Positions 1 to 64,000 are shown, numbered from the stretch's first letter. The stretch is DNA of 64,000 nucleotides from Virgifigura deserti (GCA_003576685.1 QOZR01000001.1:1-64000), one strand, 5' to 3'. Program-made: numbers and translations. The notes: generated by a model not told the origin, from the letters alone.

Positions 1-631
1 CGAGCAGCGACCCGCCGAGCTCCGCTTGCTCGTCGGCGAGGATCACCCGGGCGCCGGCGCGGCCCGCGGCGAGCGCCGCCGCCAGACCGGCCGGCCCGCC
101 GCCCACCACCAGCACGTCGCAATGCGCATGGGTCTTGTCGTAGTAGTCGGGATCGGTCTCCCGCGGCGCGCGGCCCAGGCCGGCGGCGCGCCGGATGACC
201 GGCTCATAGACCTTCTGCCAGAAGTTCGCTGGCCACATGAAGGTCTTGTAGTAGAAGCCGGCGGGGAACAGGCGCGACAGCGCATGGTTGACGCCGCCGA
301 GGTCGAACTCGACCGAAGGCCAGCAATTCACGCTGCTTGCGGTCAGACCTTCGAACAGCTCGACCTGGGTGGCGCGCAAATTGGGCTCGGTGCGGGCGCC
401 GACGCCGAGCTGCACCAGCGCGTTCGGCTCCTCCGCGCCGGCGGTCAGGATGCCGCGCGGCCGGTGGTATTTGAAGCTGCGACCGACCAGTGCGATGCCG
501 TTGGCAAGCAAGGCCGAGGCCAGCGTGTCGCCCTGATAGCCGTAATAGGCGCGGCCGTTGAACACGAAGCGCAGCGGCTTCGACCGGTCGATGCGGCCAC
601 CTTCCGGCAGCCGATGGGATTGCGCGGTCAT
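1..631 (-). CDS. soxA: Sarcosine oxidase alpha subunit, N-terminal part (runs off window edge)
   Basis: Heterotetrameric sarcosine oxidase demethylates sarcosine to glycine, passing the one-carbon unit to tetrahydrofolate. The alpha subunit carries NAD and the folate-side domains. About 210 N-terminal residues are visible. First comes the 2Fe-2S-type fold typical of this subunit (a stretch around YYGYQGDTLASALLANG, then FKYHRPRG), followed near residue 185 by the dinucleotide-binding motif VVGGGPAGLAAALAAGRAG. The ATG at 631 lies 12 nt after the soxD stop, in the order soxB-soxD-soxA known for this operon. soxG would be expected beyond the window. The identification is firm; the rest of the gene cannot be seen. 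Confidence 0.93.
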   Translation of the reverse strand, partial: MTAQSHRLPEGGRIDRSKPLRFVFNGRAYYGYQGDTLASALLANGIALVGRSFKYHRPRGILTAGAEEPNALVQLGVGARTEPNLRATQVELFEGLTASSVNCWPSVEFDLGGVNHALSRLFPAGFYYKTFMWPANFWQKVYEPVIRRAAGLGRAPRETDPDYYDKTHAHCDVLVVGGGPAGLAAALAAGRAGARVILADEQAELGGSLL

Positions 632-643
632 CGTCGGAGCCCG

Positions 644-925
644 CTACGGTTCGATTGCCGGCGGCGGATCGCCCATCTTATAGACGGCGCGAATCTCGTG
701 GGTGACGGTGTGGCGGGCGACGTTGAACCAGCGGCGGCAGCCGCGCGCATGGTTCCAGCGCTCATAATGCCAGCCCTTCGGGTTCTTTCGCATGAACAGA
801 TAGTCCGCCCACTCGGCGTCGCTGAGCGAGTCCGGGTCGGCCGGCCGGGCGATGTGCCCCTCATGGCCATAGGAGAATTCGCTCTCCTCACGCGGTCCGC
901 AGAATGGACAGGAAATCAAGAACAT
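644..925 (-). CDS. soxD: Sarcosine oxidase delta subunit
   Basis: This 93-residue protein is the small structural zinc-binding subunit of heterotetrameric sarcosine oxidase. It begins MFLISCPFCGPREE, giving a CxxC zinc-knuckle half. It continues with the family signature EWADYLFMRKNPKGWHYERWNHARGCRRWFN. The length is normal for the family (about 90-110 aa). It lies between soxB and soxA on the same strand, 12 nt before soxA, so the two are almost certainly co-transcribed. The 149-nt gap to soxB contains a palindromic repeat and may separate or attenuate the transcripts. Confidence 0.95.
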   Translation of the reverse strand: MFLISCPFCGPREESEFSYGHEGHIARPADPDSLSDAEWADYLFMRKNPKGWHYERWNHARGCRRWFNVARHTVTHEIRAVYKMGDPPPAIEP

Positions 926-946
926 ATCGCGTTATCCCGGTTTTTT

Positions 947-1050
947 AACCACAGAGGTGCAGAGGCACGGCATGGCATTCGGACGAGATCACCGGAACCG
1001 GCCTCATTTCAATGATCAGAGGTGTAACTTTTCTGCACATCTGCGGTCTT
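947..1050. repeat. Degenerate inverted repeat of the CCACAGAGG-type
   Basis: Arms 947-965 (AACCACAGAGGTGCAGAGG) and 1031-1050 are imperfect reverse complements separated by about 65 nt. They match a cleaner copy at 20546-20604, so this is a dispersed palindromic repeat. It fills the gap between soxB and soxD and could act as an RNA hairpin within the operon mRNA; that role is inference. Confidence 0.6.
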
Positions 1051-1074
1051 GTCGCATTTTCTTGAAGTAAAATA

Positions 1075-2328
1075 TCAATGGGCAACGCCAGCGGCGCCAT
1101 GTTCGTCGATCAGATAGCCCGAGGTGAAGCGCTCCAGGCCGAAGGGCGCGTTCAGCGGATGCGGCCGGTCCTGCGCGACCGTGTAGGCCATCACCCAGCC
1201 GGAGCCGGGCGTCGCCTTGAAGCCGCCGGTGCCCCAGCCGCAATTGAAGTAGAGGCCTTCGACCGGCATCTTGCCGATGATCGGGCTGGCGTCGGGGCAG
1301 GTGTCGACGATGCCCGCCCACTGGCGCAGCACGCGCAGCCGGCTGAAGATCGGGAACAGCTCGACCAGCGCGTTGAGCTGATGCTCGACGACGAGCGGGC
1401 TGCCGGTCTGGGCATAGGAGTTGTAGGCGTCGATGCCGGCGCCGAGCACTAGTTCCCCCTTGTCCGACTGGCTGACATAGACATGGACGGCGGGCGACAT
1501 CACCACCGTGTCGAGCACCGGCTTCACCGGTTCCGAGACCAGCGCCTGCAGGGGATGACTCTCGATCGGCAGGCGGAAGCCGGCGAGGCCGGCCATCACG
1601 CCGGAATGGCCGGCGGTGACGCAGGCGACCTTCTTGGCGCCGATATAGCCCTTGGTCGTCTCGATGCCCTGCACCCGGCCGTTGGAGATGCGGAAACCGG
1701 TGACCTCGCAGTTCTGGATAATGTCGACACCGCGCGAATCGGCGCCCCGGGCATAGCCCCAGGCGACCGCATCATGCCGGGCGGTGCCGCCGCGCCGCTG
1801 CAGCGAGGCGCCGAGCACCGGATGCCGGGCCGTCGGCGAGCAGTTCAGGATCGGGCAGAAGGCCTTGATCTGCTCGACATTGAGGATCTCGGAATCGATG
1901 CCGTTGAGGCGGATCGCATTGATCCGGCGATGCAGCTCGCGCAGTTCATGCTGATTATGCGCGAGGTTCATGATCCCGCGCTGGCTGAACATCACGTTGA
2001 AATTCAGCTCCTGGCTCAACCCCTCCCACAGCTTCAGCGAATGCTCGTAGATCGCCGCGCTTTCGTCCCACAGATAATTGGAGCGAACGATGGTGGTGTT
2101 GCGGCCGGTGTTGCCGCCGCCGAGCCAACCCTTCTCGACCACCGCGACATTGGTGATGCCGTGCTCTTTGGCGAGGTAATAGGCGGTCGCGAGGCCATGC
2201 CCGCCGCCGCCGACAATGACGACGTCATACTCGCTCTTGGGCTCGGGGCTGCGCCAGGCCTGCCGCCAATCCTGATGATAGTTCAGGGCGTTGCGGGCAA
2301 GGCTGAAGATGGAATAGCGGGCTTTCAT
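1075..2328 (-). CDS. soxB: Sarcosine oxidase beta subunit
   Basis: This is the FAD- and FMN-binding catalytic subunit of heterotetrameric sarcosine oxidase, 417 aa as usual. After a short N-terminal helix it has the Rossmann motif [22 protein letters not shown] near residues 35-57, the [10 protein letters not shown] segment typical of this subunit, and a C-terminal FAD-domain motif [13 protein letters not shown]. It is the first gene of the operon and diverges from the GlxA-type regulator across a 313-nt gap. The context suggests catabolism of glycine betaine or creatine through sarcosine. The assignment is firm. Confidence 0.96.
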
Positions 2329-2641
2329 CGCTCGGATTCTTCTCTTGCGAGGCAGGCGGGAATCAGGCGCATCCTGACAGCCCGACGGGCCGGATTCAAG
2401 ATTCGGCCAAGGTCCGGCCGCGCCTCTTCGGCCCGAATTCCTTCATGCGAAGGCGAGGTCGGCCCTGGGTGGTGGCCCGGGGCGAGGGCTTGTCCGATCG
2501 CTTGCCCGTTCGGTCTTCTCCGTCTCATTCCGGGGGAGCCGAACCCTTTTCGGGATGGCGCGGGGTCTAACGGATTTGCGTCGAATCCGCTGCTATATCA
2601 ACGTCGCCCTTTTGTCAGCTCGCGACATGCTTTAAGGTGGC
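2329..2641. promoter_or_regulatory. Divergent promoter region between soxB and the GlxA-type regulator
   Basis: This 313-nt non-coding gap separates the soxB start (minus) from the regulator start (plus). It is GC-rich with several short GC hairpins and contains a TGTC-N7-GACA dyad near 2615-2630, close to the regulator start. No riboswitch was recognised. It must hold both promoters, but I cannot place the -10/-35 boxes with confidence. Confidence 0.5.
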
Positions 2642-3682
2642 ATGACAACGGGACACCATGCAGGTCGTCAAGCCATGTTCGGCACTAAGGCGGCGGAGCT
2701 TCCGCAAAAGATTGCGTTCCTTCTTGTTCCCAACTTCTCGATGATTGCCTTCACCTCGGCGGTCGAACCGCTGCGGATCGCCAATCGGGCGAGCGGGCAG
2801 CCGCTCTATGGCTGGCACCTGTTCTCGCCCGACGGTGGGCCGGTCACGGCGAGCAACGGCATCGTCCTCCATCCGGAGGGGGCGATGGAGAAGACGGCCG
2901 GCTTCGGCACGCTCATCCTGTGCAGCGGTGTGCAGGGCCATCTCCAGGGCACCAAGCCGCTGCTCGCTTGGCTGCGCCGCATGGACCGGCAAGGCGCCGA
3001 TCTGGGCGCGCTCTGCACCGCCAGCCACATCCTGGCCCGCGCCGGGCTGCTCGACGGCTATCGCTGCACGGTCCACTGGGAAAACCTCGCCGGACTGATG
3101 GAGGATTTTCCCGAGCTGGACGTGACCTCCGAACTGTTCGAGATCGACCGCAACCGCTTCACCTGTGCCGGCGGCACGGCGGCGCTCGACATGATGCTGA
3201 ACCTGATCACGCTGCAGCACGGCCACGAGCTGGCCGCCGCCGTCTCAGACCAGTTCATGCATGAGCGGATCCGCGACCGTCATGACCAGCAGCGCATGGC
3301 CCTGCCGGCCCGCCTCGGTGTGCGCCACCCGAAGCTAATAGCCGTGATCAAGCTGATGGAGCAGAATCTCGAGGAGCCGCTGACCCGGGGCGAGCTGGCC
3401 GCATCCGCCGGCCTGTCGAGCCGCCAGCTCGAGCGCCTGTTCCGGAAATATCTCAACCGCTCGCCGGCGCGCTATTATGTCGAGCTGCGTCTCAACCGGG
3501 CGCGGCTGCTTCTGCTGCAGACCAACATGTCGGTAATCGACGTGGCGCTGGCCTGCGGCTTCGTCTCGGCGTCGCACTTCTCGAAATGCTACCGCGACTT
3601 CTTCGGCAAGACGCCGCGCCGGGAACGCAACATCCCGTCGCAATCGCCGACGGCCGCCGAGATGCAGTCCCTAAGCGCGTAG
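2642..3682 (+). CDS. GlxA-family AraC-type transcriptional regulator
   Basis: This 346-aa protein has a DJ-1/PfpI (class I glutamine amidotransferase-like) N-terminal domain, residues about 22-200 (starting KIAFLLVPNFSMIAF). The C-terminal AraC double helix-turn-helix spans residues about 235-335, with LTRGELAASAGLSSRQLERLF and the signature IDVALACGFVSASHFSKCYRDFFG. Family members such as GbdR and SouR control glycine betaine, dimethylglycine and sarcosine catabolism. Its position divergent from soxBDA makes it the likely activator of that operon (inference). The ATG at 2642 has an AAGGTGG box very close to it; an in-frame ATG at 2675 is the alternative start. Confidence 0.88.
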   Translation: MTTGHHAGRQAMFGTKAAELPQKIAFLLVPNFSMIAFTSAVEPLRIANRASGQPLYGWHLFSPDGGPVTASNGIVLHPEGAMEKTAGFGTLILCSGVQGHLQGTKPLLAWLRRMDRQGADLGALCTASHILARAGLLDGYRCTVHWENLAGLMEDFPELDVTSELFEIDRNRFTCAGGTAALDMMLNLITLQHGHELAAAVSDQFMHERIRDRHDQQRMALPARLGVRHPKLIAVIKLMEQNLEEPLTRGELAASAGLSSRQLERLFRKYLNRSPARYYVELRLNRARLLLLQTNMSVIDVALACGFVSASHFSKCYRDFFGKTPRRERNIPSQSPTAAEMQSLSA

Positions 3683-3838
3683 TCTCCACCCCCTTGATTC
3701 GACAGTCCTAGCAGGGGATCCGATCCCCGCCGGAAGCCTCGTTCTTCCGCGCGCGGTCTTGGCCGGATCCGAAAACCGACGTCACACCTTGTGCGGCGGC
3801 TCGCAACGCTGTGTAGAGCGACGGCTCGGCCGGAGCGC

Positions 3839-3853
3839 GTAAAAATATTTTAC
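3839..3853. promoter_or_regulatory. AT-rich dyad GTAAAAATATTTTAC upstream of sigma-54 promoter
   Basis: The arms GTAAAA and TTTTAC are perfect reverse complements around a three-base centre. The dyad lies about 130 nt upstream of the -24 element at 3980. Activators of sigma-54 promoters typically bind 80-200 nt upstream, so this is a candidate enhancer site. No activator gene is adjacent. Confidence 0.35.
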
Positions 3854-3979
3854 ATCTACATGGAAAACGGAGGTGAGAAGATGCTCGCTCGCGACGATTA
3901 TTATGGTTAATTTCTTATGAATTTTACATTTGGTGGGCGGGTATGTTCTAAAACATTGAAATAGAATGAACTATATTTC

Positions 3980-3995
3980 TGGCACGCGATTTGCT
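3980..3995 (+). promoter_or_regulatory. Sigma-54 (RpoN) -24/-12 promoter of the PEP-CTERM gene
   Basis: The sequence TGGCACGCGATTTGCT is an exact match to the RpoN consensus TGGCAC-N5-TTGCW. It lies in an AT-rich gap and directs transcription toward the PEP-CTERM gene, with a predicted start near 4005 and a leader of about 55 nt. PEP-CTERM genes in other proteobacteria are known to be controlled by the PrsK/PrsR system with RpoN, which supports the call. Confidence 0.8.
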
Positions 3996-4059
3996 TATTG
4001 CTTGCGGGGGCTAGTTAACGGGACGTTCGGTCCAAATCTCTAGCGACAGGCGAGGAACT

Positions 4060-4647
4060 ATGAAACTCAAAGGAATTCTAGCCGCGGCGGTCTTCCTGGC
4101 GTTTGCCGCTGGGCCACTCGCCGAAGCGAATGCCGTGACCATCAATCACCTCGGCAACTTCGGCGACAATGACGATCTTGCAAGCGTCAATATCGCGCTT
4201 TCCGGCCTCGGCAAGCCGGCAACCAATTATCTGGGCAAGCAGGATTGCGACAACGATCTCTGCTCGAGCACGACGCCTGATGATGGCGGTGATCTCAATT
4301 CCGATCTCTTCTCGATCGACGTCACCCTTTTAAAGGAAGACGAAGAAGCGATTGGAGGAACCTGGACATTCGACGGGTTCACGGATGGCGATCTGACCTG
4401 GTTCGTTCAGTATTTCACCGTGAAGGCAGGCTCCGGCTTCGCTTTGTACGAGATTATCGAGCCGATCAGCTCGGGAACTATCGCTTGGGACACGAGCGAT
4501 CTCGACAACAAGGGCCTCTCGCATATCAGCTGGTTCGGTTTCTCGGAAGATGAGCCGACGACCGAGGTTTCGGAGCCGGGTATCCTGGCGCTGCTTGGTG
4601 CGGGGCTCTTGGCGATCGGTGCACTGCACCGTCGCCGAGTTGCGTAG
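4060..4647 (+). CDS. PEP-CTERM sorting domain-containing secreted protein
   Basis: This 195-aa exported protein of unknown function has a Sec signal peptide (MKLKGILAAAVFLAFAAGPLAEANA) and an acidic, Asp/Gly-rich body with two cysteines (DCDNDLC). The C-terminus is of PEP-CTERM type: VSEPGILALLGAG, a hydrophobic helix, then HRRRVA. The usual V-P-E-P box reads V-S-E-P here. The family tail is recognised by exosortase and removed during surface or exopolysaccharide-associated export. No exosortase or EPS genes are in the window, so this is an orphan target. It has its own sigma-54 promoter and its own terminator. The start is supported by GAGGAAC 5 nt upstream. Confidence 0.85.
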   Translation: MKLKGILAAAVFLAFAAGPLAEANAVTINHLGNFGDNDDLASVNIALSGLGKPATNYLGKQDCDNDLCSSTTPDDGGDLNSDLFSIDVTLLKEDEEAIGGTWTFDGFTDGDLTWFVQYFTVKAGSGFALYEIIEPISSGTIAWDTSDLDNKGLSHISWFGFSEDEPTTEVSEPGILALLGAGLLAIGALHRRRVA

Positions 4648-4673
4648 CGAAGACCTGATCAGAAAAGAAGCGG

Positions 4674-4702
4674 GGGCGGCCGCAGCGCCGCCCTTGTTTT
4701 TT
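4674..4702 (+). terminator. Rho-independent terminator after the PEP-CTERM gene
   Basis: A 7-bp perfect stem GGGCGGC/GCCGCCC (4674-4680 and 4687-4693) with a 6-nt loop is followed by TTGTTTTTT. It closes the monocistronic sigma-54 unit. Confidence 0.88.
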
Positions 4703-4739
4703 GCGTGATTGGCGGGACAGTGCGAGCGTGCCGAAGGCC

Positions 4740-5303
4740 CTATTTCGCGTATTCGAACGGTGGCCGCGCGAAGATCCGCCGCACCATCGGCTCGAACGCC
4801 TCGAGCGGCAGGGTATCGTAGTTGGGGTCGAACGAGGTCTGGTCCCACTTCTCGCAGAACGCGGCGGTCCGCTCGAACATCGGGTGGCCGCGGAACTGCT
4901 CCCGTGCGTTGCGGTCGGCGCCGAGATGGTGCCAGAAAAAATAGCCCTGGAAGATCGCGTGGTTCTTCACCAGCCAGTGATTGTCGACCGAGATGTAGGG
5001 CTTCAGGATGCCGGCGGCGATGTCGGCATGGTTCTCCGGCGCCAGGATGTCGCCGACGTCGTGGAGCAGCGCGACCACGACCGTCTCCTCGTCGGCGCCG
5101 TCGCGCAGCGCGCGGGTGGCGGTCTGCAACGAGTGCTGGTAGCGGTCGATCTTGTAACCTATCCGGTCGCCGCCGAGCCGCTTCAGCATGACGAACACCT
5201 CATCCGGCAGAGCCTCGGTATGGCCTCGATATTTCCGGTCGAGGAGCTGGTAATCCTCGTAGGTTCCTTCATCCATGCGGGTGAAGCTGACGGTCTCTTC
5301 CAT
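4740..5303 (-). CDS. HD-domain protein of the PhnZ/TmpB-like diiron oxygenase group
   Basis: The protein has 187 aa. HD-type metal ligands appear in order: the H of YQHSLQTATR, LLHDVGD, the H of ENHADIAA, the H of VKNHAIFQG and a late D in WDQTSFDPNYD. The tyrosine before the first histidine and the wide spacing resemble the mixed-valent diiron HD oxygenases (PhnZ, TmpB) that cleave organophosphonate C-P bonds or related amino-alcohol substrates, rather than nucleotide phosphohydrolases. Substrate and activity are inference. An upstream in-frame start at 5393 was rejected because the ATG at 5303 has GGAGG seven bases before it. No phosphonate genes are adjacent. Confidence 0.7.
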   Translation of the reverse strand: MEETVSFTRMDEGTYEDYQLLDRKYRGHTEALPDEVFVMLKRLGGDRIGYKIDRYQHSLQTATRALRDGADEETVVVALLHDVGDILAPENHADIAAGILKPYISVDNHWLVKNHAIFQGYFFWHHLGADRNAREQFRGHPMFERTAAFCEKWDQTSFDPNYDTLPLEAFEPMVRRIFARPPFEYAK

Positions 5304-5436
5304 GATCGGCCTCCGGTCCGGATGGGTCGCGAGCGGCGCATCATAGACACCGTCCGGCGAATCCGGCAAGCGCCGCACCCCGCGCGCCCTCACGTAATCT
5401 GCAGGCGGGCCGCAGGCGGGCAGGGGGCCGATCGGC

Positions 5437-5961
5437 TCACAGCAGAAATACGCCGTTCGCGATAGGCGAGAAGAGCATCGTGCCGAGGATCACCTCGACC
5501 TTGTCGCCGCTCCGCGTCAGCGGCAGATGCAAGCCCTCCAACTCGAGACGCTCCTTCTGCCAGAGCATGCTGCCGGTGAAGCCGAGCGGCGCCTGCTCGG
5601 CGACGATCTTTTCATAGATCGCGCGGAACAGTCCCTCATAGCGGCCATAGCCGCATTCGCCCAACCGCTTTCCGGTATTGTCACGCCCTTCCATCGCGAC
5701 GACCCCCGTGCCGACGAGGCGAAAGCGAAAATCCGTCGGGTCTTCCAGGACGTCGAGGAGGAACAGATGGGGGACAAGCCGCGAGTCACATTCAAGGAGG
5801 GGATCGATGTCGAGCCGACTCGGAACCGCTCCGTCCCGTTGCTTGCTGCGCCAAAGGTCGTAGAGGGCCTGCAGGCGAGGCGAGGATGGTCGAGATGAGT
5901 CGAGTTCGATCTGGAGTTTGGTCCAGCTGCGCTGCACGTGATCCACGCTCCTTCGCGCCAT
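5437..5961 (-). CDS. PAS domain-containing protein (PAS_5 family)
   Basis: This 174-aa cytosolic protein consists almost entirely of one PAS-like sensor domain, residues about 40-165. It contains the family features LYDLWRSKQRDGAVPSR, DPLLECDSRLVPHLFLLDV and DFRFRLVGTGV. Such single-domain PAS_5 proteins are abundant in Rhodospirillales, and their ligands and outputs are mostly unknown. There is no kinase, GGDEF or DNA-binding domain. It lies 133 nt upstream of the HD protein on the same strand and may share its transcript. It is divergent from the Fe-S protein gene across an AT-rich gap. Confidence 0.75.
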   Translation of the reverse strand: MARRSVDHVQRSWTKLQIELDSSRPSSPRLQALYDLWRSKQRDGAVPSRLDIDPLLECDSRLVPHLFLLDVLEDPTDFRFRLVGTGVVAMEGRDNTGKRLGECGYGRYEGLFRAIYEKIVAEQAPLGFTGSMLWQKERLELEGLHLPLTRSGDKVEVILGTMLFSPIANGVFLL

Positions 5962-6165
5962 GTCTGCGGGGCTCCCGACAAACGAAACCCCGGCCCAGAT
6001 CCTGGCGACGGTTAATCGCGGAAAGAGGCTACCAGTACATCGAACTGTCCAGGGGAATCAAAATATTTGATTTTACTTAAAGATCACGACTACATTTTGT
6101 GTTTAGCGGTCGAGTTAACCTTTTCTATCGGTGCAGGACAGCGCGTCGCGGAGGGCTTCGTTAAC

Positions 6166-6873
6166 ATGGAGGCGCCGATTCTCGCCGAAGCCGTCGCGGC
6201 CCATGGGCTGATGCTTCGAGGCGGCTTTCATCCGGATGCCGGGGACGGCGTTCCGCCGCTCGGCGACGGCCGGCCGGCGGGAACCGTTATTCTGGTCGGC
6301 AATGCCGGCCCGGCGATGTGGCGGGCCTTCACTGAGGCCCGCATTACCGGACCGCATCCCCTTGATCGCTGGACGAGACGGATTCTGGCCGACATCGCCC
6401 GGGCGCATGGAGCGATGCCGCTATTTCCGTTCGATGGGCCACCCTATCTGCCGTTCCAGCGCTGGGCGATGCGGGCCGAGCCCGTGGCGTCGTCGCCCCT
6501 GGGGATGCTGATCCATCCCGATTACGGCCTATGGCATGCTTATCGCGGCGCGCTGTCGTTCGCGGAGCGGCTTGCCCTGCCGCCGCCGGACCGGCGTCCG
6601 AGCCCCTGCGAGAGCTGTGCCGACCGTCCTTGCCTTGGAACTTGTCCGGTCGGCGCCTTCACCATGACAGGCATGACGGTCGGCACGGGGACCGGCTACG
6701 ATACCGCGGCCTGCCGCGGCCATATCGCCCGGCCGGCCGGGGCGGACTGCATGGGCGAAGGCTGCCGGGCGCGCCGCGCCTGTCCGATCGGGCAGGCTTA
6801 CCGGCATGCGCCGGATCAAGCGGAATTCCACATGCGGGCCTTTCTCGCCAGCCGCCGCCGACATACGGCCTGA
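6166..6873 (+). CDS. Ferredoxin-like 4Fe-4S protein
   Basis: The protein has 235 aa. The C-terminal half carries cysteine clusters CESCADRPCLGTCP (CxxCxxxxCxxxCP) and CMGEGCRARRACP, consistent with one or two iron-sulfur clusters as in QueG-related ferredoxin proteins. The N-terminal half (AGTVILVGNAGPAMW, FPFDGPPYLPFQRWAMRAEP) matches an uncharacterised alphaproteobacterial family that is usually annotated simply as ferredoxin. An in-frame start at 6067 was rejected because the ATG at 6166 is preceded by GGAGG and the family begins there. It is followed after about 100 nt by a glutamine amidotransferase on the same strand. Function unknown. Confidence 0.7.
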   Translation: MEAPILAEAVAAHGLMLRGGFHPDAGDGVPPLGDGRPAGTVILVGNAGPAMWRAFTEARITGPHPLDRWTRRILADIARAHGAMPLFPFDGPPYLPFQRWAMRAEPVASSPLGMLIHPDYGLWHAYRGALSFAERLALPPPDRRPSPCESCADRPCLGTCPVGAFTMTGMTVGTGTGYDTAACRGHIARPAGADCMGEGCRARRACPIGQAYRHAPDQAEFHMRAFLASRRRHTA

Positions 6874-6976
6874 TGCGACCTGGGCTTGGCGACGGCGACG
6901 GGAGGGCGTTCGGCAGTTCTTTACCGGAGTGCCTTATCGTTCACGCTCGCTGGCTTGGCGTTCATAGGGCGATCAT

Positions 6977-7678
6977 ATGGATCGGAGCATGGCGGGAACC
7001 ATTCTGCTGATCGTCCATAGCGCAAATCGCGAGGGCCGCGTGCAGCCCCTGCTGAACTCCAAAGGCTATGAGGTGGAGTGGCGCTGTCCAGCCGATGGGG
7101 AGGGCCTGCCGGCCAACCCCGGACGCTACGCGGGGGTGATCGTGTTCGGCGGCGTGCAGAGTGCGAACGACGCGCCAGCCACGCCGTTCCTGACACAGGA
7201 GATCGATTGGATCCATGACTATGTCGCCGCCGGTGGGCGCTATCTCGGCATCTGCCTTGGTGGCCAGCTCCTCGCCCGCGCACTCGGTGCCCGGGTGGCT
7301 CCCCACCTGCAGGGGCTGAACGAGATCGGCTATTTCCCGATCACGCCCGCACCCGCCGGGCGGGACCTCATTCCCGACCCGCTGCATGTCTATCACTGGC
7401 ATCAGGAGGGGTTCGAGCTGCCCGAGGGGGCCGAGCTTCTGGCAGCGGGCAAGACCTTTCCCAACCAGGCGTTCCGCCACGGACGCTCGGCCTACGGCTT
7501 CCAGTTTCATCCCGAGGTCACCCCGGCGGTAGTCCGGCGTTGGCTCGAGTCCTCGCCGAACCATCTCACGCGGCCGGGCGCGCAGCCGCGCGAAATGCAG
7601 CTTGCCTATCTAGAGCGGTTCGATCGCCCGCTGCATGCCTGGTTCGATCGCTTCCTCGACTATTGGCTACGGTCATAG
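6977..7678 (+). CDS. Class I (type 1) glutamine amidotransferase-like protein
   Basis: This 233-aa stand-alone GATase domain resembles the glutaminase part of GMP synthase. The catalytic triad is visible: the nucleophile Cys93 in GICLGGQ, then His178 and Glu180 in FQFHPEV. Family members hydrolyse glutamine or gamma-glutamyl compounds such as gamma-glutamylated amines. No synthetase partner is adjacent, so the true substrate is unknown. The ATG at 6977 and an in-frame ATG at 6989 are both possible starts. Length is normal for the family. Confidence 0.82.
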   Translation: MDRSMAGTILLIVHSANREGRVQPLLNSKGYEVEWRCPADGEGLPANPGRYAGVIVFGGVQSANDAPATPFLTQEIDWIHDYVAAGGRYLGICLGGQLLARALGARVAPHLQGLNEIGYFPITPAPAGRDLIPDPLHVYHWHQEGFELPEGAELLAAGKTFPNQAFRHGRSAYGFQFHPEVTPAVVRRWLESSPNHLTRPGAQPREMQLAYLERFDRPLHAWFDRFLDYWLRS

Positions 7679-7844
7679 CCCGCATGCTCTCGAGCAGCGG
7701 CGAAGTGGCGCCAGCTCCCGGTTGTTACGGTAACGTACTGATTTAACGCGCCAATATCGCGAATTCGCGCCCGATCTTTACCGCTTGTTAAAGGCGGTTC
7801 CGTTAAGTTAAGAGGACAACCAAGCTCACAGGAAGGGGGCTGCC

Positions 7845-8714
7845 ATGCGTTTTCGATTGGGTCTTACCCTGTTTTCGGCCGCTATTCTCTCTGGCGCCGC
7901 CTATGCCGACAAGGCAGCCGCCGCGCCCGCCGAATCCACCATTCAGCTCCAGGCGGTCGTCGCCGAGGGGGCGAAGCCGATGAGCGATCCTCTGGACTGG
8001 ATCGTGACGCGGCTTTCCGACAGGAGCGGGGTGCCGGGCGAGGTGATCATCACCAAGACCGCGGTTGCGCCGAAGCTGTCGCTCGCGCCGGGGCGCTACG
8101 TCATCTCCGCGAGACGCGGCGAGGCCAAGGCGTACGATAAGATCACCGTCGGCTCGGCCGACGCGACCCATGTGCTCAATCTCGATGCCGGGTTCATGAG
8201 TCTCAGCATGATCCCGCATGCCGGTGCGCCGACGGTGACGGGCAACATCACCTGGGAGGTCTATCGCTATGCGAAGGGGCAAGGGGTCGACGAAACCCGC
8301 AAGATCGCGACCGCGGTCGCGCCGTCGCAGCAGTTTCTCCTGCCGGCGGGCTACTACACGGTCCGCGCGCGCTATAACGGGACCTTCGCCGACACCGTTC
8401 TTTCGGTTGCCGCCGGTCATCAGTTCAACTACACGCTGAACCTCTATGCCGGCAATGTCGGCCTGTCGGCGGTTTCCGACGAGGGTGCGCTGGACGACGA
8501 CGTGACCTGGCAGATCGTCCGTGCCACGCCCGACCGGGACGGCAAGCATACGGTGGTCGCGAAGGCGGTCGATGCGGCGCCGAAGCTCATGCTTCGCGAA
8601 GGCAACTACATCATCCAGGCCCGGTCCGGTGACCTTTCCGGCGAAGCGCCGCTCAACATCAAGGCCGGCAACATGCAGAACATCAAGGTCAAGCTGACGG
8701 CGATCGACGGCTAA
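7845..8714 (+). CDS. Secreted protein with three tandem beta-sandwich repeats
   Basis: This 289-aa protein has a signal peptide (MRFRLGLTLFSAAILSGAAYA). The mature part is built of three repeats of about 80-90 residues with the shared pattern W-x-V-x-R ... APKL-x-L-x-PGxY-x-I-x-ARxG ... AGxxxxxxLxL-x-AG. Examples are VAPKLSLAPGRYVISARRG, SQQFLLPAGYYTVRARYNG and APKLMLREGNYIIQARSG. These look like carboxypeptidase-regulatory or PEGA-like beta-sandwich domains, implying a periplasmic or surface binding role. I do not recognise a named family. It is monocistronic, with AGGAAGG before the ATG and a terminator after it. Confidence 0.75.
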   Translation: MRFRLGLTLFSAAILSGAAYADKAAAAPAESTIQLQAVVAEGAKPMSDPLDWIVTRLSDRSGVPGEVIITKTAVAPKLSLAPGRYVISARRGEAKAYDKITVGSADATHVLNLDAGFMSLSMIPHAGAPTVTGNITWEVYRYAKGQGVDETRKIATAVAPSQQFLLPAGYYTVRARYNGTFADTVLSVAAGHQFNYTLNLYAGNVGLSAVSDEGALDDDVTWQIVRATPDRDGKHTVVAKAVDAAPKLMLREGNYIIQARSGDLSGEAPLNIKAGNMQNIKVKLTAIDG

Positions 8715-8745
8715 AGTCGCACGCACAGCGGACCGACAACTCATA

Positions 8746-8772
8746 AATGCCCGGGCTCGTCCCGGGCATTTT
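8746..8772 (+). terminator. Terminator after the repeat protein gene
   Basis: A 9-bp perfect hairpin ATGCCCGGG/CCCGGGCAT with a 5-nt loop is followed by TTTT. The sequence resembles one arm-pair of the common alphaproteobacterial CCCGGGCAT repeat. It separates the repeat-protein gene from msrA. Confidence 0.8.
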
Positions 8773-8875
8773 GCTTGCGGTCGAGCATCCCATCACGTCC
8801 GCTTCACGGTTCCGCGAGCGCCGTTGCGGGCGGACCGACGCCTCCCAACATCAAGAGCGAAACAGGAGGCTTCTC

Positions 8876-9484
8876 ATGAAACAGCGATGGATCCTGTCGC
8901 TCGCTTTTGCCGCGCTGATCGGCAGCTCCGCAGCGCTGGCCCAGGGTGCGGAGGATGAACTCGGGACCGCCGTCTTCGCCGGCGGGTGTTTCTGGTGCGT
9001 GGAAGAGGCGTTCGACAAGGTCGAAGGCGTGGTGGAAACGACCTCCGGCTATACGGGCGGCACGGTTGAAGACCCAACCTATCAGCAGGTCTCGGCCGGC
9101 GGCACGGGGCACGCCGAGGCAGTGCAGGTGCGCTACGATCCGGCCGAGGTCGGCTATGCCGAGCTGCTTAATGTCTTCTGGCACAACGTCGATCCGTTCG
9201 ACGCGGGCGGCCAGTTCTGCGACCGGGGCAGCTCCTATCGCAGCGCCATCTTCGTCGCGACGGACGAGCAGAAGCGGCTTGCCGAAGCCTCTAGGCAAGA
9301 ACTCGCCGACCGCTTCGACCGGCCGGTCGCCACCGAGATCGTGCCGGCGGATGCGTTCTATCCGGCGGAGGACTACCACCAGAATTATCACGACCAGAAC
9401 CCGCTGCGTTACAAGTTCTACAAATGGAACTGCGGACGGGCGCAGCGGTTGGAGGAGATCTGGGGCGAGCCGACGAGTTCCTAG
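8876..9484 (+). CDS. msrA: Peptide-methionine (S)-S-oxide reductase MsrA, exported
   Basis: MsrA reduces methionine-S-sulfoxide in proteins. This 202-aa copy has a Sec signal peptide (cleavage near residue 22, after ALA). The catalytic motif GGCFWCVE places the nucleophilic Cys at residue 38, and GHAEAVQVRYDP and PAEDYHQNYH follow. A C-terminal Cys (KWNCGRAQ) could be the resolving residue. Export implies repair of periplasmic proteins. Longer in-frame starts read through the preceding terminator and were rejected; AGGAGG lies 7 nt before the ATG at 8876. A second, cytoplasmic MsrA lies at 39928-40584. Confidence 0.93.
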   Translation: MKQRWILSLAFAALIGSSAALAQGAEDELGTAVFAGGCFWCVEEAFDKVEGVVETTSGYTGGTVEDPTYQQVSAGGTGHAEAVQVRYDPAEVGYAELLNVFWHNVDPFDAGGQFCDRGSSYRSAIFVATDEQKRLAEASRQELADRFDRPVATEIVPADAFYPAEDYHQNYHDQNPLRYKFYKWNCGRAQRLEEIWGEPTSS

Positions 9485-9558
9485 CGGCCCACTCTCCTTG
9501 GAGGGGCGACCTGATGGCCGATCCTTCGACTCGACCGCTTCGCAGCTGACTTAGACTC

Positions 9559-10364
9559 AGGACTCATTAATTCAGCCAGAAGATGACGGTTGCGGCGATG
9601 CAGATAGCGGACATGAAGGTATGGGCGCATCGGTCGTAACGTGTGTGGATGCGTCTCCAGTCCTTAAGTTTTCCAAACATGTTCTCGATCCTGTGACGCT
9701 GGCGGTAGAGCGCTTTGTCGTGGGGGATTGGACTCTTGCGATTGGCCTTTGACGGCATGCAGGCGGTGATGCCGCGCTCGGTCAGAGCAGCGCGGAACCA
9801 GTCGGCATCGTAGCCTCGGTCGCCCAGCAGCGCCTTGGCCCTGGGCAATGCGTTGATCATCAGCGCAGCGCCCTTATAGTCGCTCATCTGCCCTTCACTG
9901 AGCAGCATGATAAGTGGCCGGCCTTTGGCGTCGCAGACGGCGTGGAGCTCGGAGTTCAGACCGCCTTTGGTGCGTCCGATACATCGGGGTACAGCCCCCT
10001 TTTGAGCAGGCTGGCTGCCGTGCGGTGCGCCTTCAGGTGAGTGGCGTCGATCATCAACTGATTGGGCCTGCCTCCCTTCGCTGCCAGTGCCGCGAAAATC
10101 TTGTTGGACACGCCCATTCGGCTCCAGCGGATGAAGCGATTCTAGATCGTCTTCGGCAGGCCGTAAGCTACTGGCGCGTCTCGCCAGCGCAAACCGTTTT
10201 TGATGACGTAGGCAATCCCGCTGATGACCCGGCGATCGTCGACCCGCGGCACCCCGTATGACAATGGGAAATATGGCTCAATCCGGCGCATCTGCGCCTC
10301 CGACAACCAGATCACGTCACTCATGGCAACGCCTCCTCGGGCTGCCATTGAATCAACTAGGACC
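9559..10364 (-). mobile_element. Degenerate IS5-family (IS427-group) insertion sequence
   Basis: A region of about 806 bp is bounded by imperfect inverted ends, AGGACTCATTAATTCA at 9559-9574 and TGAATCAACTAGGACC at 10349-10364. It carries a two-frame DDE transposase on the minus strand. Size and organisation fit the IS427 group. I see no convincing target-site duplication. A stop codon interrupts the first frame, so the copy is probably inactive. Confidence 0.8.
9567..10324 (-). pseudogene. IS427-type transposase (orfA/orfB), interrupted
   Basis: The N-terminal part begins MSDVIWLSEAQMRRIEPYFP and reads through GLRWRDAP to KTI, then meets TAG (complement 10142-10144) where family members have a codon for Tyr before NRFIRW. 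The frame continues to DATHLKAHRTAASLLK. The C-terminal part, in another frame, contains GDRGYDADWFRAAL and RQRHRIENMFGKLKDWRRIHTRYDRC, ending FWLN. IS427 elements normally join the two frames by programmed frameshifting near an A/G-run, and AAAAGGGGG is present here. The amber codon is therefore the true defect; no functional transposase is expected. Confidence 0.82.
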
Positions 10365-10381
10365 ATCTCCGCAAGCGATTT

Positions 10382-10430
10382 AGTTTGCCAAATGGAAAAC
10401 TTTCATCAATAGTTCTCCACATGGAGAACT
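10382..10430. promoter_or_regulatory. Tandem palindromic operators of the ArsR-type regulator
   Basis: Two 20-nt palindromes of the same design lie 29 nt centre to centre: AGTTTGCCAAATGGAAAACT at 10382-10401 (one arm mismatch) and AGTTCTCCACATGGAGAACT at 10411-10430 (perfect 9-bp arms). The second overlaps the ATG (10421) of the ArsR-type gene. This strongly suggests autorepression by a dimeric winged-helix regulator. Confidence 0.7.
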
Positions 10431-10771
10431 ATCAGTCATCTCTTGATTCAGCCTTCCACGCTCTCGCCGATCCCACCAGACGGGCAGTCGTCAGCCGACT
10501 CACGAAGGGCCCCGCACGGGTCAAGGAACTGGCGGAGCCCTTCGATATGGGACTGCCGTCCTTCATGAAACACCTCCGGGTCCTTGAGAAAGACGGTCTG
10601 ATCAGTTCCGAAAAGGTCGGCCGCGTCCGCATCTGCCGGATCAATACCGAGAGGCTGGCGGCCGCCGAGGCCTGGCTCTCCGAGCAACGTGAGCTTTGGC
10701 AGGCGAGAACGGATCGGCTTGCTGACTATGTCGAAACCCAAATGTCTAGGAGCTTTGAAGATGCCGGCTGA
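10421..10771 (+). CDS. ArsR/SmtB-family winged-helix transcriptional repressor
   Basis: This 116-aa regulator has the family core LDSAFHALADPTRRAVVSRLTKGPARVKELAEPFDM followed by the recognition helix GLPSFMKHLRVLEKDGLI and the wing KVGRVRICRI. There is no CxC metal site, so it is of the non-metal type normally paired with an AHSA1/SRPBCC protein. It overlaps that gene by 11 nt. Twin palindromes, one covering its own start codon, point to autoregulation. An in-frame ATG at 10385 would place the operator inside the gene and was rejected. It sits immediately beside the IS remnant. Confidence 0.9.
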   Translation: MENYQSSLDSAFHALADPTRRAVVSRLTKGPARVKELAEPFDMGLPSFMKHLRVLEKDGLISSEKVGRVRICRINTERLAAAEAWLSEQRELWQARTDRLADYVETQMSRSFEDAG

Positions 10772-11231
10772 AGAATCCGAACTGACCATTGCGCGTTTCA
10801 TCAAGGCGCCGCCAGCCGTCGTCTGGAAAGCATGGAGCACGCCCGAGCACTTGGCGAAATGGTGGATACCCGACCCCATCGAATGCAAGGTAATCAAGCT
10901 GGACCTCCGCCCGGGCGGCGGATTTGAGACGCGAATGCGTGAGGGCGGCGGCGAATTTCAACCACATGTCGAAGGCTGCTTCCTAGAGATCGTTCCTGAA
11001 GCCCGCCTGGTCTTCACGACGGTCCTGACGGAGGGTTGGCAGCCGACCGAACCCTGGCTGGCATTGACCGCAATCATAACATTTGCGCCAGAAGGAAGCG
11101 GTACCCGATACTCGGCCCGCGTCCTGCACAAAAATGCTGCAGACTCCCGAAAGCATGAAGACATGGGGTTCCACGATGGCTGGGGGACCACGATTGAGCA
11201 ACTCGCGGCATTTGTCGAGCGAATGGGTTGA
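10761..11231 (+). CDS. SRPBCC/AHSA1-domain protein
   Basis: This 156-aa protein has a START-like helix-grip fold: ELTIARFIKAPPAVVWKAWSTPEHLAKWW at the N-terminus, the characteristic GGGFETRM and VEGCFLEIVPEARLVFTT strands, and the C-terminal helix DGWGTTIEQLAAFVE. Such proteins bind hydrophobic ligands in a central cavity, and their functions are mostly unknown. Its start lies 11 nt inside the ArsR gene, so translation is coupled. The ArsR/AHSA1 pair is a common bacterial arrangement in which the repressor controls its partner. Confidence 0.85.
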   Translation: MPAEESELTIARFIKAPPAVVWKAWSTPEHLAKWWIPDPIECKVIKLDLRPGGGFETRMREGGGEFQPHVEGCFLEIVPEARLVFTTVLTEGWQPTEPWLALTAIITFAPEGSGTRYSARVLHKNAADSRKHEDMGFHDGWGTTIEQLAAFVERMG

Positions 11232-11435
11232 ACCGGCGACCAGCTCGCGTACAGCACGTCAGGCTGCATAATGCAATTGGGCTCAAAGTGATCATAGCCA
11301 TTCTGCTGATTTAACGGGTCCTGGCCTTAGGATGAGGACCGGATTCATGAACGCCGAATGCGATCCTCTTGTGCCCCGGCCGGCAACAGGGCGAGGACCC
11401 GGTGAAGGGTCCCCGCCGCTGGTGCGGACCCGTTC

Positions 11436-12230
11436 TCAGAAGGCCGGCAGGAAGGCGCCGCCGAAGTTGTTGTCGATGAAATCGCGGATCTCGGGCGACT
11501 GGAAAGCCGCCACCAGCTCACGGACGAACGGCTTGTCCTTGTCCTCCGCGCGCACGGCGATGAGGTTGTTGTAGGGATTGTTCTCCGTGCTTTCGATCGC
11601 GACGGCGTCGGTGCGCGGGTTGAGGCCCGCCTCGCGCGCGTAGTTGGTGTTGATTACCGCGGCGTCGAGGTCGGCGAGGCTGCGCGCCAGCTGGGCCGCA
11701 TCGAGCTCCTGGATCTCCAGCTCCTTCGGGTTCTTGACGATGTCGATCACCGACGGTGTGATGCCGACGCCCGGCGCCAGCGTGATGAGCCCCTGCGCCT
11801 CGAGCAGCAGCAGCCCGCGGCCGCCATTGCTCGGATCGTTGGGAATGCCGATCACGGCGCCGGTCTGGAGCTCGTCGACGCTCTTCACCCGGCTCGAATA
11901 GAGCCCGATCGGCGTCACGAAGGTCGTGCCGACGGAGACGATCTCGTACCCGTGCGTCTCGACCTGGCTGTCGAGATAGGGTTTGTGCTGAAAGGCGTTG
12001 GCGTCGAGGTCGCCGGCGTTCAGCGCCTCGTTGGGCAGCACATAGTCGCTGAACACGATGAGTTCGAGCTCGAGCCCTCTCTCCGCCGCGACCTTCTGCA
12101 CCTCTTCCCAAATCACCTCCTCGTCCCCGGACATGATGCCGACCTTCAGCGGCTCCGCCGCCGGCGCCGTCGCGCCGAAGCTCAGGACGGCGAGCGCCGC
12201 GAAGAGAAGGCTCGACCACTTGGATTTCAT
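11436..12230 (-). CDS. metQ: Methionine ABC transporter substrate-binding protein
   Basis: This 264-aa MetQ/NlpA-family periplasmic protein binds D- or L-methionine for the MetNI importer. It has a Sec signal peptide without an obvious lipobox cysteine. The family blocks LKVGIMSGDEEVIWEEVQKVA, NAFQHKPYLDSQ, IGIPNDPSNGGRGLLLL and NTNYAREAGL are present. It is the third gene of the riboswitch-controlled metN-metI-metQ unit, 67 nt after metI. In that gap the transcript could be processed to favour the binding protein (inference). Confidence 0.94.
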   Translation of the reverse strand: MKSKWSSLLFAALAVLSFGATAPAAEPLKVGIMSGDEEVIWEEVQKVAAERGLELELIVFSDYVLPNEALNAGDLDANAFQHKPYLDSQVETHGYEIVSVGTTFVTPIGLYSSRVKSVDELQTGAVIGIPNDPSNGGRGLLLLEAQGLITLAPGVGITPSVIDIVKNPKELEIQELDAAQLARSLADLDAAVINTNYAREAGLNPRTDAVAIESTENNPYNNLIAVRAEDKDKPFVRELVAAFQSPEIRDFIDNNFGGAFLPAF

Positions 12231-12297
12231 GACACACCTCTATTGTTAGCGGCATACGGCCAGCGCCGGCCGGGCCGCGGTTGATGAACCGATGAAT

Positions 12298-12954
12298 TCA
12301 AAGCCGCTTGTTGAGGCGACGGGCGAGCAGATCGCCGCCGGTCTGCACGGCGCAGACGATCGCGATCAGTACTACGATGACCGCCGCCATCACCTCGGTC
12401 TCGAAGCGCTGATATCCGTAGCGGATCGCCAGATCGCCGAGCCCGCCGGCACCGACGGCGCCCGCCATGGCCGAAGCTCCGATCAGCGCCACCAGCGTGA
12501 TGGTGAACCCGGCCACGATCCCGGGCATCGCCTCCGGGATCAGCACCTGCCCGATGATCTGCCAGCGGTTCGCGCCCATCGCCTGGGCCGCCTCGACGAG
12601 GCCGCGATCGACCTCTCGCAGCGACACCTCCGCCATCCGCGCGAAGAACGGGATGGCGGATATACTGAGCGGCACGACCGCCGCGGCGGTGCCGATCGAG
12701 GTGCCGACGATCAGGCGAGTGAAGGGGATGAGCGCGACCAGCAGGATGATGAAAGGCAGGGACCGGAACCCGTTGATGACCGCGCCGAGCAGCCGATTGA
12801 CAGCCCGGTTCTGGAACACGCCGCCCGGCGCCGTGGTGACCAGCACCACGGCGAGCGGAATGCCGGCGACAAAGGCGATCGCGCCGGAGACCGCGACCAT
12901 GATGACGGTCTCCGTCAGAGCGTCGAGGAAGAGATCAATGAGAGCGGGGGACAT
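12298..12954 (-). CDS. metI: Methionine ABC transporter permease
   Basis: This 218-aa inner-membrane permease of the MetNIQ importer has five predicted hydrophobic helices. The ATPase-contact loop is EAAQAMGANRWQIIGQVLIPEAMPGI, and the conserved FRSLPFIILLVALIPFTR and GAVGAGGLGDLAIRYGYQRF segments are present. The start is ATG at 12954, inside the last 20 nt of metN, with GAGG upstream; the slightly longer reading from a TTG at 12960 is less likely. Overlap with metN implies translational coupling. Confidence 0.94.
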   Translation of the reverse strand: MSPALIDLFLDALTETVIMVAVSGAIAFVAGIPLAVVLVTTAPGGVFQNRAVNRLLGAVINGFRSLPFIILLVALIPFTRLIVGTSIGTAAAVVPLSISAIPFFARMAEVSLREVDRGLVEAAQAMGANRWQIIGQVLIPEAMPGIVAGFTITLVALIGASAMAGAVGAGGLGDLAIRYGYQRFETEVMAAVIVVLIAIVCAVQTGGDLLARRLNKRL

Positions 12955-14077
12955 AACCAATAACCTCTGTCTGAACTGCGCGCGCGCGCAGAAAGTCGAG
13001 AATGCCGCTCAGCGCTTCCTGGCCTCGATACGGTGCTGAGATCACCAGGTTTCCGTAGGGCCGGGTCTGGATGTAGTCGATGCCGCCATGGACGAGAGTC
13101 ACGGTCAGGTCGAAGGCGAGCGCCAGCTCAGATATGACGGGATCGCGGGCGGACTCGCCGCTGAACCGGACGCGCAGCAACATGTCGCAGCCTCGGTCGG
13201 GCTCCAGCGCGATCCGCTCTGCGATGAAGGGCGGCAGGTCGGGAACGATCGCCTTCAGGAAGCGCTGGGTGACCGCGGCCTGCGGGCGGGCGAAGACCTC
13301 CGACACGGCGCCCTCCTCGACGACTCGCCCGGCCTCGAGTACGAGGACGCGATCGCAGATCTCGCGGATCACCGTCATCTCGTGCGTGATCAGGATGATG
13401 GTGAGGCCGAGCCGGCGGTTGATGTCCTTCAGCAACTGCAGGATCGACAGCGTCGTCTCGGGGTCGAGCGCCGAGGTCGCCTCGTCGCACAGCAGAATAT
13501 CCGGCCGGTGCACGAGCGCACGGGCGATGCCGACGCGCTGCTTCTGGCCGCCCGACAGCTTGGCGGGATAGACGTCCCGCTTGTCGGTGAGGCCGACGAG
13601 ATCGAGTAGAGGTCGCACCGTCTCCTCGATATCCTTCCGCGAGCGCCCGGCGAACCGCAGCGGCAGCGCCACGTTCTCGAACACGGTCTTTGAGGACAGC
13701 AGATTGAAATGCTGGAAGATCATGCCGATGCGCTGGCGCAGCCCGGCGAGATTCCTGTCCGAGAGCGCGCCGACATCCTGCCCGTCGACCACGACCTTGC
13801 CGCTGCTGGGGCGCTCCAGACGGTTGACGCAGCGGATCAGCGTACTCTTGCCGGCACCGCTGCGGCCGATGATCCCGAAGATCTCGCCGCGCCGGATCTG
13901 AAAGCCGACATCCTCCAGCGCCGCGATCGGACCCGCCGGCCCGTCGAACCGCTTGCCGACGCCGTCGAAGCGGACGAGGACGGGTGCGACCTCGTCCGTC
14001 GGCCGCAGATCCGCGTCGGCGGCGACGGCACTTTGTCCGTAGCCGACAAGGCTACCGCTATAGGCTGTCCTGGTCAC
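12935..14077 (-). CDS. metN: Methionine ABC transporter ATP-binding protein
   Basis: This 380-aa ATPase has a Walker A motif GRSGAGKST, Q-loop IFQHFNLL, signature LSGGQKQRVGIARAL, Walker B ILLCDEATSALDP and H-loop ITHEM. A C-terminal NIL/C2 regulatory domain (residues about 280-380) senses intracellular methionine. The start is taken as GTG at 14077, preceded by AAGGAG. An in-frame ATG at 14161 lies inside the riboswitch and was rejected. It is the first gene of metNIQ, downstream of a SAM-II aptamer and an intrinsic terminator, so expression should fall when SAM is plentiful. Confidence 0.93.
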   Translation of the reverse strand: MTRTAYSGSLVGYGQSAVAADADLRPTDEVAPVLVRFDGVGKRFDGPAGPIAALEDVGFQIRRGEIFGIIGRSGAGKSTLIRCVNRLERPSSGKVVVDGQDVGALSDRNLAGLRQRIGMIFQHFNLLSSKTVFENVALPLRFAGRSRKDIEETVRPLLDLVGLTDKRDVYPAKLSGGQKQRVGIARALVHRPDILLCDEATSALDPETTLSILQLLKDINRRLGLTIILITHEMTVIREICDRVLVLEAGRVVEEGAVSEVFARPQAAVTQRFLKAIVPDLPPFIAERIALEPDRGCDMLLRVRFSGESARDPVISELALAFDLTVTLVHGGIDYIQTRPYGNLVISAPYRGQEALSGILDFLRARAVQTEVIGYVPRSH

Positions 14078-14110
14078 GCCGCACTCCTTCCCGGCATCCG
14101 CACCGCCACG

Positions 14111-14141
14111 AAAAAACCCGCCGCAGCGAAAGCCGGGCGGG
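14111..14141 (-). terminator. Intrinsic terminator in the metN leader
   Basis: Read on the minus strand, CCCGCC and GGCGGG pair across a 13-nt loop and are followed by TTTTTT. It lies between the SAM-II aptamer and the metN ribosome-binding site, as expected for a transcription-attenuating riboswitch platform. Confidence 0.85.
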
Positions 14142-14142
14142 C

Positions 14143-14201
14143 GCCCTCGCTTTAGCTGCATTTGTTAAGCGCCCGCAAGCTGATGCTCAAATCGGCGCTG
14201 T
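14143..14201 (-). ncRNA. SAM-II riboswitch aptamer (metA motif)
   Basis: The minus-strand leader contains the conserved SAM-II elements in order and at the right spacing: GCGCCGATTTGA (5' stem and loop), GCTTGCGGGCGC (3' side of P1), then TTAACAAATGCAGCTAAAG, which forms the pseudoknot strand and ends close to a G-rich stretch. SAM-II is found mainly in alphaproteobacteria upstream of methionine genes, matching metNIQ here. A terminator follows at 14111-14141. The assignment is from visible consensus, not a covariance search. Confidence 0.9.
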
Positions 14202-14207
14202 TGCGTT

Positions 14208-14235
14208 TAAATAATACGCGTGCTTGCGCTGTCAA
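14208..14235 (-). promoter_or_regulatory. Likely sigma-70 promoter of metNIQ
   Basis: On the minus strand a perfect TTGACA (14230-14235) precedes a weak TATTTA (14208-14213) with a 16-nt spacer. Initiation would fall at about 14196-14201, which coincides with the 5' edge of the SAM-II aptamer. The -10 is poor, so exact placement is uncertain. Confidence 0.5.
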
Positions 14236-14293
14236 ATAGATTATTTATGCGTATTTTGCATGTAGAATGGTCGTCGGACGCAACGGTCGGGTG

Positions 14294-15037
14294 TCAGGGC
14301 GCCTGCGCCGCCGTGCCGCTCCCGTAATCCTGCCGCCCAGCCAACCGATAGCGGCTGCCGGGGTGCGTCAGATGCGCGCGCGAGACGACGAGGCCGCGCG
14401 ACCAGGTTCGCCGCTGTAGCAGCAGACAGGGCTCGTTCGCCCGGATCCGCAGCAGATGCCGCGTTTCGGGGTTGGGCCGGATTGCCTCGATCACATGCTC
14501 AGCTGCATCGAGCGGCCCCAGCGCCGTCAAATAGGCGTAGGGCGTGATCGCGGTAAAGTCCTGCTGCAGATAATCCGGCGCGAAGTCGGGGTTCACGTAG
14601 CGATCCTCGAGCTGCACCGGTAGATCGTTCTCGCAATGCACGAGAAGGGAGCGGAAAATGGTCATGCCGGCCGGCTGGTCCAGCGCCGCCGCCACCGCTG
14701 CGCCGGCGCGCTCGCGACGCAGCCATATGACTCGGGCGGCGTAACGGTGGCCGCGCGCCGCAATCTCCTCGGCGATGTTGCGGATCTCGAGCAGCTCCGA
14801 TTGCGGCTTCGCCTCGGCGACGAAGGTTCCGACGCCCTGGACCCGGCGCAGTACGCCCTCGGCCGTCAGTTCGCGCAGCGCGCGATGCGCCGTCATGCGG
14901 CTGACGCCCAGATCGCGGGTCAGCTCATGCTCCGACGGCACTTGGTCGCCCTGGACCAGCGCGCCGTCCGCGATCCGACCCAGGATGAAGGACTTCACCT
15001 GCTGGTAGAGAGGCGGGGAGGGATCGGTGAGACTCAT
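14294..15037 (-). CDS. hutC: Histidine utilization repressor HutC (GntR family)
   Basis: This 247-aa HutC-subfamily GntR regulator has an N-terminal winged helix, residues about 1-75 (YQQVKSFILGRIADGALVQGDQVPSEHELTRDLGVSRMTAHRALRELTAEGVL). The C-terminal UTRA effector domain includes EDRYVNPDFAPDYLQQDF and the late LQRRTWSRGLVVSRAHLTHPGSRYRL. HutC represses histidine-degradation genes and is released by urocanate. It is divergent from hutG, with a HutC-like operator between them and a matching one between hutI and hutF. Assignment is strong. Confidence 0.92.
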   Translation of the reverse strand: MSLTDPSPPLYQQVKSFILGRIADGALVQGDQVPSEHELTRDLGVSRMTAHRALRELTAEGVLRRVQGVGTFVAEAKPQSELLEIRNIAEEIAARGHRYAARVIWLRRERAGAAVAAALDQPAGMTIFRSLLVHCENDLPVQLEDRYVNPDFAPDYLQQDFTAITPYAYLTALGPLDAAEHVIEAIRPNPETRHLLRIRANEPCLLLQRRTWSRGLVVSRAHLTHPGSRYRLAGRQDYGSGTAAQAP

Positions 15038-15073
15038 CGGCGGATTACTCTATTCTCGTAGGCATCCGGCAGC

Positions 15074-15090
15074 CTCGGTTGTATAGACAG
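15074..15090. promoter_or_regulatory. HutC-type operator between hutC and hutG
   Basis: CTCGGTTGTATAGACAG shares the word CTCGGTTGT-N-TAGACA with the hutI/hutF intergenic site at 19085-19101. The core TTGTATAGACAG is a near-palindrome of the GntR/HutC type. Its position between divergent hutC and hutG fits repression of both. Confidence 0.7.
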
Positions 15091-15148
15091 GCGGGCGCCG
15101 GCCGTGTCAACTTCCCTGTCGCTGGGCGAGACAGGAGTATCGGCGAGA

Positions 15149-15946
15149 ATGGATATCTTCGAGTTCACGGGTGGCGACACGCCCTTGCTGGTCAGCATGC
15201 CGCATGTCGGGACCCATGTTCCGCCGGAGCTTGCCGCGCGGATGACGCCGGCTGCGCGGACCGTTCCGGACACCGACTGGCATGTCGACCGGCTCTATGA
15301 TTTCCTCGGCGACATTGGCGCCGGCCGCCTCCGCGCGACGCATTCCCGCTTCGTCATCGACCTGAACCGCGCGCCCGACGGTCGTCCGCTTTACCCAGGC
15401 GCCAGCAACACCGAGTTGTGCCCGACGACCCTGTTCGACGAATCGCCGATCTATCAGCCGGGCGCCGCTCCCGATGCGGCGGAGATCGAGTCACGCCGGG
15501 AGCTTTACTGGCGGCCTTACCACGACCGGCTGGCGGCAGAGCTCGCGGCGCTGAAGGCGCGATTCGGCTTCGCGATCCTGTTCGACGCGCATTCTATCCG
15601 GTCCGAGGTTCCTCGATTCTTCGACGGCCGACTGCCCGACCTCAATATCGGCACCGGTGGGGGCGTCACGGCGGCTCCGGACCTCACCGCCCGAGCGCTC
15701 GAGGCGGCGGCCGAGGCCGAGGATTATAGCAGCGTGCTGAACGGCCGTTTTCAGGGCGGCTACATCACCCGCCGGTACGGCCAGCCGAGCGAGAACGTCC
15801 ACGCCCTGCAACTGGAGCTGTCCCAGATCACTTATATGGAAGAGGATCCGCCCTTCACCTTCCGCGAGGACCGCGCCGCCGGCATCCGCCCGGTGCTGCG
15901 CCGTATCCTCGAGGCGATGCTGGACTGGGCGGCGAAGCAGTCATAA
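15149..15946 (+). CDS. hutG: N-formylglutamate deformylase
   Basis: HutG hydrolyses N-formyl-L-glutamate to formate and glutamate, the last step of the HutF route of histidine degradation. The 265-aa protein shows LLVSMPHVGTHVPPEL near the N-terminus, DTDWHVDRLYDF, RFVIDLNRAP and the metal-site segment LFDAHSIRSEVPRFF. A GTG at 15104 gives a longer frame, but the ATG at 15149 has AGGAG upstream and matches the family start. It is followed after 10 nt by a thioredoxin-like gene. The final enzyme HutF lies about 3 kb away. Confidence 0.92.
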   Translation: MDIFEFTGGDTPLLVSMPHVGTHVPPELAARMTPAARTVPDTDWHVDRLYDFLGDIGAGRLRATHSRFVIDLNRAPDGRPLYPGASNTELCPTTLFDESPIYQPGAAPDAAEIESRRELYWRPYHDRLAAELAALKARFGFAILFDAHSIRSEVPRFFDGRLPDLNIGTGGGVTAAPDLTARALEAAAEAEDYSSVLNGRFQGGYITRRYGQPSENVHALQLELSQITYMEEDPPFTFREDRAAGIRPVLRRILEAMLDWAAKQS

Positions 15947-15956
15947 GGAGCGTGTC

Positions 15957-16505
15957 ATGACCGATCCGACGCTTCACGAACTCGGCTGGGAAGCGGCCCC
16001 GTTCGAGCTGGACGGCGTGGACGGCCGGCGCTATCGGCTTGCCGACGTGCAAGGCCCGAAGGGCACGGTCGTGATGTTCATTTGTAACCACTGCCCTTAT
16101 GTGCAGGGGACCATCGACGACGTCGTCCGCGACTGCCGTGCGCTTGCCGACGAGGGTGTCGGCGCGATCGCGATCATGTCGAACGATACCGAAGCCTACC
16201 CTGCCGACTCCTTCGAGAACATGGTCACCTTCGCGCGGCAGCACCAGCTTCCCTTTCCCTATGTTATCGATCGGACGCAGGAGACCGCGCGGGTCTATGG
16301 CGCGGTCTGCACGCCGGACTTCTTCGGCTTCGACAAGGATTTGACCTTGCGCTATCGCGGCCGGCTCTACGAGACTGTCGGGACGCGGCCGAAGCCAGGG
16401 GCTCGGCGCGAACTGCTGGAAGCGATGCGGGAGGTTGCGAGGACCGGCGCGGGGCCAGCCGATCAGACGCCCAGCATCGGCTGCGGCATCAAATGGCGGC
16501 GCTGA
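15957..16505 (+). CDS. Thioredoxin-fold peroxiredoxin-like protein
   Basis: This 182-aa AhpC/TSA-Redoxin fold protein has the motif MFICNHCPYVQG (CxxCP), SNDTEAYPADSFENM, and the late cis-Pro region AVCTPDFFGFDKD. The family is annotated as thioredoxin family or alkyl hydroperoxide reductase-like proteins of unknown substrate. A C-terminal GCGIKW is conserved in it. It starts 10 nt after hutG, so it is probably co-transcribed, although nothing links it chemically to histidine breakdown. Confidence 0.83.
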   Translation: MTDPTLHELGWEAAPFELDGVDGRRYRLADVQGPKGTVVMFICNHCPYVQGTIDDVVRDCRALADEGVGAIAIMSNDTEAYPADSFENMVTFARQHQLPFPYVIDRTQETARVYGAVCTPDFFGFDKDLTLRYRGRLYETVGTRPKPGARRELLEAMREVARTGAGPADQTPSIGCGIKWRR

Positions 16506-16666
16506 TCGGTCGGTGTCCTTGGCCGGCACGCTTGGTTTGTTGACGGAACTCGCGTGCTCCGGGGGTGTTCACTAGGGGCTATGTGTCGCGGGATCGTCAT
16601 AGTGGGGGCTTATGGTTATAGTGGCACTTCTGAAAGCAAAGAATCTCAGCGGGGACGGGATGGAGT

Positions 16667-17389
16667 ATGAGCTCACGAATTAGCCGACGGCGGGGTACGG
16701 ACTCGCAGCGCCTCGGAAGACCGCACACGGACAGACCGGCGTCGGAGGACGAGGTTCAGAACGCGACCTATGACCGGATCGCGCCGCTCTACGACCTTCT
16801 GGATGCGCCGCATGAATATGGCTGGCGCCGCCGCCTCCGTGGTAGACTCTTCGACGGCCTGACTGGCCGGGTGCTCGATGCTGGCGCCGGGACCGGCGCC
16901 AATGTTCCGTTCTACCCGCCCGGCGCCGAGATGGTGGCGGTCGATGCCAGCCCGAAGATGCTGGCCCGCGCGGAACGGCGGAGCGCCGCTCTCGGCAAGC
17001 CGGTGACCGTTCAGGTGATGGACCTCCTCAAGACGGATTTTCCGGACGCGCATTTCGACGCCATCGTCTCCACTTTCGTGTTCTGCGTTCTTGAGAATAA
17101 TCAGCAGCTTCCGGCGCTGCGGGAGATGCGGCGGATCTGCAAGCCGGACGGCGTGATCAAGTTGCTGGACTACCGCCTGTCGGAGAAGCCGCTGCTGCGG
17201 CGGACGATGGAGGTGGTGAGCTCCTGGTCGGGATGGGCGTTCGACTCCCGTTACCGACCGACGACCGAAGCCTATATCGAGGCGGCCGGCCTCGATCTGG
17301 TGGAGAGCCGCTTCGTCTTCGGCGATATCGTCAAGCTCCTGATCCTGCGTCCGTCTCCGGCACCCAATCCTCCGGCGAGGCTGGTCTAG
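16667..17389 (+). CDS. Class I SAM-dependent methyltransferase (UbiE-like)
   Basis: The protein has 240 aa. After an Arg-rich N-terminal extension of about 30 residues, the methyltransferase core begins YDRIAPLYDLLDAPHEYGWRR, with SAM motif I VLDAGAGTGANVPFYP (near residues 70-85), the acidic residue of motif II in MVAVDASPKML, and motif IV DAIVSTFVFCVL. It resembles phosphatidylethanolamine or quinone methyltransferases, but the substrate cannot be set from sequence. It stands alone, 160 nt after the thioredoxin-like gene. The start could be shorter than the ATG used here. Confidence 0.78.
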   Translation: MSSRISRRRGTDSQRLGRPHTDRPASEDEVQNATYDRIAPLYDLLDAPHEYGWRRRLRGRLFDGLTGRVLDAGAGTGANVPFYPPGAEMVAVDASPKMLARAERRSAALGKPVTVQVMDLLKTDFPDAHFDAIVSTFVFCVLENNQQLPALREMRRICKPDGVIKLLDYRLSEKPLLRRTMEVVSSWSGWAFDSRYRPTTEAYIEAAGLDLVESRFVFGDIVKLLILRPSPAPNPPARLV

Positions 17390-17427
17390 TACCCGTCTCC
17401 TTGATCGAGGTGTGCCGGCGGCAATTC

Positions 17428-17485
17428 ATGCTTCGACAGGCTCAGCAAGAGGTTCTATGTCCTCATCCTGAGCTGGTCGAAGGAT
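17428..17485. repeat. CTTCGACA-type palindromic repeat, copy 1
   Basis: Arms 17428-17452 and 17461-17485 are inverted with about 20 of 25 positions pairing (ATGCTTCGACAGGCTCAGC and its partner). A perfect copy lies at 59162-59222. It sits between the convergent methyltransferase and small membrane protein genes and may work as a bidirectional terminator. Confidence 0.75.
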
Positions 17486-17494
17486 GAGGCCTTC

Positions 17495-17719
17495 CTACCG
17501 GTGCCCTTGCCCGACGAACACCAGGAAGGCGCCGGCGACCATGGCCGCCACGCTGGCGGTGGTGGGAATCGCGACCGTGCGTTCCCGATCCGCCGTTGCC
17601 TCGATCGGCCCGATATCGAGCACCGTCTCCGCGGTGGTGAACGAAAAATCGCCTGTCACCAGGGCTGCGAGCCCGCCGAGAATTAGCAGGACTCCGAGAA
17701 TCGCCAACAGCCTCATCAT
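17495..17719 (-). CDS. Small two-helix membrane protein (DUF3185-like)
   Basis: This 74-aa protein has one hydrophobic helix at each end (MMRLLAILGVLLILGGLAALV and VAAMVAGAFLVFVG). The middle segment ETVLDIGPIEATADRERTV is the hallmark of a widespread small membrane family (DUF3185 type) of unknown function. Both ends of the gene are bounded: the repeat at 17428-17485 lies just beyond its stop, and hutI lies upstream on the same strand. Either of the two adjacent ATG codons could be the start. Confidence 0.75.
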   Translation of the reverse strand: MMRLLAILGVLLILGGLAALVTGDFSFTTAETVLDIGPIEATADRERTVAIPTTASVAAMVAGAFLVFVGQGHR

Positions 17720-17809
17720 GTCCCCTATTCAGCGTGATGCACGGCACAAGCTAGCATGAACCGGTTAACGGTTCGAGGCTCCCCGGCCGCCATTCGGCAC
17801 CGCCGGCGC

Positions 17810-19063
17810 TCATTCGGCCGGCGGCTCCACGGACATGCCGGCCTTCACCACGCCGGCGCAGGGATTGAGGCCGATGTGATAGGCGAGTTCCGCCGGGTGG
17901 TCGATGTTCCAAAGGACGAAATCGGCCGCCTTGCCGGTCTCGAGCGTGCCGTGGCTGTCCTGCATCGCGAGCGCCTTGGCGGCGTTCCGGGTGACGCCGG
18001 CCAGCGCCTCCTCCGGCGTCATGCGGAAGAAGGTGCAGGCCATGTTCAACATCAGGAGCAGCGAGGTCGTCGGCGAGGTGCCCGGGTTGCTGTCGGTCGC
18101 GATCGCGATCGGCACGCCGGCCTGTCGCAGCGCCTCCACGGGCGGGAGCTGCTTTTCGCGCAAGAAGTAGAACGCGCCGGGCAGCAGCACGGCGACCGTG
18201 CTGGCCTGCGCCATGGCGGCGATCCCCTCGGCCGAAACATATTCCAGATGGTCGGCCGAGAGCGCCCGGAAGCTGGCAGCCAGGGTCGTGCCCCCCATGT
18301 CGGAGAGCTGCTCGGCATGGAGCTTCACCGGCAGGCCCAACCGCTTCGCGGCGGCGAACAGTCGGCGCGTCTGCTCGGCGGTGAAGCCGATCCGCTCGCA
18401 GAACGCGTCGACCGCATCGGCCAGGCCTTCCGCGGCGACGGCGGGCAGCATTTCGCCGATCACGACGTCGATATAGTCGTCCGGTCGTCCCTCGAATTCG
18501 GGCGGCAAGGCGTGTGCGCCGAGGAAGGTCGTGCGGACCGACACCGGGTAGCGTGCGCCCAACGCGCGGGCGACGCGGAGCATCTTGCGCTCGGTGGCGA
18601 GGTCCAGGCCATAGCCGGACTTAATCTCGACCACCGTGACGCCCTCGCGCCGCAGCGCCGTCAGCCGGCGTTCGGCCACGGCCAGCAGGTCGGCCTCGGT
18701 TGCGGCGCGGGTCGCGGTAACGGTCGAGCGGATGCCACCGCCGGCGCGCGCGATCTCCTCGTAGCTTGCGCCCTTCAGGCGCATCTCGAACTCCCGCGCC
18801 CGGTCGCCGCCATAGACGAGATGGGTGTGACAGTCGATCAGGCCGGGCGTCACCCAGCGGCCGCGCAGGTCATGCACCGCGCCGGCGAGTCGCTCCGGCG
18901 CATCGGACAGCGCGGCCATCGCTCCGATCCAGGACAGGCGACCGCCGGTCACACCGATTGCGCCACCCTCAATCGCGCCATAGGCCTCGCGGTCGGCCCG
19001 CATCGTCGCGAGCCGACCGTTGATCCAAAGGCTGTCCCACTTGCTGCTGCCGTCCGTCGCCAT
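17810..19063 (-). CDS. hutI: Imidazolonepropionase
   Basis: HutI hydrolyses 4-imidazolone-5-propionate to N-formimino-L-glutamate, the third step of histidine degradation. The 417-aa amidohydrolase-superfamily protein has the metal-binding HxH in [23 protein letters not shown], the substrate loop [21 protein letters not shown], the metal-site region [20 protein letters not shown] and the late [10 protein letters not shown]. It is divergent from hutF with a HutC-like operator between them. hutU and hutH are not in this window. Confidence 0.95.
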
Positions 19064-19084
19064 TTCTTGCCCACCACGCTTTGC

Positions 19085-19101
19085 TCGGTTGTCTAGACAA
19101 C
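19085..19101. promoter_or_regulatory. HutC-type operator between hutI and hutF
   Basis: CTCGGTTGTCTAGACAA contains the perfect 12-nt palindrome TTGTCTAGACAA and shares CTCGGTTGT-N-TAGACA with the hutC/hutG site at 15074-15090. It lies between the two divergent hut genes. Confidence 0.75.
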
Positions 19102-19147
19102 TATAGAGTTTTATGGTCCGCCGAGTAATGGCAAAGCGGAGTCAGGA

Positions 19148-20536
19148 ATGACTGCCACAACCTTATTCGCCGAGACGGCGCTGCTGGCTGAGGGTTGGGC
19201 GCGCGACGTGCTTTTCGAGATCGCCGCCGACGGAAGTCTTGCCGCGGTAACGCCGAATGCGGCCAAGGATGGTCGAGCGAAGTCGGCGCCGCGCGCGGCC
19301 GGGCCGGTCCTGCCCGGCATGCCGAACCTCCATTCGCACGCCTTTCAGCGGGCGATGGCCGGGCTGACCGAACGGTCGGGCGGCGAGGAGGACAGCTTCT
19401 GGACCTGGCGCGAGGTGATGTACGGCTTCGTCGGCAAGATTCGGCCGGATCAGCTCGAGGCGATCGCCGCGCAACTCTATGTCGAGATGCTGAAGGCCGG
19501 CTACACGGCGGTCGGCGAGTTCCACTACCTGCATCACGATCCGGAGGGCCGCCCCTATGCCGATCCGGCGGAGATGTCGGAGCGCGCCTTCGCGGCAGCG
19601 GCGGAGACCGGCATCGGGCTTACCCATCTGCCTGTGCTCTATGGCTTCGGCGGCTTCGGCGGCACGCCGGCGGGGCAGGGGCAGCGCCGCTTCCTTCATG
19701 AGCTCGACGACTATCTGATCCTGCTCGGCACCCTGATGACGCGGCACGAGGGAGATCCGCAGATCCGCGTCGGCATCGCGCCCCATTCGCTGCGCGCGGT
19801 GACGCCGGAGCTGCTGGCGGACGCGGTGACCGGCCTCGATGCCCTCGATTCGACGGCGCCGATCCACATCCATATCGCCGAGCAGACCAAGGAGGTCGAG
19901 GACTGCCTCGCCTGGTCCGGTCAGCGCCCCGTCGAATGGCTGCTGGACCACATGCAGATCGGCCCGCGCTGGTGCCTCGTGCACGCCACCCACATGACCG
20001 AGACGGAGACGACGAGGCTGGCGCAGAGCGGCGCCGTCGCCGGCCTCTGCCCGACGACCGAGGCCAATCTCGGGGACGGGCTGTTTCCGGCGCGGGACTA
20101 TCTGCGGCAGGGCGGCGTCTTCGGCATCGGTTCGGACAGCCATATCTCGGTCAGCCCCGGCGAGGAGCTGCGCTGGCTCGAATATGGCCAGCGGCTGTTC
20201 CACCGGCGGCGCAATCTTCTGGTTGATGGCAGCGGCTCCGTCGGTGCGACGCTCTATCGGCTGGCGCTCGCCGGCGGGGCAACGGCGCTCGGCCGCGATG
20301 TCGGTCGGCTGGCGCCCGGCGCGCGGGCCGATCTGGTCGTGCTCGATGCCGACAACCCGATCCTGCTCGGCCGGACGGGCGATGCGCTGCTCGACGCCTA
20401 TATCTTCGCCGGCAACGTCAACCCGATCCGCGAGGTCATGGTCGGCGGTCGCTGGGTGGTGGAGGGCAGCCGGCATATCGCCGAGGATGCGGTGCGGGAG
20501 CGCTTTCGCAAGACGACGGCCGAGTTGACGGCGTGA
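19148..20536 (+). CDS. hutF: Formimidoylglutamate deiminase
   Basis: HutF deaminates N-formimino-L-glutamate to N-formyl-L-glutamate, which HutG then deformylates; the pair defines the five-step histidine pathway. The 462-aa amidohydrolase has PGMPNLHSHAFQRAMAGLTE (metal HxH), DSFWTWREVMYGF, YTAVGEFHYLHH, IHIHIAEQTKEVEDC, LVHATHM and GIGSDSHISVSPGEELRWLEYGQRL. All are characteristic of HutF rather than of related deaminases. It is the first plus-strand gene after the HutC operator and is followed by a palindrome and an ornithine cyclodeaminase-like gene. Confidence 0.95.
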   Translation: MTATTLFAETALLAEGWARDVLFEIAADGSLAAVTPNAAKDGRAKSAPRAAGPVLPGMPNLHSHAFQRAMAGLTERSGGEEDSFWTWREVMYGFVGKIRPDQLEAIAAQLYVEMLKAGYTAVGEFHYLHHDPEGRPYADPAEMSERAFAAAAETGIGLTHLPVLYGFGGFGGTPAGQGQRRFLHELDDYLILLGTLMTRHEGDPQIRVGIAPHSLRAVTPELLADAVTGLDALDSTAPIHIHIAEQTKEVEDCLAWSGQRPVEWLLDHMQIGPRWCLVHATHMTETETTRLAQSGAVAGLCPTTEANLGDGLFPARDYLRQGGVFGIGSDSHISVSPGEELRWLEYGQRLFHRRRNLLVDGSGSVGATLYRLALAGGATALGRDVGRLAPGARADLVVLDADNPILLGRTGDALLDAYIFAGNVNPIREVMVGGRWVVEGSRHIAEDAVRERFRKTTAELTA

Positions 20537-20545
20537 TAAGAATTC

Positions 20546-20604
20546 ACCACAGAGGCACAGAGAAGAGCTTCCGAGTAGCACGTGCTTCTCTGTGCCTCTG
20601 TGGT
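20546..20604. repeat. CCACAGAGGCACAGAG palindromic repeat
   Basis: Perfect 20-bp inverted arms (20546-20565, ACCACAGAGGCACAGAGAAG, and 20585-20604) flank a 19-nt loop. A degenerate relative lies at 947-1050. It sits 10 nt after the hutF stop and could act as a terminator or stabiliser upstream of the next gene. Confidence 0.85.
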
Positions 20605-20620
20605 TATCTTAGGAAGATCG

Positions 20621-21622
20621 ATGCAGGAAATTCACTTCACCTATCTGAACGGGCCGGATATCGAGCGGCTGGCGCTCACCGACCAGGAGATCCTTGACGC
20701 GGTCGAGGCCGGGTTGCTGGCGCAGGGGCGCGGCGAGACGGTAATCGAGCCGCGCGTGCATCTCGAACCGGACCCCGCCTTCAACGGCCACTTCAACGTA
20801 CTGCGCGGCTATGTCGCGCCAATGAAGCTGGCCGGGGTGAAGATCGTCGGCGACTATGTCGAGAACTATCGGCGCGGCCTGCCGTCGGAGATGGCGCTTC
20901 TGAACCTGTTCGATCCCCAGACCGGCATGCCGGTGGCGCTGCTCGACGCGACGGCGATCACGGAGATGCGGACCGGCGCGGTGACAGCCCTCGGCGCCCG
21001 CTATCTGGCGCGCAAGGGATCGAAGGTGCTGGGCCATGTCGGTGCGCGCGGCACCGCCTATTGGAATGTCCGGCTGCTAGATAAGCTCTTCGATCTGGAC
21101 GAGATCCGCGTGCATTCGCGCCGGCCGGAAAGCCGCGAGCCCTTCGCCGAGCGGCTGAGCGCCGATCTCGGCAAGCCGGTCCGCGCGGTCGAGAGCTGGG
21201 AAGCCTGCCTGAAGGACGCCGACATTCTGGTCGAGGCCTCGCGTCTCGACCGGCCGACACCCTTGTTCAAGACCGAGTGGGTGAAGCGCGGCGCCTTCGT
21301 CGTGCCCTATGGCACGATGAGCGCAGTCGAGCTGTCGCTGACCGACGTGATGGACAAGCTCGTGGTCGATGATTGGGGCCAGTGCAAGGGCGGCAAGCTC
21401 GGCTCGCTGCGCGCCCATGTCGAGGCGGGCAAGCTGTCCGACCAGACGCTGCATGCCGAGCTCTGCCAGATCGTCGCCGGCGACAAGCCGGGCCGTGAGC
21501 GCGACGACGAGACGATCCTGTTCTGGCATCGCGGCCTGAGCCTCAGCGATATCGCGCTGGGGCACGCCATGCTGGAGAAAGCAAAGCGGCTCGGCATCGG
21601 CCAGAACCTCCGCTTCGCCTGA
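20621..21622 (+). CDS. Ornithine cyclodeaminase/mu-crystallin family protein
   Basis: The protein has 333 aa. The N-terminal substrate domain includes NGHFNVLRGYVAPMKLAGVKIVGDYVENYRRGLPSEMALLNLFD. The Rossmann domain follows with GHVGARGTAYWNVRLL and EIRVHSRRPESREPFAERL. The family covers ornithine cyclodeaminase, ketimine reductases and related NAD(P)-dependent enzymes, and the exact substrate cannot be fixed. An in-frame upstream start lies inside the palindromic repeat; the ATG at 20621 has AGGAA seven bases before it. It may be co-transcribed with hutF, but a link with histidine breakdown is only positional. Confidence 0.85.
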   Translation: MQEIHFTYLNGPDIERLALTDQEILDAVEAGLLAQGRGETVIEPRVHLEPDPAFNGHFNVLRGYVAPMKLAGVKIVGDYVENYRRGLPSEMALLNLFDPQTGMPVALLDATAITEMRTGAVTALGARYLARKGSKVLGHVGARGTAYWNVRLLDKLFDLDEIRVHSRRPESREPFAERLSADLGKPVRAVESWEACLKDADILVEASRLDRPTPLFKTEWVKRGAFVVPYGTMSAVELSLTDVMDKLVVDDWGQCKGGKLGSLRAHVEAGKLSDQTLHAELCQIVAGDKPGRERDDETILFWHRGLSLSDIALGHAMLEKAKRLGIGQNLRFA

Positions 21623-21631
21623 CCCGATCGG

Positions 21632-21904
21632 TCAGAAGTCGAAGATTTCCCCCAGCAAGGATTTCCGCTTCTTGTAGTGGGGCTTTCCGTGCGATGAGCC
21701 GCGGTAGTCCTGCTGATACCCTTGCTGATACTCCCGCGGCTGCGGCGCGGCGGCCGGCTGCTGGACGTTTTCCGCGGAGCGTTCGATGATTTTGTCCAAC
21801 TCGCCGCGGTCAAGCCACACGCCGCGGCATTTCGGGCAATAATCGATCTCGATGCCCTGGCGGTCGGTCATGACCAGGTCGACTTTATCGATGGGACACT
21901 GCAT
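21632..21904 (-). CDS. Small zinc-ribbon protein (zf-TFIIB type)
   Basis: The protein has 90 aa. Residues 1-40 form a zinc ribbon, MQCPIDKVDLV ... GIEIDYCPKCRGVWLDRGELDKIIE, with one cysteine near the N-terminus and a CxxC later; the second half of the first pair is Asp/Lys here rather than Cys. The rest is a low-complexity, Gln/Tyr/Gly-rich tail (QQGYQQDYRG) ending in basic residues and EIFDF. Homologues are common and uncharacterised. It is convergent with the cyclodeaminase gene, only 9 nt from its stop. Confidence 0.8.
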   Translation of the reverse strand: MQCPIDKVDLVMTDRQGIEIDYCPKCRGVWLDRGELDKIIERSAENVQQPAAAPQPREYQQGYQQDYRGSSHGKPHYKKRKSLLGEIFDF

Positions 21905-21996
21905 CGCGCGCTCCTCTGTCGTGTTCTTCTCCAGGCCGGCCGCAAGCCAGCCCGTTGTAGATAGGTACTCGCGGGCGCCATGGCGAGGCTTGCTTG

Positions 21997-22027
21997 CGTT
22001 CCCCCTCCCGCAAGGGGAGGGGGAACG
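21997..22027. terminator. Perfect GC hairpin downstream of the pirin gene
   Basis: CGTTCCCCCTCCC and its exact complement form a 13-bp stem around GCAAG. It lies 29 nt after the pirin stop on the minus strand and before the zinc-ribbon gene. There is no T-run, so it may be a repeat or transcript stabiliser as much as a terminator. Confidence 0.55.
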
Positions 22028-22056
22028 TTCAACGGCGCCCGATCCCCAATCACTGC

Positions 22057-22755
22057 CTACTCAAGGTCGAACAGCAGGACCTCGCTGTCTTCCTGTGCGG
22101 CGATCGCCAGATCGCGCAGGTCGCTGATCGCGGCGCCGTCGCCCTGCGCCAGGCTCTCGCCGTTCAGCGTCACGGTCCCGCGGGCGACCTGGAGCCAGCC
22201 ATGCCGGCCCGGAGCCAGCCGGTGCGTCACCGTCTCGCCGGCCGCCAGCACCGAGGCGTAGAGGTCGGCATCCTGATGCATCGTGACGGACCCGTCGCGG
22301 CCGTCCCGCGAGGCGACCAGGCGCAGTCGGCCCTTCTTCTCCGCAAGCGGGAACTCCCGCTGCTCGTAGCCGGGGTCGAGGCTGTCGCGCTCCGGCAGGA
22401 TCCAGATCTGCAGGAAATGGACCGGCTCGGTCTTCGAGGCGTTGAACTCGCTGTGGCGAATGCCGGTGCCGGCACTCATCCGCTGAACCTCGCCCGGCCG
22501 GATCGTCGAGCCGGTGCCGAGGCTGTCCTTGTGCGCGAGCGCGCCGTCCAGAACATAGGAGATGATCTCCATGTCGCGATGGCCGTGCGTGTCGAAGCCG
22601 GCGCCGGGCACAACTCGGTCCTCGTTGATCACCCGCAGGCTCCGGAACCCCATATGGGCCGGATCGTGATAGTGGCCGAACGAGAAACTGTGACGGCTGT
22701 TCAGCCAGCCGAAATTGGCCACCCCACGCTCATCGGCCTTCCGTACCGCAATCAT
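22057..22755 (-). CDS. Pirin family protein
   Basis: This 232-aa bicupin protein of the pirin/YhhW family carries [59 protein letters not shown] in its N-terminal cupin, containing the His and Glu iron ligands. [14 protein letters not shown] follows. Some members have quercetin 2,3-dioxygenase activity in vitro; the physiological role is unclear. The ATG at 22755 has GGAGG upstream, so the longer in-frame start at 22836 was rejected. It is divergent from a LysR gene, an arrangement common for this family in which the LysR protein controls pirin. Confidence 0.9.
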
Positions 22756-22888
22756 GACCACCCTCCATGTCGTCCATGTGAAGTGAACGGAGCCGTCCAC
22801 CGCAAACAAGATGGGCGGCGAATTCCGTGACAACAATCATCGCCTGTCGGATAACATTGTTCTCGAAACACGAACGAAAGAACCGATC

Positions 22889-23899
22889 ATGGATCGCCTG
22901 AACGCCATGCAGGCCTTCGCCCGCGTCGCCGAGCTGGGCAGCTTCTCCGCCGCGGCGCGACAGCTCGGCTTGGCCAAATCCGTGGTCAGCAAGCTGGTGA
23001 TGGGGCTCGAGAACCATCTGGGGGCGCGGCTGCTCAATCGGACGACGCGGCGGCTCAGCCTGACCGAGGCCGGGGTCACCTATTACGAAGCTTGCGCGCG
23101 GATCCTCGGCGCGGTGGAGGAGGCCGACCTGTCCGTCAGCCGGCTGCAGGCCATACCGCGCGGCCGGCTGAAGGTGAACGCGTCGATGTCGTTCGGCTTC
23201 CTGCATCTGGCGCCGGCAATTCCCGATTTCCTGGCGCGCTATCCGGAGCTGCAGATCGACCTGACGCTGAACGACCGCTTCGTCGATCTGGTCGACGGAG
23301 GCTACGACGTCGCGGTGCGGATCGGCGCGCTCGCCGATTCGAGCCTGATCGCGCGGAAGCTGGCGCCTGCGCGCCGGATCGTCTGCGGCAGCCCGGATTA
23401 CTTCGCGCGCCACGGCGTGCCGCAGCTGCCCGAGGACCTCGCTGACCATAATTGCCTCGGCTATAGCTATCAGGTCTCCGGGAACGAGTGGCCCTTCCGC
23501 GGGCCGGAGCGCGAGCACCGGGTAAAGGTTTCCGGTAGTTTCGAGGTCAATAACGGCGATGCGCTGCGCGCGGCGGCGATCGGTGGCCTGGGCATCGTCC
23601 TCCTGCCGAGCTTCATCATCGGCGACGATCTCGCCGCAGGCCGCCTGCGCTGCGTGCTCTCGGCCTATCGAGCACCGGAAACCGATATCCACGCGGTCTA
23701 TCCGCATAGCCGGCACCTCTCGGCCAAGGTCCGGGCCTTCGTCGACTTCCTCGCCGAGCGGTTCGGTCCGCAGCCCTACTGGGACAAGGCGCTGCCGGCG
23801 CCGGACGGCAAGTCGAGTTCAGCGCGACCGCAGGCGCCAAAGCAGCAGCGGTCCGGTGGCCACACCCGCGCCCAGGAGGGCGAAGGCGCCGAACCATGA
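22889..23899 (+). CDS. LysR-family transcriptional regulator (pirin-linked)
   Basis: The protein has 336 aa. The N-terminal winged helix is MDRLNAMQAFARVAELGSFSAAARQLGLAKSVVSKLVMGLENHLGARLLNRTTRRLSLTEAG, followed by the type 2 periplasmic-binding-like effector domain. It belongs to the group that usually sits divergent from pirin or quinone-detoxification genes. The domain ends near residue 310; about 28 further residues (rich in Ser, Gln, Arg and Gly) are read antisense through the 3' end of the convergent MFS gene. The stop codon therefore seems to have been displaced downstream. The start ATG at 22889 matches the family N-terminus. Confidence 0.88.
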   Translation: MDRLNAMQAFARVAELGSFSAAARQLGLAKSVVSKLVMGLENHLGARLLNRTTRRLSLTEAGVTYYEACARILGAVEEADLSVSRLQAIPRGRLKVNASMSFGFLHLAPAIPDFLARYPELQIDLTLNDRFVDLVDGGYDVAVRIGALADSSLIARKLAPARRIVCGSPDYFARHGVPQLPEDLADHNCLGYSYQVSGNEWPFRGPEREHRVKVSGSFEVNNGDALRAAAIGGLGIVLLPSFIIGDDLAAGRLRCVLSAYRAPETDIHAVYPHSRHLSAKVRAFVDFLAERFGPQPYWDKALPAPDGKSSSARPQAPKQQRSGGHTRAQEGEGAEP

Positions 23900-25057
23900 G
23901 TGGGCGCTGCCCTCACCAAGATCGAGCATGGCGCCGAAGGCCAGCGGGCTGACCGTCGCGGCGGCGAAGCCGATCAGGGAGTGCATCGCCATCGTCGCGC
24001 CGACATGGCCCCGCGCCGCGTCGCCGACGGCGCCGGCGGTGAGCGAGGCGGAGTCGGCGCTGACCGTCATGCTGTAGAGGGCGCAGAGCGCCGCCGCGAC
24101 GGCGAAGGGCAGGGCGGTCGACAGCCCGACGGCGAGCGCCAGCCCGGCCGAGACCGCCATCACGACCGCGACGACCCGGCGACGCCCGTAGCGCAACGCC
24201 GCTTCGTTGCCGAGGATGCTGGCTGGAAGGCCGAGCAGCAGGATCGCCGCGGCCAGGGTGGTGACCGCCGGGCCTTCGAGCATCGCGCCGGAAACACTCG
24301 AACTCGATAGGCCGAGGGTCAGGAAGGCGACCAGCCAAGCGCGGAAGCCGTAGAGCTCCCACATATGCGCGGCATAGGCGAGCGAGTAGGCGAGGGACGG
24401 CCGGTTGCGCAGCACCGGCCGGAAATCGAGCAGCCGCGCTCGGCTGCGTGGCGCCGGAGCATAGGGTGCGGACGGCACCGCAAGGAGCACCAGCGTGAAG
24501 GCCGCCAGCGCACAGGCGGCAGCGGTCGCAAAGGCCCAGCGCCAACCGAAACCGTCGGCGATCAGCCCGGCCAACAGGATCGACAGGCTGCTGCCGACGC
24601 TGAAGCAGGCGGTGTAGAAGGCGACGGCGCGGCTCTGGGCGGCACCGCTCATCCGGTCGCTTAGGATCTTCAGGCCGGGCATGAAGGTCCCGGCCAGGCT
24701 GATGCCGCCGAGCGCCCGGAACAGCGACGCGCTCCACAGGCCGTCGGCGAACAGCGCGAAACCGAGCGTAGCGCCGACGCCGGCGAGCATCGATAGGAGA
24801 TAGATCCGACGCGGATCCACCCGGTCGGCAAGACTGACAAGAACCGGCACGGCGACGAGATAGCCGGCCTGGAACATGCCCTCGATCCACCCGGCCTCGG
24901 CATTGCTCAAGCCCCATTCGGCCCGGAAGCCGGGCAGCAGCGCGGCGAACGCGCTGAAGCCCGTCATGCCGAGGATCTCGGCCAGGCAGAGAACCGAAAC
25001 CAGGACAGGAGCGGTCAGGCGCGGCGGCGCGCCGTCCGATGGCTTCGCTTCAAGCAT
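23819..25057 (-). CDS. MFS transporter
   Basis: This 412-aa major facilitator has 12 predicted hydrophobic helices. The loop 2-3 motif is YLVAVPVLVSLADRVDPRRIYLLS, and GGISLAGTFMPGLKILSDRM and a late segment of Gly/Ala-rich helices follow. It is of the drug/sugar-exporter type; the substrate is unknown. It is convergent with the LysR gene, and their coding regions overlap by 81 nt at the 3' ends, which is unusual. It is followed upstream on the same strand by the cytochrome and soxC genes but is separated from them by 85 nt and probably independent. Confidence 0.85.
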   Translation of the reverse strand: MLEAKPSDGAPPRLTAPVLVSVLCLAEILGMTGFSAFAALLPGFRAEWGLSNAEAGWIEGMFQAGYLVAVPVLVSLADRVDPRRIYLLSMLAGVGATLGFALFADGLWSASLFRALGGISLAGTFMPGLKILSDRMSGAAQSRAVAFYTACFSVGSSLSILLAGLIADGFGWRWAFATAAACALAAFTLVLLAVPSAPYAPAPRSRARLLDFRPVLRNRPSLAYSLAYAAHMWELYGFRAWLVAFLTLGLSSSSVSGAMLEGPAVTTLAAAILLLGLPASILGNEAALRYGRRRVVAVVMAVSAGLALAVGLSTALPFAVAAALCALYSMTVSADSASLTAGAVGDAARGHVGATMAMHSLIGFAAATVSPLAFGAMLDLGEGSAHSWFGAFALLGAGVATGPLLLWRLRSR

Positions 25058-25142
25058 GGTCTGGGAACTCCGGGCCGGCGTGTCACGCCGCCGGAGAATG
25101 GCACAAAGGCCCGCTTCCCGTCAGGCCTTGAGGTTGCCGGTT

Positions 25143-25769
25143 CTATTGGATCTCAGATTGCGTCGGCACCTCCACCTCGCCGACCTCCGGAGACAGCGGC
25201 TCGCAGTTCCGCATGCAAGGCCAGTTGTGGACGTCCGGCCGCGGGTCCGGCCCGTAGAACCCGTCACGATTCCGCATCTCCACCTTGGGCAGGGTTTCGG
25301 CGTTCATCACCGCGTCCTCGGGCACGAGTTCGTTCATGTAGAGGACGAAGGCGGTCGCGGCATAGACCTCGTCAGGGGTCAGCGACTGCGGACGGTCGAA
25401 CGGCATCGCCCGGTGGATGTAGTCGAATAGGGTGGCGGCATAGGGCCAGTAGCTGCCGACAGTCTTCGCCGGCTTGTCGGTGTCGAGTGTTCCGACACCG
25501 CCGACCAGCCGGTCCATCGGCCCCTGTCCCTCTTCGCCATGACAGGCCATACAGACCTGAACATAGACTTCCCGGCCATCGGCGACGCTGCCACTGCCCT
25601 CGGGCAGCCCGACTCCGGGTGTTCGCGCGTCGATGTCCCAGCCGGCGATCTGTTCCGGGTTCGCGGGCTCGCCGAACCCGAAGCGCGATTCCTGAGCGCC
25701 GGCCGGAATGGCGAGGCAGAGCGAGAGTGCGGCGATCAGGGCGGTACGGCGTGGCTCAAACGGCGGCAT
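25143..25769 (-). CDS. Periplasmic c-type cytochrome subunit of sulfite/sulfane dehydrogenase
   Basis: This 208-aa exported protein (signal peptide ending AIPAGA) has one heme c site, VCMACHGEEGQGP, and a likely distal Met in HRAMPFDRPQSL. Its start overlaps the last 14 nt of the molybdoenzyme gene, so translation is coupled. It should accept electrons from the molybdenum enzyme and pass them to the respiratory chain. It is shorter than classical diheme SoxD and longer than SorB, matching the monoheme partners often found with SoxC homologues in alphaproteobacteria. Confidence 0.85.
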   Translation of the reverse strand: MPPFEPRRTALIAALSLCLAIPAGAQESRFGFGEPANPEQIAGWDIDARTPGVGLPEGSGSVADGREVYVQVCMACHGEEGQGPMDRLVGGVGTLDTDKPAKTVGSYWPYAATLFDYIHRAMPFDRPQSLTPDEVYAATAFVLYMNELVPEDAVMNAETLPKVEMRNRDGFYGPDPRPDVHNWPCMRNCEPLSPEVGEVEVPTQSEIQ

Positions 25770-27099
25770 TGCTTACCTCCCCGCTCTCGGCGAGCCTCCA
25801 GGTCTGGATCGCGTTGTAATGATAGACCGAGTTCTGCCCCCGCACGGCGAGAAGCTGCTCGCGCGTGGGCTGCACATAGCCGCTCTCGTCGATCGCCCGG
25901 CTGGCGAGAAGCGCCGGCTCGCCGTTCCACTGCCAGGGCAGTCGGAAGCGGGTCAGGCACTTCGCGAGCACCGGCTGGTCGAGCTCCGCGGTTCGCCAGT
26001 TGCGGCCGCCGTCGGTGGTGACGTCGACTCGCGAGATGCGGCCATAGCCGGACCAGGCGAGGCCGGAGATCTCGTGGAAGCCGGGGCCGCCGAGCGGTTT
26101 GCCGCCGCCTGCCGGGTGCGTGATCACCGATTTCGCCTCCATCGCGAAGGTGAATTTCCGCGCCGATCCATCCGGCATCAGGTCGGTATATTTCGAGGTT
26201 TCCTCGCGGGTGTACCAGGGCTCCGGGCCGACCTCCAGACGGCGCAGCCACTTGATGCTCATATTGCCCTCATAGCCCGGCAGCAGCAGCCGTAGCGGAT
26301 ATCCCTGTTCCGGCCGCAGCCGCTCGCCGTTCTGCGAGTAGGCGAGAAGCGCGTCGTCGAAGGCCTTGCTCAGAGGGATGCTCCGGGTCATGGCCGCGGC
26401 GTCCGCTCCCTCCGCCAGGACCCAGGCCGCGCCGGACTCGACGCCGGCCTCCTGGAGGATCGTCGCCAGCGGCACACCCGTCCATTCGCAGCAGCTCACG
26501 AGCCCGTGGGTGGTCTGGACGCTCGGCTCCGGGTTGACATACTCGGTCAGCGAATTGCCCGAGCATTCGAGGAAATGGATCCGCGAGACGGCGGGGAACC
26601 GCATCAGGTCGTTCATGGTGAAGATCACCGGCCGTTCGACCATGCCATGCACCATCAGCCGATGCTGCTCGGGGTCGATCGCGGGGACGCCGCCGTGATG
26701 CCGCTCGAAGAACAGGCCGTTTGGCGTGATGATGCCGTGCAGGTCCTGCAATGGGGTAAAGCTCCAGGACGCCGTCGCCGTTGCCGTCAGGTCCGTCGGC
26801 TGGCGGACGACATCCTTCTCGAATTCGGAAGGAAGGCCATAGGGCGGGCTCAGGATCGGGGCCCCCTGCTGCGTCATCCATTCCGGTGTGTTGGGCGGCA
26901 GGTTGCCGGTCCCCTCGGCGGGTGCCGTCTGCGCGACGGCGGCCCCCCGCGCCAGGGCGGCGGCCGCGGCCGCCGCACCGCCCCAGACGGCGCCGCGCAA
27001 CATCTGCCGCCGATCCAGCGGCAACGCTCCGCGGATGTTTTCCGCGCGCTCTGCCTCCAGGACGGCCCTGACCTCCTGTTCCGAGACTTCCCTGGGCAC
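25756..27099 (-). CDS. soxC: SoxC-type sulfite/sulfane dehydrogenase molybdopterin subunit
   Basis: This 447-aa sulfite oxidase-superfamily enzyme has a Tat-like signal (DRRQMLRGAVWGGAAAAAAAL). The molybdenum-ligating Cys lies in IHFLECSGNSLTEY, with GLFFERHHGGVPAIDPEQHRL and the C-terminal dimerisation domain (WSGYGRISRVDVTTDGGRNWR). It oxidises sulfite or the sulfane sulfur of Sox intermediates in the periplasm, with the following cytochrome as acceptor. The start is taken as GTG at 27099, preceded by GGAGGAG, in preference to an ATG at 27132. No soxXYZAB genes are nearby, so a stand-alone sulfite-oxidising role is more likely. Confidence 0.87.
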   Translation of the reverse strand: MPREVSEQEVRAVLEAERAENIRGALPLDRRQMLRGAVWGGAAAAAAALARGAAVAQTAPAEGTGNLPPNTPEWMTQQGAPILSPPYGLPSEFEKDVVRQPTDLTATATASWSFTPLQDLHGIITPNGLFFERHHGGVPAIDPEQHRLMVHGMVERPVIFTMNDLMRFPAVSRIHFLECSGNSLTEYVNPEPSVQTTHGLVSCCEWTGVPLATILQEAGVESGAAWVLAEGADAAAMTRSIPLSKAFDDALLAYSQNGERLRPEQGYPLRLLLPGYEGNMSIKWLRRLEVGPEPWYTREETSKYTDLMPDGSARKFTFAMEAKSVITHPAGGGKPLGGPGFHEISGLAWSGYGRISRVDVTTDGGRNWRTAELDQPVLAKCLTRFRLPWQWNGEPALLASRAIDESGYVQPTREQLLAVRGQNSVYHYNAIQTWRLAESGEVSNAAV

Positions 27100-27211
27100 C
27101 GAACTCCTCCCTGTAGCGACGAAGCGCCCCATTCAACCGCAACGGATCAGGATCGGAGTTTGTTCCGCCGGGCGTGACCTACAGCGGGTTTGGTGGTCAG
27201 GGTTGGTTCGA

Positions 27212-28066
27212 TCAGGGCCGCAGGCGGAGCAGGATCGGCTGATGGTCGGAGGCGTCGGTTTCCATGTCCACGGCCACGCGCTCCATCCGGTCAGTTAAGT
27301 CATCGGTGATGAAGAAGTAGTCCCGACAATGCGGCCCCTGCGGCCATTGCGCGGAGTCGAAGAGGCCGCAGGTCGGATCGTGCGGCTTGTCGCCATAGAG
27401 CGCTGTCCAGGCGTCGGTGAGGGTGGGAGTCTCATCGTCGAAGGGCGCGGCCAGCGTCCGGTACTCGGCGCTGTCCGGCTCCAGGTTGAAATCGCCGCAG
27501 AGGATGGACGTCGCGGGGCGGGGCTGCGCGATGTAGGGCTCGCCCGCGGTTCGCGCCGCAGGACGGCGCTCGTTGGCGGCGATTTCCTGGTGCAGCGCGC
27601 GAAGGCGCGTGATCTGCGCCTGGCGTTGCTTGGCGGAATGGAATTCGAGATGCGTCGTGACGATCCGGAGTGGGCCGGGATCGGTTTCGATCACGGCCTC
27701 AGTCGCCTGCCGTTGCATATGCTTGATGCCGGGCTCCGCCGGTTGCGGCAGCAGATGCCGGAAAGCCTGCAGCACCGGCCGGCGCGAGAGAATGAGGTTG
27801 CCATATTGCAGCCGCGCCGCCGCGGACTCCGCCCGACGATCCAGCGCCGCGCCGAACAGGCGCTCATAGCCCTCGAACAGCCGGCCGAGTTCGGCGACCT
27901 GATCGAGACCCCGGCCGTCGTCGAGCTCCGGCATGTGGCGCACGACTTCCTGAAGACAGATCACGTCGGGGTCGCCGAAGGCACGGATGGTCCGGGCGAT
28001 GCGCGCGAGGTCCACCTGCCCGTCGACGCCGCGGCCGCACTGGATGTTCCAGGACAAGAGCTCCAT
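27212..28066 (-). CDS. Endonuclease/exonuclease/phosphatase-family protein
   Basis: This 284-aa cytosolic protein has the EEP fold: MELLSWNIQCGRGVDG with the metal-site Asn, CLQEVVR with Glu, HLEFHSAKQRQAQ, ILCGDFNLEPDS with the catalytic Asp/Asn, and a terminal SDHQPI. Substrates of this fold range from DNA to phospholipid headgroups and other phosphodiesters. Its ATG overlaps the stop of the preceding permease gene (TGATG), so it belongs to the Ugp-like operon. It occupies the place where ugpQ, a glycerophosphodiester phosphodiesterase, is found in classical operons. A role in cleaving an imported phosphodiester is inference. Confidence 0.85.
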   Translation of the reverse strand: MELLSWNIQCGRGVDGQVDLARIARTIRAFGDPDVICLQEVVRHMPELDDGRGLDQVAELGRLFEGYERLFGAALDRRAESAAARLQYGNLILSRRPVLQAFRHLLPQPAEPGIKHMQRQATEAVIETDPGPLRIVTTHLEFHSAKQRQAQITRLRALHQEIAANERRPAARTAGEPYIAQPRPATSILCGDFNLEPDSAEYRTLAAPFDDETPTLTDAWTALYGDKPHDPTCGLFDSAQWPQGPHCRDYFFITDDLTDRMERVAVDMETDASDHQPILLRLRP

Positions 28067-28914
28067 CACTTGATGCCCGCGCGCATGAAGGACTGGACGA
28101 ACTGCCGCTGGAACAGCAGGAAAGCGATCAGTAGCGGGGCGACGGCCAACAGGGTCGCGGCGCTGATCACCGACCAGTTCACGCCCGATTCCGGCGCGCC
28201 GAAGATCGCCAGCCCCACCGTCAGCGGTCGCGTCTCGACCGAGTTGGTGACGACCAGCGGCCACAGGAAGTTGTTCCAGTGGGTGCTGACCGACACCAGC
28301 CCGTAGGCGAGATAGGTCGGTTTCGCCAGCGGCACATAGACCTTCAGCAGGACCTGCAGGAACGAGCAGCCCTCGACCCGCGCGGCTTCCTCCAGCTCCG
28401 TCGGCACGGTCTTGAAGGCCTGGCGCAGCAGGAAGATGCCGAAGGCGCTGGCCATGTAGGGCAGGCCGATGCCGAGGATGGTGTCGACGAGGCCGAGTTG
28501 GCTCATCGTCCGGTAGTTCTCGACGATCAGCACCTCGGGCATGATCATGAGCTGGACGAGGACGAGCGCGAAGGCGATGTCGCGGCCGACGAAGCGGAAG
28601 CGGGCGAAGGCGTAAGCGGCCAGCGTGCAGAGCACGAGCTGCGCTCCGAGGATCGAGGTCACCAGCAGAAAGGTGTTCAGGAAATAGCGCGCAAACGGCG
28701 CTTGGCTCCACGCCGTCGCGAAGTTCTCGAGCGTCAGCGGCGCCAGAAGGTCCAGGCGGGTCGCATAGGCCGGCGGGTGGAAGGCCGCCCAGACCGCATA
28801 GAGCAGCGGCAGGACCCAGAGGAAGGCCAGCAGCCAAGCGGCGCCGGTCTCGACGACGCGGCCGATGCGGCCGGCATGTTCCGGCGCCGCGGGCGCGATG
28901 GTGGTCGCGGTCAT
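28066..28914 (-). CDS. ABC transporter permease, UgpE/MalG type
   Basis: This 282-aa inner-membrane permease has six predicted helices and the EAA loop ELEEAARVEGCSFLQVLLKVYVPLAKPTYLAYG. It starts 4 nt inside the upstream permease gene and its stop overlaps the next start, so three genes are translationally coupled. It pairs with the UgpA/MalF-type permease and the UgpC/MsmK-type ATPase to import a sugar or glycerophosphate-like solute. Sequence does not settle which. Confidence 0.88.
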   Translation of the reverse strand: MTATTIAPAAPEHAGRIGRVVETGAAWLLAFLWVLPLLYAVWAAFHPPAYATRLDLLAPLTLENFATAWSQAPFARYFLNTFLLVTSILGAQLVLCTLAAYAFARFRFVGRDIAFALVLVQLMIMPEVLIVENYRTMSQLGLVDTILGIGLPYMASAFGIFLLRQAFKTVPTELEEAARVEGCSFLQVLLKVYVPLAKPTYLAYGLVSVSTHWNNFLWPLVVTNSVETRPLTVGLAIFGAPESGVNWSVISAATLLAVAPLLIAFLLFQRQFVQSFMRAGIK

Positions 28915-29786
28915 CGGTAGTGGATCCGCTTGTCGAGCAGGACGAACTGGCCGATCGCGACCAGGGCCAGAAAGGCGAGCAGCGCGACCGTCAGCGTCGC
29001 GGCATAGCTCGGATCGAAGAAGCTGAACGCCACTTCATAGATGTAATAGAGGAGCAGGGTACTGGCGTTGTTTGGCCCGCCCTTGGTCAGAATGAACAGG
29101 TGGTCGACGAGCTTGAACGAGTTGATCAGCGCGTTGATCACGACGAACAGCGTCGTCGGCATCAGCAGCGGGAAGGTGATCCGCCAAAAGAAATACCAGC
29201 GGCCGGCGCCCTCCAGCTTGCCCGCTTCCTCCAGTTCCGGCGGCAGCGACTGCAGCGCCGCGAGATAGAAGATCATGAAGAAGCCAGCTTCCTTCCAGAT
29301 CGTCAGTACGATCAGGCAGGCGAGGACGGTGTCGGGGTCGCCCAGCCAGTTGTGGCCGGGGAGGCCGAACAGGCCGAGGAACTGATCGATCAGCCCGATT
29401 CCCGGCGTGTAGAAGAACAGCCAGATATTCGCGACCGCAATCATCGGCAGGATGGTCGGCGTGAAGTAGGCCATGCGCACGAGACCGCGCGCCGGCAGCC
29501 GGCGATTGACCCAGAGCGCCATCTGCAAGGCGAGGGCAATGCTGATCGGGATGGTTCCGAGCGCGAACCAGATATTGTTGCGGACGGCCTGCCAGAAGAC
29601 ATCGTCCTCGAGCATGAACTGGTAGTTCTCCACCCCCACGAAGACCGCCGGCCGGGTCACCGAGCCGCTCAGGAACAGACTCTGCACGAGCGTAGCGACG
29701 GTCGGGTAGTGGGTGAAGGCGATCAGCAGGACGGCCGCGGGCAGCAGCAGCAGCCAACCGTAGATTTGCATGCGATAGGAGGGCAT
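28911..29786 (-). CDS. ABC transporter permease, UgpA/MalF type
   Basis: This 291-aa permease of the carbohydrate-uptake class 1 has six helices, with LLPAAVLLIAFTHYPTVATLVQSLFLS at the N-terminus and the EAA loop ELEEAGKLEGAGRWYFFWRITFPLLMPTTLF. It overlaps the following permease by 4 nt. The 125-nt gap to the upstream binding-protein gene contains a long perfect hairpin (29821-29857). That hairpin could limit read-through so that the binding protein is made in excess (inference). Confidence 0.88.
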   Translation of the reverse strand: MPSYRMQIYGWLLLLPAAVLLIAFTHYPTVATLVQSLFLSGSVTRPAVFVGVENYQFMLEDDVFWQAVRNNIWFALGTIPISIALALQMALWVNRRLPARGLVRMAYFTPTILPMIAVANIWLFFYTPGIGLIDQFLGLFGLPGHNWLGDPDTVLACLIVLTIWKEAGFFMIFYLAALQSLPPELEEAGKLEGAGRWYFFWRITFPLLMPTTLFVVINALINSFKLVDHLFILTKGGPNNASTLLLYYIYEVAFSFFDPSYAATLTVALLAFLALVAIGQFVLLDKRIHYR

Positions 29787-29816
29787 CGTCCAGTGCTGCC
29801 TTCAGTGGCGACGCCC

Positions 29817-29881
29817 ACACCCCCTCCCTCCCCCGGCTGAGCCGGGGGAGGGAGGGGCCCGCGTCAGGGGGGAGGTGGGGA
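29817..29881. repeat. CCCTCCCCCGGC palindromic repeat, copy 1
   Basis: A perfect 17-bp stem (29821-29837 and 29841-29857) closes on a TGA loop and is followed by a partly complementary G-rich flank to 29881. A related copy is at 39850-39917. It lies inside the Ugp-like operon, between the binding protein and first permease. Confidence 0.85.
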
Positions 29882-29911
29882 CAGGTGCCGCCGAACCAAT
29901 TATTCCCGATC

Positions 29912-31210
29912 TTACTGATACCGCCGCAGCAGGCGCTCCGCCTGGCTTTGGGCCGAGGACAAAGCCTCCTCGGGCGTTTCCGCGCCGGTCAGCGCCGCCT
30001 GGATCGCGTCGTCCAGCAGCTTGCGCACCCGGCCCGTCTCATAGGTCGAGAGCTCGGCGGTGGCGAATTCGAGCTGGTCGCGGGCGACGGCCGCCGGCGG
30101 GAACTCCTGCACATAGGCTTCGAGCGCATCGGTCTGGTAGGCGGCCGGGCTGGTGCCGAGATAGCCTGTCTCGATGCTCCAATGAGCGGTGCGCTCGGGC
30201 TCGGTCATCCATTTGATGAAGGTCAGCGCCGCCTTGCGCTCCTCCGGCGTGGAATCCTTGAAGATGTAGAAATTGCCGCCGCCGGTGGGCGATCCGCGGC
30301 GCTCGCTGGCCGGCAGCATGGCGACGCCGAAATCGAAGCTGGCGCCGTCCTTCACCGCGGTGAGGTTGCCGGTCGAATGCCACATGATCGCGGTCCTCCC
30401 ATCGAGGAAGTTCTGTCGCAGCGTGCCCCATTCGATGGTGTTCTGGGGCATGACGCCATGCTCACGGCTGAGATCGAGCCAGTATTGCAGCGCCTCGACG
30501 ACGGCCGGGTCGTCGAAATAGGTTTCGTTGCCGTCGTTGTTCATCAGCACTTGGCCGTTCTGGATCGCCAGGGCGCCGAACATCCAGTAGGCATAGCCGG
30601 TGGAGGGGATCATCGCGCCCCACCGCTCCACCTGGCCGGCGTCGTTCTTCTTGGTGAGCTGCTTGCTCATCGAGACGAGCTCGTCCCAGGTCGCCGGTGG
30701 GCTCTCCGGGTCCAGCCCCGCGTCGCGGAAGGCGTCCTTGTTGTAGTACATGACGATGGTCGAGCGCTGGAACGGAATGCCCCAGGTCTTGCCTTGGGTA
30801 CGGCCGTTCTCCATCAGCGCCGGGTAGAAGGACTCCAGCCAGGCTTTCTCCTCCGCCGTCTCGACGATATCGTCGAAGGCGACGATCGCGTCCTGTTCGA
30901 TCAGCTCGTAGATGTCGATCGAAAACATTACCGAGAGCTCGGCGGGCTCACCGCTCTTCAGCGCCGCGAGCGCCTTGATCCGAGCGTCGTCATAGTTGCC
31001 GGCATAGATCGCGTTCACGTCGATATCGGGATGGGCCGACTCGAAATCGGCAACCATCCCGTCGACGATCTGTGTCAGCGGCCCGCCGACGGCAACCGGG
31101 TAATACATGGTAAGCTGCGTCTTCGCCAGCGCCGCCCCGGCGACTCCCAGCGCCAAGCCGACGCCGAGCGCGCCGCCGGCCAGCAAGTTCGTGATCCTCC
31201 TCGACATCAT
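29912..31210 (-). CDS. ABC transporter substrate-binding protein, UgpB-like (SBP family 1)
   Basis: This 432-aa exported protein has a signal peptide (RRITNLLAGGALGVGLALGVAGAALA). The mature start KTQLTMYYPVAVGGPLTQIVDGMVADF and the block AIYAGNYDDARIKALAALKSGEPAELSVMF mark a UgpB-related family. Typical hinge and ligand segments (FQRSTIVMYYNKDAFRDAGLDP, GRTAIMWHSTGNL) follow. Ligand could be glycerol-3-phosphate, a glycerophosphodiester or a sugar. The first of two adjacent ATGs, at 31210, is used, with GGGAG upstream. A longer open frame extends antisense-like upstream into the ATPase gene and was rejected. Confidence 0.88.
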   Translation of the reverse strand: MMSRRITNLLAGGALGVGLALGVAGAALAKTQLTMYYPVAVGGPLTQIVDGMVADFESAHPDIDVNAIYAGNYDDARIKALAALKSGEPAELSVMFSIDIYELIEQDAIVAFDDIVETAEEKAWLESFYPALMENGRTQGKTWGIPFQRSTIVMYYNKDAFRDAGLDPESPPATWDELVSMSKQLTKKNDAGQVERWGAMIPSTGYAYWMFGALAIQNGQVLMNNDGNETYFDDPAVVEALQYWLDLSREHGVMPQNTIEWGTLRQNFLDGRTAIMWHSTGNLTAVKDGASFDFGVAMLPASERRGSPTGGGNFYIFKDSTPEERKAALTFIKWMTEPERTAHWSIETGYLGTSPAAYQTDALEAYVQEFPPAAVARDQLEFATAELSTYETGRVRKLLDDAIQAALTGAETPEEALSSAQSQAERLLRRYQ

Positions 31211-31254
31211 CCCGTTCTCCCTCACTGATTGAACCTCCCTCAGAGTCAGCCCGC

Positions 31255-32328
31255 TCAAGCGGCGACCGGCACCGCGCGGCCGTCCTCCATACGCCGGCCG
31301 CTCGTGCCGTCGAATACATGCACGCTCTCCGGCGACCAGGCGATCCGCACCGGCTCCCCCGTCGCCAGGCCGGAGCGGCCGGGCACGCGGAGCAGCACCG
31401 ACTGGTTGCCGACGCGCGCCGTCAGAATCGTGTCGGCGCCCAGATAGTCGGCCGAGACGATCTCTCCCTCGATCCCGGCGCCGTCGGCGAGGCGCAGATG
31501 CTCCGGCCGGATGCCGAGCCGCAGCCCATGCCCGGGTCCTTGCAGCACCGCCCGGCCGGCGGCGCCGGCGACCACGGCACCGTTCGGCCCGTCTGTTAGA
31601 TCGATCAGGTTCATCGGCGGCGTGCCGATGAAGCTCGCGACGAAGGTCGTCGCCGGGCGGTCGTAAAGGTCTTCGGGCCGGCCCGCCTGAACAATCTTCC
31701 CGTCGCACATCAGGACGACCTGGTCGGCCATTGACATCGCCTCGGTCTGGTCGTGTGTGACATAGACGACGGTCATGCCGAGCCGCTGCTGCAGCGCGCG
31801 GATCTCGACCCGCATGTCATGGCGCAGCTTGGCGTCCAGGTTGGACAGTGGCTCGTCCATCAGGCAGATCGGGTTCTCGGCGACGATCGCCCGGGCAAGC
31901 GCGACGCGCTGGCGCTGCCCGCCCGAAAGCTGCGCCGGACGACGGTGCAGCAGCTCGCCGAGGCCGACCAGCTCGGCGACGCGGGCGAGGCGTGCCGACC
32001 GCTCGGCCCATTTCAGCTTGCGCACCTTCAGGCCGAAGACGATGTTCTCCGCGACGTCGAGATGAGGGAAGAGGGCGTAGGACTGGAACACCATCGAGAT
32101 GCGGCGCTTCGCCGGCGGCAGCCGGGTCACGTCCCGACCCTCGATGAGGATGCGCCCGGCGCTGACTTCCTCGAGTCCGGCGATCATGCGCAGCGACGTG
32201 GATTTGCCGCAGCCGGACGGGCCCAGAAGGACGAGTAGCTCGCCGGCGGCCGCGGTGAGCGAAACGTCGTCGACCGCGGTGGTCTGACCCCAGACCTTCG
32301 AAACATGGTCGAGAACGATCTCCGACAT
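31255..32328 (-). CDS. ABC transporter ATP-binding protein, UgpC/MsmK type
   Basis: This 357-aa ATPase has Walker A GPSGCGKST, Q-loop VFQSYALFPHLDV, signature LSGGQRQRVALARAI, Walker B ICLMDEPLSNLDA and H-loop VTHDQTEAM. A C-terminal TOBE/OB regulatory domain (residues about 240-340) is typical of class 1 carbohydrate importers. It is the first transporter gene after the DeoR regulator; in E. coli ugpC comes later in the operon. It energises the two permeases encoded downstream. Confidence 0.92.
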   Translation of the reverse strand: MSEIVLDHVSKVWGQTTAVDDVSLTAAAGELLVLLGPSGCGKSTSLRMIAGLEEVSAGRILIEGRDVTRLPPAKRRISMVFQSYALFPHLDVAENIVFGLKVRKLKWAERSARLARVAELVGLGELLHRRPAQLSGGQRQRVALARAIVAENPICLMDEPLSNLDAKLRHDMRVEIRALQQRLGMTVVYVTHDQTEAMSMADQVVLMCDGKIVQAGRPEDLYDRPATTFVASFIGTPPMNLIDLTDGPNGAVVAGAAGRAVLQGPGHGLRLGIRPEHLRLADGAGIEGEIVSADYLGADTILTARVGNQSVLLRVPGRSGLATGEPVRIAWSPESVHVFDGTSGRRMEDGRAVPVAA

Positions 32329-32420
32329 TCCTCCCCCGAGCGATCCGTCCTGTCGTCAGGCGCTGCTTGCGGCGCGCCGGTCCGGGAGCGGCCAAGATGC
32401 GCCGACCCCGTGACAGCACG

Positions 32421-32447
32421 ATGTCAACTTTTTTACGTCCATGTCAA
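32421..32447. promoter_or_regulatory. Direct repeat ATGTCAA upstream of the Ugp-like operon
   Basis: ATGTCAA occurs at 32421-32427 and again at 32441-32447, exactly 20 nt apart (about two helical turns), separated by a T-rich stretch. It lies just downstream of and slightly overlapping the end of the DeoR gene, ahead of the ATPase gene. On the coding strand each reads TTGACAT, so one may serve as a -35 box; no good -10 is seen. Confidence 0.35.
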
Positions 32448-33295
32448 TTATCGAAATTCCGTAATGGAGATACGCGATTATCTCCGGCGGGCGATCCGTC
32501 GGCCTCGCCATCCGGGAGGAACAGCGTCACGCCCTGCTGATCCAGCAGCCGTGCGAGCTTCGCCGGCGGCGGGGCATCGGTGAACACCCCTTCGACCTCC
32601 GAGACATGGCAGACGCGGACCATGGCGTCGCCGCTGAACTTGCTATGGTCGAGCGCGACGAAGCGGCGGCGCGCGATCGACATGGCGGTAATCGACACCT
32701 GGACGTCGCGGTAGTCGTAATCCAGCATCTCGCCATCCTCGTCGATCACGCCGATGCCGAAGATGCCGTAGCCGACCCGGAACTTCCGGAGGAACTCGCT
32801 GGTGGCCTCGCCGGTGATGGCGCGGTCGCGGTTCCGCAGCATGCCGCCGGCGACGATGATCTCGAAGTCGGTCCGCTCGCTCAGAAGCGAGGCGACGTCC
32901 ATATGGTTGGTGATCACCCGCAGCTTTTCATGCTGCAGCAGCGCCTCGGCGACCGCCTCCATCGTCGTTCCGATATCGATGAAGAGCGAGGCGCCGTTCG
33001 GAATCTGGGCTGCGACCAGTTTAGCGATCCGGCGTTTCTCCGCGGCGTGGCGGATCTTGCGGTTACCGTAGGCGAGGCGGTCGGCCTGCTCCGGAAGGCC
33101 GGCGCCGCCATGATAGCGGCGCAGCAGCTGCTGCCGGGCCAGTTCCTTGATGTCGCGCCGGATCGTCTGGGCCGAGACGCCGAAATCCTGTGCGAGCTGC
33201 TCGATCGCGACGAAGCCCTTGCGCTGAACGAGATCCAGAATCCGGGCGTGCCGCCCCTGCATTTCCGCCGGAATCGCTCGCGCCGCGTCGTCCAT
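32444..33295 (-). CDS. DeoR/GlpR-family transcriptional regulator
   Basis: This 283-aa regulator has an N-terminal helix-turn-helix (RHARILDLVQRKGFVAIEQLAQDFGVSAQTIRRDIKELARQQLLRRYHGGA) and a C-terminal sugar-phosphate sensor domain with SLFIDIGTTMEAVAEALL, ITNHMDVA and GVIDEDGEMLDYDYRDVQV. The GlpR type responds to glycerol-3-phosphate or similar phosphates. It immediately precedes the Ugp-like importer on the same strand and very likely represses it. The inverted repeat at 33331-33358 ahead of it is a candidate site. Confidence 0.88.
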   Translation of the reverse strand: MDDAARAIPAEMQGRHARILDLVQRKGFVAIEQLAQDFGVSAQTIRRDIKELARQQLLRRYHGGAGLPEQADRLAYGNRKIRHAAEKRRIAKLVAAQIPNGASLFIDIGTTMEAVAEALLQHEKLRVITNHMDVASLLSERTDFEIIVAGGMLRNRDRAITGEATSEFLRKFRVGYGIFGIGVIDEDGEMLDYDYRDVQVSITAMSIARRRFVALDHSKFSGDAMVRVCHVSEVEGVFTDAPPPAKLARLLDQQGVTLFLPDGEADGSPAGDNRVSPLRNFDN

Positions 33296-33330
33296 CCTTG
33301 CCCGACCTCCTCGCCAAATGATCGGCCGAG

Positions 33331-33358
33331 CTTACATCACCTCGCCGCGCAATGTAAG
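33331..33358. promoter_or_regulatory. Inverted repeat CTTACAT-N14-ATGTAAG upstream of the DeoR gene
   Basis: Perfect 7-bp arms at 33331-33337 and 33352-33358 lie in the 72-nt gap between the nitrile hydratase alpha gene and the DeoR-family gene. It is a candidate autoregulatory operator; the alternative is a weak transcript hairpin. Confidence 0.4.
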
Positions 33359-33367
33359 AAAGGTGAC

Positions 33368-33988
33368 TTAGGGCTGGCGAGCGAGAGCGACGCCGATCAT
33401 GCTGTCGCGGGTCACCAGAGCGGCGAGTTCCGCCTCGCTGAAGCCGTCGGTGTCCGAGGGCCGCATCGGAATCACCAGATAGCGCATGTCGGCGGTGGAA
33501 TCGTGGACCCGCACCGCGACATCGGCCGGGAGGTCGGTGCCGAACTCGGCGAGGACGGCACGCGGCTCGCGCACCGCCCGCGATCGGTAGGCGCGGCTCT
33601 TGTACCAGTCCGGCGGCAAGCCGAGGAGCAGCCGCGGATAGCAGGAGCAGAGCGTGCAGACGATCAGGTTATGGGCGTCCGGCGTGTTCTCGACGGCGAC
33701 CAGATTGGTTCCTCCGATGTCGATCCCGAGCTCTCGGCAGGCCGCCGATCCGTCCGCCAGCAGCCGCGCCTTGAAGGCGGGATCGACCCAGGCGCGGGCC
33801 ACCACGCGGGCGCCGTCGGCCGGGCTGCGCGCATCCATCGCCTCCACCGCTTCGCGAATTTCGGCGGCCGCGAGCACGCCTTTCTCGACCAGGAGTTCGC
33901 GCACCGCCGCCTCCATTCGCTGATAATAGGAGAGGGGGCCATCCTGATCGGGCAGCGTTTCATGCGGGTGGTTGTGCTCTTCGGTCAT
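33368..33988 (-). CDS. nthA: Nitrile hydratase alpha subunit, cobalt type
   Basis: Nitrile hydratase converts nitriles to amides, and this subunit binds the low-spin metal. The 206-aa protein shows the ligand motif VCTLCSCYPRLLLGLPPDWYKS; Thr after the first Cys marks the Co type (Fe types have Ser). RAVREPRAVLAEFG and DSTADMRYLVIPMRP are further family blocks. The ATG at 33988 begins MTEEHNHPHE; longer frames were rejected. It follows two small genes for the halves of the beta subunit. No metallochaperone/activator gene is adjacent. Thiocyanate hydrolase gamma subunit is the main alternative. Confidence 0.88.
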   Translation of the reverse strand: MTEEHNHPHETLPDQDGPLSYYQRMEAAVRELLVEKGVLAAAEIREAVEAMDARSPADGARVVARAWVDPAFKARLLADGSAACRELGIDIGGTNLVAVENTPDAHNLIVCTLCSCYPRLLLGLPPDWYKSRAYRSRAVREPRAVLAEFGTDLPADVAVRVHDSTADMRYLVIPMRPSDTDGFSEAELAALVTRDSMIGVALARQP

Positions 33989-34049
33989 GGTGCTGTTCCC
34001 CACTATTTCGGGCTGAGGCTGAGTCTCCCATCGAAGCACGAGGGGGTCA

Positions 34050-34334
34050 TCAGGCCGGCTCCAGCCAGTGCTCATAGAGCTCGATATCGACCGTATCCGC
34101 CGTTGGCCCGGCATAATCGGGCCAGACCTCGCGCTGCGCGAAGCGGACCCGGTAAAGCGGCTTCGCCGGCAGTCCGGTTCGGCCATAGGCCAGCTCCTCC
34201 GGGTTCGCAAACGCGCCGCAGAGCCGTTCGACGACGCCCGCCTTGCCGCGGATGTAGAACGGCGTGCGGACATGGCCGGGTGGATCGGCGTGGCGTACCG
34301 CGACGCGGTCGCCGGCGGCGAAGCGGGCGATCAC
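34050..34334 (-). CDS. Nitrile hydratase beta subunit, C-terminal half as separate protein
   Basis: This 94-aa protein corresponds to the SH3-like C-terminal domain of nitrile hydratase beta. It begins MIARFAAGDRVAVRHADPPGHVRTPFYIRGKAGVVERL, contains the family proline-rich turn, and ends DTVDIELYEHWLEPA. Its start overlaps the stop of the N-terminal-half gene by 4 nt (ATGA). Three-subunit enzymes with such a split beta are known: toyocamycin nitrile hydratase and thiocyanate hydrolase. It is not a recent frameshift, because the two frames are joined by a normal coupled stop/start. Confidence 0.85.
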   Translation of the reverse strand: MIARFAAGDRVAVRHADPPGHVRTPFYIRGKAGVVERLCGAFANPEELAYGRTGLPAKPLYRVRFAQREVWPDYAGPTADTVDIELYEHWLEPA

Positions 34335-34642
34335 GGCTGCTCCTCCGCGGCGCGCGCCTCGATTTCGGCCATCTTGCGGCCGAGCTCATCGACGGTGAAG
34401 ACGCCTTTCTCGATCAGCAGGGTCGTGGCCGAGGCCAGCCACTTTTCGTAATAGGAAAGCCGCCCATAGGCTTCGGCGCCGAGACCCTCGATGGCGCGGC
34501 GGCGCTCGTCGACGCGCAGGACACCCTTGGCGCCGAGCAGCACCATCATCGCATCGATCCGCTTCTCCCAGAGCGCGTAGTCATGCTCGCTGCGGTCGAT
34601 CGGCCCGTCGGGCAGACCGCCGAGATCGTGAATGCCGCGCAT
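34331..34642 (-). CDS. Nitrile hydratase beta subunit, N-terminal half as separate protein
   Basis: This 103-aa protein begins MRGIHDLGGLPDGPI, the standard start of nitrile hydratase beta (GIHDLGG), and continues with the helical EHDYALWEKRIDAMMVLL and YGRLSYYEKWLASATTLLIEKGVFTVDEL. The ATG at 34642 has GGAGG seven bases upstream, so an ATG at 34654 was rejected. It is the first gene of the three-gene unit beta-N, beta-C, alpha, the same order as scnBAC of thiocyanate hydrolase. Confidence 0.85.
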   Translation of the reverse strand: MRGIHDLGGLPDGPIDRSEHDYALWEKRIDAMMVLLGAKGVLRVDERRRAIEGLGAEAYGRLSYYEKWLASATTLLIEKGVFTVDELGRKMAEIEARAAEEQP

Positions 34643-34728
34643 GATCGCCTCCATTCGGTTCGAGCCGGTACATGGTCTTATCTGACCGGCAGTCGCGGCC
34701 GACCGTCAAGCCCCCCGTCACGCCCCCG

Positions 34729-35664
34729 TCAAACCCTGTGGCGAAGATCGACCGAACGCGAGCCACGCCTTCGCCGGCGATCCGACAAGCGAGCCAGCGC
34801 GACACCGCCGGCGACGATCAGGACCGCCCCCCACAGCGTCGTCGCCGCAGGCAGCTCGCCGAACGCGATCCAGCCGATCACGGCGGCGAACAGGATCCAG
34901 CTATAACCATAGGGCGCGAGAAAGGCGGCATCGGCCAGCCGATAACCGCGGATATTGCAATATTGGCCCGACAAAGCCAGCGGTCCCAGCAGGCCGAGGG
35001 CACCGAGCTGCGCCCAGCCCATCGGCTGCCAGATCGACAGCGCCGGACCGACCAGAAGCAGGGCGGCAAAGAAGTTGACGTGGAGCAGCACGGTCCAGGC
35101 GCTCTCGCGGCTGGACAGAACCTTGAGGAGAACGGTCTCGGAGGCGATCAGCAGCGCGCCGAGAAGCGCGATCCATGCCGCGGGGGTAATCGCGACCGCG
35201 CCGACACCGCTACCGCGACTGCCACCCTGGGCAACGATCAGGGCGCCGCTGGCACAGGCCAGGGCCGCGACCCAATGCAGTCCGCTCACCCGTTCACGCA
35301 AGATGGCGACGGCCAGAATCATGGCCAGCATGCCTGCCGTCAGGCCGATCGCGGTGGCGTCGGCCAGCGGCAGACGGGTCGCGGCATGTATCGCGCAGAT
35401 GCCGCCGCCGGCACCGCAGATGCCGCGCAGCAGATGCAGAGGCCGGCGCCGACTGTCGATCGCGCCGCGAATGCGACCACGGACGAGCGCGGCAGCCGAT
35501 ATGGCCGCGAAACCGCTGAGATAGCGGATGAAGATGATCTGCAGGGCCGGAATGGCACCGCCCGTGAGTTTGCCTGAGGCGAACACAAGCGAGAACAGGA
35601 ACGTGCCGGCAAGGGCCCAAAGCACGGCCTGCGTTCTATCGCCGAGTGACCATGGCCCGCGCAT
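34729..35664 (-). CDS. EamA/DMT-family transporter
   Basis: This 311-aa inner-membrane protein has ten predicted helices in two EamA repeats; the first begins ALAGTFLFSLVFASGKLTG and the second AAWIALLGALLIASETVLLKVLSS. It belongs to the drug/metabolite transporter superfamily and probably exports amino acids or metabolites; the substrate is unknown. It is divergent from a LysR gene, with a 16-bp perfect palindrome between them, a usual arrangement for a LysR-controlled exporter. The C-terminal tail is strongly basic. Confidence 0.85.
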   Translation of the reverse strand: MRGPWSLGDRTQAVLWALAGTFLFSLVFASGKLTGGAIPALQIIFIRYLSGFAAISAAALVRGRIRGAIDSRRRPLHLLRGICGAGGGICAIHAATRLPLADATAIGLTAGMLAMILAVAILRERVSGLHWVAALACASGALIVAQGGSRGSGVGAVAITPAAWIALLGALLIASETVLLKVLSSRESAWTVLLHVNFFAALLLVGPALSIWQPMGWAQLGALGLLGPLALSGQYCNIRGYRLADAAFLAPYGYSWILFAAVIGWIAFGELPAATTLWGAVLIVAGGVALARLSDRRRRRGSRSVDLRHRV

Positions 35665-35746
35665 CGCCGCTCCGCAGGTGACATCCGATAGTGCGTTGAT
35701 GCCGCGTTTCGGATGTGCTGCGGAGCCCCGGATCCGCTATAACAGG

Positions 35747-35762
35747 CATGCGTGCACGCATG
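35747..35762. promoter_or_regulatory. Perfect 16-bp palindrome between EamA and LysR genes
   Basis: CATGCGTGCACGCATG is a perfect 16-bp palindrome located 26 nt before the LysR start and 83 nt before the EamA start. It contains a T-N11-A core. It is a good candidate operator for the LysR protein controlling both genes. Confidence 0.6.
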
Positions 35763-35787
35763 GCTTGGCTGATAGGGGTATGCCGAG

Positions 35788-36702
35788 ATGAATTGGGAAG
35801 ATTTGCGCCTCCTCGACGCCGCGGCGCGGACAGGCAGCCAGTCGGCGGCGGCGCGGCTGCTGGGCATGAGCCAGCCCAAATTGAGCCGGCGCTTGCGGGC
35901 GCTGGAGGAAACCGTTGGCGCCCGGCTGTTCGACCGCCTGCCGCAAGGGCTCGTGCCGACCCCGGCCGGCGAACGCCTGATCCCCCTCGTCGCGGAGATG
36001 AGTGTGGCGGCGGAGGCCGTTTCCCGCGCCAAGCCGGCTCTTACTCAGCAGCTCGGCGGGACGGTGCGCATTTCGGTTGACGAGGTGCTGGCCCGTTTCC
36101 TTACCGATTACCTCGACGAGTTGCTGGACGCCGCGCCGGGCGTCGAGATCGAGCTCCTGGCCGACCATGTATTCGCCAATCTGTCGCGCCGCGAGGCGGA
36201 CCTGCTGATCCGCCAGTGCCTGCCGGAGGGCGGAAGCGTGATCAGCAAGCGGCTGGGCGACATCGGCTATGCCGTCTATGGCGCCCGCGCTTATGTCGAT
36301 CGCCGGCCGGCGGCCTGGACCGACGATCGCTACTATGACTGCGACTGGGTCGGCTTCGCCGAGGAGCGTCTGTGGTTCGGCCCGCAGAAGCGCTGGCTGG
36401 ACGAGCGGCTGGCGCGGCCGCCGCGCGTACGGACGAATCAGGCGACCGTGGCGCTCGATGCCGTTCGCGCAGGATCCGGGCTCGCCGTCCTGCCCTGCTT
36501 CATGGCCGACGATCTGCCTGAGCTCGTGCGCCTCACCGACCCGATCACGGCGCTGACCGGCCGGGAGTATCTGCTGATCCACCGCGATGTCTTGCGCGAG
36601 CCCGCGGTCCGGACCGTGACGGATGCGCTGACAGCGGTCTTCGCGCGGCAACGCCGCCGCCTTGCGGGCGAGCCACCAGGGATGGCCGGCGTCGCCGAAT
36701 AG
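35788..36702 (+). CDS. LysR-family transcriptional regulator
   Basis: The protein has 304 aa. The helix-turn-helix is MNWEDLRLLDAAARTGSQSAAARLLGMSQPKLSRRLRALEETVGARLFDRLPQGLVPTPAGERL. The effector-binding domain spans residues about 90-290. It carries a Gly/Ala-rich hinge and a late FAxVPxF-like hydrophobic segment (GSGLAVLPCFMADDLPELVRL). It is divergent from an EamA exporter that it probably controls. The next plus-strand gene is parC, 183 nt away and functionally unrelated. Confidence 0.87.
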   Translation: MNWEDLRLLDAAARTGSQSAAARLLGMSQPKLSRRLRALEETVGARLFDRLPQGLVPTPAGERLIPLVAEMSVAAEAVSRAKPALTQQLGGTVRISVDEVLARFLTDYLDELLDAAPGVEIELLADHVFANLSRREADLLIRQCLPEGGSVISKRLGDIGYAVYGARAYVDRRPAAWTDDRYYDCDWVGFAEERLWFGPQKRWLDERLARPPRVRTNQATVALDAVRAGSGLAVLPCFMADDLPELVRLTDPITALTGREYLLIHRDVLREPAVRTVTDALTAVFARQRRRLAGEPPGMAGVAE

Positions 36703-36885
36703 GGGGTACTCCGCCGCGATACCGGCGGTCCGATCACTACTGATCTCCCGACTCCGGAGGCTCGCCGGCAATGGTGATCGGAACGGCGGTATGCGCTGGA
36801 TTTCCTTGGATTCTCAAGCTTGTCCGGCTATATTTACCATAGTCGCCTTAGCGAAATTTCAACGAAAATCCACTAGGGAACTCGA

Positions 36886-39123
36886 ATGAGTAAGAAGGCT
36901 GCGTCAGCGCCGCCGCCGACGGGCGAGATCCGCGTCACGGACCTCGCTGACGCGCTCGGCGAGCGTTATCTTTCCTACGCCCTGTCGACGATCATGTCGC
37001 GGTCGCTGCCCGATGTGCGCGACGGGCTGAAGCCCGTGCATCGCCGGCTTCTCTATGCGATGCGCCAGCTCCATCTCGATCCGGGCTCGGGGTTCAAGAA
37101 GTCGGCCCGTGTCGTCGGTGACGTGATCGGTAAGTTCCACCCCCATGGCGACGCGGCGATCTATGACGCCATGGTCCGCTTGGCGCAGGACTTCGCGGTC
37201 CGCTACCCGCTGGTCGACGGGCAGGGCAATTTCGGCAATATCGACGGCGATAACGCCGCGGCCATGCGCTATACCGAAGCACGGCTGACCGCGGTCGCCG
37301 GCGCGCTGCTCGAGGGAATCGACGAGGACGCGGTCGATTTCCGCTCGACCTATGACGGGGAGGGGATCGAGCCGGTGGTTCTGCCGGCGAACTTCCCGAA
37401 CCTGCTGGCGAACGGCTCGCAGGGGATCGCCGTCGGCATGGCGACCAGCATCCCGCCGCACAATGTCGGCGAGATCTGCGACGCGCTCGCGCATCTCATC
37501 AAGTACCCGAACGCCACGATCGCCAAGCTCGTCTTCCTGATGCCGGGACCCGATTTCCCGACCGGCGGCGTACTGGTCGAGAATCGCGACGCGCTGGTCG
37601 AAGCCTATCGCACCGGCCGTGGCTCGATGCGCCTGCGCGCCCGCTGGGAGGTCGAGAAGCTGAAGGGCGGCGGCTGGCAGATCATCGTCACCGAGATCCC
37701 CTACCAGGTTCAGAAGTCGCGGCTGATCGAGAAGATCGCCGAGCTGCTGCAGGCGCGCAAGCTCACCCTCCTCGCCGATATTCGCGACGAGTCGACGGAA
37801 GACGTCCGCCTCGTGCTCGAGCCGAAGAGCCGCAACGTCGACCCCGAGATGCTGATGGAGTCGCTGTTCCGTCAGACCGAGCTGGAGAGTCGCTTCGGTC
37901 TGAACATGAACGTGCTCGACGGCTCCAACACGCCGCGGCTGATGTCTCTGCCGGAGGTCCTCCAGGCCTTCCTCGACCATCGCCGCGACGTGCTGCTGCG
38001 GCGGACCCGCCATCGGCTGGCCGAGATCGAGCGGCGGCTGGAGATCCTCGGCGGCTATCTGATCGCCTATCTGAACATCGACGAGGTGATCCGCATCATC
38101 CGCGAGGAGGACGATCCCAAGCGGGTGATGATGAAGCGTTGGGACCTCACCGAGTTGCAAGCCGACGCCATCCTCAACATGCGCCTGAAGGCCTTGCGCA
38201 AGCTCGAGGAGATCGAGATCCGCAAGGAGTTCGACGCGCTGAAGGCAGAGCAGAAGGACCTCAAGCGGCTGGTCAAGGACGAAGATCGGCAGTGGAAGGA
38301 GATCGCGGCCCAGATCGCCGCGCTAAAGAAGCAGTTCGGCCCGCAGACCGAGCTCGGCCGGCGGCGCACGGAGCTGGGAGAGGCGCCCACGGCGGTGGTC
38401 ATTCCGCTCGACGCCTTCGTGGAACGCGAACCGGTGACGGTGATCTGCTCGGACAAGGGCTGGATCCGTACGCTGAAGGGGCATGTCACCGACACGAGCG
38501 ACCTCAAATACAAGGAGGGCGACCGACCGCGCTTCCAGATCCATGCGGAGACGACCGACAAGCTGCTGCTGTTCGGCACCAACGGCCGGTTCTACACGCT
38601 CGGCGTCGACAAGCTGCCGGGCGGCCGCGGTCATGGCGAGCCGGTGCGGCTGATGATCGATCTCGGCAACGATCAAGACATCGTGGCGATGTTCGTCCAT
38701 CGCCCCGAAAGCAAGCTGCTGGTGGCGTCCGCTGACGGCCGCGGCTTCGTCGTGCCCGAGGCCGAGGTGCTGGCGCAGACGCGCGGCGGCAAGCAGGCGC
38801 TGAACCTGGCCGCCGGCGTCGAGGCCCAGGCCTGCGTGCCGGCGGAAGGCGATACGGTTGCGGTGCTCGGGCAGAACCGGAAGCTCCTGGTATTCCCGCT
38901 GGAGCAGGTGCCGGAGATGACTCGCGGCCGCGGCGTCATCCTGCAGAAATACAAGGATGGCGGTCTCTCCGACGTCAAGGTGTTCAGGCGGAGGGACGGG
39001 CTGACTTGGCGCATCGGCGAGCGCACCCGCACGGAAACCGACCTGCGATCCTGGCGCGGCGACCGCGCCCAGGCCGGGCGCCTGCCGCCGAACGGATTCC
39101 CGAAGACGAACCGTTTCGGTTGA
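36886..39123 (+). CDS. parC: DNA topoisomerase IV subunit A
   Basis: ParC is the DNA-cutting subunit of topoisomerase IV, which decatenates daughter chromosomes together with ParE. The 745-aa protein begins with the winged-helix entry [46 protein letters not shown], places the DNA-linking Tyr at residue 129 ([12 protein letters not shown]), and then has tower, coiled-coil and C-terminal beta-pinwheel domains. It is ParC rather than GyrA because it lacks a full GyrA-box (QRRGGKG) in the C-terminal region. The serine-bearing quinolone-resistance region reads [15 protein letters not shown]. parE is not in the window. Confidence 0.95.
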
Positions 39124-39215
39124 CGGCGCAGTTGCGGCTCGATGGCGGGGCGGGTAAGAACGTTAGCTCGCGGACGGGCGCATGCCCGGATCCATCTACA
39201 TAGGGGATCTTCTTG

Positions 39216-39833
39216 ATGAACGTTGCTCAATCCGCCCACTCGACGCCCGCTCACGTCACGCTTGCCGGCACGCTCTGGCCGGCAGGAAAAACGGCGCCGG
39301 CGCTGCGCTGGATCACGCTGATGGTCGTCGGCTCGCTCGCGCTTGCCGTGTCGGCGAAGCTCCATGTGCCCTTCTGGCCGGTGCCGCTGACGATGCAGCC
39401 TTTTGTCGTACTGGTGATCGGCGCCGCCTATGGATGGCGGCTCGGCGGTGCGACGGTCCTGCTCTATCTGGCCGAGGGCGCGACGGGGCTCCCGGTTTTC
39501 TCCGGGACGCCGGAGCGCGGGCTGGGGCTCGCCTATATGGCGGGACCGACCGGTGGCTATCTCATGGGATTCGCGTTCAGTGCCGCGGCGATTGGCTGGC
39601 TTGCCGAGCGCGGCTGGGACCGCGATCCGATCCGCACCTTTGCGGCGATGGCGTTCGGCCATGCGGTGATCTTCGTCTTCGGCGTGACATGGCTTGCCGG
39701 CTTCATGGGAAGCTTCGCCGCAGCCTGGGTGGCCGGCGCCGTTCCCTTTTATGTCGGAACGCTGGTGCAGACCGCTCTCGCCACTGCGGTTCTCCCGCTC
39801 GCTTGGCGGCTGGTGGGCCAACGCCGCGGCTGA
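39216..39833 (+). CDS. bioY: Biotin transporter substrate component BioY
   Basis: This 205-aa membrane S-component of an ECF-type vitamin importer has six predicted helices. It shows the BioY signatures AVSAKLHVPFWPVPLTMQPFVVL, YLAEGATGLPVFSG and MAGPTGGYLMGFAFSA. It captures biotin and either works with an ECF module (BioMN, absent here) or alone. The ATG at 39216 is chosen over the TTG one codon before it. A palindromic repeat follows the stop, perhaps acting as terminator. Confidence 0.93.
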   Translation: MNVAQSAHSTPAHVTLAGTLWPAGKTAPALRWITLMVVGSLALAVSAKLHVPFWPVPLTMQPFVVLVIGAAYGWRLGGATVLLYLAEGATGLPVFSGTPERGLGLAYMAGPTGGYLMGFAFSAAAIGWLAERGWDRDPIRTFAAMAFGHAVIFVFGVTWLAGFMGSFAAAWVAGAVPFYVGTLVQTALATAVLPLAWRLVGQRRG

Positions 39834-39849
39834 CAATTGATTCGGCTTG

Positions 39850-39917
39850 TCCCCACCCCAGCCCTCCCCCGGCTGAGCCGGGTGAGGGAGGGACCCGCGC
39901 AGCGGGAGGGTGGGGGC
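39850..39917. repeat. CCCTCCCCCGGC palindromic repeat, copy 2
   Basis: The inner stem 39862-39873/39877-39888 (one mismatch, TGA loop) and an outer CCCCACC/GGTGGGG pairing reproduce the design of the repeat at 29817-29881. It lies between convergent bioY and the second msrA. Confidence 0.8.
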
Positions 39918-39927
39918 TGAGCGACCT

Positions 39928-40584
39928 CTACTCTACCGTTTCCGCCAAGCCCGCCGGACAGGTGACTCCGGTGCCGCCGACACCGCAATAGCCGCCCGGG
40001 TTCTTCGCCAGATATTGCTGGTGATAGTCCTCAGCGTAGTAGAACTCCGGCGCGTCGAGAATTTCCGTCGTGATCGCGCCATAGCCATTCGTCGAAAGGA
40101 CGCGCTGATAGGCGTCGCGCGACGCCTCCGCGCGCGCTCTCTGCTGCGGTGAATAGACATAGATGCCGGACCGGTATTGCGTGCCGGTGTCGTTCCCTTG
40201 TCGCATGCCCTGCGTAGGGTCGTGGTTCTCCCAGAAGAGCTTCAGCAGCGCGTCATAGTCGGTCACCTTCGGGTCGAAGATGACGCGGACGACCTCGTTA
40301 TGGCCAGTAAGGCCCGTGCAGACCTCCTCATAGGTCGGATTGGGCGTGGTGCCGCCGGCATAGCCGACGGCGGTCGTGTAGACGCCCGGAGCCTGCCAGA
40401 ACTTGCGCTCGACACCCCAGAAACAGCCCATCCCGAACATCGCCATCTCGAGCCCGGCCGGGAAGGGCGGTTTCAACGGATGACCATTGACGGCGTGGCG
40501 GTCGGGGACCGGCATTTCCTCGGCACGCCCCGGCAGCGCATCTTCCGGCTTCGGCAGCTCTGTCTTCTTCGGCGTAAACCACAT
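39928..40584 (-). CDS. msrA: Peptide-methionine (S)-S-oxide reductase MsrA, cytoplasmic
   Basis: This is a second MsrA of 218 aa, without a signal peptide. The motif is [15 protein letters not shown] (GCFWG instead of the GCFWC of the exported copy), with [29 protein letters not shown] and [15 protein letters not shown]. Two C-terminal cysteines ([14 protein letters not shown]) provide the resolving thiols. It corresponds to the classical long MsrA acting on cytosolic proteins. The ATG at 40584 has AGGAG upstream; a longer in-frame start was rejected. Confidence 0.94.
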
Positions 40585-40665
40585 TGCTGTTTCTCCTCGC
40601 TTGCCCCCTGGATATAGGCGCTCCCCTCCCGCCGTGAAAGCCGGTGGTGGAGTCACCCACCGCCG

Positions 40666-41838
40666 CTATGCAGGAAAGAACGCGCCGCGTGCGGTCATGT
40701 AGGCCTTTTCGGAAAGCGTCGTCCATCGGGTGATGGAAGCGCGGAACGCAATATAGCTGTCATAGACCCGCTTGGTCATCCCGTCGGAGTTGCCGATTTC
40801 CGCGACGACCTCGGCCGATGCCGCACCGGCCGCCTTCAGCACGTCGTCCGGAAACGACCGGAGTTGGACGCCGTGCTGGTTTGCAAGGGTCGACAGCGCC
40901 TCGCCGTTGCGGGCGTCGAACTCGGCGCGCATGTAATCGTTCTCCGCCGAGCTGGCATGCAGCAGGACATATTGCTGATCCTGGGACAGGCTGTCCCAGA
41001 CCTCCTTGTTGATGCCGAGGGTCAAGGCCAGGCCCGGCTCGTGGAAGCCGGGTCCATAGTAGTTCTTGGTCACCTTGTGGAAGCCGAAGGCGAGATCGTT
41101 CCAAGGGCCGAACCACTCGGCGGCATCGATCGCGCGATTCTGCAGCGCCGGAAAGACATCCTTGCTCGCCAGGGGAATGATGGAGGCGCCGAGACGGCGC
41201 ATGACCTCGCCGCCGAGGCCGGGGACGCGCATCTTGAGGCCGTTGAGATCGTCGAGGCTCTTGATCTCCTTGTTGAACCAGCCGCCCATCTGCATGCCGG
41301 TGTTGCCGCAGAGCATCGGCTTGATGTTGAACCCGGCGGCAAGCTCGTCCCACAGCTTCTGCCCGCCACCATGATGGATCCAGGCGTTGAGTTCCGACGC
41401 GGTGAAGCCGCCCGGGACGGTCGCGAAGAAGTTGAAGGCCTGCGACTTGTCCCGCCAGTAATAGTCGGCGCCATGATACATGTCGGCGGCGCCGCTCGAC
41501 ACCGCGTCAAAGGACTCGAAATGCGGGACGAGCTCACCGCCGGCGAAGAGCTGGACGATCAGCTTGCCGCCCGTGAGCGCGCCGACCCGATCCGCGACGC
41601 GCTGCGCGCCCGTGCCCAGGCCGGGGAAGTTCTTCGACCAAGTGGTGACCATCTTCAGCTCGCGGATACCCTTGGCGATCGCCGGAGCGGCCGGTTTGGC
41701 GGCTGACGCAGGCTTCGGCGCCGCCGTTTCCTGCGGCGGCATGGCGGGGTCCCGGCGATGCTGGGTGACCGCATAGGCGCTGGCAGTGCCGGCTACCACG
41801 CCCGTGGCTGCCCCGGCCAAGAAGTCGCGACGATTCAT
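40666..41838 (-). CDS. TRAP transporter substrate-binding protein (DctP family, TakP-like)
   Basis: This 390-aa periplasmic protein has a twin-arginine signal (MNRRDFLAGAATG). An Ala/Pro-rich linker (about residues 35-55) precedes the binding domain KMVTTWSKNFPGLGTGAQRVADRVG. YHGADYYWRDKSQAFNFFATVPGG and NRAIDAAEWFGPWND are family signatures of the TakP-like group, which binds alpha-keto acids. No DctQ or DctM permease genes are adjacent, so it is an orphan binding protein whose membrane partner must lie elsewhere. Confidence 0.9.
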   Translation of the reverse strand: MNRRDFLAGAATGVVAGTASAYAVTQHRRDPAMPPQETAAPKPASAAKPAAPAIAKGIRELKMVTTWSKNFPGLGTGAQRVADRVGALTGGKLIVQLFAGGELVPHFESFDAVSSGAADMYHGADYYWRDKSQAFNFFATVPGGFTASELNAWIHHGGGQKLWDELAAGFNIKPMLCGNTGMQMGGWFNKEIKSLDDLNGLKMRVPGLGGEVMRRLGASIIPLASKDVFPALQNRAIDAAEWFGPWNDLAFGFHKVTKNYYGPGFHEPGLALTLGINKEVWDSLSQDQQYVLLHASSAENDYMRAEFDARNGEALSTLANQHGVQLRSFPDDVLKAAGAASAEVVAEIGNSDGMTKRVYDSYIAFRASITRWTTLSEKAYMTARGAFFPA

Positions 41839-41995
41839 GGTGCCCCCACCCTGTGGCGCAGAACTCGTTCGGATTCCCGTTCAAGAATCCCCAATAGATT
41901 ATTAAGAATACTAAAAATGTCCAGCCGCCTACGCGAGGGCATGCATACGGGTGGTGCTGGCGGGAACCTCCTCGACCGATCACCGCAGTGGGCGG

Positions 41996-42724
41996 TCAGC
42001 CGAGTTCCAAGGGTCGCCAGCCTGTGGCGCCGAACGCCTCGAGAGGACGGAACCGGGTCTTATAAGCCATTTTTCGACTGTCGGCGATCCAATAACCGAG
42101 ATAGACATAAGGCAGTTCGAGTTGCCGCGCCTGCTCGATTAGCCAGATCACCATGTAGCTCCCGAGACCCCGGGATGCGAGGTCCGGCTCGAAGAAGCTG
42201 TAGACTGCGGAAAGGCCGTCCAGCGTCCAGTCGGCCAGGCAGCAGGCGACAAGCCGTTCGTCGGGCGTGCGGAACTCGACCAGGCGCGTATCGAGGGGGC
42301 TGTCCTCGGCCATCGATCGGTATTCGTGGAACGACATGCCGATCATCTCGCCGTCGCGATGCCGACGGTCCAGATAGCGCGAGAAGACCTGATATTGCTC
42401 CTGGGTGCTGTTCGCCGGGCGGACCTGCGCCGTCAGGTCCGCATTCCGTCGCGCGATGCGGCGCAGCGACCGGCTCGGTTTGAAGGCCTGCGCGACCACC
42501 CGCACCGGCACGCAGGCGCTGCAGCCGCTGCAGGCCGGACGATAGGCGATCGAATGGCTGCGGCGGAACCCGGCGCGCGACAGGATTTCATAGGTTTCGA
42601 CTGCCGTCGGACCGGTGAGTTCGGTGACGATCTTGCGCTCCAGCCGGCCCGGAAGATATGCGCAAGGCATCTCCGTGGTGACCAGGAAGGGCAGGGGATG
42701 CGAGCGGCTATGGATCGTCATCAT
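41996..42724 (-). CDS. bpt: Aspartate/glutamate leucyltransferase
   Basis: Bpt adds leucine from leucyl-tRNA to proteins with N-terminal Asp or Glu, marking them for ClpAP degradation (bacterial N-end rule). The 242-aa protein has the N-terminal Cys cluster CAYLPGR and FRRSHSIAYRPACSGCSACVPVRV, then SRYLDRRHRDGEM and the GNAT-like half SAVYSFFEPDLASRGLGSYMVIWLIEQARQLELPYVYLGYWI. Either of the two adjacent ATG codons may be used. It is 14 nt before the RDD gene's end on the same strand, so the two are probably co-transcribed. Confidence 0.93.
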   Translation of the reverse strand: MMTIHSRSHPLPFLVTTEMPCAYLPGRLERKIVTELTGPTAVETYEILSRAGFRRSHSIAYRPACSGCSACVPVRVVAQAFKPSRSLRRIARRNADLTAQVRPANSTQEQYQVFSRYLDRRHRDGEMIGMSFHEYRSMAEDSPLDTRLVEFRTPDERLVACCLADWTLDGLSAVYSFFEPDLASRGLGSYMVIWLIEQARQLELPYVYLGYWIADSRKMAYKTRFRPLEAFGATGWRPLELG

Positions 42725-42737
42725 CAGGCCTTCGGAT

Positions 42738-43199
42738 TCAAGCCCGTCGCTCCTCGATCAGCAGGTCCACGGACGGAGCGCGACGGATAACGACCGTGGC
42801 CGAGAGATAGTCGTGCAGGGTGCGGCCGCGCTGATTGAACAGCGCCACCAGCAGGATCAGGAAACCGGTCAGCGACATCGTCGTATAGAACAGCAACGTC
42901 ATGATCAGGGCCTGCCAATAGCTCGGCAGCGTGCCGGTCCAGCTGCGGACTTCCAGATCGAAGAGCTGCATGCCGACGGTCGCGGAGCGGGGCCCGCCGA
43001 TCAGCAGGGTATGATAGGCGATCGGCAGCAGCGTCAGCCCGACCGGGATCAAGGGAAACAGCAGCCCGAGCGACAACAGGCCGGCGATCGACATCAGGAG
43101 GAACGCCACGACCCACAGAACGCCGAGCAGGACGAGGTCGACCGCATAGGCGAAAACCCGTCGCCAGAGGACGCCGCTATAGAATTCGGGATTGGCCAA
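42738..43199 (-). CDS. RDD family membrane protein
   Basis: This 153-aa inner-membrane protein begins FYSGVLWRRVFAYAVDLVLLGVLWVVAFLL, with the R-x-x-A-Y-x-x-D signature of the RDD family. It has four hydrophobic segments and a late QRGRTLHDYLSATVVI, a conserved family ending. RDD proteins are often linked to ion or small-molecule transport, without a firmly established general function. It lies upstream of bpt with a 13-nt gap, suggesting an operon. Confidence 0.88.
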   Translation of the reverse strand: MANPEFYSGVLWRRVFAYAVDLVLLGVLWVVAFLLMSIAGLLSLGLLFPLIPVGLTLLPIAYHTLLIGGPRSATVGMQLFDLEVRSWTGTLPSYWQALIMTLLFYTTMSLTGFLILLVALFNQRGRTLHDYLSATVVIRRAPSVDLLIEERRA

Positions 43200-43357
43200 G
43201 GCATCCGGCGCCGACCCGTGCCAGCTGTTGCCGCCATTGGTAAGATTGGGCAGATTGCCGGTAGCCAGAGATCGTCTCCTTCACGTGCAGCCTATGGGAT
43301 CGACATAGGCATGGGCGTTCGGTGCTGCAAGCCTGCCTGCTGCCCGGGCCGCCCAGC

Positions 43358-44236
43358 CTACTGTCGCACGGGATCCGGCGCTTCGTGAAGGAGCACGATG
43401 CTGATGCGGCGGTTCCGCGGCGAGGTCGGATCCTCGGTGATCAGCGGCTCTTCGTCCGCCTTGCCGATCACCGACGCGATCCGGCTCTCGGGCAGGCCGG
43501 TGGCGATAAGGGCGCGGCGGCTCGCATTCGCCCGCTCCGCCGAAAGCTCCCAATTGCTGAACCCGCCTTTGTGAACATACGGCCTTGAATCGGTGTGCCC
43601 GGTGATCGCGATCTTGTTGGGAAGCCGGCGGATCGCTTCGGCGACCAGGGTCATCAGCTTCTTCGTATGATCGAGCATCTCGCTGCTGCCGAGCGGAAAC
43701 ATCGACAGCCTCTCCCGATCGACGATCTGGATGCGCATGCCTTCCGGCGTCCGGTCGATGATCAGGTTCTCCGCGAGCTGGTTGAGCTCGGGGACGTCCT
43801 GAATCGCCTGGCGGAGCGCAAATTCGGCGTCTCGGAACCGCGTCTCCTCCTGTTCGGCGAGCAGCCGGGCCGCTTCCTCGCTCAGCGCGTCCGGGTCGAT
43901 CTCCTGCTCGACCATCTCGCCAAACTGCGGCATCTCCATAATGAGGTTGGGTGGGGCGCTGTCCGACCGCATGGCGCCGTCGGTCATGATGGTCCGGCCG
44001 CCGAGCACGCCGTTGGCGCCGCTCTCGCTGTTCGATACGAGATTGGGCGAGAAATAGTCGGCGATTCCTTTCCGCTGTTCCTCCGTGGTGGCGTTCAGCA
44101 GCCAAAGCAGCAGAAAAAACGCCATCATGGCAGTGACGAAGTCGGCGTAGGCGACCTTCCAGGCGCCACCATAGTGGGCGTGCGGACGGCCCTTCTTGAC
44201 CTTCTTGATGATGATCGGCGGTTCGTTGCTTGCCAT
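43358..44236 (-). CDS. motB: Flagellar motor stator protein MotB
   Basis: MotB anchors the stator to peptidoglycan and forms the proton path with MotA. The 292-aa protein has one N-terminal helix AYADFVTAMMAFFLLLWLLN with the essential Asp32. A periplasmic linker follows, then an OmpA-like peptidoglycan-binding domain (residues about 170-285) including ITGHTDSRPY, NWELSAERANASRRALIA and SPRNRRISIVLL. The ATG at 44236 is preferred over a TTG three codons upstream. It follows motA by 23 nt. No other flagellar genes are in the window. Confidence 0.95.
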   Translation of the reverse strand: MASNEPPIIIKKVKKGRPHAHYGGAWKVAYADFVTAMMAFFLLLWLLNATTEEQRKGIADYFSPNLVSNSESGANGVLGGRTIMTDGAMRSDSAPPNLIMEMPQFGEMVEQEIDPDALSEEAARLLAEQEETRFRDAEFALRQAIQDVPELNQLAENLIIDRTPEGMRIQIVDRERLSMFPLGSSEMLDHTKKLMTLVAEAIRRLPNKIAITGHTDSRPYVHKGGFSNWELSAERANASRRALIATGLPESRIASVIGKADEEPLITEDPTSPRNRRISIVLLHEAPDPVRQ

Positions 44237-44259
44237 TTGCCGCAAAGGTCCCGTCGCTG

Positions 44260-45120
44260 TTACACGGGCGGCAAGGCCTGAACGGCCTCTTCCACTTCAT
44301 AGAAGGTGGGCCGGTCGATCTGCAGCAGCGCCTTGCGCGCGAACTCGACGGAAACGGCCGGCGCATAGCCTTGCATATGCGCGAGCAGGCCGGCGCGGAT
44401 GCATTGCAGATATTTCATCTCGGCTTCGTCGAGCGCCTTGATCGCGTTGGCCATCGGCCCGACGAAACCGTAGGAGAGGAAGACGCCGAGAAACGTGCCG
44501 ACCAGCGCCCCACCGATCAGCTGACCCAGCACCTCGGGCGGCTCGGTGATCGCCCCCATCGTCTTGATGACCCCGAGTACCGCGGCGACGATGCCGAGCG
44601 CCGGCAGACCGTCGGCCATCGTCTGAATCGCCGAGGAGACCTGGGTATATTCGGAATGATGCGTCTCCAGCTCCTCGTCGATCAGCGCCTCGACCTCGTG
44701 CGGGTTCTCGGTGCCGAGCGTCAGCATCCGCAGATAGTCGCAGAGAAAGGTCATCGCCGTTTCGTTCTCGGCGAAGCTTGGGAACTGCTGGAACAGGCTG
44801 CTCTCCGCTGGATTCTCGACATGGGACTCCAGCGCCAGCATCCCCTTGGTCTTGGCCAGCTTGAAGAGCTGATAGAGCACGCTCAGGAGCTCGACATAGC
44901 TCTCCTTGTCATAGGACGACCCCTTGAGGATACGCCTGACGCTTCTGCCGGCCCGGACCAGCACGACCTTTGGGTTCGCGATGATGAAGGCGCCGATCGC
45001 GGCGCCGCCGATTATCACGAGCTCGAAAGGCTGCATGAGCACGACGAGATGACCGCCCATGGCCGCATAGCCGCCGAGCACGCACGCGACCACAACCACC
45101 GCGCCAACGATGATGAGCAT
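44260..45120 (-). CDS. motA: Flagellar motor stator protein MotA
   Basis: This 286-aa four-helix stator subunit begins MLIIVGAVVVVACVLGGYAAMGGHLVVLMQPFELVIIGGAAIGAFIIANP. It has the large cytoplasmic loop carrying charged residues that touch FliG, then ADGLPALGIVAAVLGVIKTMGAITEPPEVLGQLIGGALVGTFLGVFLSYGFVGP, the two conserved C-terminal helices with the proline residues of the proton channel. It forms the motor stator with MotB encoded next. The stator operon stands apart from flagellar structural genes, as in other Rhodospirillales. Confidence 0.95.
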   Translation of the reverse strand: MLIIVGAVVVVACVLGGYAAMGGHLVVLMQPFELVIIGGAAIGAFIIANPKVVLVRAGRSVRRILKGSSYDKESYVELLSVLYQLFKLAKTKGMLALESHVENPAESSLFQQFPSFAENETAMTFLCDYLRMLTLGTENPHEVEALIDEELETHHSEYTQVSSAIQTMADGLPALGIVAAVLGVIKTMGAITEPPEVLGQLIGGALVGTFLGVFLSYGFVGPMANAIKALDEAEMKYLQCIRAGLLAHMQGYAPAVSVEFARKALLQIDRPTFYEVEEAVQALPPV

Positions 45121-45437
45121 ACACCCGGCCTTTTTCGCTCACTGCACCCTAAAACCGGTTACGAGTGGGTTCGGAGGAGTCTCCAGCTTGTCATTGCCGG
45201 GCTTGACCCGGCAATCCAGGAAGCCGGGCGAGAGTCCTGTCTCGTGGCCCCTGAATGCCCTGATCAAGTCCGGGCATGACACGGAATAAATCTCCAGACA
45301 CAATCGCAAACCGCTCTGGACGACATCCTCGCCGATCCCGGTTAAGATGGCTTTAAGCAATTGTTTATCAGCGGTTTACGTGAATATTTTCCGCGCAGAA
45401 CGGCCGGAGGTGCCGAAGTGGGGCGGACCCTACCTCG
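45121..45437. other. Intergenic region upstream of motA
   Basis: This 317-nt gap between the small hypothetical gene and motA holds the CCGGGC-type repeat at 45190-45280 and an AT-richer stretch (45345-45395). The motA promoter is expected here. No sigma-28 or sigma-54 consensus was recognised with confidence, and no RNA gene is seen. Confidence 0.5.
45190..45280. repeat. GTCATTGCCGGGCTTGACCC-type palindromic repeat
   Basis: GTCATTGCCGGGCTTGACCC at the left and ATCAAGTCCGGGCATGAC at the right are inverted, imperfect arms of a repeat that is widespread between genes in alphaproteobacteria. The left arm itself contains a short hairpin (TTGCCGGG..CCCGGCAA). Confidence 0.8.
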
Positions 45438-45758
45438 TCAGGGCCGCTCGATGACGAAGTCGTCGCCCGGCTCGGGCGGCGTCGGGAAGGAGTCATCGAC
45501 CACGATCACGCCGCTCGCGCCGTCATAGTCGGTGACATCGCGGGAGAACCGCACGAGGCCCCCGGTAAGGAACCGCAGCCGGCAACCGGCATAGGCTTGA
45601 TTCGGTTTGCCCCGCAGCGTGGTTTCGAACCGGTCCGCCTGGGGGACTTGACCGGTTACTTTTCCTTGATCGACTTCGTTTCCCTCGTCGGTTTCATCGG
45701 CCGCTGCCATCGACCTGCTCCGAAGCTGCTGTGGGAAAGGGAGAACATTGTCTTCCAA
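45438..45758 (-). CDS. Hypothetical protein
   Basis: This small open frame of up to 106 aa encodes a hydrophilic N-terminal part (VLPFPQQLRSRSMAAADETDEGN) and a C-terminal part with beta-strand character (YAGCRLRFLTGGLVRFSRDVTDYDGASGVIVVDDS ... FVIERP). The 5' end as listed is a TTG codon; the ATG at 45710, with AGCAGG before it, would give 90 aa. I do not recognise a family. Codon usage is consistent with neighbours, and there is no competing gene. It lies 27 nt from the palindrome that ends the transsulfuration operon. Confidence 0.5.
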   Translation of the reverse strand: MEDNVLPFPQQLRSRSMAAADETDEGNEVDQGKVTGQVPQADRFETTLRGKPNQAYAGCRLRFLTGGLVRFSRDVTDYDGASGVIVVDDSFPTPPEPGDDFVIERP

Positions 45759-45789
45759 CCCCCGCCGAGCCCTGGAGTTCCGTGCTAGG

Positions 45790-45830
45790 GCCTGATCCGA
45801 TCACATCAAAACGATGTAATCGGATCAGGC
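45790..45830. repeat. GCCTGATCCGATCACATC palindrome at the end of the cgl gene
   Basis: Arms 45790-45807 and 45813-45830 pair over 18 bp with one mismatch around a 5-nt loop. It starts one base beyond the cystathionine gamma-lyase stop and probably serves as its terminator. A 22-nt word including the left arm recurs at 62378-62399. Confidence 0.8.
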
Positions 45831-45831
45831 T

Positions 45832-47028
45832 CTATCCCAGCGCCGTCTCCAGGTCGGCGATCAGGTCCGCTTCGTCCTCGACGCCGACAGACAGCCGTAC
45901 GAGCCCATCGCCGATACCGAGCGCAGTCCGCTTCTCGGCCGGAACCGAGGCGTGGGTCATGATTGCCGGATGCTCGATCAGGCTCTCGACGCCGCCGAGG
46001 CTCTCGGCCAGCGCGAAGATCTGGCAGCGCTCGAGGAAGCGCCGCGCCGCGGGCAGGCCGCCAGCCAGCACTGCCGTCACCATGCCGCCGAAGCCGTGCA
46101 TCTGCCGCCTTGCCAGCGCGTTTTGCGGATGGCTGGCGAGGCCGGGATAGTAGACATGCTCGACCTTCGGGTGCGCCTCGAGCCACGCGGCGATGGCGGC
46201 GGCGTTGCAGCAATGCCGCTCCATCCGCAGGGCCAGAGTCTTCAGGCCGCGCAAGGCGAGAAAGCTGTCGAACGGGCCGGCGACGGCGCCGACCGCGTTC
46301 TGCAGGAAGGCGAGGCGGTCGCGCAGCTCGGTATTCTCGCCGACCACCGCGACGCCGCCGACCATGTCGGAATGGCCGTTGAGGAACTTGGTGGTCGAGT
46401 GCATCACGAGGTCGAAGCCGTGCTCGAGCGGGCGCTGCACCCAGGGGCTGGCGAAGGTGTTGTCCGCGACGGCGAGAACCCCGCGCCGCCGGGCGAGCGC
46501 CGCGACCGCCTCCAGATCGACCAGCTTGAGCAGCGGATTGGTGGGCGTCTCGACCCAAATCATCCGCGTCTCCGGGCGGATCGCGGCCTCGATGGCTGCG
46601 AGGTCGGCAAGGTCAACGAAACTGAAGCTCAGGCCGGCCGAGCGGCGGCGGACACCTTCGAACAGGCGGTAGGTGCCGCCATAGAGATCGTCCATCGCGA
46701 TCACATGGGCGCCGCTGTCGAGGCAGTCGAGAATCGTCGCCGTCGTCGCGAGGCCGGAGGCGAAGGCGAAGCCGGCGCTGCCGCTCTCGAGGTCGGCGAC
46801 GCAGCGCTCGAAGGCCATGCGGGTCGGATTCTGGCTGCGCGAATATTCATAGCCCTTATGGACGCCGGGACTCTCCTGGACGTAGGTCGAGGTGGCGTAG
46901 ATGGGTGTCATGATCGCGCCCGTCGCCGGGTCCGGGGACTGGCCGGCATGGATGCTGCGGGTTGCGAATCCGGGTCGGTTCGGAGAGGGGGCGTTGAAGG
47001 ACGGCTTGGCCGCCGACGTGTCGGTCAT
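45832..47028 (-). CDS. Cystathionine gamma-lyase/synthase family PLP enzyme
   Basis: This 398-aa Cys/Met-metabolism PLP enzyme has YATSTYVQESPGVHKGYEYSRSQNPTR, the Asp in ADNTFASPW and the PLP Lys214 in HSTTKFLNGHSDMVGG. The C-terminal block ESLGGVESLIEHPAIMTHA is present. Family members include cystathionine gamma-synthase and gamma-lyase. Because it directly follows cystathionine beta-synthase (18-nt gap), the lyase reaction (cystathionine to cysteine, ammonia and 2-oxobutyrate) in reverse transsulfuration is more likely. Sequence alone does not separate the two. Confidence 0.88.
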   Translation of the reverse strand: MTDTSAAKPSFNAPSPNRPGFATRSIHAGQSPDPATGAIMTPIYATSTYVQESPGVHKGYEYSRSQNPTRMAFERCVADLESGSAGFAFASGLATTATILDCLDSGAHVIAMDDLYGGTYRLFEGVRRRSAGLSFSFVDLADLAAIEAAIRPETRMIWVETPTNPLLKLVDLEAVAALARRRGVLAVADNTFASPWVQRPLEHGFDLVMHSTTKFLNGHSDMVGGVAVVGENTELRDRLAFLQNAVGAVAGPFDSFLALRGLKTLALRMERHCCNAAAIAAWLEAHPKVEHVYYPGLASHPQNALARRQMHGFGGMVTAVLAGGLPAARRFLERCQIFALAESLGGVESLIEHPAIMTHASVPAEKRTALGIGDGLVRLSVGVEDEADLIADLETALG

Positions 47029-47046
47029 GGGGGGAAGGACCCTGGT

Positions 47047-48417
47047 TCAGGATTTCAGGCTGCGGCGCAGATGGTTCAGCAGGTCGACGCGGGTGATCAG
47101 CCCGAGGAAGGCCCCGCCTTCCATCACGATCGCGACATGATCGCGGCTGAATATCTGCAGAAGCTCGGCGAGCGGGGCCGTTGCCTCGATCGTCTCCAGC
47201 TTGCTGGTCATCGCGTCCTTGACCTTCTCGCGGAACCGGTCTTCGTGGCCGTAGACGGCGAGCAGGATGTCGGACTCGTCGACGATGCCGACGACCTTGC
47301 CGTCGACCAGCACGGGGAGCTGCGAGATATCATAGAGCCGCATCCGCCCGTAGGCGGTCAGCAGCGAATCCTCGGGCGCGACGGTGATCGTCGCCCGGTC
47401 GGAATGCCGCCGCGAGATCAGGTCGCGCAGATCGCCGTGCCGCGTGCGTTCGAGGAAGCCCTGGTCGAGCATCCAGTAGTCGTTGAACATCTTCGACAGA
47501 TATTTGTTGCCGCTGTCGCAGACGAAGCTGACGACGCGCTTCGGCGTCTGCTGTGCCCGGCAGTAATGCAGTGCCGCGGCGACCAGCGTGCCCGACGAGG
47601 AGCCGGCGAGAATGCCCTCCTGGCGCAGCAGCTCCCGCGCGGTGTGGAAGCTCTCGCCGTCGCCGACCGTGATCGCCTGCGAGACGAGGGAGAGGTCGCA
47701 GTTGGGCGGGACGAAGTCCTCGCCGATGCCCTCGACGAGCCAGGAGCCGGCCTCGCACATCTGGCCGGTCTGCACGATGTTCGTCAGCACCGAGCCGCGC
47801 GGGTCGGCGAGCACCATCTTCACATGCGGGGCGGCGCGGGCAAAGAATCGCCCCAGTCCGGTCAACGTGCCGCCGGAGCCGACGCCGCAGACCACGGTGT
47901 CGAGGTCGTGATCCATCTGCTGCCAGATCTCTGGACCGGTACCCTCCTCATGCGCCTTCGGGTTGGCCGGGTTGGCGAACTGGTTGACGTAGAGGGCGTT
48001 GTCGATCTCCTTCGACAGCCGCTCGGCGATGTCTTGATAGTAGTCGGGATGGCCTTTGCCGACATCGGAGCGGGTCATCCGGATCTCGGCGCCCAGCGCG
48101 CGCAGATGGAAGATCTTTTCCTGCGCCATCTTGTCGGGGATCACCAGGATCAGCCGATAGCCCTTCTGCGCCGCGACCAGAGCCAAGCCGAGGCCGGTAT
48201 TGCCGGCGGTCGCCTCGATCAGCGTTCCGCCCGGCCGGATGCGGCCCTCGCGCTCCGCCGCTTCGATCATCGAGAGCGCAATGCGGTCCTTGATGGAGCC
48301 GCCGGGATTCTGCGATTCGAGCTTCAGGAACAAGCGGCAAGGTCCGGTGTCAAGGCGCGTCACCTCGACGAGCGGCGTGTTGCCGATCATCTCGAGGACA
48401 TTGCTGAAGGCGGGCAT
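47047..48417 (-). CDS. cbs: Cystathionine beta-synthase
   Basis: This 456-aa PLP enzyme condenses serine and homocysteine to cystathionine. The catalytic part (residues 1-330) has the PLP Lys43 in SQNPGGSIKDRIALSMIEAAE, TAGNTGLGLALVAAQKGY, GVGSGGTLTGLGRFF and GEDFVPPN. Two C-terminal CBS repeats follow (about 335-456, ISQLPVLVDGKVVGIVDESDIL and VAIVMEGGAFLGLITRVDLL). Full-length CBS with the regulatory pair is typical of cystathionine beta-synthase rather than cysteine synthase. It forms an operon with the following lyase: reverse transsulfuration. Confidence 0.92.
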   Translation of the reverse strand: MPAFSNVLEMIGNTPLVEVTRLDTGPCRLFLKLESQNPGGSIKDRIALSMIEAAEREGRIRPGGTLIEATAGNTGLGLALVAAQKGYRLILVIPDKMAQEKIFHLRALGAEIRMTRSDVGKGHPDYYQDIAERLSKEIDNALYVNQFANPANPKAHEEGTGPEIWQQMDHDLDTVVCGVGSGGTLTGLGRFFARAAPHVKMVLADPRGSVLTNIVQTGQMCEAGSWLVEGIGEDFVPPNCDLSLVSQAITVGDGESFHTARELLRQEGILAGSSSGTLVAAALHYCRAQQTPKRVVSFVCDSGNKYLSKMFNDYWMLDQGFLERTRHGDLRDLISRRHSDRATITVAPEDSLLTAYGRMRLYDISQLPVLVDGKVVGIVDESDILLAVYGHEDRFREKVKDAMTSKLETIEATAPLAELLQIFSRDHVAIVMEGGAFLGLITRVDLLNHLRRSLKS

Positions 48418-49297
48418 GGGGCGATCTCATAGGCCGGTGTGGGCGTTCAAGAGCGCACCTTGCGCAATTGGCCGGCACCGTGCAAGAGCTTCGCGCGATC
48501 GAAGACGTTCCGCTGTTGTGGAAACCGTTGGCCGCAGCCAACTTTCTAAAGCGGATTTCAAACAGCTTTGGAGCCTTGCATCTTTCTTTGTCATTGCCGG
48601 AGTTGCTGCCGAACCACGCTGCTAAGCCCATTCGGAGTAAGCTGTGGCACGGTGCAACCGAATTACTAAAAAGGCTCATGCACCTAGCTCAAAAACCGCT
48701 ATTAGTTGAGTGCCTTTGCCGAGGCAGAATTGCCTACCGCCGGTAGGAACTCTCTGCTTCCTAAAGGCTCTGTTCACCCGTTCCGTGCCACCATCAGTGG
48801 AGGCTGAGATCGAGCATGGAATGGTTTTCCACGAGCTTGCTGGAATTCCAGCCGATGTTCCCGAGCGACGAAGCCTGCACGGCGTATCTTCGACCACGAT
48901 TTTCATTTCGTGCGGTACACCACTTTCTTCGCGGTCGAACGCTACAAGGAAGAAACGGCGATCCCGAGCGACGCGCTGGCCGCGGAGCTGGAAGAAAGGT
49001 GAACGCCGCCTCGCTCGTGGCCGAATGGCGACTGACCACCCATGCGGCGATTTCCCAAACAGCAGTATCAAGCCACTCGCCTGCTTCCGCCTTTGGGGGT
49101 ATCGATTGTCCACACATCGCACGAGGCCGGCGTGTGGGACCGAAGTCAATCACGACTGCTGTACGCCAGAGCTGACCTTCGCAGACGCGCTCAGCCCGTC
49201 AGTGCGCGATCCAAAGCCGCAATCAGAAGCGCAGCCCGACTGTGAGACCTCTCGGATCTGCGCCGGACCGGCGGCGCAAGACGCGCTATCGCGCTAC
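48418..49297. other. 880-nt non-coding region with decayed mobile-element sequence
   Basis: No intact gene is supported between cbs and the ABC_sub_bind gene. Base composition is lower in GC than the flanks and open frames on both strands lack family resemblance, except for the transposase-like fragment at 48816-48890. A short hairpin GTTGGC-CGCA-GCCAAC lies at 48527-48542. The region probably represents eroded insertion sequences. Confidence 0.5.
48816..48890 (+). pseudogene. Fragment resembling IS1595-family transposase N-terminus
   Basis: The frame from 48816 reads SLLEFQPMFPSDEACTAYL, which matches the N-terminal LLEFQ-x-MFP-x-EEAC-x-AYL pattern of IS1595-type transposases. The similarity stops after about 25 residues, where the zinc-finger block (CPxCG) should follow but does not. 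It is therefore a remnant. Only this short motif supports the call. Confidence 0.4.
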
Positions 49298-50290
49298 CTA
49301 ATTCACCGTCTCGGCCACCTGCAGCAACCCCATGGGCGGAAAGAGCTTCAGCGCCTTGGCAACCTCTAAATTGATCACAACGGCGAAGTCGATCATCCGG
49401 ACCACCGGCAGGTCGCCGGGAACGGCGCCGTCGACCAGAATCCGCTCCGCCTGGCCGCCGGCGAGACGGCCAACATCGTAATAGCGCGCGGCCACCGAAA
49501 TCAGCGCCTGGGACTCGCGGACGAGCCGCTCGTACGGGCTGAGGACTGGAAGCCCGTTTTCGACGGCGGCCGCAGTGAAGGCGGCGCCGTTCTCCTGAAG
49601 GAATGAGGACGAGCCGACATAGACGAAGTCGACGCCGGCGGCCTTCAGCTCGGCTACCTTCGGGGCGATGTCCTCAGCTCGCGGATTGCCATCGTCGCCG
49701 AGGGGCAGCTCAAGGGCGGTCATTTCGAAACCCATCTCGTCAGTCAGCGCCGCGATCTCGTCGCGCTTGAGAGCCGAATTCGCTTCGTTGGTATGATAAA
49801 GCAGGCCCAAGTGGTCGAAGTCGGGATAATAAGCTCGGATCGTTTCGATCGTCACCTCTTCGGGCATCCGGTTGTACGTGCCGGTGAGGTTGGGACGGCC
49901 TGTGTGGTCAAGGCTGTTGATCAACCCCGCCCCGACCGGGTCGGCGACGATCATGAAAATCTGGGGAATGTCCTGATTAAAATTCGGGTTGCCGAGATCG
50001 GCAAGCGTCCCAGCAATGCCCCGGGTGACACTGGTGCCCCAGGTCAGGATCAGGTCGGCGTCGGCGGCGCGGGCCTCAGCGAGGATTCCAGGAAGGGCCT
50101 CTTCCTTTTGCGCCGCGTCGCGCAGGATGAACTCGACCCCGAGACCCTTCTCGGCGAGATAATCCTGAAAGCCTTGGCAGGCTTGCTCACAGCCCCGCCA
50201 AGTGGCGATCAAAACCTTGTAGTCCGCCGCCGCCGCCGAGCCGGCGAGTCCCGCCGCGAGGGCCGCCGCAGCGAGGACCAATCGAATCAT
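49298..50290 (-). CDS. Periplasmic ABC_sub_bind (TrpX-like) substrate-binding protein
   Basis: This 330-aa protein has a signal peptide (MIRLVLAAAALAAGLAGSAAAA) and a binding domain of the ABC_sub_bind family. ADLILTWGTSVTRGIAG, IPQIFMIVADPVGAGLINSLDHTGRPNLTGTYNRMPEEVTIETI and FVYVGSSSFLQENGAAFTAAAVENGLPVLS are family features. Such proteins bind small ligands such as tryptophan or phenylalanine for ABC importers, but here there is no ABC permease or ATPase. Instead its ATG overlaps (ATGA) the stop of a sensor-MFS fusion gene. I infer that it presents a ligand to that protein or to the periplasmic sensors. Mature Cys residues (GCEQACQG) could form a disulfide. Confidence 0.87.
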   Translation of the reverse strand: MIRLVLAAAALAAGLAGSAAAADYKVLIATWRGCEQACQGFQDYLAEKGLGVEFILRDAAQKEEALPGILAEARAADADLILTWGTSVTRGIAGTLADLGNPNFNQDIPQIFMIVADPVGAGLINSLDHTGRPNLTGTYNRMPEEVTIETIRAYYPDFDHLGLLYHTNEANSALKRDEIAALTDEMGFEMTALELPLGDDGNPRAEDIAPKVAELKAAGVDFVYVGSSSFLQENGAAFTAAAVENGLPVLSPYERLVRESQALISVAARYYDVGRLAGGQAERILVDGAVPGDLPVVRMIDFAVVINLEVAKALKLFPPMGLLQVAETVN

Positions 50291-52290
50291 CCATTCCTCC
50301 CAAGCTTTTGTGTTGGCCGCGTCCAGCGAACGTGCCCGGCGATGATAGCAAAGGCAGCAGTTCCGGTCAGCACGACAATGCCTGAGATCCGGAGGATCGT
50401 CTCTGTCCCGATATCACGAAGGAATGTGGCGCTTACCGCGAGGCCGAGAAGCGCGCCGAGCCGCTCGACCACGCGCAGCGCGTCCAGGTTCCCACCGACC
50501 CCGTCCGTGACGCTGATAGCGAGCGTGTATTGCGGTGCCCGGATGAGGGTGTGGCCAAGGCCAACTCCAGCGACCGCGACAGTGATAGCCCAGACGCTAT
50601 CCCAAAGGCCGATTGACAGTACGGCCAAGCCTGACACGGCCGAACCGATGACGACGAGGGCGATGGGGCCGAGCCGGCCGTCCGAAAGGTGGGTTACGGT
50701 CGGGCCAAACAGGACGACCGCGAGATAGTACAGCATCACCACACGGGCGATTTCGGCCGGACCGTGGCCCGAGGCCGCGAGCATCAGAGGCGTTAGGTAC
50801 CAAACCAGAATGGCGGTGATCGCGTTCATCGGGGCCGTAATGCCGATGAGCAAGGCAAGGAACCGGGCGGTGAACCGCCGCTTCGTGACGCGTGCTATCG
50901 GCGTGGATCGCGAGGCAGCGGAATCGCCTGCCCGGCCCATCATTGCCGTTATCGCGATGGCGCCCGACAATATCGCGATCGCCGCACCCGCAAAAAAGGC
51001 CGCCTCAAAGCCGAACCGGCCGGCGAGGACTCCACCCAGGGCCGAGCCGCCAAATACGCCACCAAAGACGACGGCGACAAGGGCCCCCGCCGGGCGAGCG
51101 CTACGTCCGTCCCCCGCGGCGCGGATGGCGTATTCGTGGCAGGCGATGGTCGCGAGGGCGAAGAATCCCCCCGTTGCCGCGTGCCAGAAGCTGATTCCAG
51201 CCACACTGTCCGACAACCCCATCGCCATCAGCGCGAGGGCAGTGAGCGGCACAGACGCCAGGAACAGGCGCCGTGGCCCGAGCCGCCGCGCCATACGGCC
51301 ACCGAATGGTGACAAGGCTGCCACCGCGACGAGATAGAGGAGGAAGGGCGCCGCCGCGGCCATCTCGGGCGAGAGCCAGTTCGGCCGGACGGCGGCCCGG
51401 GCATAGAGCGGCAGGAAGCTGTTCGCGATTGCCGTCGCGAGCGTGAACAGGAACAGCGCCAGTCTTATGTCGTTGAAGTCGGAGAGGCGAAGCCGCACCG
51501 GACGGCCCTCCGAGATCCGCGCGTCGATGGCGCCGGTGATGCGGATTCGCGCGGCGCTGGGTAGCGCCGCCAGCCGCTCGGCCAAATCAGCGGCCTGATC
51601 ATTGAGCCTCGAAGCAGCGCGGCCGAGGCCGGAGAGGCCGCCGGGGGGGATGCAATGTACGAAGTTGCCTTCGCGCTGTTCGCTCAACAGGCGAATGATG
51701 CGGTCGAAGGGTTTCCCAACCGAGCTCACGGCCACTGCCAGCGCCAGCTCAAGCGCGACCAAGCTCGCAACGAGCGCGATCACCACGACATCAAGGAACA
51801 CGTCACGCAGCCGCGTCTCCACGAACTGCGGACTGACCTCTACGACGATCGCGCCGACCAACTCGTTGCCGACGAGGATCGGCAGCGAGAAGGTGTTGCG
51901 CTGGACGCCGACTACTTTGCCCAGGCCGGTCTGCTCAAGAAGCGAGCGTCCCGTGGGGCTTCGGGCCTCCGCGACAGTCGACCCGGACGCCGTATTGACG
52001 GAGATGTAATCGACCTCGCTGAACTGCTCCAGCGTCTCGGAGAGGTAGCGGTCCAGGCCAGCCAGTGCGTCGAACGGTATCCCGAGCTGCAGGCTGCGCT
52101 GGACCTCGCTTCGAATGATCGAGCCGATGAGACGCGTCCGGTTGGCCAGCTCCGGCGCGACCGCGCGATCGAAGGCGGTAATGGCTGTGAGGCCAAGCGC
52201 CAGGACCGAGGCCGTGACAATGGCCGTCAGCATGCCGATCAGGCGTGCGCGGACCCGTACATGGTCGAAACCGCGGGCGCGGGACCTCAC
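50287..52290 (-). CDS. Fusion of periplasmic sensor domain, HAMP-like linker and MFS transporter
   Basis: The protein has 667 aa. Residues about 18-40 are a first membrane helix, 41-165 a periplasmic sensor-like domain (SIIRSEVQRSLQLGIPFDALAGLDRYL ... VGVQRNTFSLPILVGNELVGAIVVEVSP, resembling a single Cache-type fold), and 168-192 a second helix. Residues about 190-245 form a HAMP-like segment (VGKPFDRIIRLLSEQREGNF ... LNDQAADLAERLAAL). From about residue 275 twelve further helices form an MFS transporter with RMARRLGPRRLFLAS as loop 2-3 motif. The start is GTG overlapping the sensor gene stop (GTGA). Chemoreceptor-like input on an MFS pump is rare. The ligand and transported compound are unknown. 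Confidence 0.85.
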   Translation of the reverse strand: MRSRARGFDHVRVRARLIGMLTAIVTASVLALGLTAITAFDRAVAPELANRTRLIGSIIRSEVQRSLQLGIPFDALAGLDRYLSETLEQFSEVDYISVNTASGSTVAEARSPTGRSLLEQTGLGKVVGVQRNTFSLPILVGNELVGAIVVEVSPQFVETRLRDVFLDVVVIALVASLVALELALAVAVSSVGKPFDRIIRLLSEQREGNFVHCIPPGGLSGLGRAASRLNDQAADLAERLAALPSAARIRITGAIDARISEGRPVRLRLSDFNDIRLALFLFTLATAIANSFLPLYARAAVRPNWLSPEMAAAAPFLLYLVAVAALSPFGGRMARRLGPRRLFLASVPLTALALMAMGLSDSVAGISFWHAATGGFFALATIACHEYAIRAAGDGRSARPAGALVAVVFGGVFGGSALGGVLAGRFGFEAAFFAGAAIAILSGAIAITAMMGRAGDSAASRSTPIARVTKRRFTARFLALLIGITAPMNAITAILVWYLTPLMLAASGHGPAEIARVVMLYYLAVVLFGPTVTHLSDGRLGPIALVVIGSAVSGLAVLSIGLWDSVWAITVAVAGVGLGHTLIRAPQYTLAISVTDGVGGNLDALRVVERLGALLGLAVSATFLRDIGTETILRISGIVVLTGTAAFAIIAGHVRWTRPTQKLGRNG

Positions 52291-53063
52291 CGCGGCCCAT
52301 CCTTTAGAGCTGCAATCGCGTGCCCCGCGGTGCGATAGCTGCTGTCGGCTGCGTCCAGCAGGCGGCGTAGTTCATCGGTGTCGTGCCCGGCGTCCCGGGA
52401 GGGGCTGCCCGCCGCCGCGCTGCGCCAGGAATCCTGCTCGAACCCGGCGATGGTCACGTCGATAGTCTCGAAGGCCTCAATCTGCCGGGCAAGCCCAAGG
52501 CGAAGCAGAAGGCCGCTGAACGCCGCTGCCGTCACGAGCACTCCCATCGCGGCCAGCGCCAATTCGGCTGCCATCGCTCGTACCCGGGTAACGTTGCCTC
52601 CGGACGAATAGGCGACCAGAATGCCTCCCGCGAGGCTTTCGCCGCGGCCGGCGATGTCAATGCTGCCGAGGAACCCTTCAGCAGTCTCGCTGTACCAGGG
52701 CGTGCCGCTAGCCTCGACACGAGCCACCACTGCCTTCCGTGGAATCGACGCGGGTGGCAATGTGTCAGTTGAGTGAACGATCCGGCCTTCGGCGTCGAAG
52801 ACATGGATCGCAGTAATCGAACTATCGCTCTGTCGCGCGCGCTCGAGCAGGGCCGCGGCGTTGCGAACGGAGGACAGCGGCAGGCCGATTTTCGCCGCCG
52901 CTTCGAACGGCGCCGCAGTGTGATCTGCTAAGACAACCAGCCGCTCGCCGACCAAGCCGGAATGAATTTGGTCGAACTGAAGGGTCGCGAGCCCGACGAA
53001 AATCGCGAGCACCGCAAAATTGACGATGGTCACCGCCGCCCAGATTCGCCAGAAAAGCGCCAT
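52287..53063 (-). CDS. Two-TM periplasmic sensor protein without output domain
   Basis: This 258-aa membrane protein has helix one at residues about 8-30 (WAAVTIVNFAVLAIFVGLATL) and a periplasmic domain at 31-165 containing SSITAIHVFDAEGRIVHSTDTLPP, a PAS/Cache-like strand pattern. Helix two lies at about 168-190. A short cytoplasmic tail (DTDELRRLLDAADSSYRTAGHAIAAL) is predicted helical and HAMP-like. There is no kinase, cyclase or methyl-accepting domain, so it cannot signal alone. It is the first gene of the three-gene unit, and its stop overlaps the start of the fusion gene, suggesting a sensory partner subunit. The layout mirrors the N-terminal 245 residues of the next protein. Confidence 0.78.
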   Translation of the reverse strand: MALFWRIWAAVTIVNFAVLAIFVGLATLQFDQIHSGLVGERLVVLADHTAAPFEAAAKIGLPLSSVRNAAALLERARQSDSSITAIHVFDAEGRIVHSTDTLPPASIPRKAVVARVEASGTPWYSETAEGFLGSIDIAGRGESLAGGILVAYSSGGNVTRVRAMAAELALAAMGVLVTAAAFSGLLLRLGLARQIEAFETIDVTIAGFEQDSWRSAAAGSPSRDAGHDTDELRRLLDAADSSYRTAGHAIAALKDGPR

Positions 53064-53541
53064 CGTCCCCCGCCGAGAGATTATTGCTCCGGTGCATTAC
53101 ATCGGCGATCGAGTCGGCAATCAATAGGGCCGCAACCTATTCGCGAGCCGGGCAGCCGGACCCCGCTTCGCGGTTCAGCACGCGCGAATTCTGTATTATA
53201 CATCTTTGTTGCTTGGCCGCTGAGATATTCAGCTTCCCGTCTGAAGTTCGAGAGAGTTTGCCGAGTCCCATAAGCCGCTCGGGTCGCTGCAATGACGACA
53301 GGAAAAAACAATAAAGCCGACCAGCTGGCTAACATTAGATTCGGCAGTTTGAGGAGTAGATTCTGAAGTTGGCGATGAAAATGTTCCGGCAGAATAGGCC
53401 GTTCCGTTCACAAACCCGATTGTCGCCCGATCGTAACGAACGTACGGCGCCGGATGCCGAGCTTGTTCTTCTGCCTGACGAGTGCATGGAGCGGGTCGTA
53501 ATGGTGGTGCAAAGGGTTGTTCCGATTTCGGGTGCTGAGAA
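53064..53541. promoter_or_regulatory. 478-nt gap upstream of the sensor-MFS operon
   Basis: This gap is non-coding and noticeably AT-richer than its surroundings, lying between the ilvA stop and the sensor gene start. It must contain the promoter of the sensor/MFS/binding-protein operon. I saw no tRNA, riboswitch or clear terminator. An open frame near 53408-53540 on the minus strand lacks family resemblance and was not annotated. Confidence 0.45.
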
Positions 53542-54774
53542 CTATCCCGGCAGATCCACCGACCGGCTGCTCAGGAGGCGCGTCGGGAAGCCGCCGTCGG
53601 CGAGCGCGGTGACGATCTCGCGGACATGGTCGGCGTTCCGGGTCTCGATCATCGCGTCGACATCCGCCTTCTTGACCGGGAGGTCGTAGAACATGCGCTG
53701 GTGGTAGATCTCGATAATGTTGCCGCCGGTCTCGCCGATCAGGCGTGCCAGATGGGCGAGGACGCCGGGCGAGTCGGAGATCTCGATACGCAGCGTCACC
53801 ACGCGGCTGTCGCGGATCAGGCCGCGCATCAGCACCTGGGCCAGCATCCGGGAATCGATGTTGCCGCCGCAGATCACGACGCCGACGCGTTTCCCCGCGA
53901 ACCGGTCGGGATAGGCGAGCAGGGCCGCCAGGCCGGCGGCGCCGGCGCCCTCGGCAACGATCTTCTGCCGCTCGACCAGCATCTGCACCGCGCATTCCAG
54001 CGCATCTTCGTCGACGAGAAGGATGTCCTCGACGGCCTTCTCGATGATCGCTTTGGTGATCGCGCCCGGCGACTTCACGGCGATACCCTCGGCGATCGTC
54101 TGCCCGCCACTGGCCGGGGCCAGGTTGCGGACGGAATGGTGCATCGAGGGGTAGAGCGCGCATTCGACGCCGACGATCGAGATCTCGGGTTTCAGCGCCT
54201 TCGCGGCGAGCGCGATGCCGGAAATCAGGCCGCCGCCGCCGATCGGGACGACGATCACGTCGAGTTCGGGGGCATCCTCCAGGAACTCGAGGCCGATGGT
54301 GCCTTGGCCGGCGACGATCTTCGGGTCATCATAGGGATGGACGAAGCACAGCCCCTCGCGCTTGGCGAGGTCGCGGGCGAAGACCGCCGCAGAATCGATA
54401 CCGTCGCCCTGCAGCAGCACCCGGGCGCCGAAGCTGCGCGTCCGCTCGACCTTGGTGAAGGGGGTTCCCTGCGGCATCACGATCGTCGCCGGAATGCCGA
54501 GCCTCTGCGCATGGTAGGCCACGCCCTGAGCATGGTTGCCGGCCGACATCGCGATCACGCCCGCCTTGGCTTCCTGCGGGCTCAGGCTCTTCAGCTTGTT
54601 GAGCGCGCCGCGGTCCTTGAATGAGCCGGTGAACTGCAGGTTCTCCAGCTTCAACACGAGCTCCGCCGCGCCGGTCGTCTCGGCTAGGCGGCGAGCATTG
54701 ACTGCCGGGGTGCGCACGACCTCGCCCGTGATTGCCGCGGCGGCCGCGCGGATGTCGTCGATCGTCACCGTCAT
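53542..54774 (-). CDS. ilvA: Threonine ammonia-lyase (threonine dehydratase)
   Basis: This 410-aa PLP enzyme deaminates threonine (or serine) to 2-oxobutyrate. The PLP Lys53 lies in FTGSFKDRGALNK, with SAGNHAQGVAYHAQ, the Gly-rich PIGGGGLISG and GEGAGAAGLAALL. The C-terminal ACT-like domain (residues about 330-410, VVTLRIEISDSPGVLAHLARLIGETGGNIIEIYHQR) is a single copy, as in catabolic or short biosynthetic forms; whether it serves isoleucine synthesis cannot be decided here. The ATG at 54774 matches the family start. Confidence 0.92.
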   Translation of the reverse strand: MTVTIDDIRAAAAAITGEVVRTPAVNARRLAETTGAAELVLKLENLQFTGSFKDRGALNKLKSLSPQEAKAGVIAMSAGNHAQGVAYHAQRLGIPATIVMPQGTPFTKVERTRSFGARVLLQGDGIDSAAVFARDLAKREGLCFVHPYDDPKIVAGQGTIGLEFLEDAPELDVIVVPIGGGGLISGIALAAKALKPEISIVGVECALYPSMHHSVRNLAPASGGQTIAEGIAVKSPGAITKAIIEKAVEDILLVDEDALECAVQMLVERQKIVAEGAGAAGLAALLAYPDRFAGKRVGVVICGGNIDSRMLAQVLMRGLIRDSRVVTLRIEISDSPGVLAHLARLIGETGGNIIEIYHQRMFYDLPVKKADVDAMIETRNADHVREIVTALADGGFPTRLLSSRSVDLPG

Positions 54775-54838
54775 CGAACATTCCCTTTCGGCCGCAGCGC
54801 CGCGTTCTCCACCGGCAGCGACCAACCGGACATGCGGG

Positions 54839-57205
54839 TCAGCGCTGCGTGGGCCGCAGCGTCAGGACCTGCTTCGTCTCGCCGACGATAGTCAGGAATT
54901 CGCCGTCGCGCCAGCGGGGAACCAGGTCGGCATAGTGCGGCGACAGCGGGTTGCCCGACTGCCCCGTGGCGATGATGAACTGCGAGTGGTCGAGGTCGGC
55001 GAAGTCGAAGACGGCCCGCAGGCCGGGGCCGTGGACATGCGGATAGGTGACGGAACCCGGCCGGATGCGCGGGGTGCCGCGGTTCAGCGTGTAGCTGTCG
55101 CCGTCGGTCGCGACGGGCGTCTCCAGCCAGCGCCCGATCACCGGCGCCGCTTCCAGCACCGGATGGGGAAAGTGCGCCTGATGGGCCTCGCCCCAGCGCC
55201 ATTCCCCGGGATCGTCGCCATAAGCCTCGGCGAGGGCCGCCTGCGCATCGTCGAGTGCGGCGGCGAACTGCTCCGGACAGGTCTCCTCGGCCTCCGTCGC
55301 GATGTTGTCGCACCAGGATTCTTCGGTATCGAGCACCGAGCCGACCTTTTCCAGGTTCCAGGGGCCGTAATCGGCATAGAACACCCCCAGCTCGTCGGTG
55401 AAGATCCGGCGGTTTGCCTCGCCGAGCCAGGTGAGGAAGATCAGCGGTTCCGGCCGCGTGCGGTCCATGCGGAAGTCCCAACGGCCGAGGCGGCGGAGCA
55501 CTGCTTCGTGCCGCGATGCGCCACCTCGCGCCGCGGCCAGCATCGGCGGCAGCAGTTCGCGTGCGGCGAGCGAGACGATGTCGAGCTGCATTGCCGCCAT
55601 GCCATCGGCGGTGTGGCTGGTCTTGCCGTCGAGCAGTTCGGCGATGCGCCGGGCGCGGTAGGGCTCCTCCCATCGCGCGGTCAGGAAATGCGGATAGCCC
55701 TCGGGCCTGATGTCGTTGTTGGCGGTGGCGATCCACCCAGCGGACGGATCGATCGCCTTCGGCAGGTCCTCGAACGGCAGAAAGCCTGTCCAGTCGTACG
55801 CGCCGGTCCAGCCCGGCGCCGGCACCTGGCTGCCGGCAAACAGGGCCTTGCGCACAGGCACACGCCCGGCGGCGACGAAGCCGATCGTCCCGTCCTCGGC
55901 GGCATAGACGATGTTCTGCTGCGGGCTGTGGAAGTCGCGCAGCGCATCGTAGAACGAGTCGGCGTCGGCGGCATGGTTCATCCGATAGATCGCCTGCGCA
56001 GTCAGGTCGTCGGCGCGAAATCCGGGCCAGGCGAGCGCGAGCACCTGCCCGGGCACCGCCGCCATGTCGGCGTCGGAGACGACCGGGCCGTGGTCGGTCG
56101 CGCGAACGGTGAGGGCGATGTTCGCGCCGCCGCGCACGCGGATCACTTCCTCGCGCTGCTCGAAAGGCTTGGCGCCGGCCGGGGTCAGGTAGCGGTTCGG
56201 ATCGTTGGGCGCGACCTGCTCGACGAACAGGTCCTGGGTGTCGCTGTGGGTCGTGGTGAAGCCCCAGGCGACCCGCCCGTTATGGCCGACCAGGGTGAAG
56301 GGGACGCCGGGCGCGGTGCCGCCGGTGATGGTCAGCGTCGGCGTCTCGATCCGCGCCAGATACCACTGGATCGGCGCCGTCAGGCCGAGATGCGGATCGT
56401 TCGCCAGCAGCGGTGCGCCGCTCGCCGTCCGCCGCCCGTCCACGGCCCAGCTGTTTGATGCGCCGTACACATGAGGCAAGACGGCGAGATCATGTGCCGC
56501 ACGGCCGAGGAGATGGTCGTCGATACCCCGAACGCTGTCCGGCAGCCACCCCACCTCGGTTTGCCCCGCACCGTCCGGCAGGGCCGGCCAGAGGAACTCG
56601 AGCTGTTCGGCGGTGAGATGCTGCGCGATTCCTTGGCGGAGCAACTCGTTGCGCCAGTTGTTGCTGAGATGCAGCGCCATCAACCGGCCCCAGACCAGCG
56701 AGTCCGTCGGCTGCCAAGGCTCCGGGCTGTACCAGAAGGCCTGGAACTCCGGCGGTAGCGCTCCGCTGCGGTGGTCGAGAAAGGCGTTGACCCCGGCGCT
56801 GTAGGCGGTGAGGGCGGCCTGCACCTCCGGCGCCAGATAAGGCAGGTTCGTCTCGGCCAGCCGGTACAGGCCGAGCGTGCGCATCAGCCGGTCCGTTCCC
56901 AGCGCCGCCGCGCCGATCACTTCCGACAGGCGGCCGGCGCCAAGCCGACGCATGAAGTCCATCTGGAAAAGCCGGTCCTGCGCATGGGCGAAGCCGAGCG
57001 CGAAATAGGCATCGGCCTCGGTCTCGGCCCGGATCTGCACGATGCCCCGATCGTCGCGGCCGATCGTCACCGGCGCGCTCAGGCCGGGGAGCGCCAGCGT
57101 TCCGTCGGTCTTCGGCAACGAGCTGCGCAGCCAGAGATAGCTACCTCCGCCGGCCAGCAGCACTAGGACGAAAACGACGAGAAATCCTCGCCAAACCCAC
57201 TTCAT
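54839..57205 (-). CDS. Penicillin acylase family protein (Ntn hydrolase)
   Basis: This 788-aa exported pro-enzyme has an N-terminal helix (WVWRGFLVVFVLVLLAGGG) as signal or anchor. The A-chain segment contains ADAYFALGFAHAQDRLFQMDFMRR. The autocatalytic cleavage site is VYGASNSWAVDG, where Ser250 becomes the N-terminal nucleophile of the B chain. RTASGAPLLANDPHLG and VGHNGRVAWGFTTTHSDTQDLFVE follow. Family members hydrolyse amides such as penicillins, acyl-homoserine lactones or cyclic lipopeptides; the substrate here is unknown. The ATG at 57205 was chosen because it gives the family N-terminus. It is 16 nt after the CoA transferase gene and probably co-transcribed. Confidence 0.9.
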   Translation of the reverse strand: MKWVWRGFLVVFVLVLLAGGGSYLWLRSSLPKTDGTLALPGLSAPVTIGRDDRGIVQIRAETEADAYFALGFAHAQDRLFQMDFMRRLGAGRLSEVIGAAALGTDRLMRTLGLYRLAETNLPYLAPEVQAALTAYSAGVNAFLDHRSGALPPEFQAFWYSPEPWQPTDSLVWGRLMALHLSNNWRNELLRQGIAQHLTAEQLEFLWPALPDGAGQTEVGWLPDSVRGIDDHLLGRAAHDLAVLPHVYGASNSWAVDGRRTASGAPLLANDPHLGLTAPIQWYLARIETPTLTITGGTAPGVPFTLVGHNGRVAWGFTTTHSDTQDLFVEQVAPNDPNRYLTPAGAKPFEQREEVIRVRGGANIALTVRATDHGPVVSDADMAAVPGQVLALAWPGFRADDLTAQAIYRMNHAADADSFYDALRDFHSPQQNIVYAAEDGTIGFVAAGRVPVRKALFAGSQVPAPGWTGAYDWTGFLPFEDLPKAIDPSAGWIATANNDIRPEGYPHFLTARWEEPYRARRIAELLDGKTSHTADGMAAMQLDIVSLAARELLPPMLAAARGGASRHEAVLRRLGRWDFRMDRTRPEPLIFLTWLGEANRRIFTDELGVFYADYGPWNLEKVGSVLDTEESWCDNIATEAEETCPEQFAAALDDAQAALAEAYGDDPGEWRWGEAHQAHFPHPVLEAAPVIGRWLETPVATDGDSYTLNRGTPRIRPGSVTYPHVHGPGLRAVFDFADLDHSQFIIATGQSGNPLSPHYADLVPRWRDGEFLTIVGETKQVLTLRPTQR

Positions 57206-57221
57206 GTACAGGTACAGGTCA

Positions 57222-58385
57222 CTATTGCCGGTTCGGCGCCTCGATGTCGGCGAGTATACGCGTGCGGTCGCCGTCCAGCGCCGGCGCCGCACCGCGGGTT
57301 GGCGGATCGGCGAAGGCTGACAGCTTGATTGGATTGCCGGCGATCTTCAGCCGGTCGGACTCGGCGCCTTCCAGCGTCACCACCATGTTGCGGGCGAGAA
57401 CCTGCGGATTGCTTAACGCGTCGGCGACGCTGTTGATCGGGGCGCAGGGGATGCTGGCCGCCGTCAGCGTCTCCAGCCAGGCGGCGGCGGTTTGCCCGGC
57501 GAGCGCGCTTTCGATTTCGGCCTTCAGCGCCTCGACATGGCGGCAGCGCTGCTCGTTCGTTTCGAACAGTGGGTTGCCGGCCAGGTCGGGACGGCCGAGC
57601 GCGTCGCAGAGCTTCGCGAACAGCGCGTCGTTCCCGGCGGCGATGATGATCGATCCGTCCCTCACGGAGAAGGCTTCGAAGGGCGCGATTGAGGGATGGC
57701 GCGCACCGAGCGGTCCCGGAATCTCCCCAGTCGCGCAGTAGCGCGCGATCGCGTTCTCGAGAATCGCGATCTGGCAGTCGAGCATCGCCACGTCGACTTT
57801 CATGCCTTCGCCGCTGGCATGGCGGTGATGCAGGGCGGCGGTGACGCCGACCGTCGTGAACAGCCCGGCGGTGATGTCGCCGATCGAGGTGCCGACCCGC
57901 GTCGGCGGGCCGCCCGGCTGTCCGGTGATGCTCATGATGCCGCCCATTGCCTGGACGACCATGTCATAAGCAGCGCGGCGCGAAAAGGGGCCGCTATGCC
58001 CGAAGCCGGAGGCGGCTGCGTAGATCAGCCGCGGAAAACGACGGTGGAGGTCGTCCCAGCCATAGCCGAGCTTCTCCATGGTTCCCGGCCGGTAGTTCTC
58101 CACCAGCACGTCGGCGGCGGCGAGCAGCCGCTCGAACACTGCCCGGTCCGAGTCGGTCTTCAGGTCGAGCGCGATGCTCTCCTTGCCGCGGTTCAGCGAT
58201 GCGAAATAGGCCGACTGGCCATCCATGAAGGGGCCGTAGTGGCGGGCGTCGTCGCCTTTGCCGGGCGCCTCGACCTTGATCACCCTGGCGCCGAGGTCGG
58301 CCAGCACCATCGTGCAATAAGGCCCGGCAAGCACCCGGGTCAGGTCGACGACGGTGATACCGGACAACGGTCCTGCGGCGGTCAT
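57222..58385 (-). CDS. Class III (CaiB/BaiF) CoA transferase
   Basis: The protein has 387 aa. The family begins with LSGITVVDLTRVLAGPYCTMVLADLGARVIKVEAPGKGDDAR, then ADVLVENYRPGTMEKLGYGWDDL and YAAASGFGHSGPFSRRAAYDMVVQAMGGIMSITGQPGG. The aspartate nucleophile should be the Asp in the AAYDMVVQA block. Such enzymes move CoA between carboxylic acids. Its place beside a malonate-type GntR regulator, TRAP transporter and malonyl-CoA decarboxylase suggests activation of malonate or a related dicarboxylate (inference). The ATG at 58385 has AAAGGA upstream. Confidence 0.88.
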   Translation of the reverse strand: MTAAGPLSGITVVDLTRVLAGPYCTMVLADLGARVIKVEAPGKGDDARHYGPFMDGQSAYFASLNRGKESIALDLKTDSDRAVFERLLAAADVLVENYRPGTMEKLGYGWDDLHRRFPRLIYAAASGFGHSGPFSRRAAYDMVVQAMGGIMSITGQPGGPPTRVGTSIGDITAGLFTTVGVTAALHHRHASGEGMKVDVAMLDCQIAILENAIARYCATGEIPGPLGARHPSIAPFEAFSVRDGSIIIAAGNDALFAKLCDALGRPDLAGNPLFETNEQRCRHVEALKAEIESALAGQTAAAWLETLTAASIPCAPINSVADALSNPQVLARNMVVTLEGAESDRLKIAGNPIKLSAFADPPTRGAAPALDGDRTRILADIEAPNRQ

Positions 58386-58434
58386 AAGCGTCCTTTCCGA
58401 TGAGATCACAATGGGAACGGTCAGGCGATAGTCT

Positions 58435-59115
58435 TCAGCCTGTCGCCCTGCCCGAATAGGCGGCTGGCAGAGCAGAGATGAAGTCCGTGAACGTGTCGCC
58501 CTGAATCGCGATGTGGCGGCGCATCAGCCTGTCGGCCGCATCGGCTTCACCCGCCAGGATCGCCTCCACCACCGCGCTGTGCTCGGCATAGGAGTTCGGC
58601 ACCCGCCCAGCCTGATGCAGCTGATGGCGCCGATAGGGCGACAGCCTGTTGCGGATCGACCGCGTCGTCTCTTCTAGAAAGCCGTTATGGCAGCCGGCAT
58701 AGATCGTTTCGTGGAACAGCTTGTTCATTGCGTAATAGGCGTCCGGATCGTCGGCGCCCGCCGTCTCGCCGCATTGCGCATGAAGCTGTTGCAGCCGCGC
58801 GCGCTCCTCGGGCGTCATGCGCCGACTGGCGAGACGCGCACACAGCCCCTCCAGCTCGGCCATCACCTCGAACATCTCGACCATCCGGCGAATCGTCAGC
58901 TTGGCGACCACGGCCCCTTGCCGTGGGCGCAGCTCGACGAATCCGGAGGAGGCGAGGCGGGAGAGCGCCTCGCGGACCGGTGTCCGCGACACCGCGAACC
59001 GGTCGGCGAGGGACTGTTCGTCGAGCCGGTCGCCGGGAACCAGCAGGCCCGACAGGATCTCCCGCTCGATCTCGTGCCGCAGATAATCCGCCCGTTTCTG
59101 ATTCGGAGGTCGCAT
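58435..59115 (-). CDS. GntR-family (FadR subfamily) transcriptional regulator, MatR-like
   Basis: The protein has 226 aa. The winged helix is ADYLRHEIEREILSGLLVPGDRLDEQSLADRFAVSRTPVREALSRLASSGFVELRPRQGAVV. The C-terminal FCD effector domain is all-helical, with the metal or carboxylate-binding positions in MNKLFHETIYAGCHN and YAEHSAVVEAILAGEADAADRLMRRHI. Its neighbours indicate a malonate regulator like MatR of rhizobia. It is divergent from the TRAP genes, and the inverted site at 59271-59303 lies between them. CoA transferase and acylase genes follow on the same strand. Confidence 0.86.
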   Translation of the reverse strand: MRPPNQKRADYLRHEIEREILSGLLVPGDRLDEQSLADRFAVSRTPVREALSRLASSGFVELRPRQGAVVAKLTIRRMVEMFEVMAELEGLCARLASRRMTPEERARLQQLHAQCGETAGADDPDAYYAMNKLFHETIYAGCHNGFLEETTRSIRNRLSPYRRHQLHQAGRVPNSYAEHSAVVEAILAGEADAADRLMRRHIAIQGDTFTDFISALPAAYSGRATG

Positions 59116-59161
59116 TCGCTGATCTGGCCGATTCCAAGTACAAAGGTCGAGAGTCGGTTTT

Positions 59162-59222
59162 CATGCTTCGACAAGCTCAGCACGAGGAAACCGAACCCTC
59201 ATGCTGAGCTTGTCGAAGCATG
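59162..59222. repeat. CTTCGACA-type palindromic repeat, copy 2
   Basis: Perfect 21-bp inverted arms (59162-59182, beginning CATGCTTCGACAAGCTCAGC, and 59202-59222) flank a 19-nt loop. It is the same family as 17428-17485. It lies between the GntR gene start and the operator-like site, so it separates the two divergent promoters. Confidence 0.88.
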
Positions 59223-59270
59223 GGCAGCCGAAACATGAAGCCGTCTTCGCATTTCGTCCACCATCGGCAA

Positions 59271-59303
59271 ATTGTATGCAAAAGCGCCAAAACTGCATAC
59301 AAC
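59271..59303. promoter_or_regulatory. Paired GntR/MatR-like operators TTGTATGCA and TGCATACAA
   Basis: TTGTATGCA (59272-59280) and its exact complement TGCATACAA (59294-59302) are separated by 13 nt. Each half with its next base (TTGTATGCAA) resembles the TNGTATACNA-type sites bound by FadR-subfamily GntR proteins. Location, 110 nt before the TRAP gene start, fits regulation of the malonate transporter genes. Confidence 0.65.
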
Positions 59304-59411
59304 ATTCTGGACGAGGTTGAGCTTTTCTCCTAAGGTTGATGTACGGCGAAGCGATCGACGGCCTCGGAGCACAAGAATCGGCCGCCGCAATTTCTTGGGA
59401 GGAAGACAGTG

Positions 59412-60407
59412 ATGAGAACGTTTCTGTATAGCGCCGCAACCGCTGTCCTGCTCGGCGCCGGTCTGGCGTCCGGCGCGGCGGCAGAGGAATTGAAGGCGTC
59501 GCATCAGTGGCCCGGCGGCACCGGAGACATGCGCGACGAGATGGTTCAGATTATCGCGCGTGAAGTGAATGCCGCCGATGTCGGGCTGACGATCAGGGTG
59601 TTCCCGGGTGCCTCGCTGTTCAAGCCGAAGGACCAATGGAACGCGATGATCAAGGGCCAGCTCGACATCACGGCGTTTCCGCTGGATTACGCTGGCGGCA
59701 AGCATCCGCAATTCCATCTCACGCTGATGCCGGGCTTGGTGAAGAACCATGAGCATGCCCGTCGTTTAAACGACTCGGCGTTCATGCAGGAGATCAAGTC
59801 GATCATGGACGAGGCCGGCGTGATTGTCCTCGCGGACACCTGGCTCGCCGGCGGCTTCGCCTCCAAGAACAACTGCATTCTCGAGCCCGACGACATCAAA
59901 GGGCAGCAGACGCGCGCCGCCGGTGCGGCGTTCGAGGAGATGCTGGCCGGCGCCGGGGCGTCGATCGCCTCGATGCCGAGCTCCGAGATCTACACCGCGA
60001 TGCAGACGGGGGTGCTCGACGCTACCAACACCAGCTCGGAAAGCTTCGTGTCCTATCGGCTGTATGAGCAGCTGAAATGCATGACGGCGCCGGGCGAGAA
60101 CGCCCTCTGGTTCATGTACGAGCCGATCCTGATGGCGAAGGAAAGCTTCGAGAGCCTCGACGAAGAGCAGCAGCAGGCCTTGATGGCGGCCGGCGACAAG
60201 GCCGAGGAGTTTGCCTTCACCGCCGCCAAGAAAGCCGATGCGAACATGGTCGAGGTGTTTGAGAAGGCCGGGGTCGAGGTCGTGACGATGACGCCCGAGC
60301 AGGCGCAGATGTGGCGGGACATCGCGAAGGAGACTTCGTACAAGAACTTCGCCGAGAACGTAGAGGGCGGGCGCGAGCTGCTCGACATGGCGCTCTCGGT
60401 CGAATAA
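59412..60407 (+). CDS. TRAP transporter substrate-binding protein (malonate type)
   Basis: This 331-aa DctP-family periplasmic protein has a signal peptide (MMRTFLYSAATAVLLGAGLASGAAA) and the binding domain ELKASHQWPGGTGDMRDEMVQIIAREV. The conserved Arg/Asn region GGFASKNNCILEPDDIKGQQTRAAG and the typical VLDATNTSSESFVSYRLYEQLK are present. The neighbouring malonyl-CoA decarboxylase and MatR-like regulator suggest malonate as ligand, as for MatP of Sinorhizobium (inference). It is the first gene of a TRAP operon, with a GC hairpin between it and the small permease. A GTG one codon upstream is possible as start. Confidence 0.88.
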   Translation: MRTFLYSAATAVLLGAGLASGAAAEELKASHQWPGGTGDMRDEMVQIIAREVNAADVGLTIRVFPGASLFKPKDQWNAMIKGQLDITAFPLDYAGGKHPQFHLTLMPGLVKNHEHARRLNDSAFMQEIKSIMDEAGVIVLADTWLAGGFASKNNCILEPDDIKGQQTRAAGAAFEEMLAGAGASIASMPSSEIYTAMQTGVLDATNTSSESFVSYRLYEQLKCMTAPGENALWFMYEPILMAKESFESLDEEQQQALMAAGDKAEEFAFTAAKKADANMVEVFEKAGVEVVTMTPEQAQMWRDIAKETSYKNFAENVEGGRELLDMALSVE

Positions 60408-60429
60408 CGCAGCGTTCTCTGGCGCGGAA

Positions 60430-60456
60430 CCGCCGGCGGCACCTCGCTGCCGGCGG
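60430..60456 (+). promoter_or_regulatory. Hairpin between TRAP binding protein and small permease genes
   Basis: CCGCCGGC and GCCGGCGG (60430-60437 and 60449-60456) form a perfect 8-bp GC stem with an 11-nt loop. There is no T-run. Such hairpins in TRAP operons may protect the upstream transcript and raise binding-protein levels relative to the permeases (inference). Confidence 0.55.
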
Positions 60457-60477
60457 CCCGCTTCGGATTTCTCCACA

Positions 60478-60996
60478 ATGAATGTCTTCATCCGCTTGGT
60501 GACCGGCCTTTCGCGCCTCAGCGGCGTCGTTGCTGCTGGACTGATCGCTGCCGCCGTCCTGGTCGTCTGCCAAATGGTCTTCGTCCGCTATATTCTCGGC
60601 CAGTCGACGGCTTGGCAGACGGAATTCGTCACCTATGCCCTGATCGCCGCGACCTTCGTCGGCAGCCCCTATGTCCTGCTCACCCGCGGGCATGTGAATG
60701 TCGATCTGCTGCCGCTCTATCTCGGGGGCAGTGCCCGGTTCGCGCTGGCGCTGTTCGCGGCGGGGATTTCCTGCCTGTTCTGCCTTGTCCTCGCCTGGCG
60801 TGGGGCCGTGCTGTGGTACGAGGCGTACGACCTCGGCTGGCGGTCGGACACGATCTGGTCGGTCCGGCTGTGGATCCCCTATTCGGCGATGCCGATCGGC
60901 ATCGGCCTCCTGTCGCTTCAGTATATCGTCGACATCGCCAATCTGATCCTCGGCCGCGAGCCGCCGTTCGGCATTCATCCGGAGGACCGCCTGTGA
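60478..60996 (+). CDS. TRAP transporter small permease (DctQ)
   Basis: This 172-aa membrane protein has four predicted helices: LSGVVAAGLIAAAVLVVCQMVFVRYILG, WQTEFVTYALIAATFVGSPYVLLTRGHVNVDLL, FALALFAAGISCLFCLVLAWRGAVLWYEAY and IPYSAMPIGIGLLSLQYIVDIANLI. TRGHVNVDLL is the DctQ signature. It forms the transmembrane complex with the DctM protein encoded 10 nt downstream. No strong Shine-Dalgarno sequence precedes the ATG. Its partners make this a three-component, ion-driven carboxylate importer. Confidence 0.9.
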   Translation: MNVFIRLVTGLSRLSGVVAAGLIAAAVLVVCQMVFVRYILGQSTAWQTEFVTYALIAATFVGSPYVLLTRGHVNVDLLPLYLGGSARFALALFAAGISCLFCLVLAWRGAVLWYEAYDLGWRSDTIWSVRLWIPYSAMPIGIGLLSLQYIVDIANLILGREPPFGIHPEDRL

Positions 60997-61006
60997 GAGA
61001 CCGTCG

Positions 61007-62323
61007 ATGAGCCCCCTTACCATCGGCGTGATCGTCTGCGTCGTCACTATCCTGTTCCTGATGTCGGGCGCCCCGGTCGCCTTCGCGCTCGGCATCGTGT
61101 CCCTCGGCTTCCTCCTGATCTTCGACGGCTTCAACAGTCTGGGATTCGTCGCGGAGACGCTCTACTCCTCGCTCGAGGATTTCACCCTCGTGTCGATTCC
61201 CATGTTCATCCTGATGGGGGCCGCGGTGGCGTCGTCGCGGGCGGGCGGCGATCTCTATGAGGCGTTGGAGCGCTGGCTTTACCGTGTCCCGGCCGGTCTT
61301 GTCGTTTCAAATCTCGGCGCCTGCGCCATCTTCGCGGCATTGAGCGGCTCGTCGCCGGCGACCTGCGCCGCGATCGGCAAGATGGGCATTCCCGAGATGC
61401 GCAAGCGCGGCTATCCGTCCGGGCTGGCGACGGGCGCGATTGCCGCCGGGGGCACGCTGGGCATTCTCATTCCGCCGAGCGTGACGCTGATCCTCTACGG
61501 CGTGGTGACGGAGACATCAATCGCCCGGCTTTTCCTCGCCGGATTTCTTCCTGGCCTTCTCCTGACCAGCCTGTTCATGGCCTGGTCGATCTTCGTCACT
61601 TGGCGTTCCGGCCGCAGCTTCATCGATCCCGAGACGCACTATTCCTGGCGCGACCGTTTCAGCATCCTGCCGCGCGTGCTGCCCTTCATCGGCATCGTCG
61701 CCGGCGTGCTCTATGTCCTCTATGGCGGCGTCGCGACGCCGTCCGAAGCTGCCGGCGTCGGCGCGCTGCTCTGCATCGTGATGGTCATGGTGATCTATCG
61801 GATGTGGCAGCCGAGCGGGCTCTGGACGATCCTGCGCGACAGCATGCGCGAATCCGTCATGATCCTGATGATCATCGCCACCTCGGTGCTGTTCAGCTAC
61901 ATGCTGTCCAGCCTCTATGTCGCCCAGGCACTGGCGGAATGGATCGCGGCGCTCGAGGTCAATCGCTGGATCCTGATGCTCTGGGTCAACATCTTCCTGC
62001 TGGTCTGCGGCTTCTTCCTGCCGCCAGCCGCCGTGATTCTGATGACTGCGCCAACCCTGTTGCCGATCATCATGAACGCCGGTTTCGATCCGATCTGGTT
62101 CGCGATGATTCTGACAATAAATATGGAGATCGGGTTGATAACCCCGCCGGTCGGCCTCAATCTCTACGTCATCAACGGCATCGCCCCCGACGTCCGGTTG
62201 CAGACTATCCTTTGGGGCGCGCTGCCGTTCATGCTCTGCATGGTGCTGGGCATCGTGATCCTGTGCATCTTCCCGGGAATCGCGACCTGGTTGCCCGAGT
62301 ATCTGATGGGACCGGCGTACTAA
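61007..62323 (+). CDS. TRAP transporter large permease (DctM)
   Basis: This 438-aa membrane protein has twelve or so helices. The family blocks FLLIFDGFNSLGFVAETLYSSLEDFTLVSIPMFILMGAAVASS, SGSSPATCAAIGKMGIPEM, AAGGTLGILIPPSVTLILYGVVTETSIARLFLAGFLPGLLL and a final INMEIGLITPPVGLNLYVINGIAPDV are all present. It is the solute channel of the TRAP system with the preceding DctQ and DctP proteins. The stop at 62323 overlaps the first of three consecutive palindromes. Confidence 0.94.
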   Translation: MSPLTIGVIVCVVTILFLMSGAPVAFALGIVSLGFLLIFDGFNSLGFVAETLYSSLEDFTLVSIPMFILMGAAVASSRAGGDLYEALERWLYRVPAGLVVSNLGACAIFAALSGSSPATCAAIGKMGIPEMRKRGYPSGLATGAIAAGGTLGILIPPSVTLILYGVVTETSIARLFLAGFLPGLLLTSLFMAWSIFVTWRSGRSFIDPETHYSWRDRFSILPRVLPFIGIVAGVLYVLYGGVATPSEAAGVGALLCIVMVMVIYRMWQPSGLWTILRDSMRESVMILMIIATSVLFSYMLSSLYVAQALAEWIAALEVNRWILMLWVNIFLLVCGFFLPPAAVILMTAPTLLPIIMNAGFDPIWFAMILTINMEIGLITPPVGLNLYVINGIAPDVRLQTILWGALPFMLCMVLGIVILCIFPGIATWLPEYLMGPAY

Positions 62324-62372
62324 GCAGGTTTTCGGAACTTCGGCCATATGGGCCGGGCTCGGAAAACCTGCT
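62323..62372. repeat. Palindrome AGCAGGTTTTC, first of three after the TRAP genes
   Basis: AGCAGGTTTTC (62323-62333) and GAAAACCTGCT (62362-62372) are perfect complements, and the interior (CGGCCATATGGGCCG) pairs further, giving a hairpin of about 50 nt. It overlaps the last base of dctM and probably acts in transcript termination or stability. Confidence 0.8.
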
Positions 62373-62375
62373 GAA

Positions 62376-62500
62376 CTCTAGGGCCTGATCCGATCACATT
62401 GGACCGATGTGATCGGTGAATCAGTCCCCAATTGTTTGGATGAGAGGACGATTCACCGATCAGGCAGGTTGGTCCAACCTGATCGGATCGTGCTCTAGAG
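62376..62500. repeat. Long inverted repeat with CTGATCCGATCA words
   Basis: Arms 62376-62422 and 62450-62500 run in opposite directions and share CTCTAG, GATCCGATCA, TTGGACC and TGATCGGTGAATC in the same order. The spacer is about 27 nt. The left arm contains a 22-nt word identical to the palindrome at 45785-45806. It looks like two head-to-head copies of one repeat unit. Confidence 0.8.
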
Positions 62501-62503
62501 TCT

Positions 62504-62553
62504 GCGGGCTTGTCTTGGCCGGGCCATTTGTAGCCCGATCAAGACAAGCCTGC
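62504..62553. repeat. Palindrome GCGGGCTTGTCTTG, third of three after the TRAP genes
   Basis: GCGGGCTTGTCTTG (62504-62517) and CAAGACAAGCCTGC (62540-62553) pair with one mismatch, with an inner GGGC/GCCC contact. It ends 13 nt before the malonyl-CoA decarboxylase start, directly adjacent to the AGGGA ribosome-binding box. Confidence 0.75.
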
Positions 62554-62566
62554 TTAGGGATGGGCG

Positions 62567-63988
62567 ATGAATCAGGCACTTCCGAGCTCCTTCTTTGATC
62601 GCACGGTCCTGAATCTTCGGAATGCCTGGCGCGATATCGCCGCGCGCGGCCGTTCGTCCTCGATCGCCCAGACACGCCCCGACCTTCCGGACGACGACAT
62701 CCAGCGACTGCGCAAGCATATCGTCGAATGTCTCGAGAACCGCGGCGGCGAGGTTTCGGCGCGGGCGCGGGCGGCGGAGCTCGGCCGCTGCTTCCTCGCT
62801 CTATCCCCGGACGGCCGGAAGCGCTTCCTGCAGGTCCTGGCGCGGGAGTTTTCGACCGACCGCGACCGTATCGATGCCGCCATTCGCAGCTATCAGGCGG
62901 CCGAGGAACCCGCGGCGGCCGTCGATGCCGAGATCGCGTTGCGGGACGCGCTGGTCTCGCCGCGACTGCGGCTGCTGATGCAGCTGACCGCCTTGCCGGA
63001 CGGCTTCAAGTTCCTCGTCGATCTCCGGGCGGAGCTGCTGTCCCACCTCGCTTCGGACCGGTCGCTGATCGCGCTCGACAAGGACCTTCAGACCCTGTTC
63101 ACCTCCTGGTTCGACGTCGGGCTTCTGGATCTGCAGCGCATCACATGGGATGCGCCGGCCTCGCTGCTCGAGAAGTTGATCGCCTATGAGGCGGTGCATG
63201 AAATCCGCTCCTGGGGCGATCTCAAGAACCGCCTCGACTCCGATCGCCGGTGTTATGCCTTCTTCCACCCGCGAATCCCGAACGAGCCGCTGATCTTCGT
63301 CGAAGTGGCATTGGTGGCCGGGATGTCGGGAAATATCCAGCGGCTGCTCGATGAAACGGCACCGCGGGAGGATCCGCAGAGCGCCGACAGCGCGATTTTC
63401 TACTCGATCTCGAACACCCAGAGGGGGCTGCGGGGGATCAGCTTCGGCAACTTCCTGATCAAGCAGGTGGCGGACGACCTGTCCCGCGATCTGCCGGGTC
63501 TGAAGACCTTCGCGACATTGTCGCCAATTCCCGGGTTCCGGAAATGGCTCGAGCGCAAGCTGGCCGAGGGCGAGCCGAATTTGCTGACCGCGGCGGAGCG
63601 CAGCACGCTGAAGCTGCTCGATCCCTCGCGCGGCGCCAAGGGTGGCCTGAAAGCTCTTCTGGCGCGGCCCGGCTGGCAGGAGGCACCGGAAATCGCCGAA
63701 GCTTTGGAGCCGGCGCTGTGCCGGCTCGCCGCACGCTATCTCGTGCGCGAGAAGGATGCCGGCAAGCCGCTCGACCCGGTCGCACGGTTCCATCTCGCCA
63801 ACGGGGCGCGGGTGGAGCGGATCAACTGGTTGGCCGATACCTCGCCCAAGGGCTTGCGGCAGTCCGCCGGGCTGATGGTGAACTATCTCTACAAGCTGAG
63901 CGAAATCGAGGACAACCATGAGGCATTTTCGGCCCACGGAAAGGTCGCAATTTCCAATTCGGTGAAGGGGCTGCTCGGCCGTTCATAG
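62567..63988 (+). CDS. Malonyl-CoA decarboxylase
   Basis: This 473-aa enzyme of the eukaryote-like MCD family (MatA) decarboxylates malonyl-CoA to acetyl-CoA. An all-helical N-terminal oligomerisation domain (residues about 1-180) is followed by a GNAT-fold catalytic domain. FVEVALVAGMSGNIQRLLDE, FYSISNTQRGLRGISFGNFLIKQV and ATLSPIPGFRKWLE lie in the acyl-CoA site, and the catalytic His/Ser dyad is expected in HLANGARVERINWLAD and the Ser-rich ISNTQ region. It follows the TRAP genes in the orientation seen in matPQMA loci. matB would be expected beyond 64000. Confidence 0.93.
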   Translation: MNQALPSSFFDRTVLNLRNAWRDIAARGRSSSIAQTRPDLPDDDIQRLRKHIVECLENRGGEVSARARAAELGRCFLALSPDGRKRFLQVLAREFSTDRDRIDAAIRSYQAAEEPAAAVDAEIALRDALVSPRLRLLMQLTALPDGFKFLVDLRAELLSHLASDRSLIALDKDLQTLFTSWFDVGLLDLQRITWDAPASLLEKLIAYEAVHEIRSWGDLKNRLDSDRRCYAFFHPRIPNEPLIFVEVALVAGMSGNIQRLLDETAPREDPQSADSAIFYSISNTQRGLRGISFGNFLIKQVADDLSRDLPGLKTFATLSPIPGFRKWLERKLAEGEPNLLTAAERSTLKLLDPSRGAKGGLKALLARPGWQEAPEIAEALEPALCRLAARYLVREKDAGKPLDPVARFHLANGARVERINWLADTSPKGLRQSAGLMVNYLYKLSEIEDNHEAFSAHGKVAISNSVKGLLGRS

Positions 63989-64000
63989 AAGACTAAGGGT

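Follow-up and report, generated by a model that had tools for sequence, protein, structure and literature searches.

A conserved three-gene cassette

We found that the window, i.e. the whole stretch of 64,000 nucleotides from Virgifigura deserti that was analysed, carries a conserved cassette of three genes encoding an output-less membrane sensor (SENS), a fusion of a sensor head with an MFS domain (FUS) and an ABC_sub_bind periplasmic protein (SBP). We judge it most likely, with a probability of roughly 0.55, that the cassette encodes a binding-protein-dependent sensory complex built around the MFS domain as transducer. All of its components are of known kinds; their combination is undescribed in the open-access literature searched, in agreement with the first-pass annotation, which knew of no described system with this set of genes.

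All three genes lie on the minus strand with intact reading frames and are transcribed in the order SENS, FUS, SBP. SENS (52287..53063, 258 aa) is conserved upstream of FUS. FUS (50287..52290, 667 aa) begins with a GTG that overlaps the SENS stop codon, and SBP (49298..50290, 330 aa), which has an apparent N-terminal signal sequence, begins with an ATG that overlaps the FUS stop codon. Both overlaps reported earlier are real and can be read directly, as GTGA at 52287..52290 (tcac on the plus strand) and ATGA at 50287..50290 (tcat on the plus strand), and this 4-bp overlap (spacing -4) is also the commonest spacing at both joints in relatives. The overlaps suggest translational coupling at most; the fixed stoichiometry formerly proposed from them is an inference. 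PADLOC defence families gave no match.

A scan of genome contigs with a single FUS sequence gave no match, but when a FUS alignment was run against GTDB species genomes, it yielded 80 loci, chosen by FUS similarity alone, neighbours being ignored. These 80 loci, which are not independent cases because some are close relatives, come mainly from Alpha- and Gammaproteobacteria, with a few Betaproteobacteria and some MAG contigs under other names, which may be mis-binned. SBP was present in 78 of the 80 loci (75 full length, three cut by a contig end) and the remaining two contigs stop at or just past FUS, so that SBP occurs in 78 of 78 loci with room for it. SENS, either separate or fused, was found in 77 of these 78, the exception being a Hahella locus. 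Because loci picked without regard to SBP keep it wherever there is room, its association with FUS exceeds chance, and the co-occurrence of the three genes, named beforehand as a check, is conserved. The same gene pattern was seen around further FUS homologues drawn from whole genomes of the class and the phylum. A more distant group consists of 800-aa fusions with ATP-grasp neighbours, and an SBP-like gene was kept in several of these cases.

Insertion and lineage of the window copy

The triad comprises the only recognisable genes of a lineage-specific insert at 48420..53559. Its flanks, genes for a threonine dehydratase and a CysK-CBS protein, are adjacent (17-149 bp apart) in four sister-genus genomes; on the simplest reading of this empty site, a single piece of about 5.1 kb brought the triad in. 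A search for terminal repeats at the borders of the insert gave only weak, chance-like ones. A possible IS1595 transposase fossil was seen near the triad. Of 17 members of the family, only one other has FUS, and there a fused SENS-FUS gene is followed by SBP and then by a cyclase-domain gene.

In a tree of SBP sequences the window copy shares a clade (SH-aLRT 100) with one further locus, L066, and with two loci from Pseudomonas; none of these has SpoIIE or type VI secretion (T6SS) neighbours. SpoIIE is absent from the window genome, no output gene lies beside the window triad, and T6SS VipB genes of this genome are located on another contig.

It could be argued that the window holds merely a chance or decaying association, in which three genes of separate origin are drifting; divergence of the window FUS at conserved MFS columns and the transposase fossil would fit such a history. 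Against this stand the three intact frames with both overlaps, the same gene order in other genera, the 54% identity between the SBPs of the window and of L066, and the arrival of all three genes in a single insertion. We regard this explanation as very improbable, and the conservation of SBP, SENS and spacing across the 80 loci largely refutes it.

Homologous sensor heads and their probable pairing

The AlphaFold2 model of SENS (pLDDT 88.7) comprises a TM helix, an sCache/PAS-like periplasmic domain (about residues 59-153), a second TM helix and cytoplasmic helices, and it matched sensor domains of CitA, WalK, KinD and others in Foldseek. The model of FUS (pLDDT 88.2, pTM 0.87) repeats this layout and adds a HAMP-like stretch in its front part (residues 1-262, 51505..52290, minus strand), which is followed by twelve MFS helices (residues 273-653, 50332..51474, minus strand). 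These models were built on alignments of 67 (SENS) and 73 (FUS) sequences, from which plasmid-derived rows were left out. In both proteins, two TM helices thus flank an extracytoplasmic Cache/PAS fold, as judged from the models and Foldseek. Pfam Cache models had no match in the window proteins, SENS had no significant Pfam match at all, and HisKA and HATPase domains were absent from SENS and FUS in Pfam searches.

The first-pass annotation was right in describing a shared layout of two helices and a periplasmic domain, since the FUS front and SENS proved homologous in a profile-profile comparison (hhalign probability 99.6%, E 1.8e-23) and the two models agree. Its term HAMP-like stood in part: for FUS it has support only at the level of profiles, which aligned with membrane-proximal regions of receptors of known structure (E ~1e-4), and the Pfam HAMP model was not matched.

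Three observations support the earlier suggestion that SENS could pair with FUS. Besides their homology, five of the 80 loci have SENS and FUS joined in a single ORF, as do two loci outside this set, one of them from the taxonomic family of the window genome. Furthermore, SENS and the FUS head gave the strongest mutual partial distance correlation in 46 non-redundant sets (0.49-0.68, a crude measure that is no substitute for a predicted interface), being the top pair under every distance measure.

A binding protein without ABC partners

SBP residues 35-327 match ABC_sub_bind (PF04392, E 3.5e-24), and the score against the NCBIfam TrpX model (89 bits) lies below its cut-off of 390. Solved relatives (6hni, 3lkv, 3lft) are binding proteins of ABC importers, and for some of these we take aromatic amino acids to be the ligands. 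With 29-54% identity across relatives, SBP is the best-conserved member of the triad.

No ABC permease or ATPase gene lies next to SBP in the window, as had been noted before, and none adjoins it in relatives. Where the sequence runs on for more than 3 kb past SBP (66 loci), no permease resembling that of the canonical set lies beside it, and ABC ATPases were found only kilobases away from it. Nor did any of the loci, which were selected by FUS, lack the MFS gene and have ABC genes after SBP instead, the arrangement named beforehand as contrary to the proposed scheme. A canonical set of SBP, BPD_transp_2 and ABC_tran is encoded elsewhere in the window genome. A third ABC_sub_bind gene of the same genome lies in a cluster that holds an sCache-HAMP-GAF histidine kinase but lacks ABC genes, which indicates that this family can also occur with sensors.

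Partial distance correlation of SBP was spread over all three partners (0.2-0.42 in 46 non-redundant sets) and thus points to no particular docking surface. A docking preference of SBP derived from such correlations was rejected, as it depends on the distance measure used.

Signalling and secretion genes in the neighbourhood

By counts that are approximate because single-seed profiles and a custom gene caller were used, a SpoIIE phosphatase is encoded near the triad in 36 of the 80 loci, together with a STAS gene in 20 and an HATPase_c_2 gene in 24 of these 36. The neighbouring SpoIIE is typically preceded by a dCache-like head and a HAMP domain. At least two T6SS genes were found in 19 of the 80 loci and one such gene in six more, three loci had a guanylate/adenylate cyclase, and 20 had none of the three kinds of neighbour.

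The triad adjoins T6SS genes in marine gammaproteobacteria and in some alphaproteobacteria. In most loci of Vibrio, Photobacterium and Marinomonas, vgrG starts about 34-75 bp after SBP and is followed by genes for DUF6931 and PAAR and by tssA, hcp, tssB and tssC. Three genomes carry T6SS VipB on the contig of the FUS homologue, roughly 14-22 kb away. Genome-wide, T6SS was not significantly enriched with FUS in alphaproteobacteria (7/28 vs 63/357, Fisher p 0.32), and as its presence there is not tied to FUS, we consider the link local and lineage-specific. A paper on the T6SS3 of Vibrio proteolyticus, followed as a lead, makes no mention of MFS, a transporter or substrate-binding, judging from its passages and term counts.

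Because many relatives' units sit with signalling outputs or T6SS operons, a regulatory role is no less likely than transport. Signalling is favoured by the phosphatase, cyclase and secretion genes nearby, and a self-contained function by the window's clade with its lack of outputs.

The MFS domain and the question of transport

By its 12-TM fold and a match to the Pfam profile MFS_1 (FUS residues 277-616, E 1.5e-16), FUS belongs to the Major facilitator superfamily. The fold of the domain resembles VMAT, NorA and MdfA (DHA-type) in Foldseek (TMt 0.7-0.85). An FR..ER.G motif in TM11 is kept in nearly all FUS members, and the window FUS retains R606, E609, R610 and G612 of this motif. It deviates at 23 of about 66 highly conserved MFS columns, including R370H, G376F and P617L, and its function may therefore differ from that of its relatives. 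Missing as well are the acidic pair of TM1 and the Asp of motif A, both present in most relatives; this window-specific loss makes transport by the window copy doubtful and its transport ability the least certain point of our account.

A sensor-gated, binding-protein-dependent MFS importer, in which SBP would hand its ligand to the MFS domain for ion-coupled uptake while the Cache heads gate or monitor the process, is the scheme of the first-pass annotation and would be a functional parallel to TRAP and tripartite tricarboxylate (TTT) transporters. It shares its anatomy with the sensory complex; passage of the ligand across the membrane is all that separates the two. The complete 12-helix domain with its TM11 motif, the presence of SBP in every locus with room, the standalone clade of the window, L066 and Pseudomonas without output genes, and a partial correlation of 0.42 between SBP and MFS with Kimura distances all speak for import. 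However, that preference does not hold under every distance measure, the closest folds are mostly efflux antiporters, many relatives sit with signalling outputs, and the window MFS has lost the acidic residues described above, so that we see in the importer a possible but clearly less probable arrangement. A receptor that also transports, with SBP loading the MFS domain under a heterodimeric Cache head and the unit doubling as a trigger of T6SS or of SpoIIE partner switching, is a similarly tentative proposal.

The DHA-type fold might instead suggest that the MFS domain moves a substrate of its own, for example as an exporter regulated by the SBP-loaded sensor pair, with the SBP ligand serving as a signal that never enters the domain. 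Cache heads and a HAMP-like linker on the cytoplasmic path would suit such regulation, and a metabolite for export could come from the ATP-grasp ligases and GNAT-like enzymes encoded near some relatives. The window insert has no biosynthetic genes, though, and none were seen in the T6SS-linked gammaproteobacterial loci, nor were exporter partner proteins seen. We therefore think this unlikely.

Proposed mechanism

For the sensory complex, we infer complex formation, docking, signal direction, ligand and any transport as follows. The periplasmic ABC_sub_bind protein would capture a small ligand and, once loaded, dock on the membrane pair of SENS and FUS, whose homologous Cache-type heads would form a heterodimer. 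A signal would then run via the membrane helices and the HAMP-like linker of FUS into the MFS domain, the conformation of which would be the readout, with or without passage of the ligand. In relatives the presumed target of this readout is the neighbouring dCache-HAMP-SpoIIE protein with its STAS/HATPase switch, a cyclase or the T6SS operon. Since the window cassette was inserted alone, it may be a stand-alone uptake or sensing unit or may have its output elsewhere in the genome. The unit recurs intact, often beside T6SS or phosphatase-switch genes, and for this reason it probably detects one small molecule without an ABC transporter, and perhaps imports the same molecule.

Comparison with known systems

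In LuxP-LuxQ and TorT-TorS a periplasmic binding protein acts on a membrane sensor, and no transporter role is needed. The triad likewise combines a periplasmic binding protein with a membrane sensor, but its sensor pair lacks the kinase of these histidine kinase systems and has an MFS domain at the end of one partner. A transporter-fold protein serves sensing in UhpC-UhpB and in transporter-sensor fusions such as CbrA, and we propose the same for the triad, which differs in having no histidine kinase, a Cache head ahead of the MFS domain and an SBP in every unit.

TRAP and TTT systems consist of an SBP with a small and a large membrane protein and carry out secondary transport without an ATPase. 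Multicomponent SBP systems are listed in a review (PMC8276074). The triad has the same composition and also no ATPase. Unlike in TRAP and TTT, however, its membrane domain is an MFS domain, the smaller of its membrane proteins is a Cache sensor with homology to the front of the larger, and its SBP is of the ABC_sub_bind family; Pfam searches found no TRAP or TTT family in SENS and only MFS_1 in FUS. With TrpXYZ-type ABC importers the triad shares the PF04392 family of its SBP, but no BPD_transp_2 permease or ABC_tran ATPase adjoins it. RsbU-type SpoIIE/STAS/HATPase modules are encoded by neighbours of the triad in many relatives, SpoIIE being absent from the window genome, and we know of no Rsb module of which the triad is part.

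To our knowledge, binding-protein-dependent secondary transport is limited to TRAP and TTT, and binding-protein-dependent sensing is mainly a matter of kinases. Here, one conserved cassette brings an MFS domain together with a binding protein and with paired Cache sensors. In Pseudomonas, the SENS-FUS fusions that stand alone provide a two-gene model for laboratory work, and the position of the unit in T6SS operons yields a concrete and testable candidate for an external cue controlling secretion in marine bacteria.

Genomic surroundings of the triad and its relatives

In the window, positions 48825-48890 hold a short peptide similar to IS1595-family transposases at their N-terminus (E 0.7, with 64% over 22 aa); it is a possible, unproven transposase remnant on the border of the insert that carries the triad. 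An 826-aa open frame on the forward strand (45952-48432) runs opposite the CysK-CBS and cystathionine-synthase-like genes and appears to be an artefact of high GC content. Elsewhere in the same genome, an ABC_sub_bind SBP, a Phenol_MetA_deg protein and an sCache-HAMP-GAF histidine kinase are encoded consecutively (L144, contig C34, 2050-6488), a gene row without ABC genes.

A distant family (L056-L062) comprised sensor-MFS fusions of about 800 aa. Most of these adjoined ATP-grasp (D-Ala-D-Ala-ligase-like) genes and one (L056) a GCS2 gene, and several of the loci contained an SBP-like gene. At another locus (L055, 5684-9495), two ABC_sub_bind-like genes lay near a plain 424-aa MFS gene without sensor head.

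Second, divergent sensor and fusion pairs (SENS2-FUS2) were found adjacent to the main triad at L042 (2258-7095), L043 (11314-16163) and L049 (2910-7662), with a cyclase or SpoIIE protein encoded after each pair. The two FUS2 proteins scanned, those of L042 and L049, gave no Pfam match.

A type VI secretion operon starting with vgrG, DUF6931 and PAAR adjoined the triad at L088 (11209-18124). About 18 further loci were similar; across this set the triad lay immediately upstream of the operon or divergent from it. At such operons the triad is a candidate input for the control of type VI secretion.
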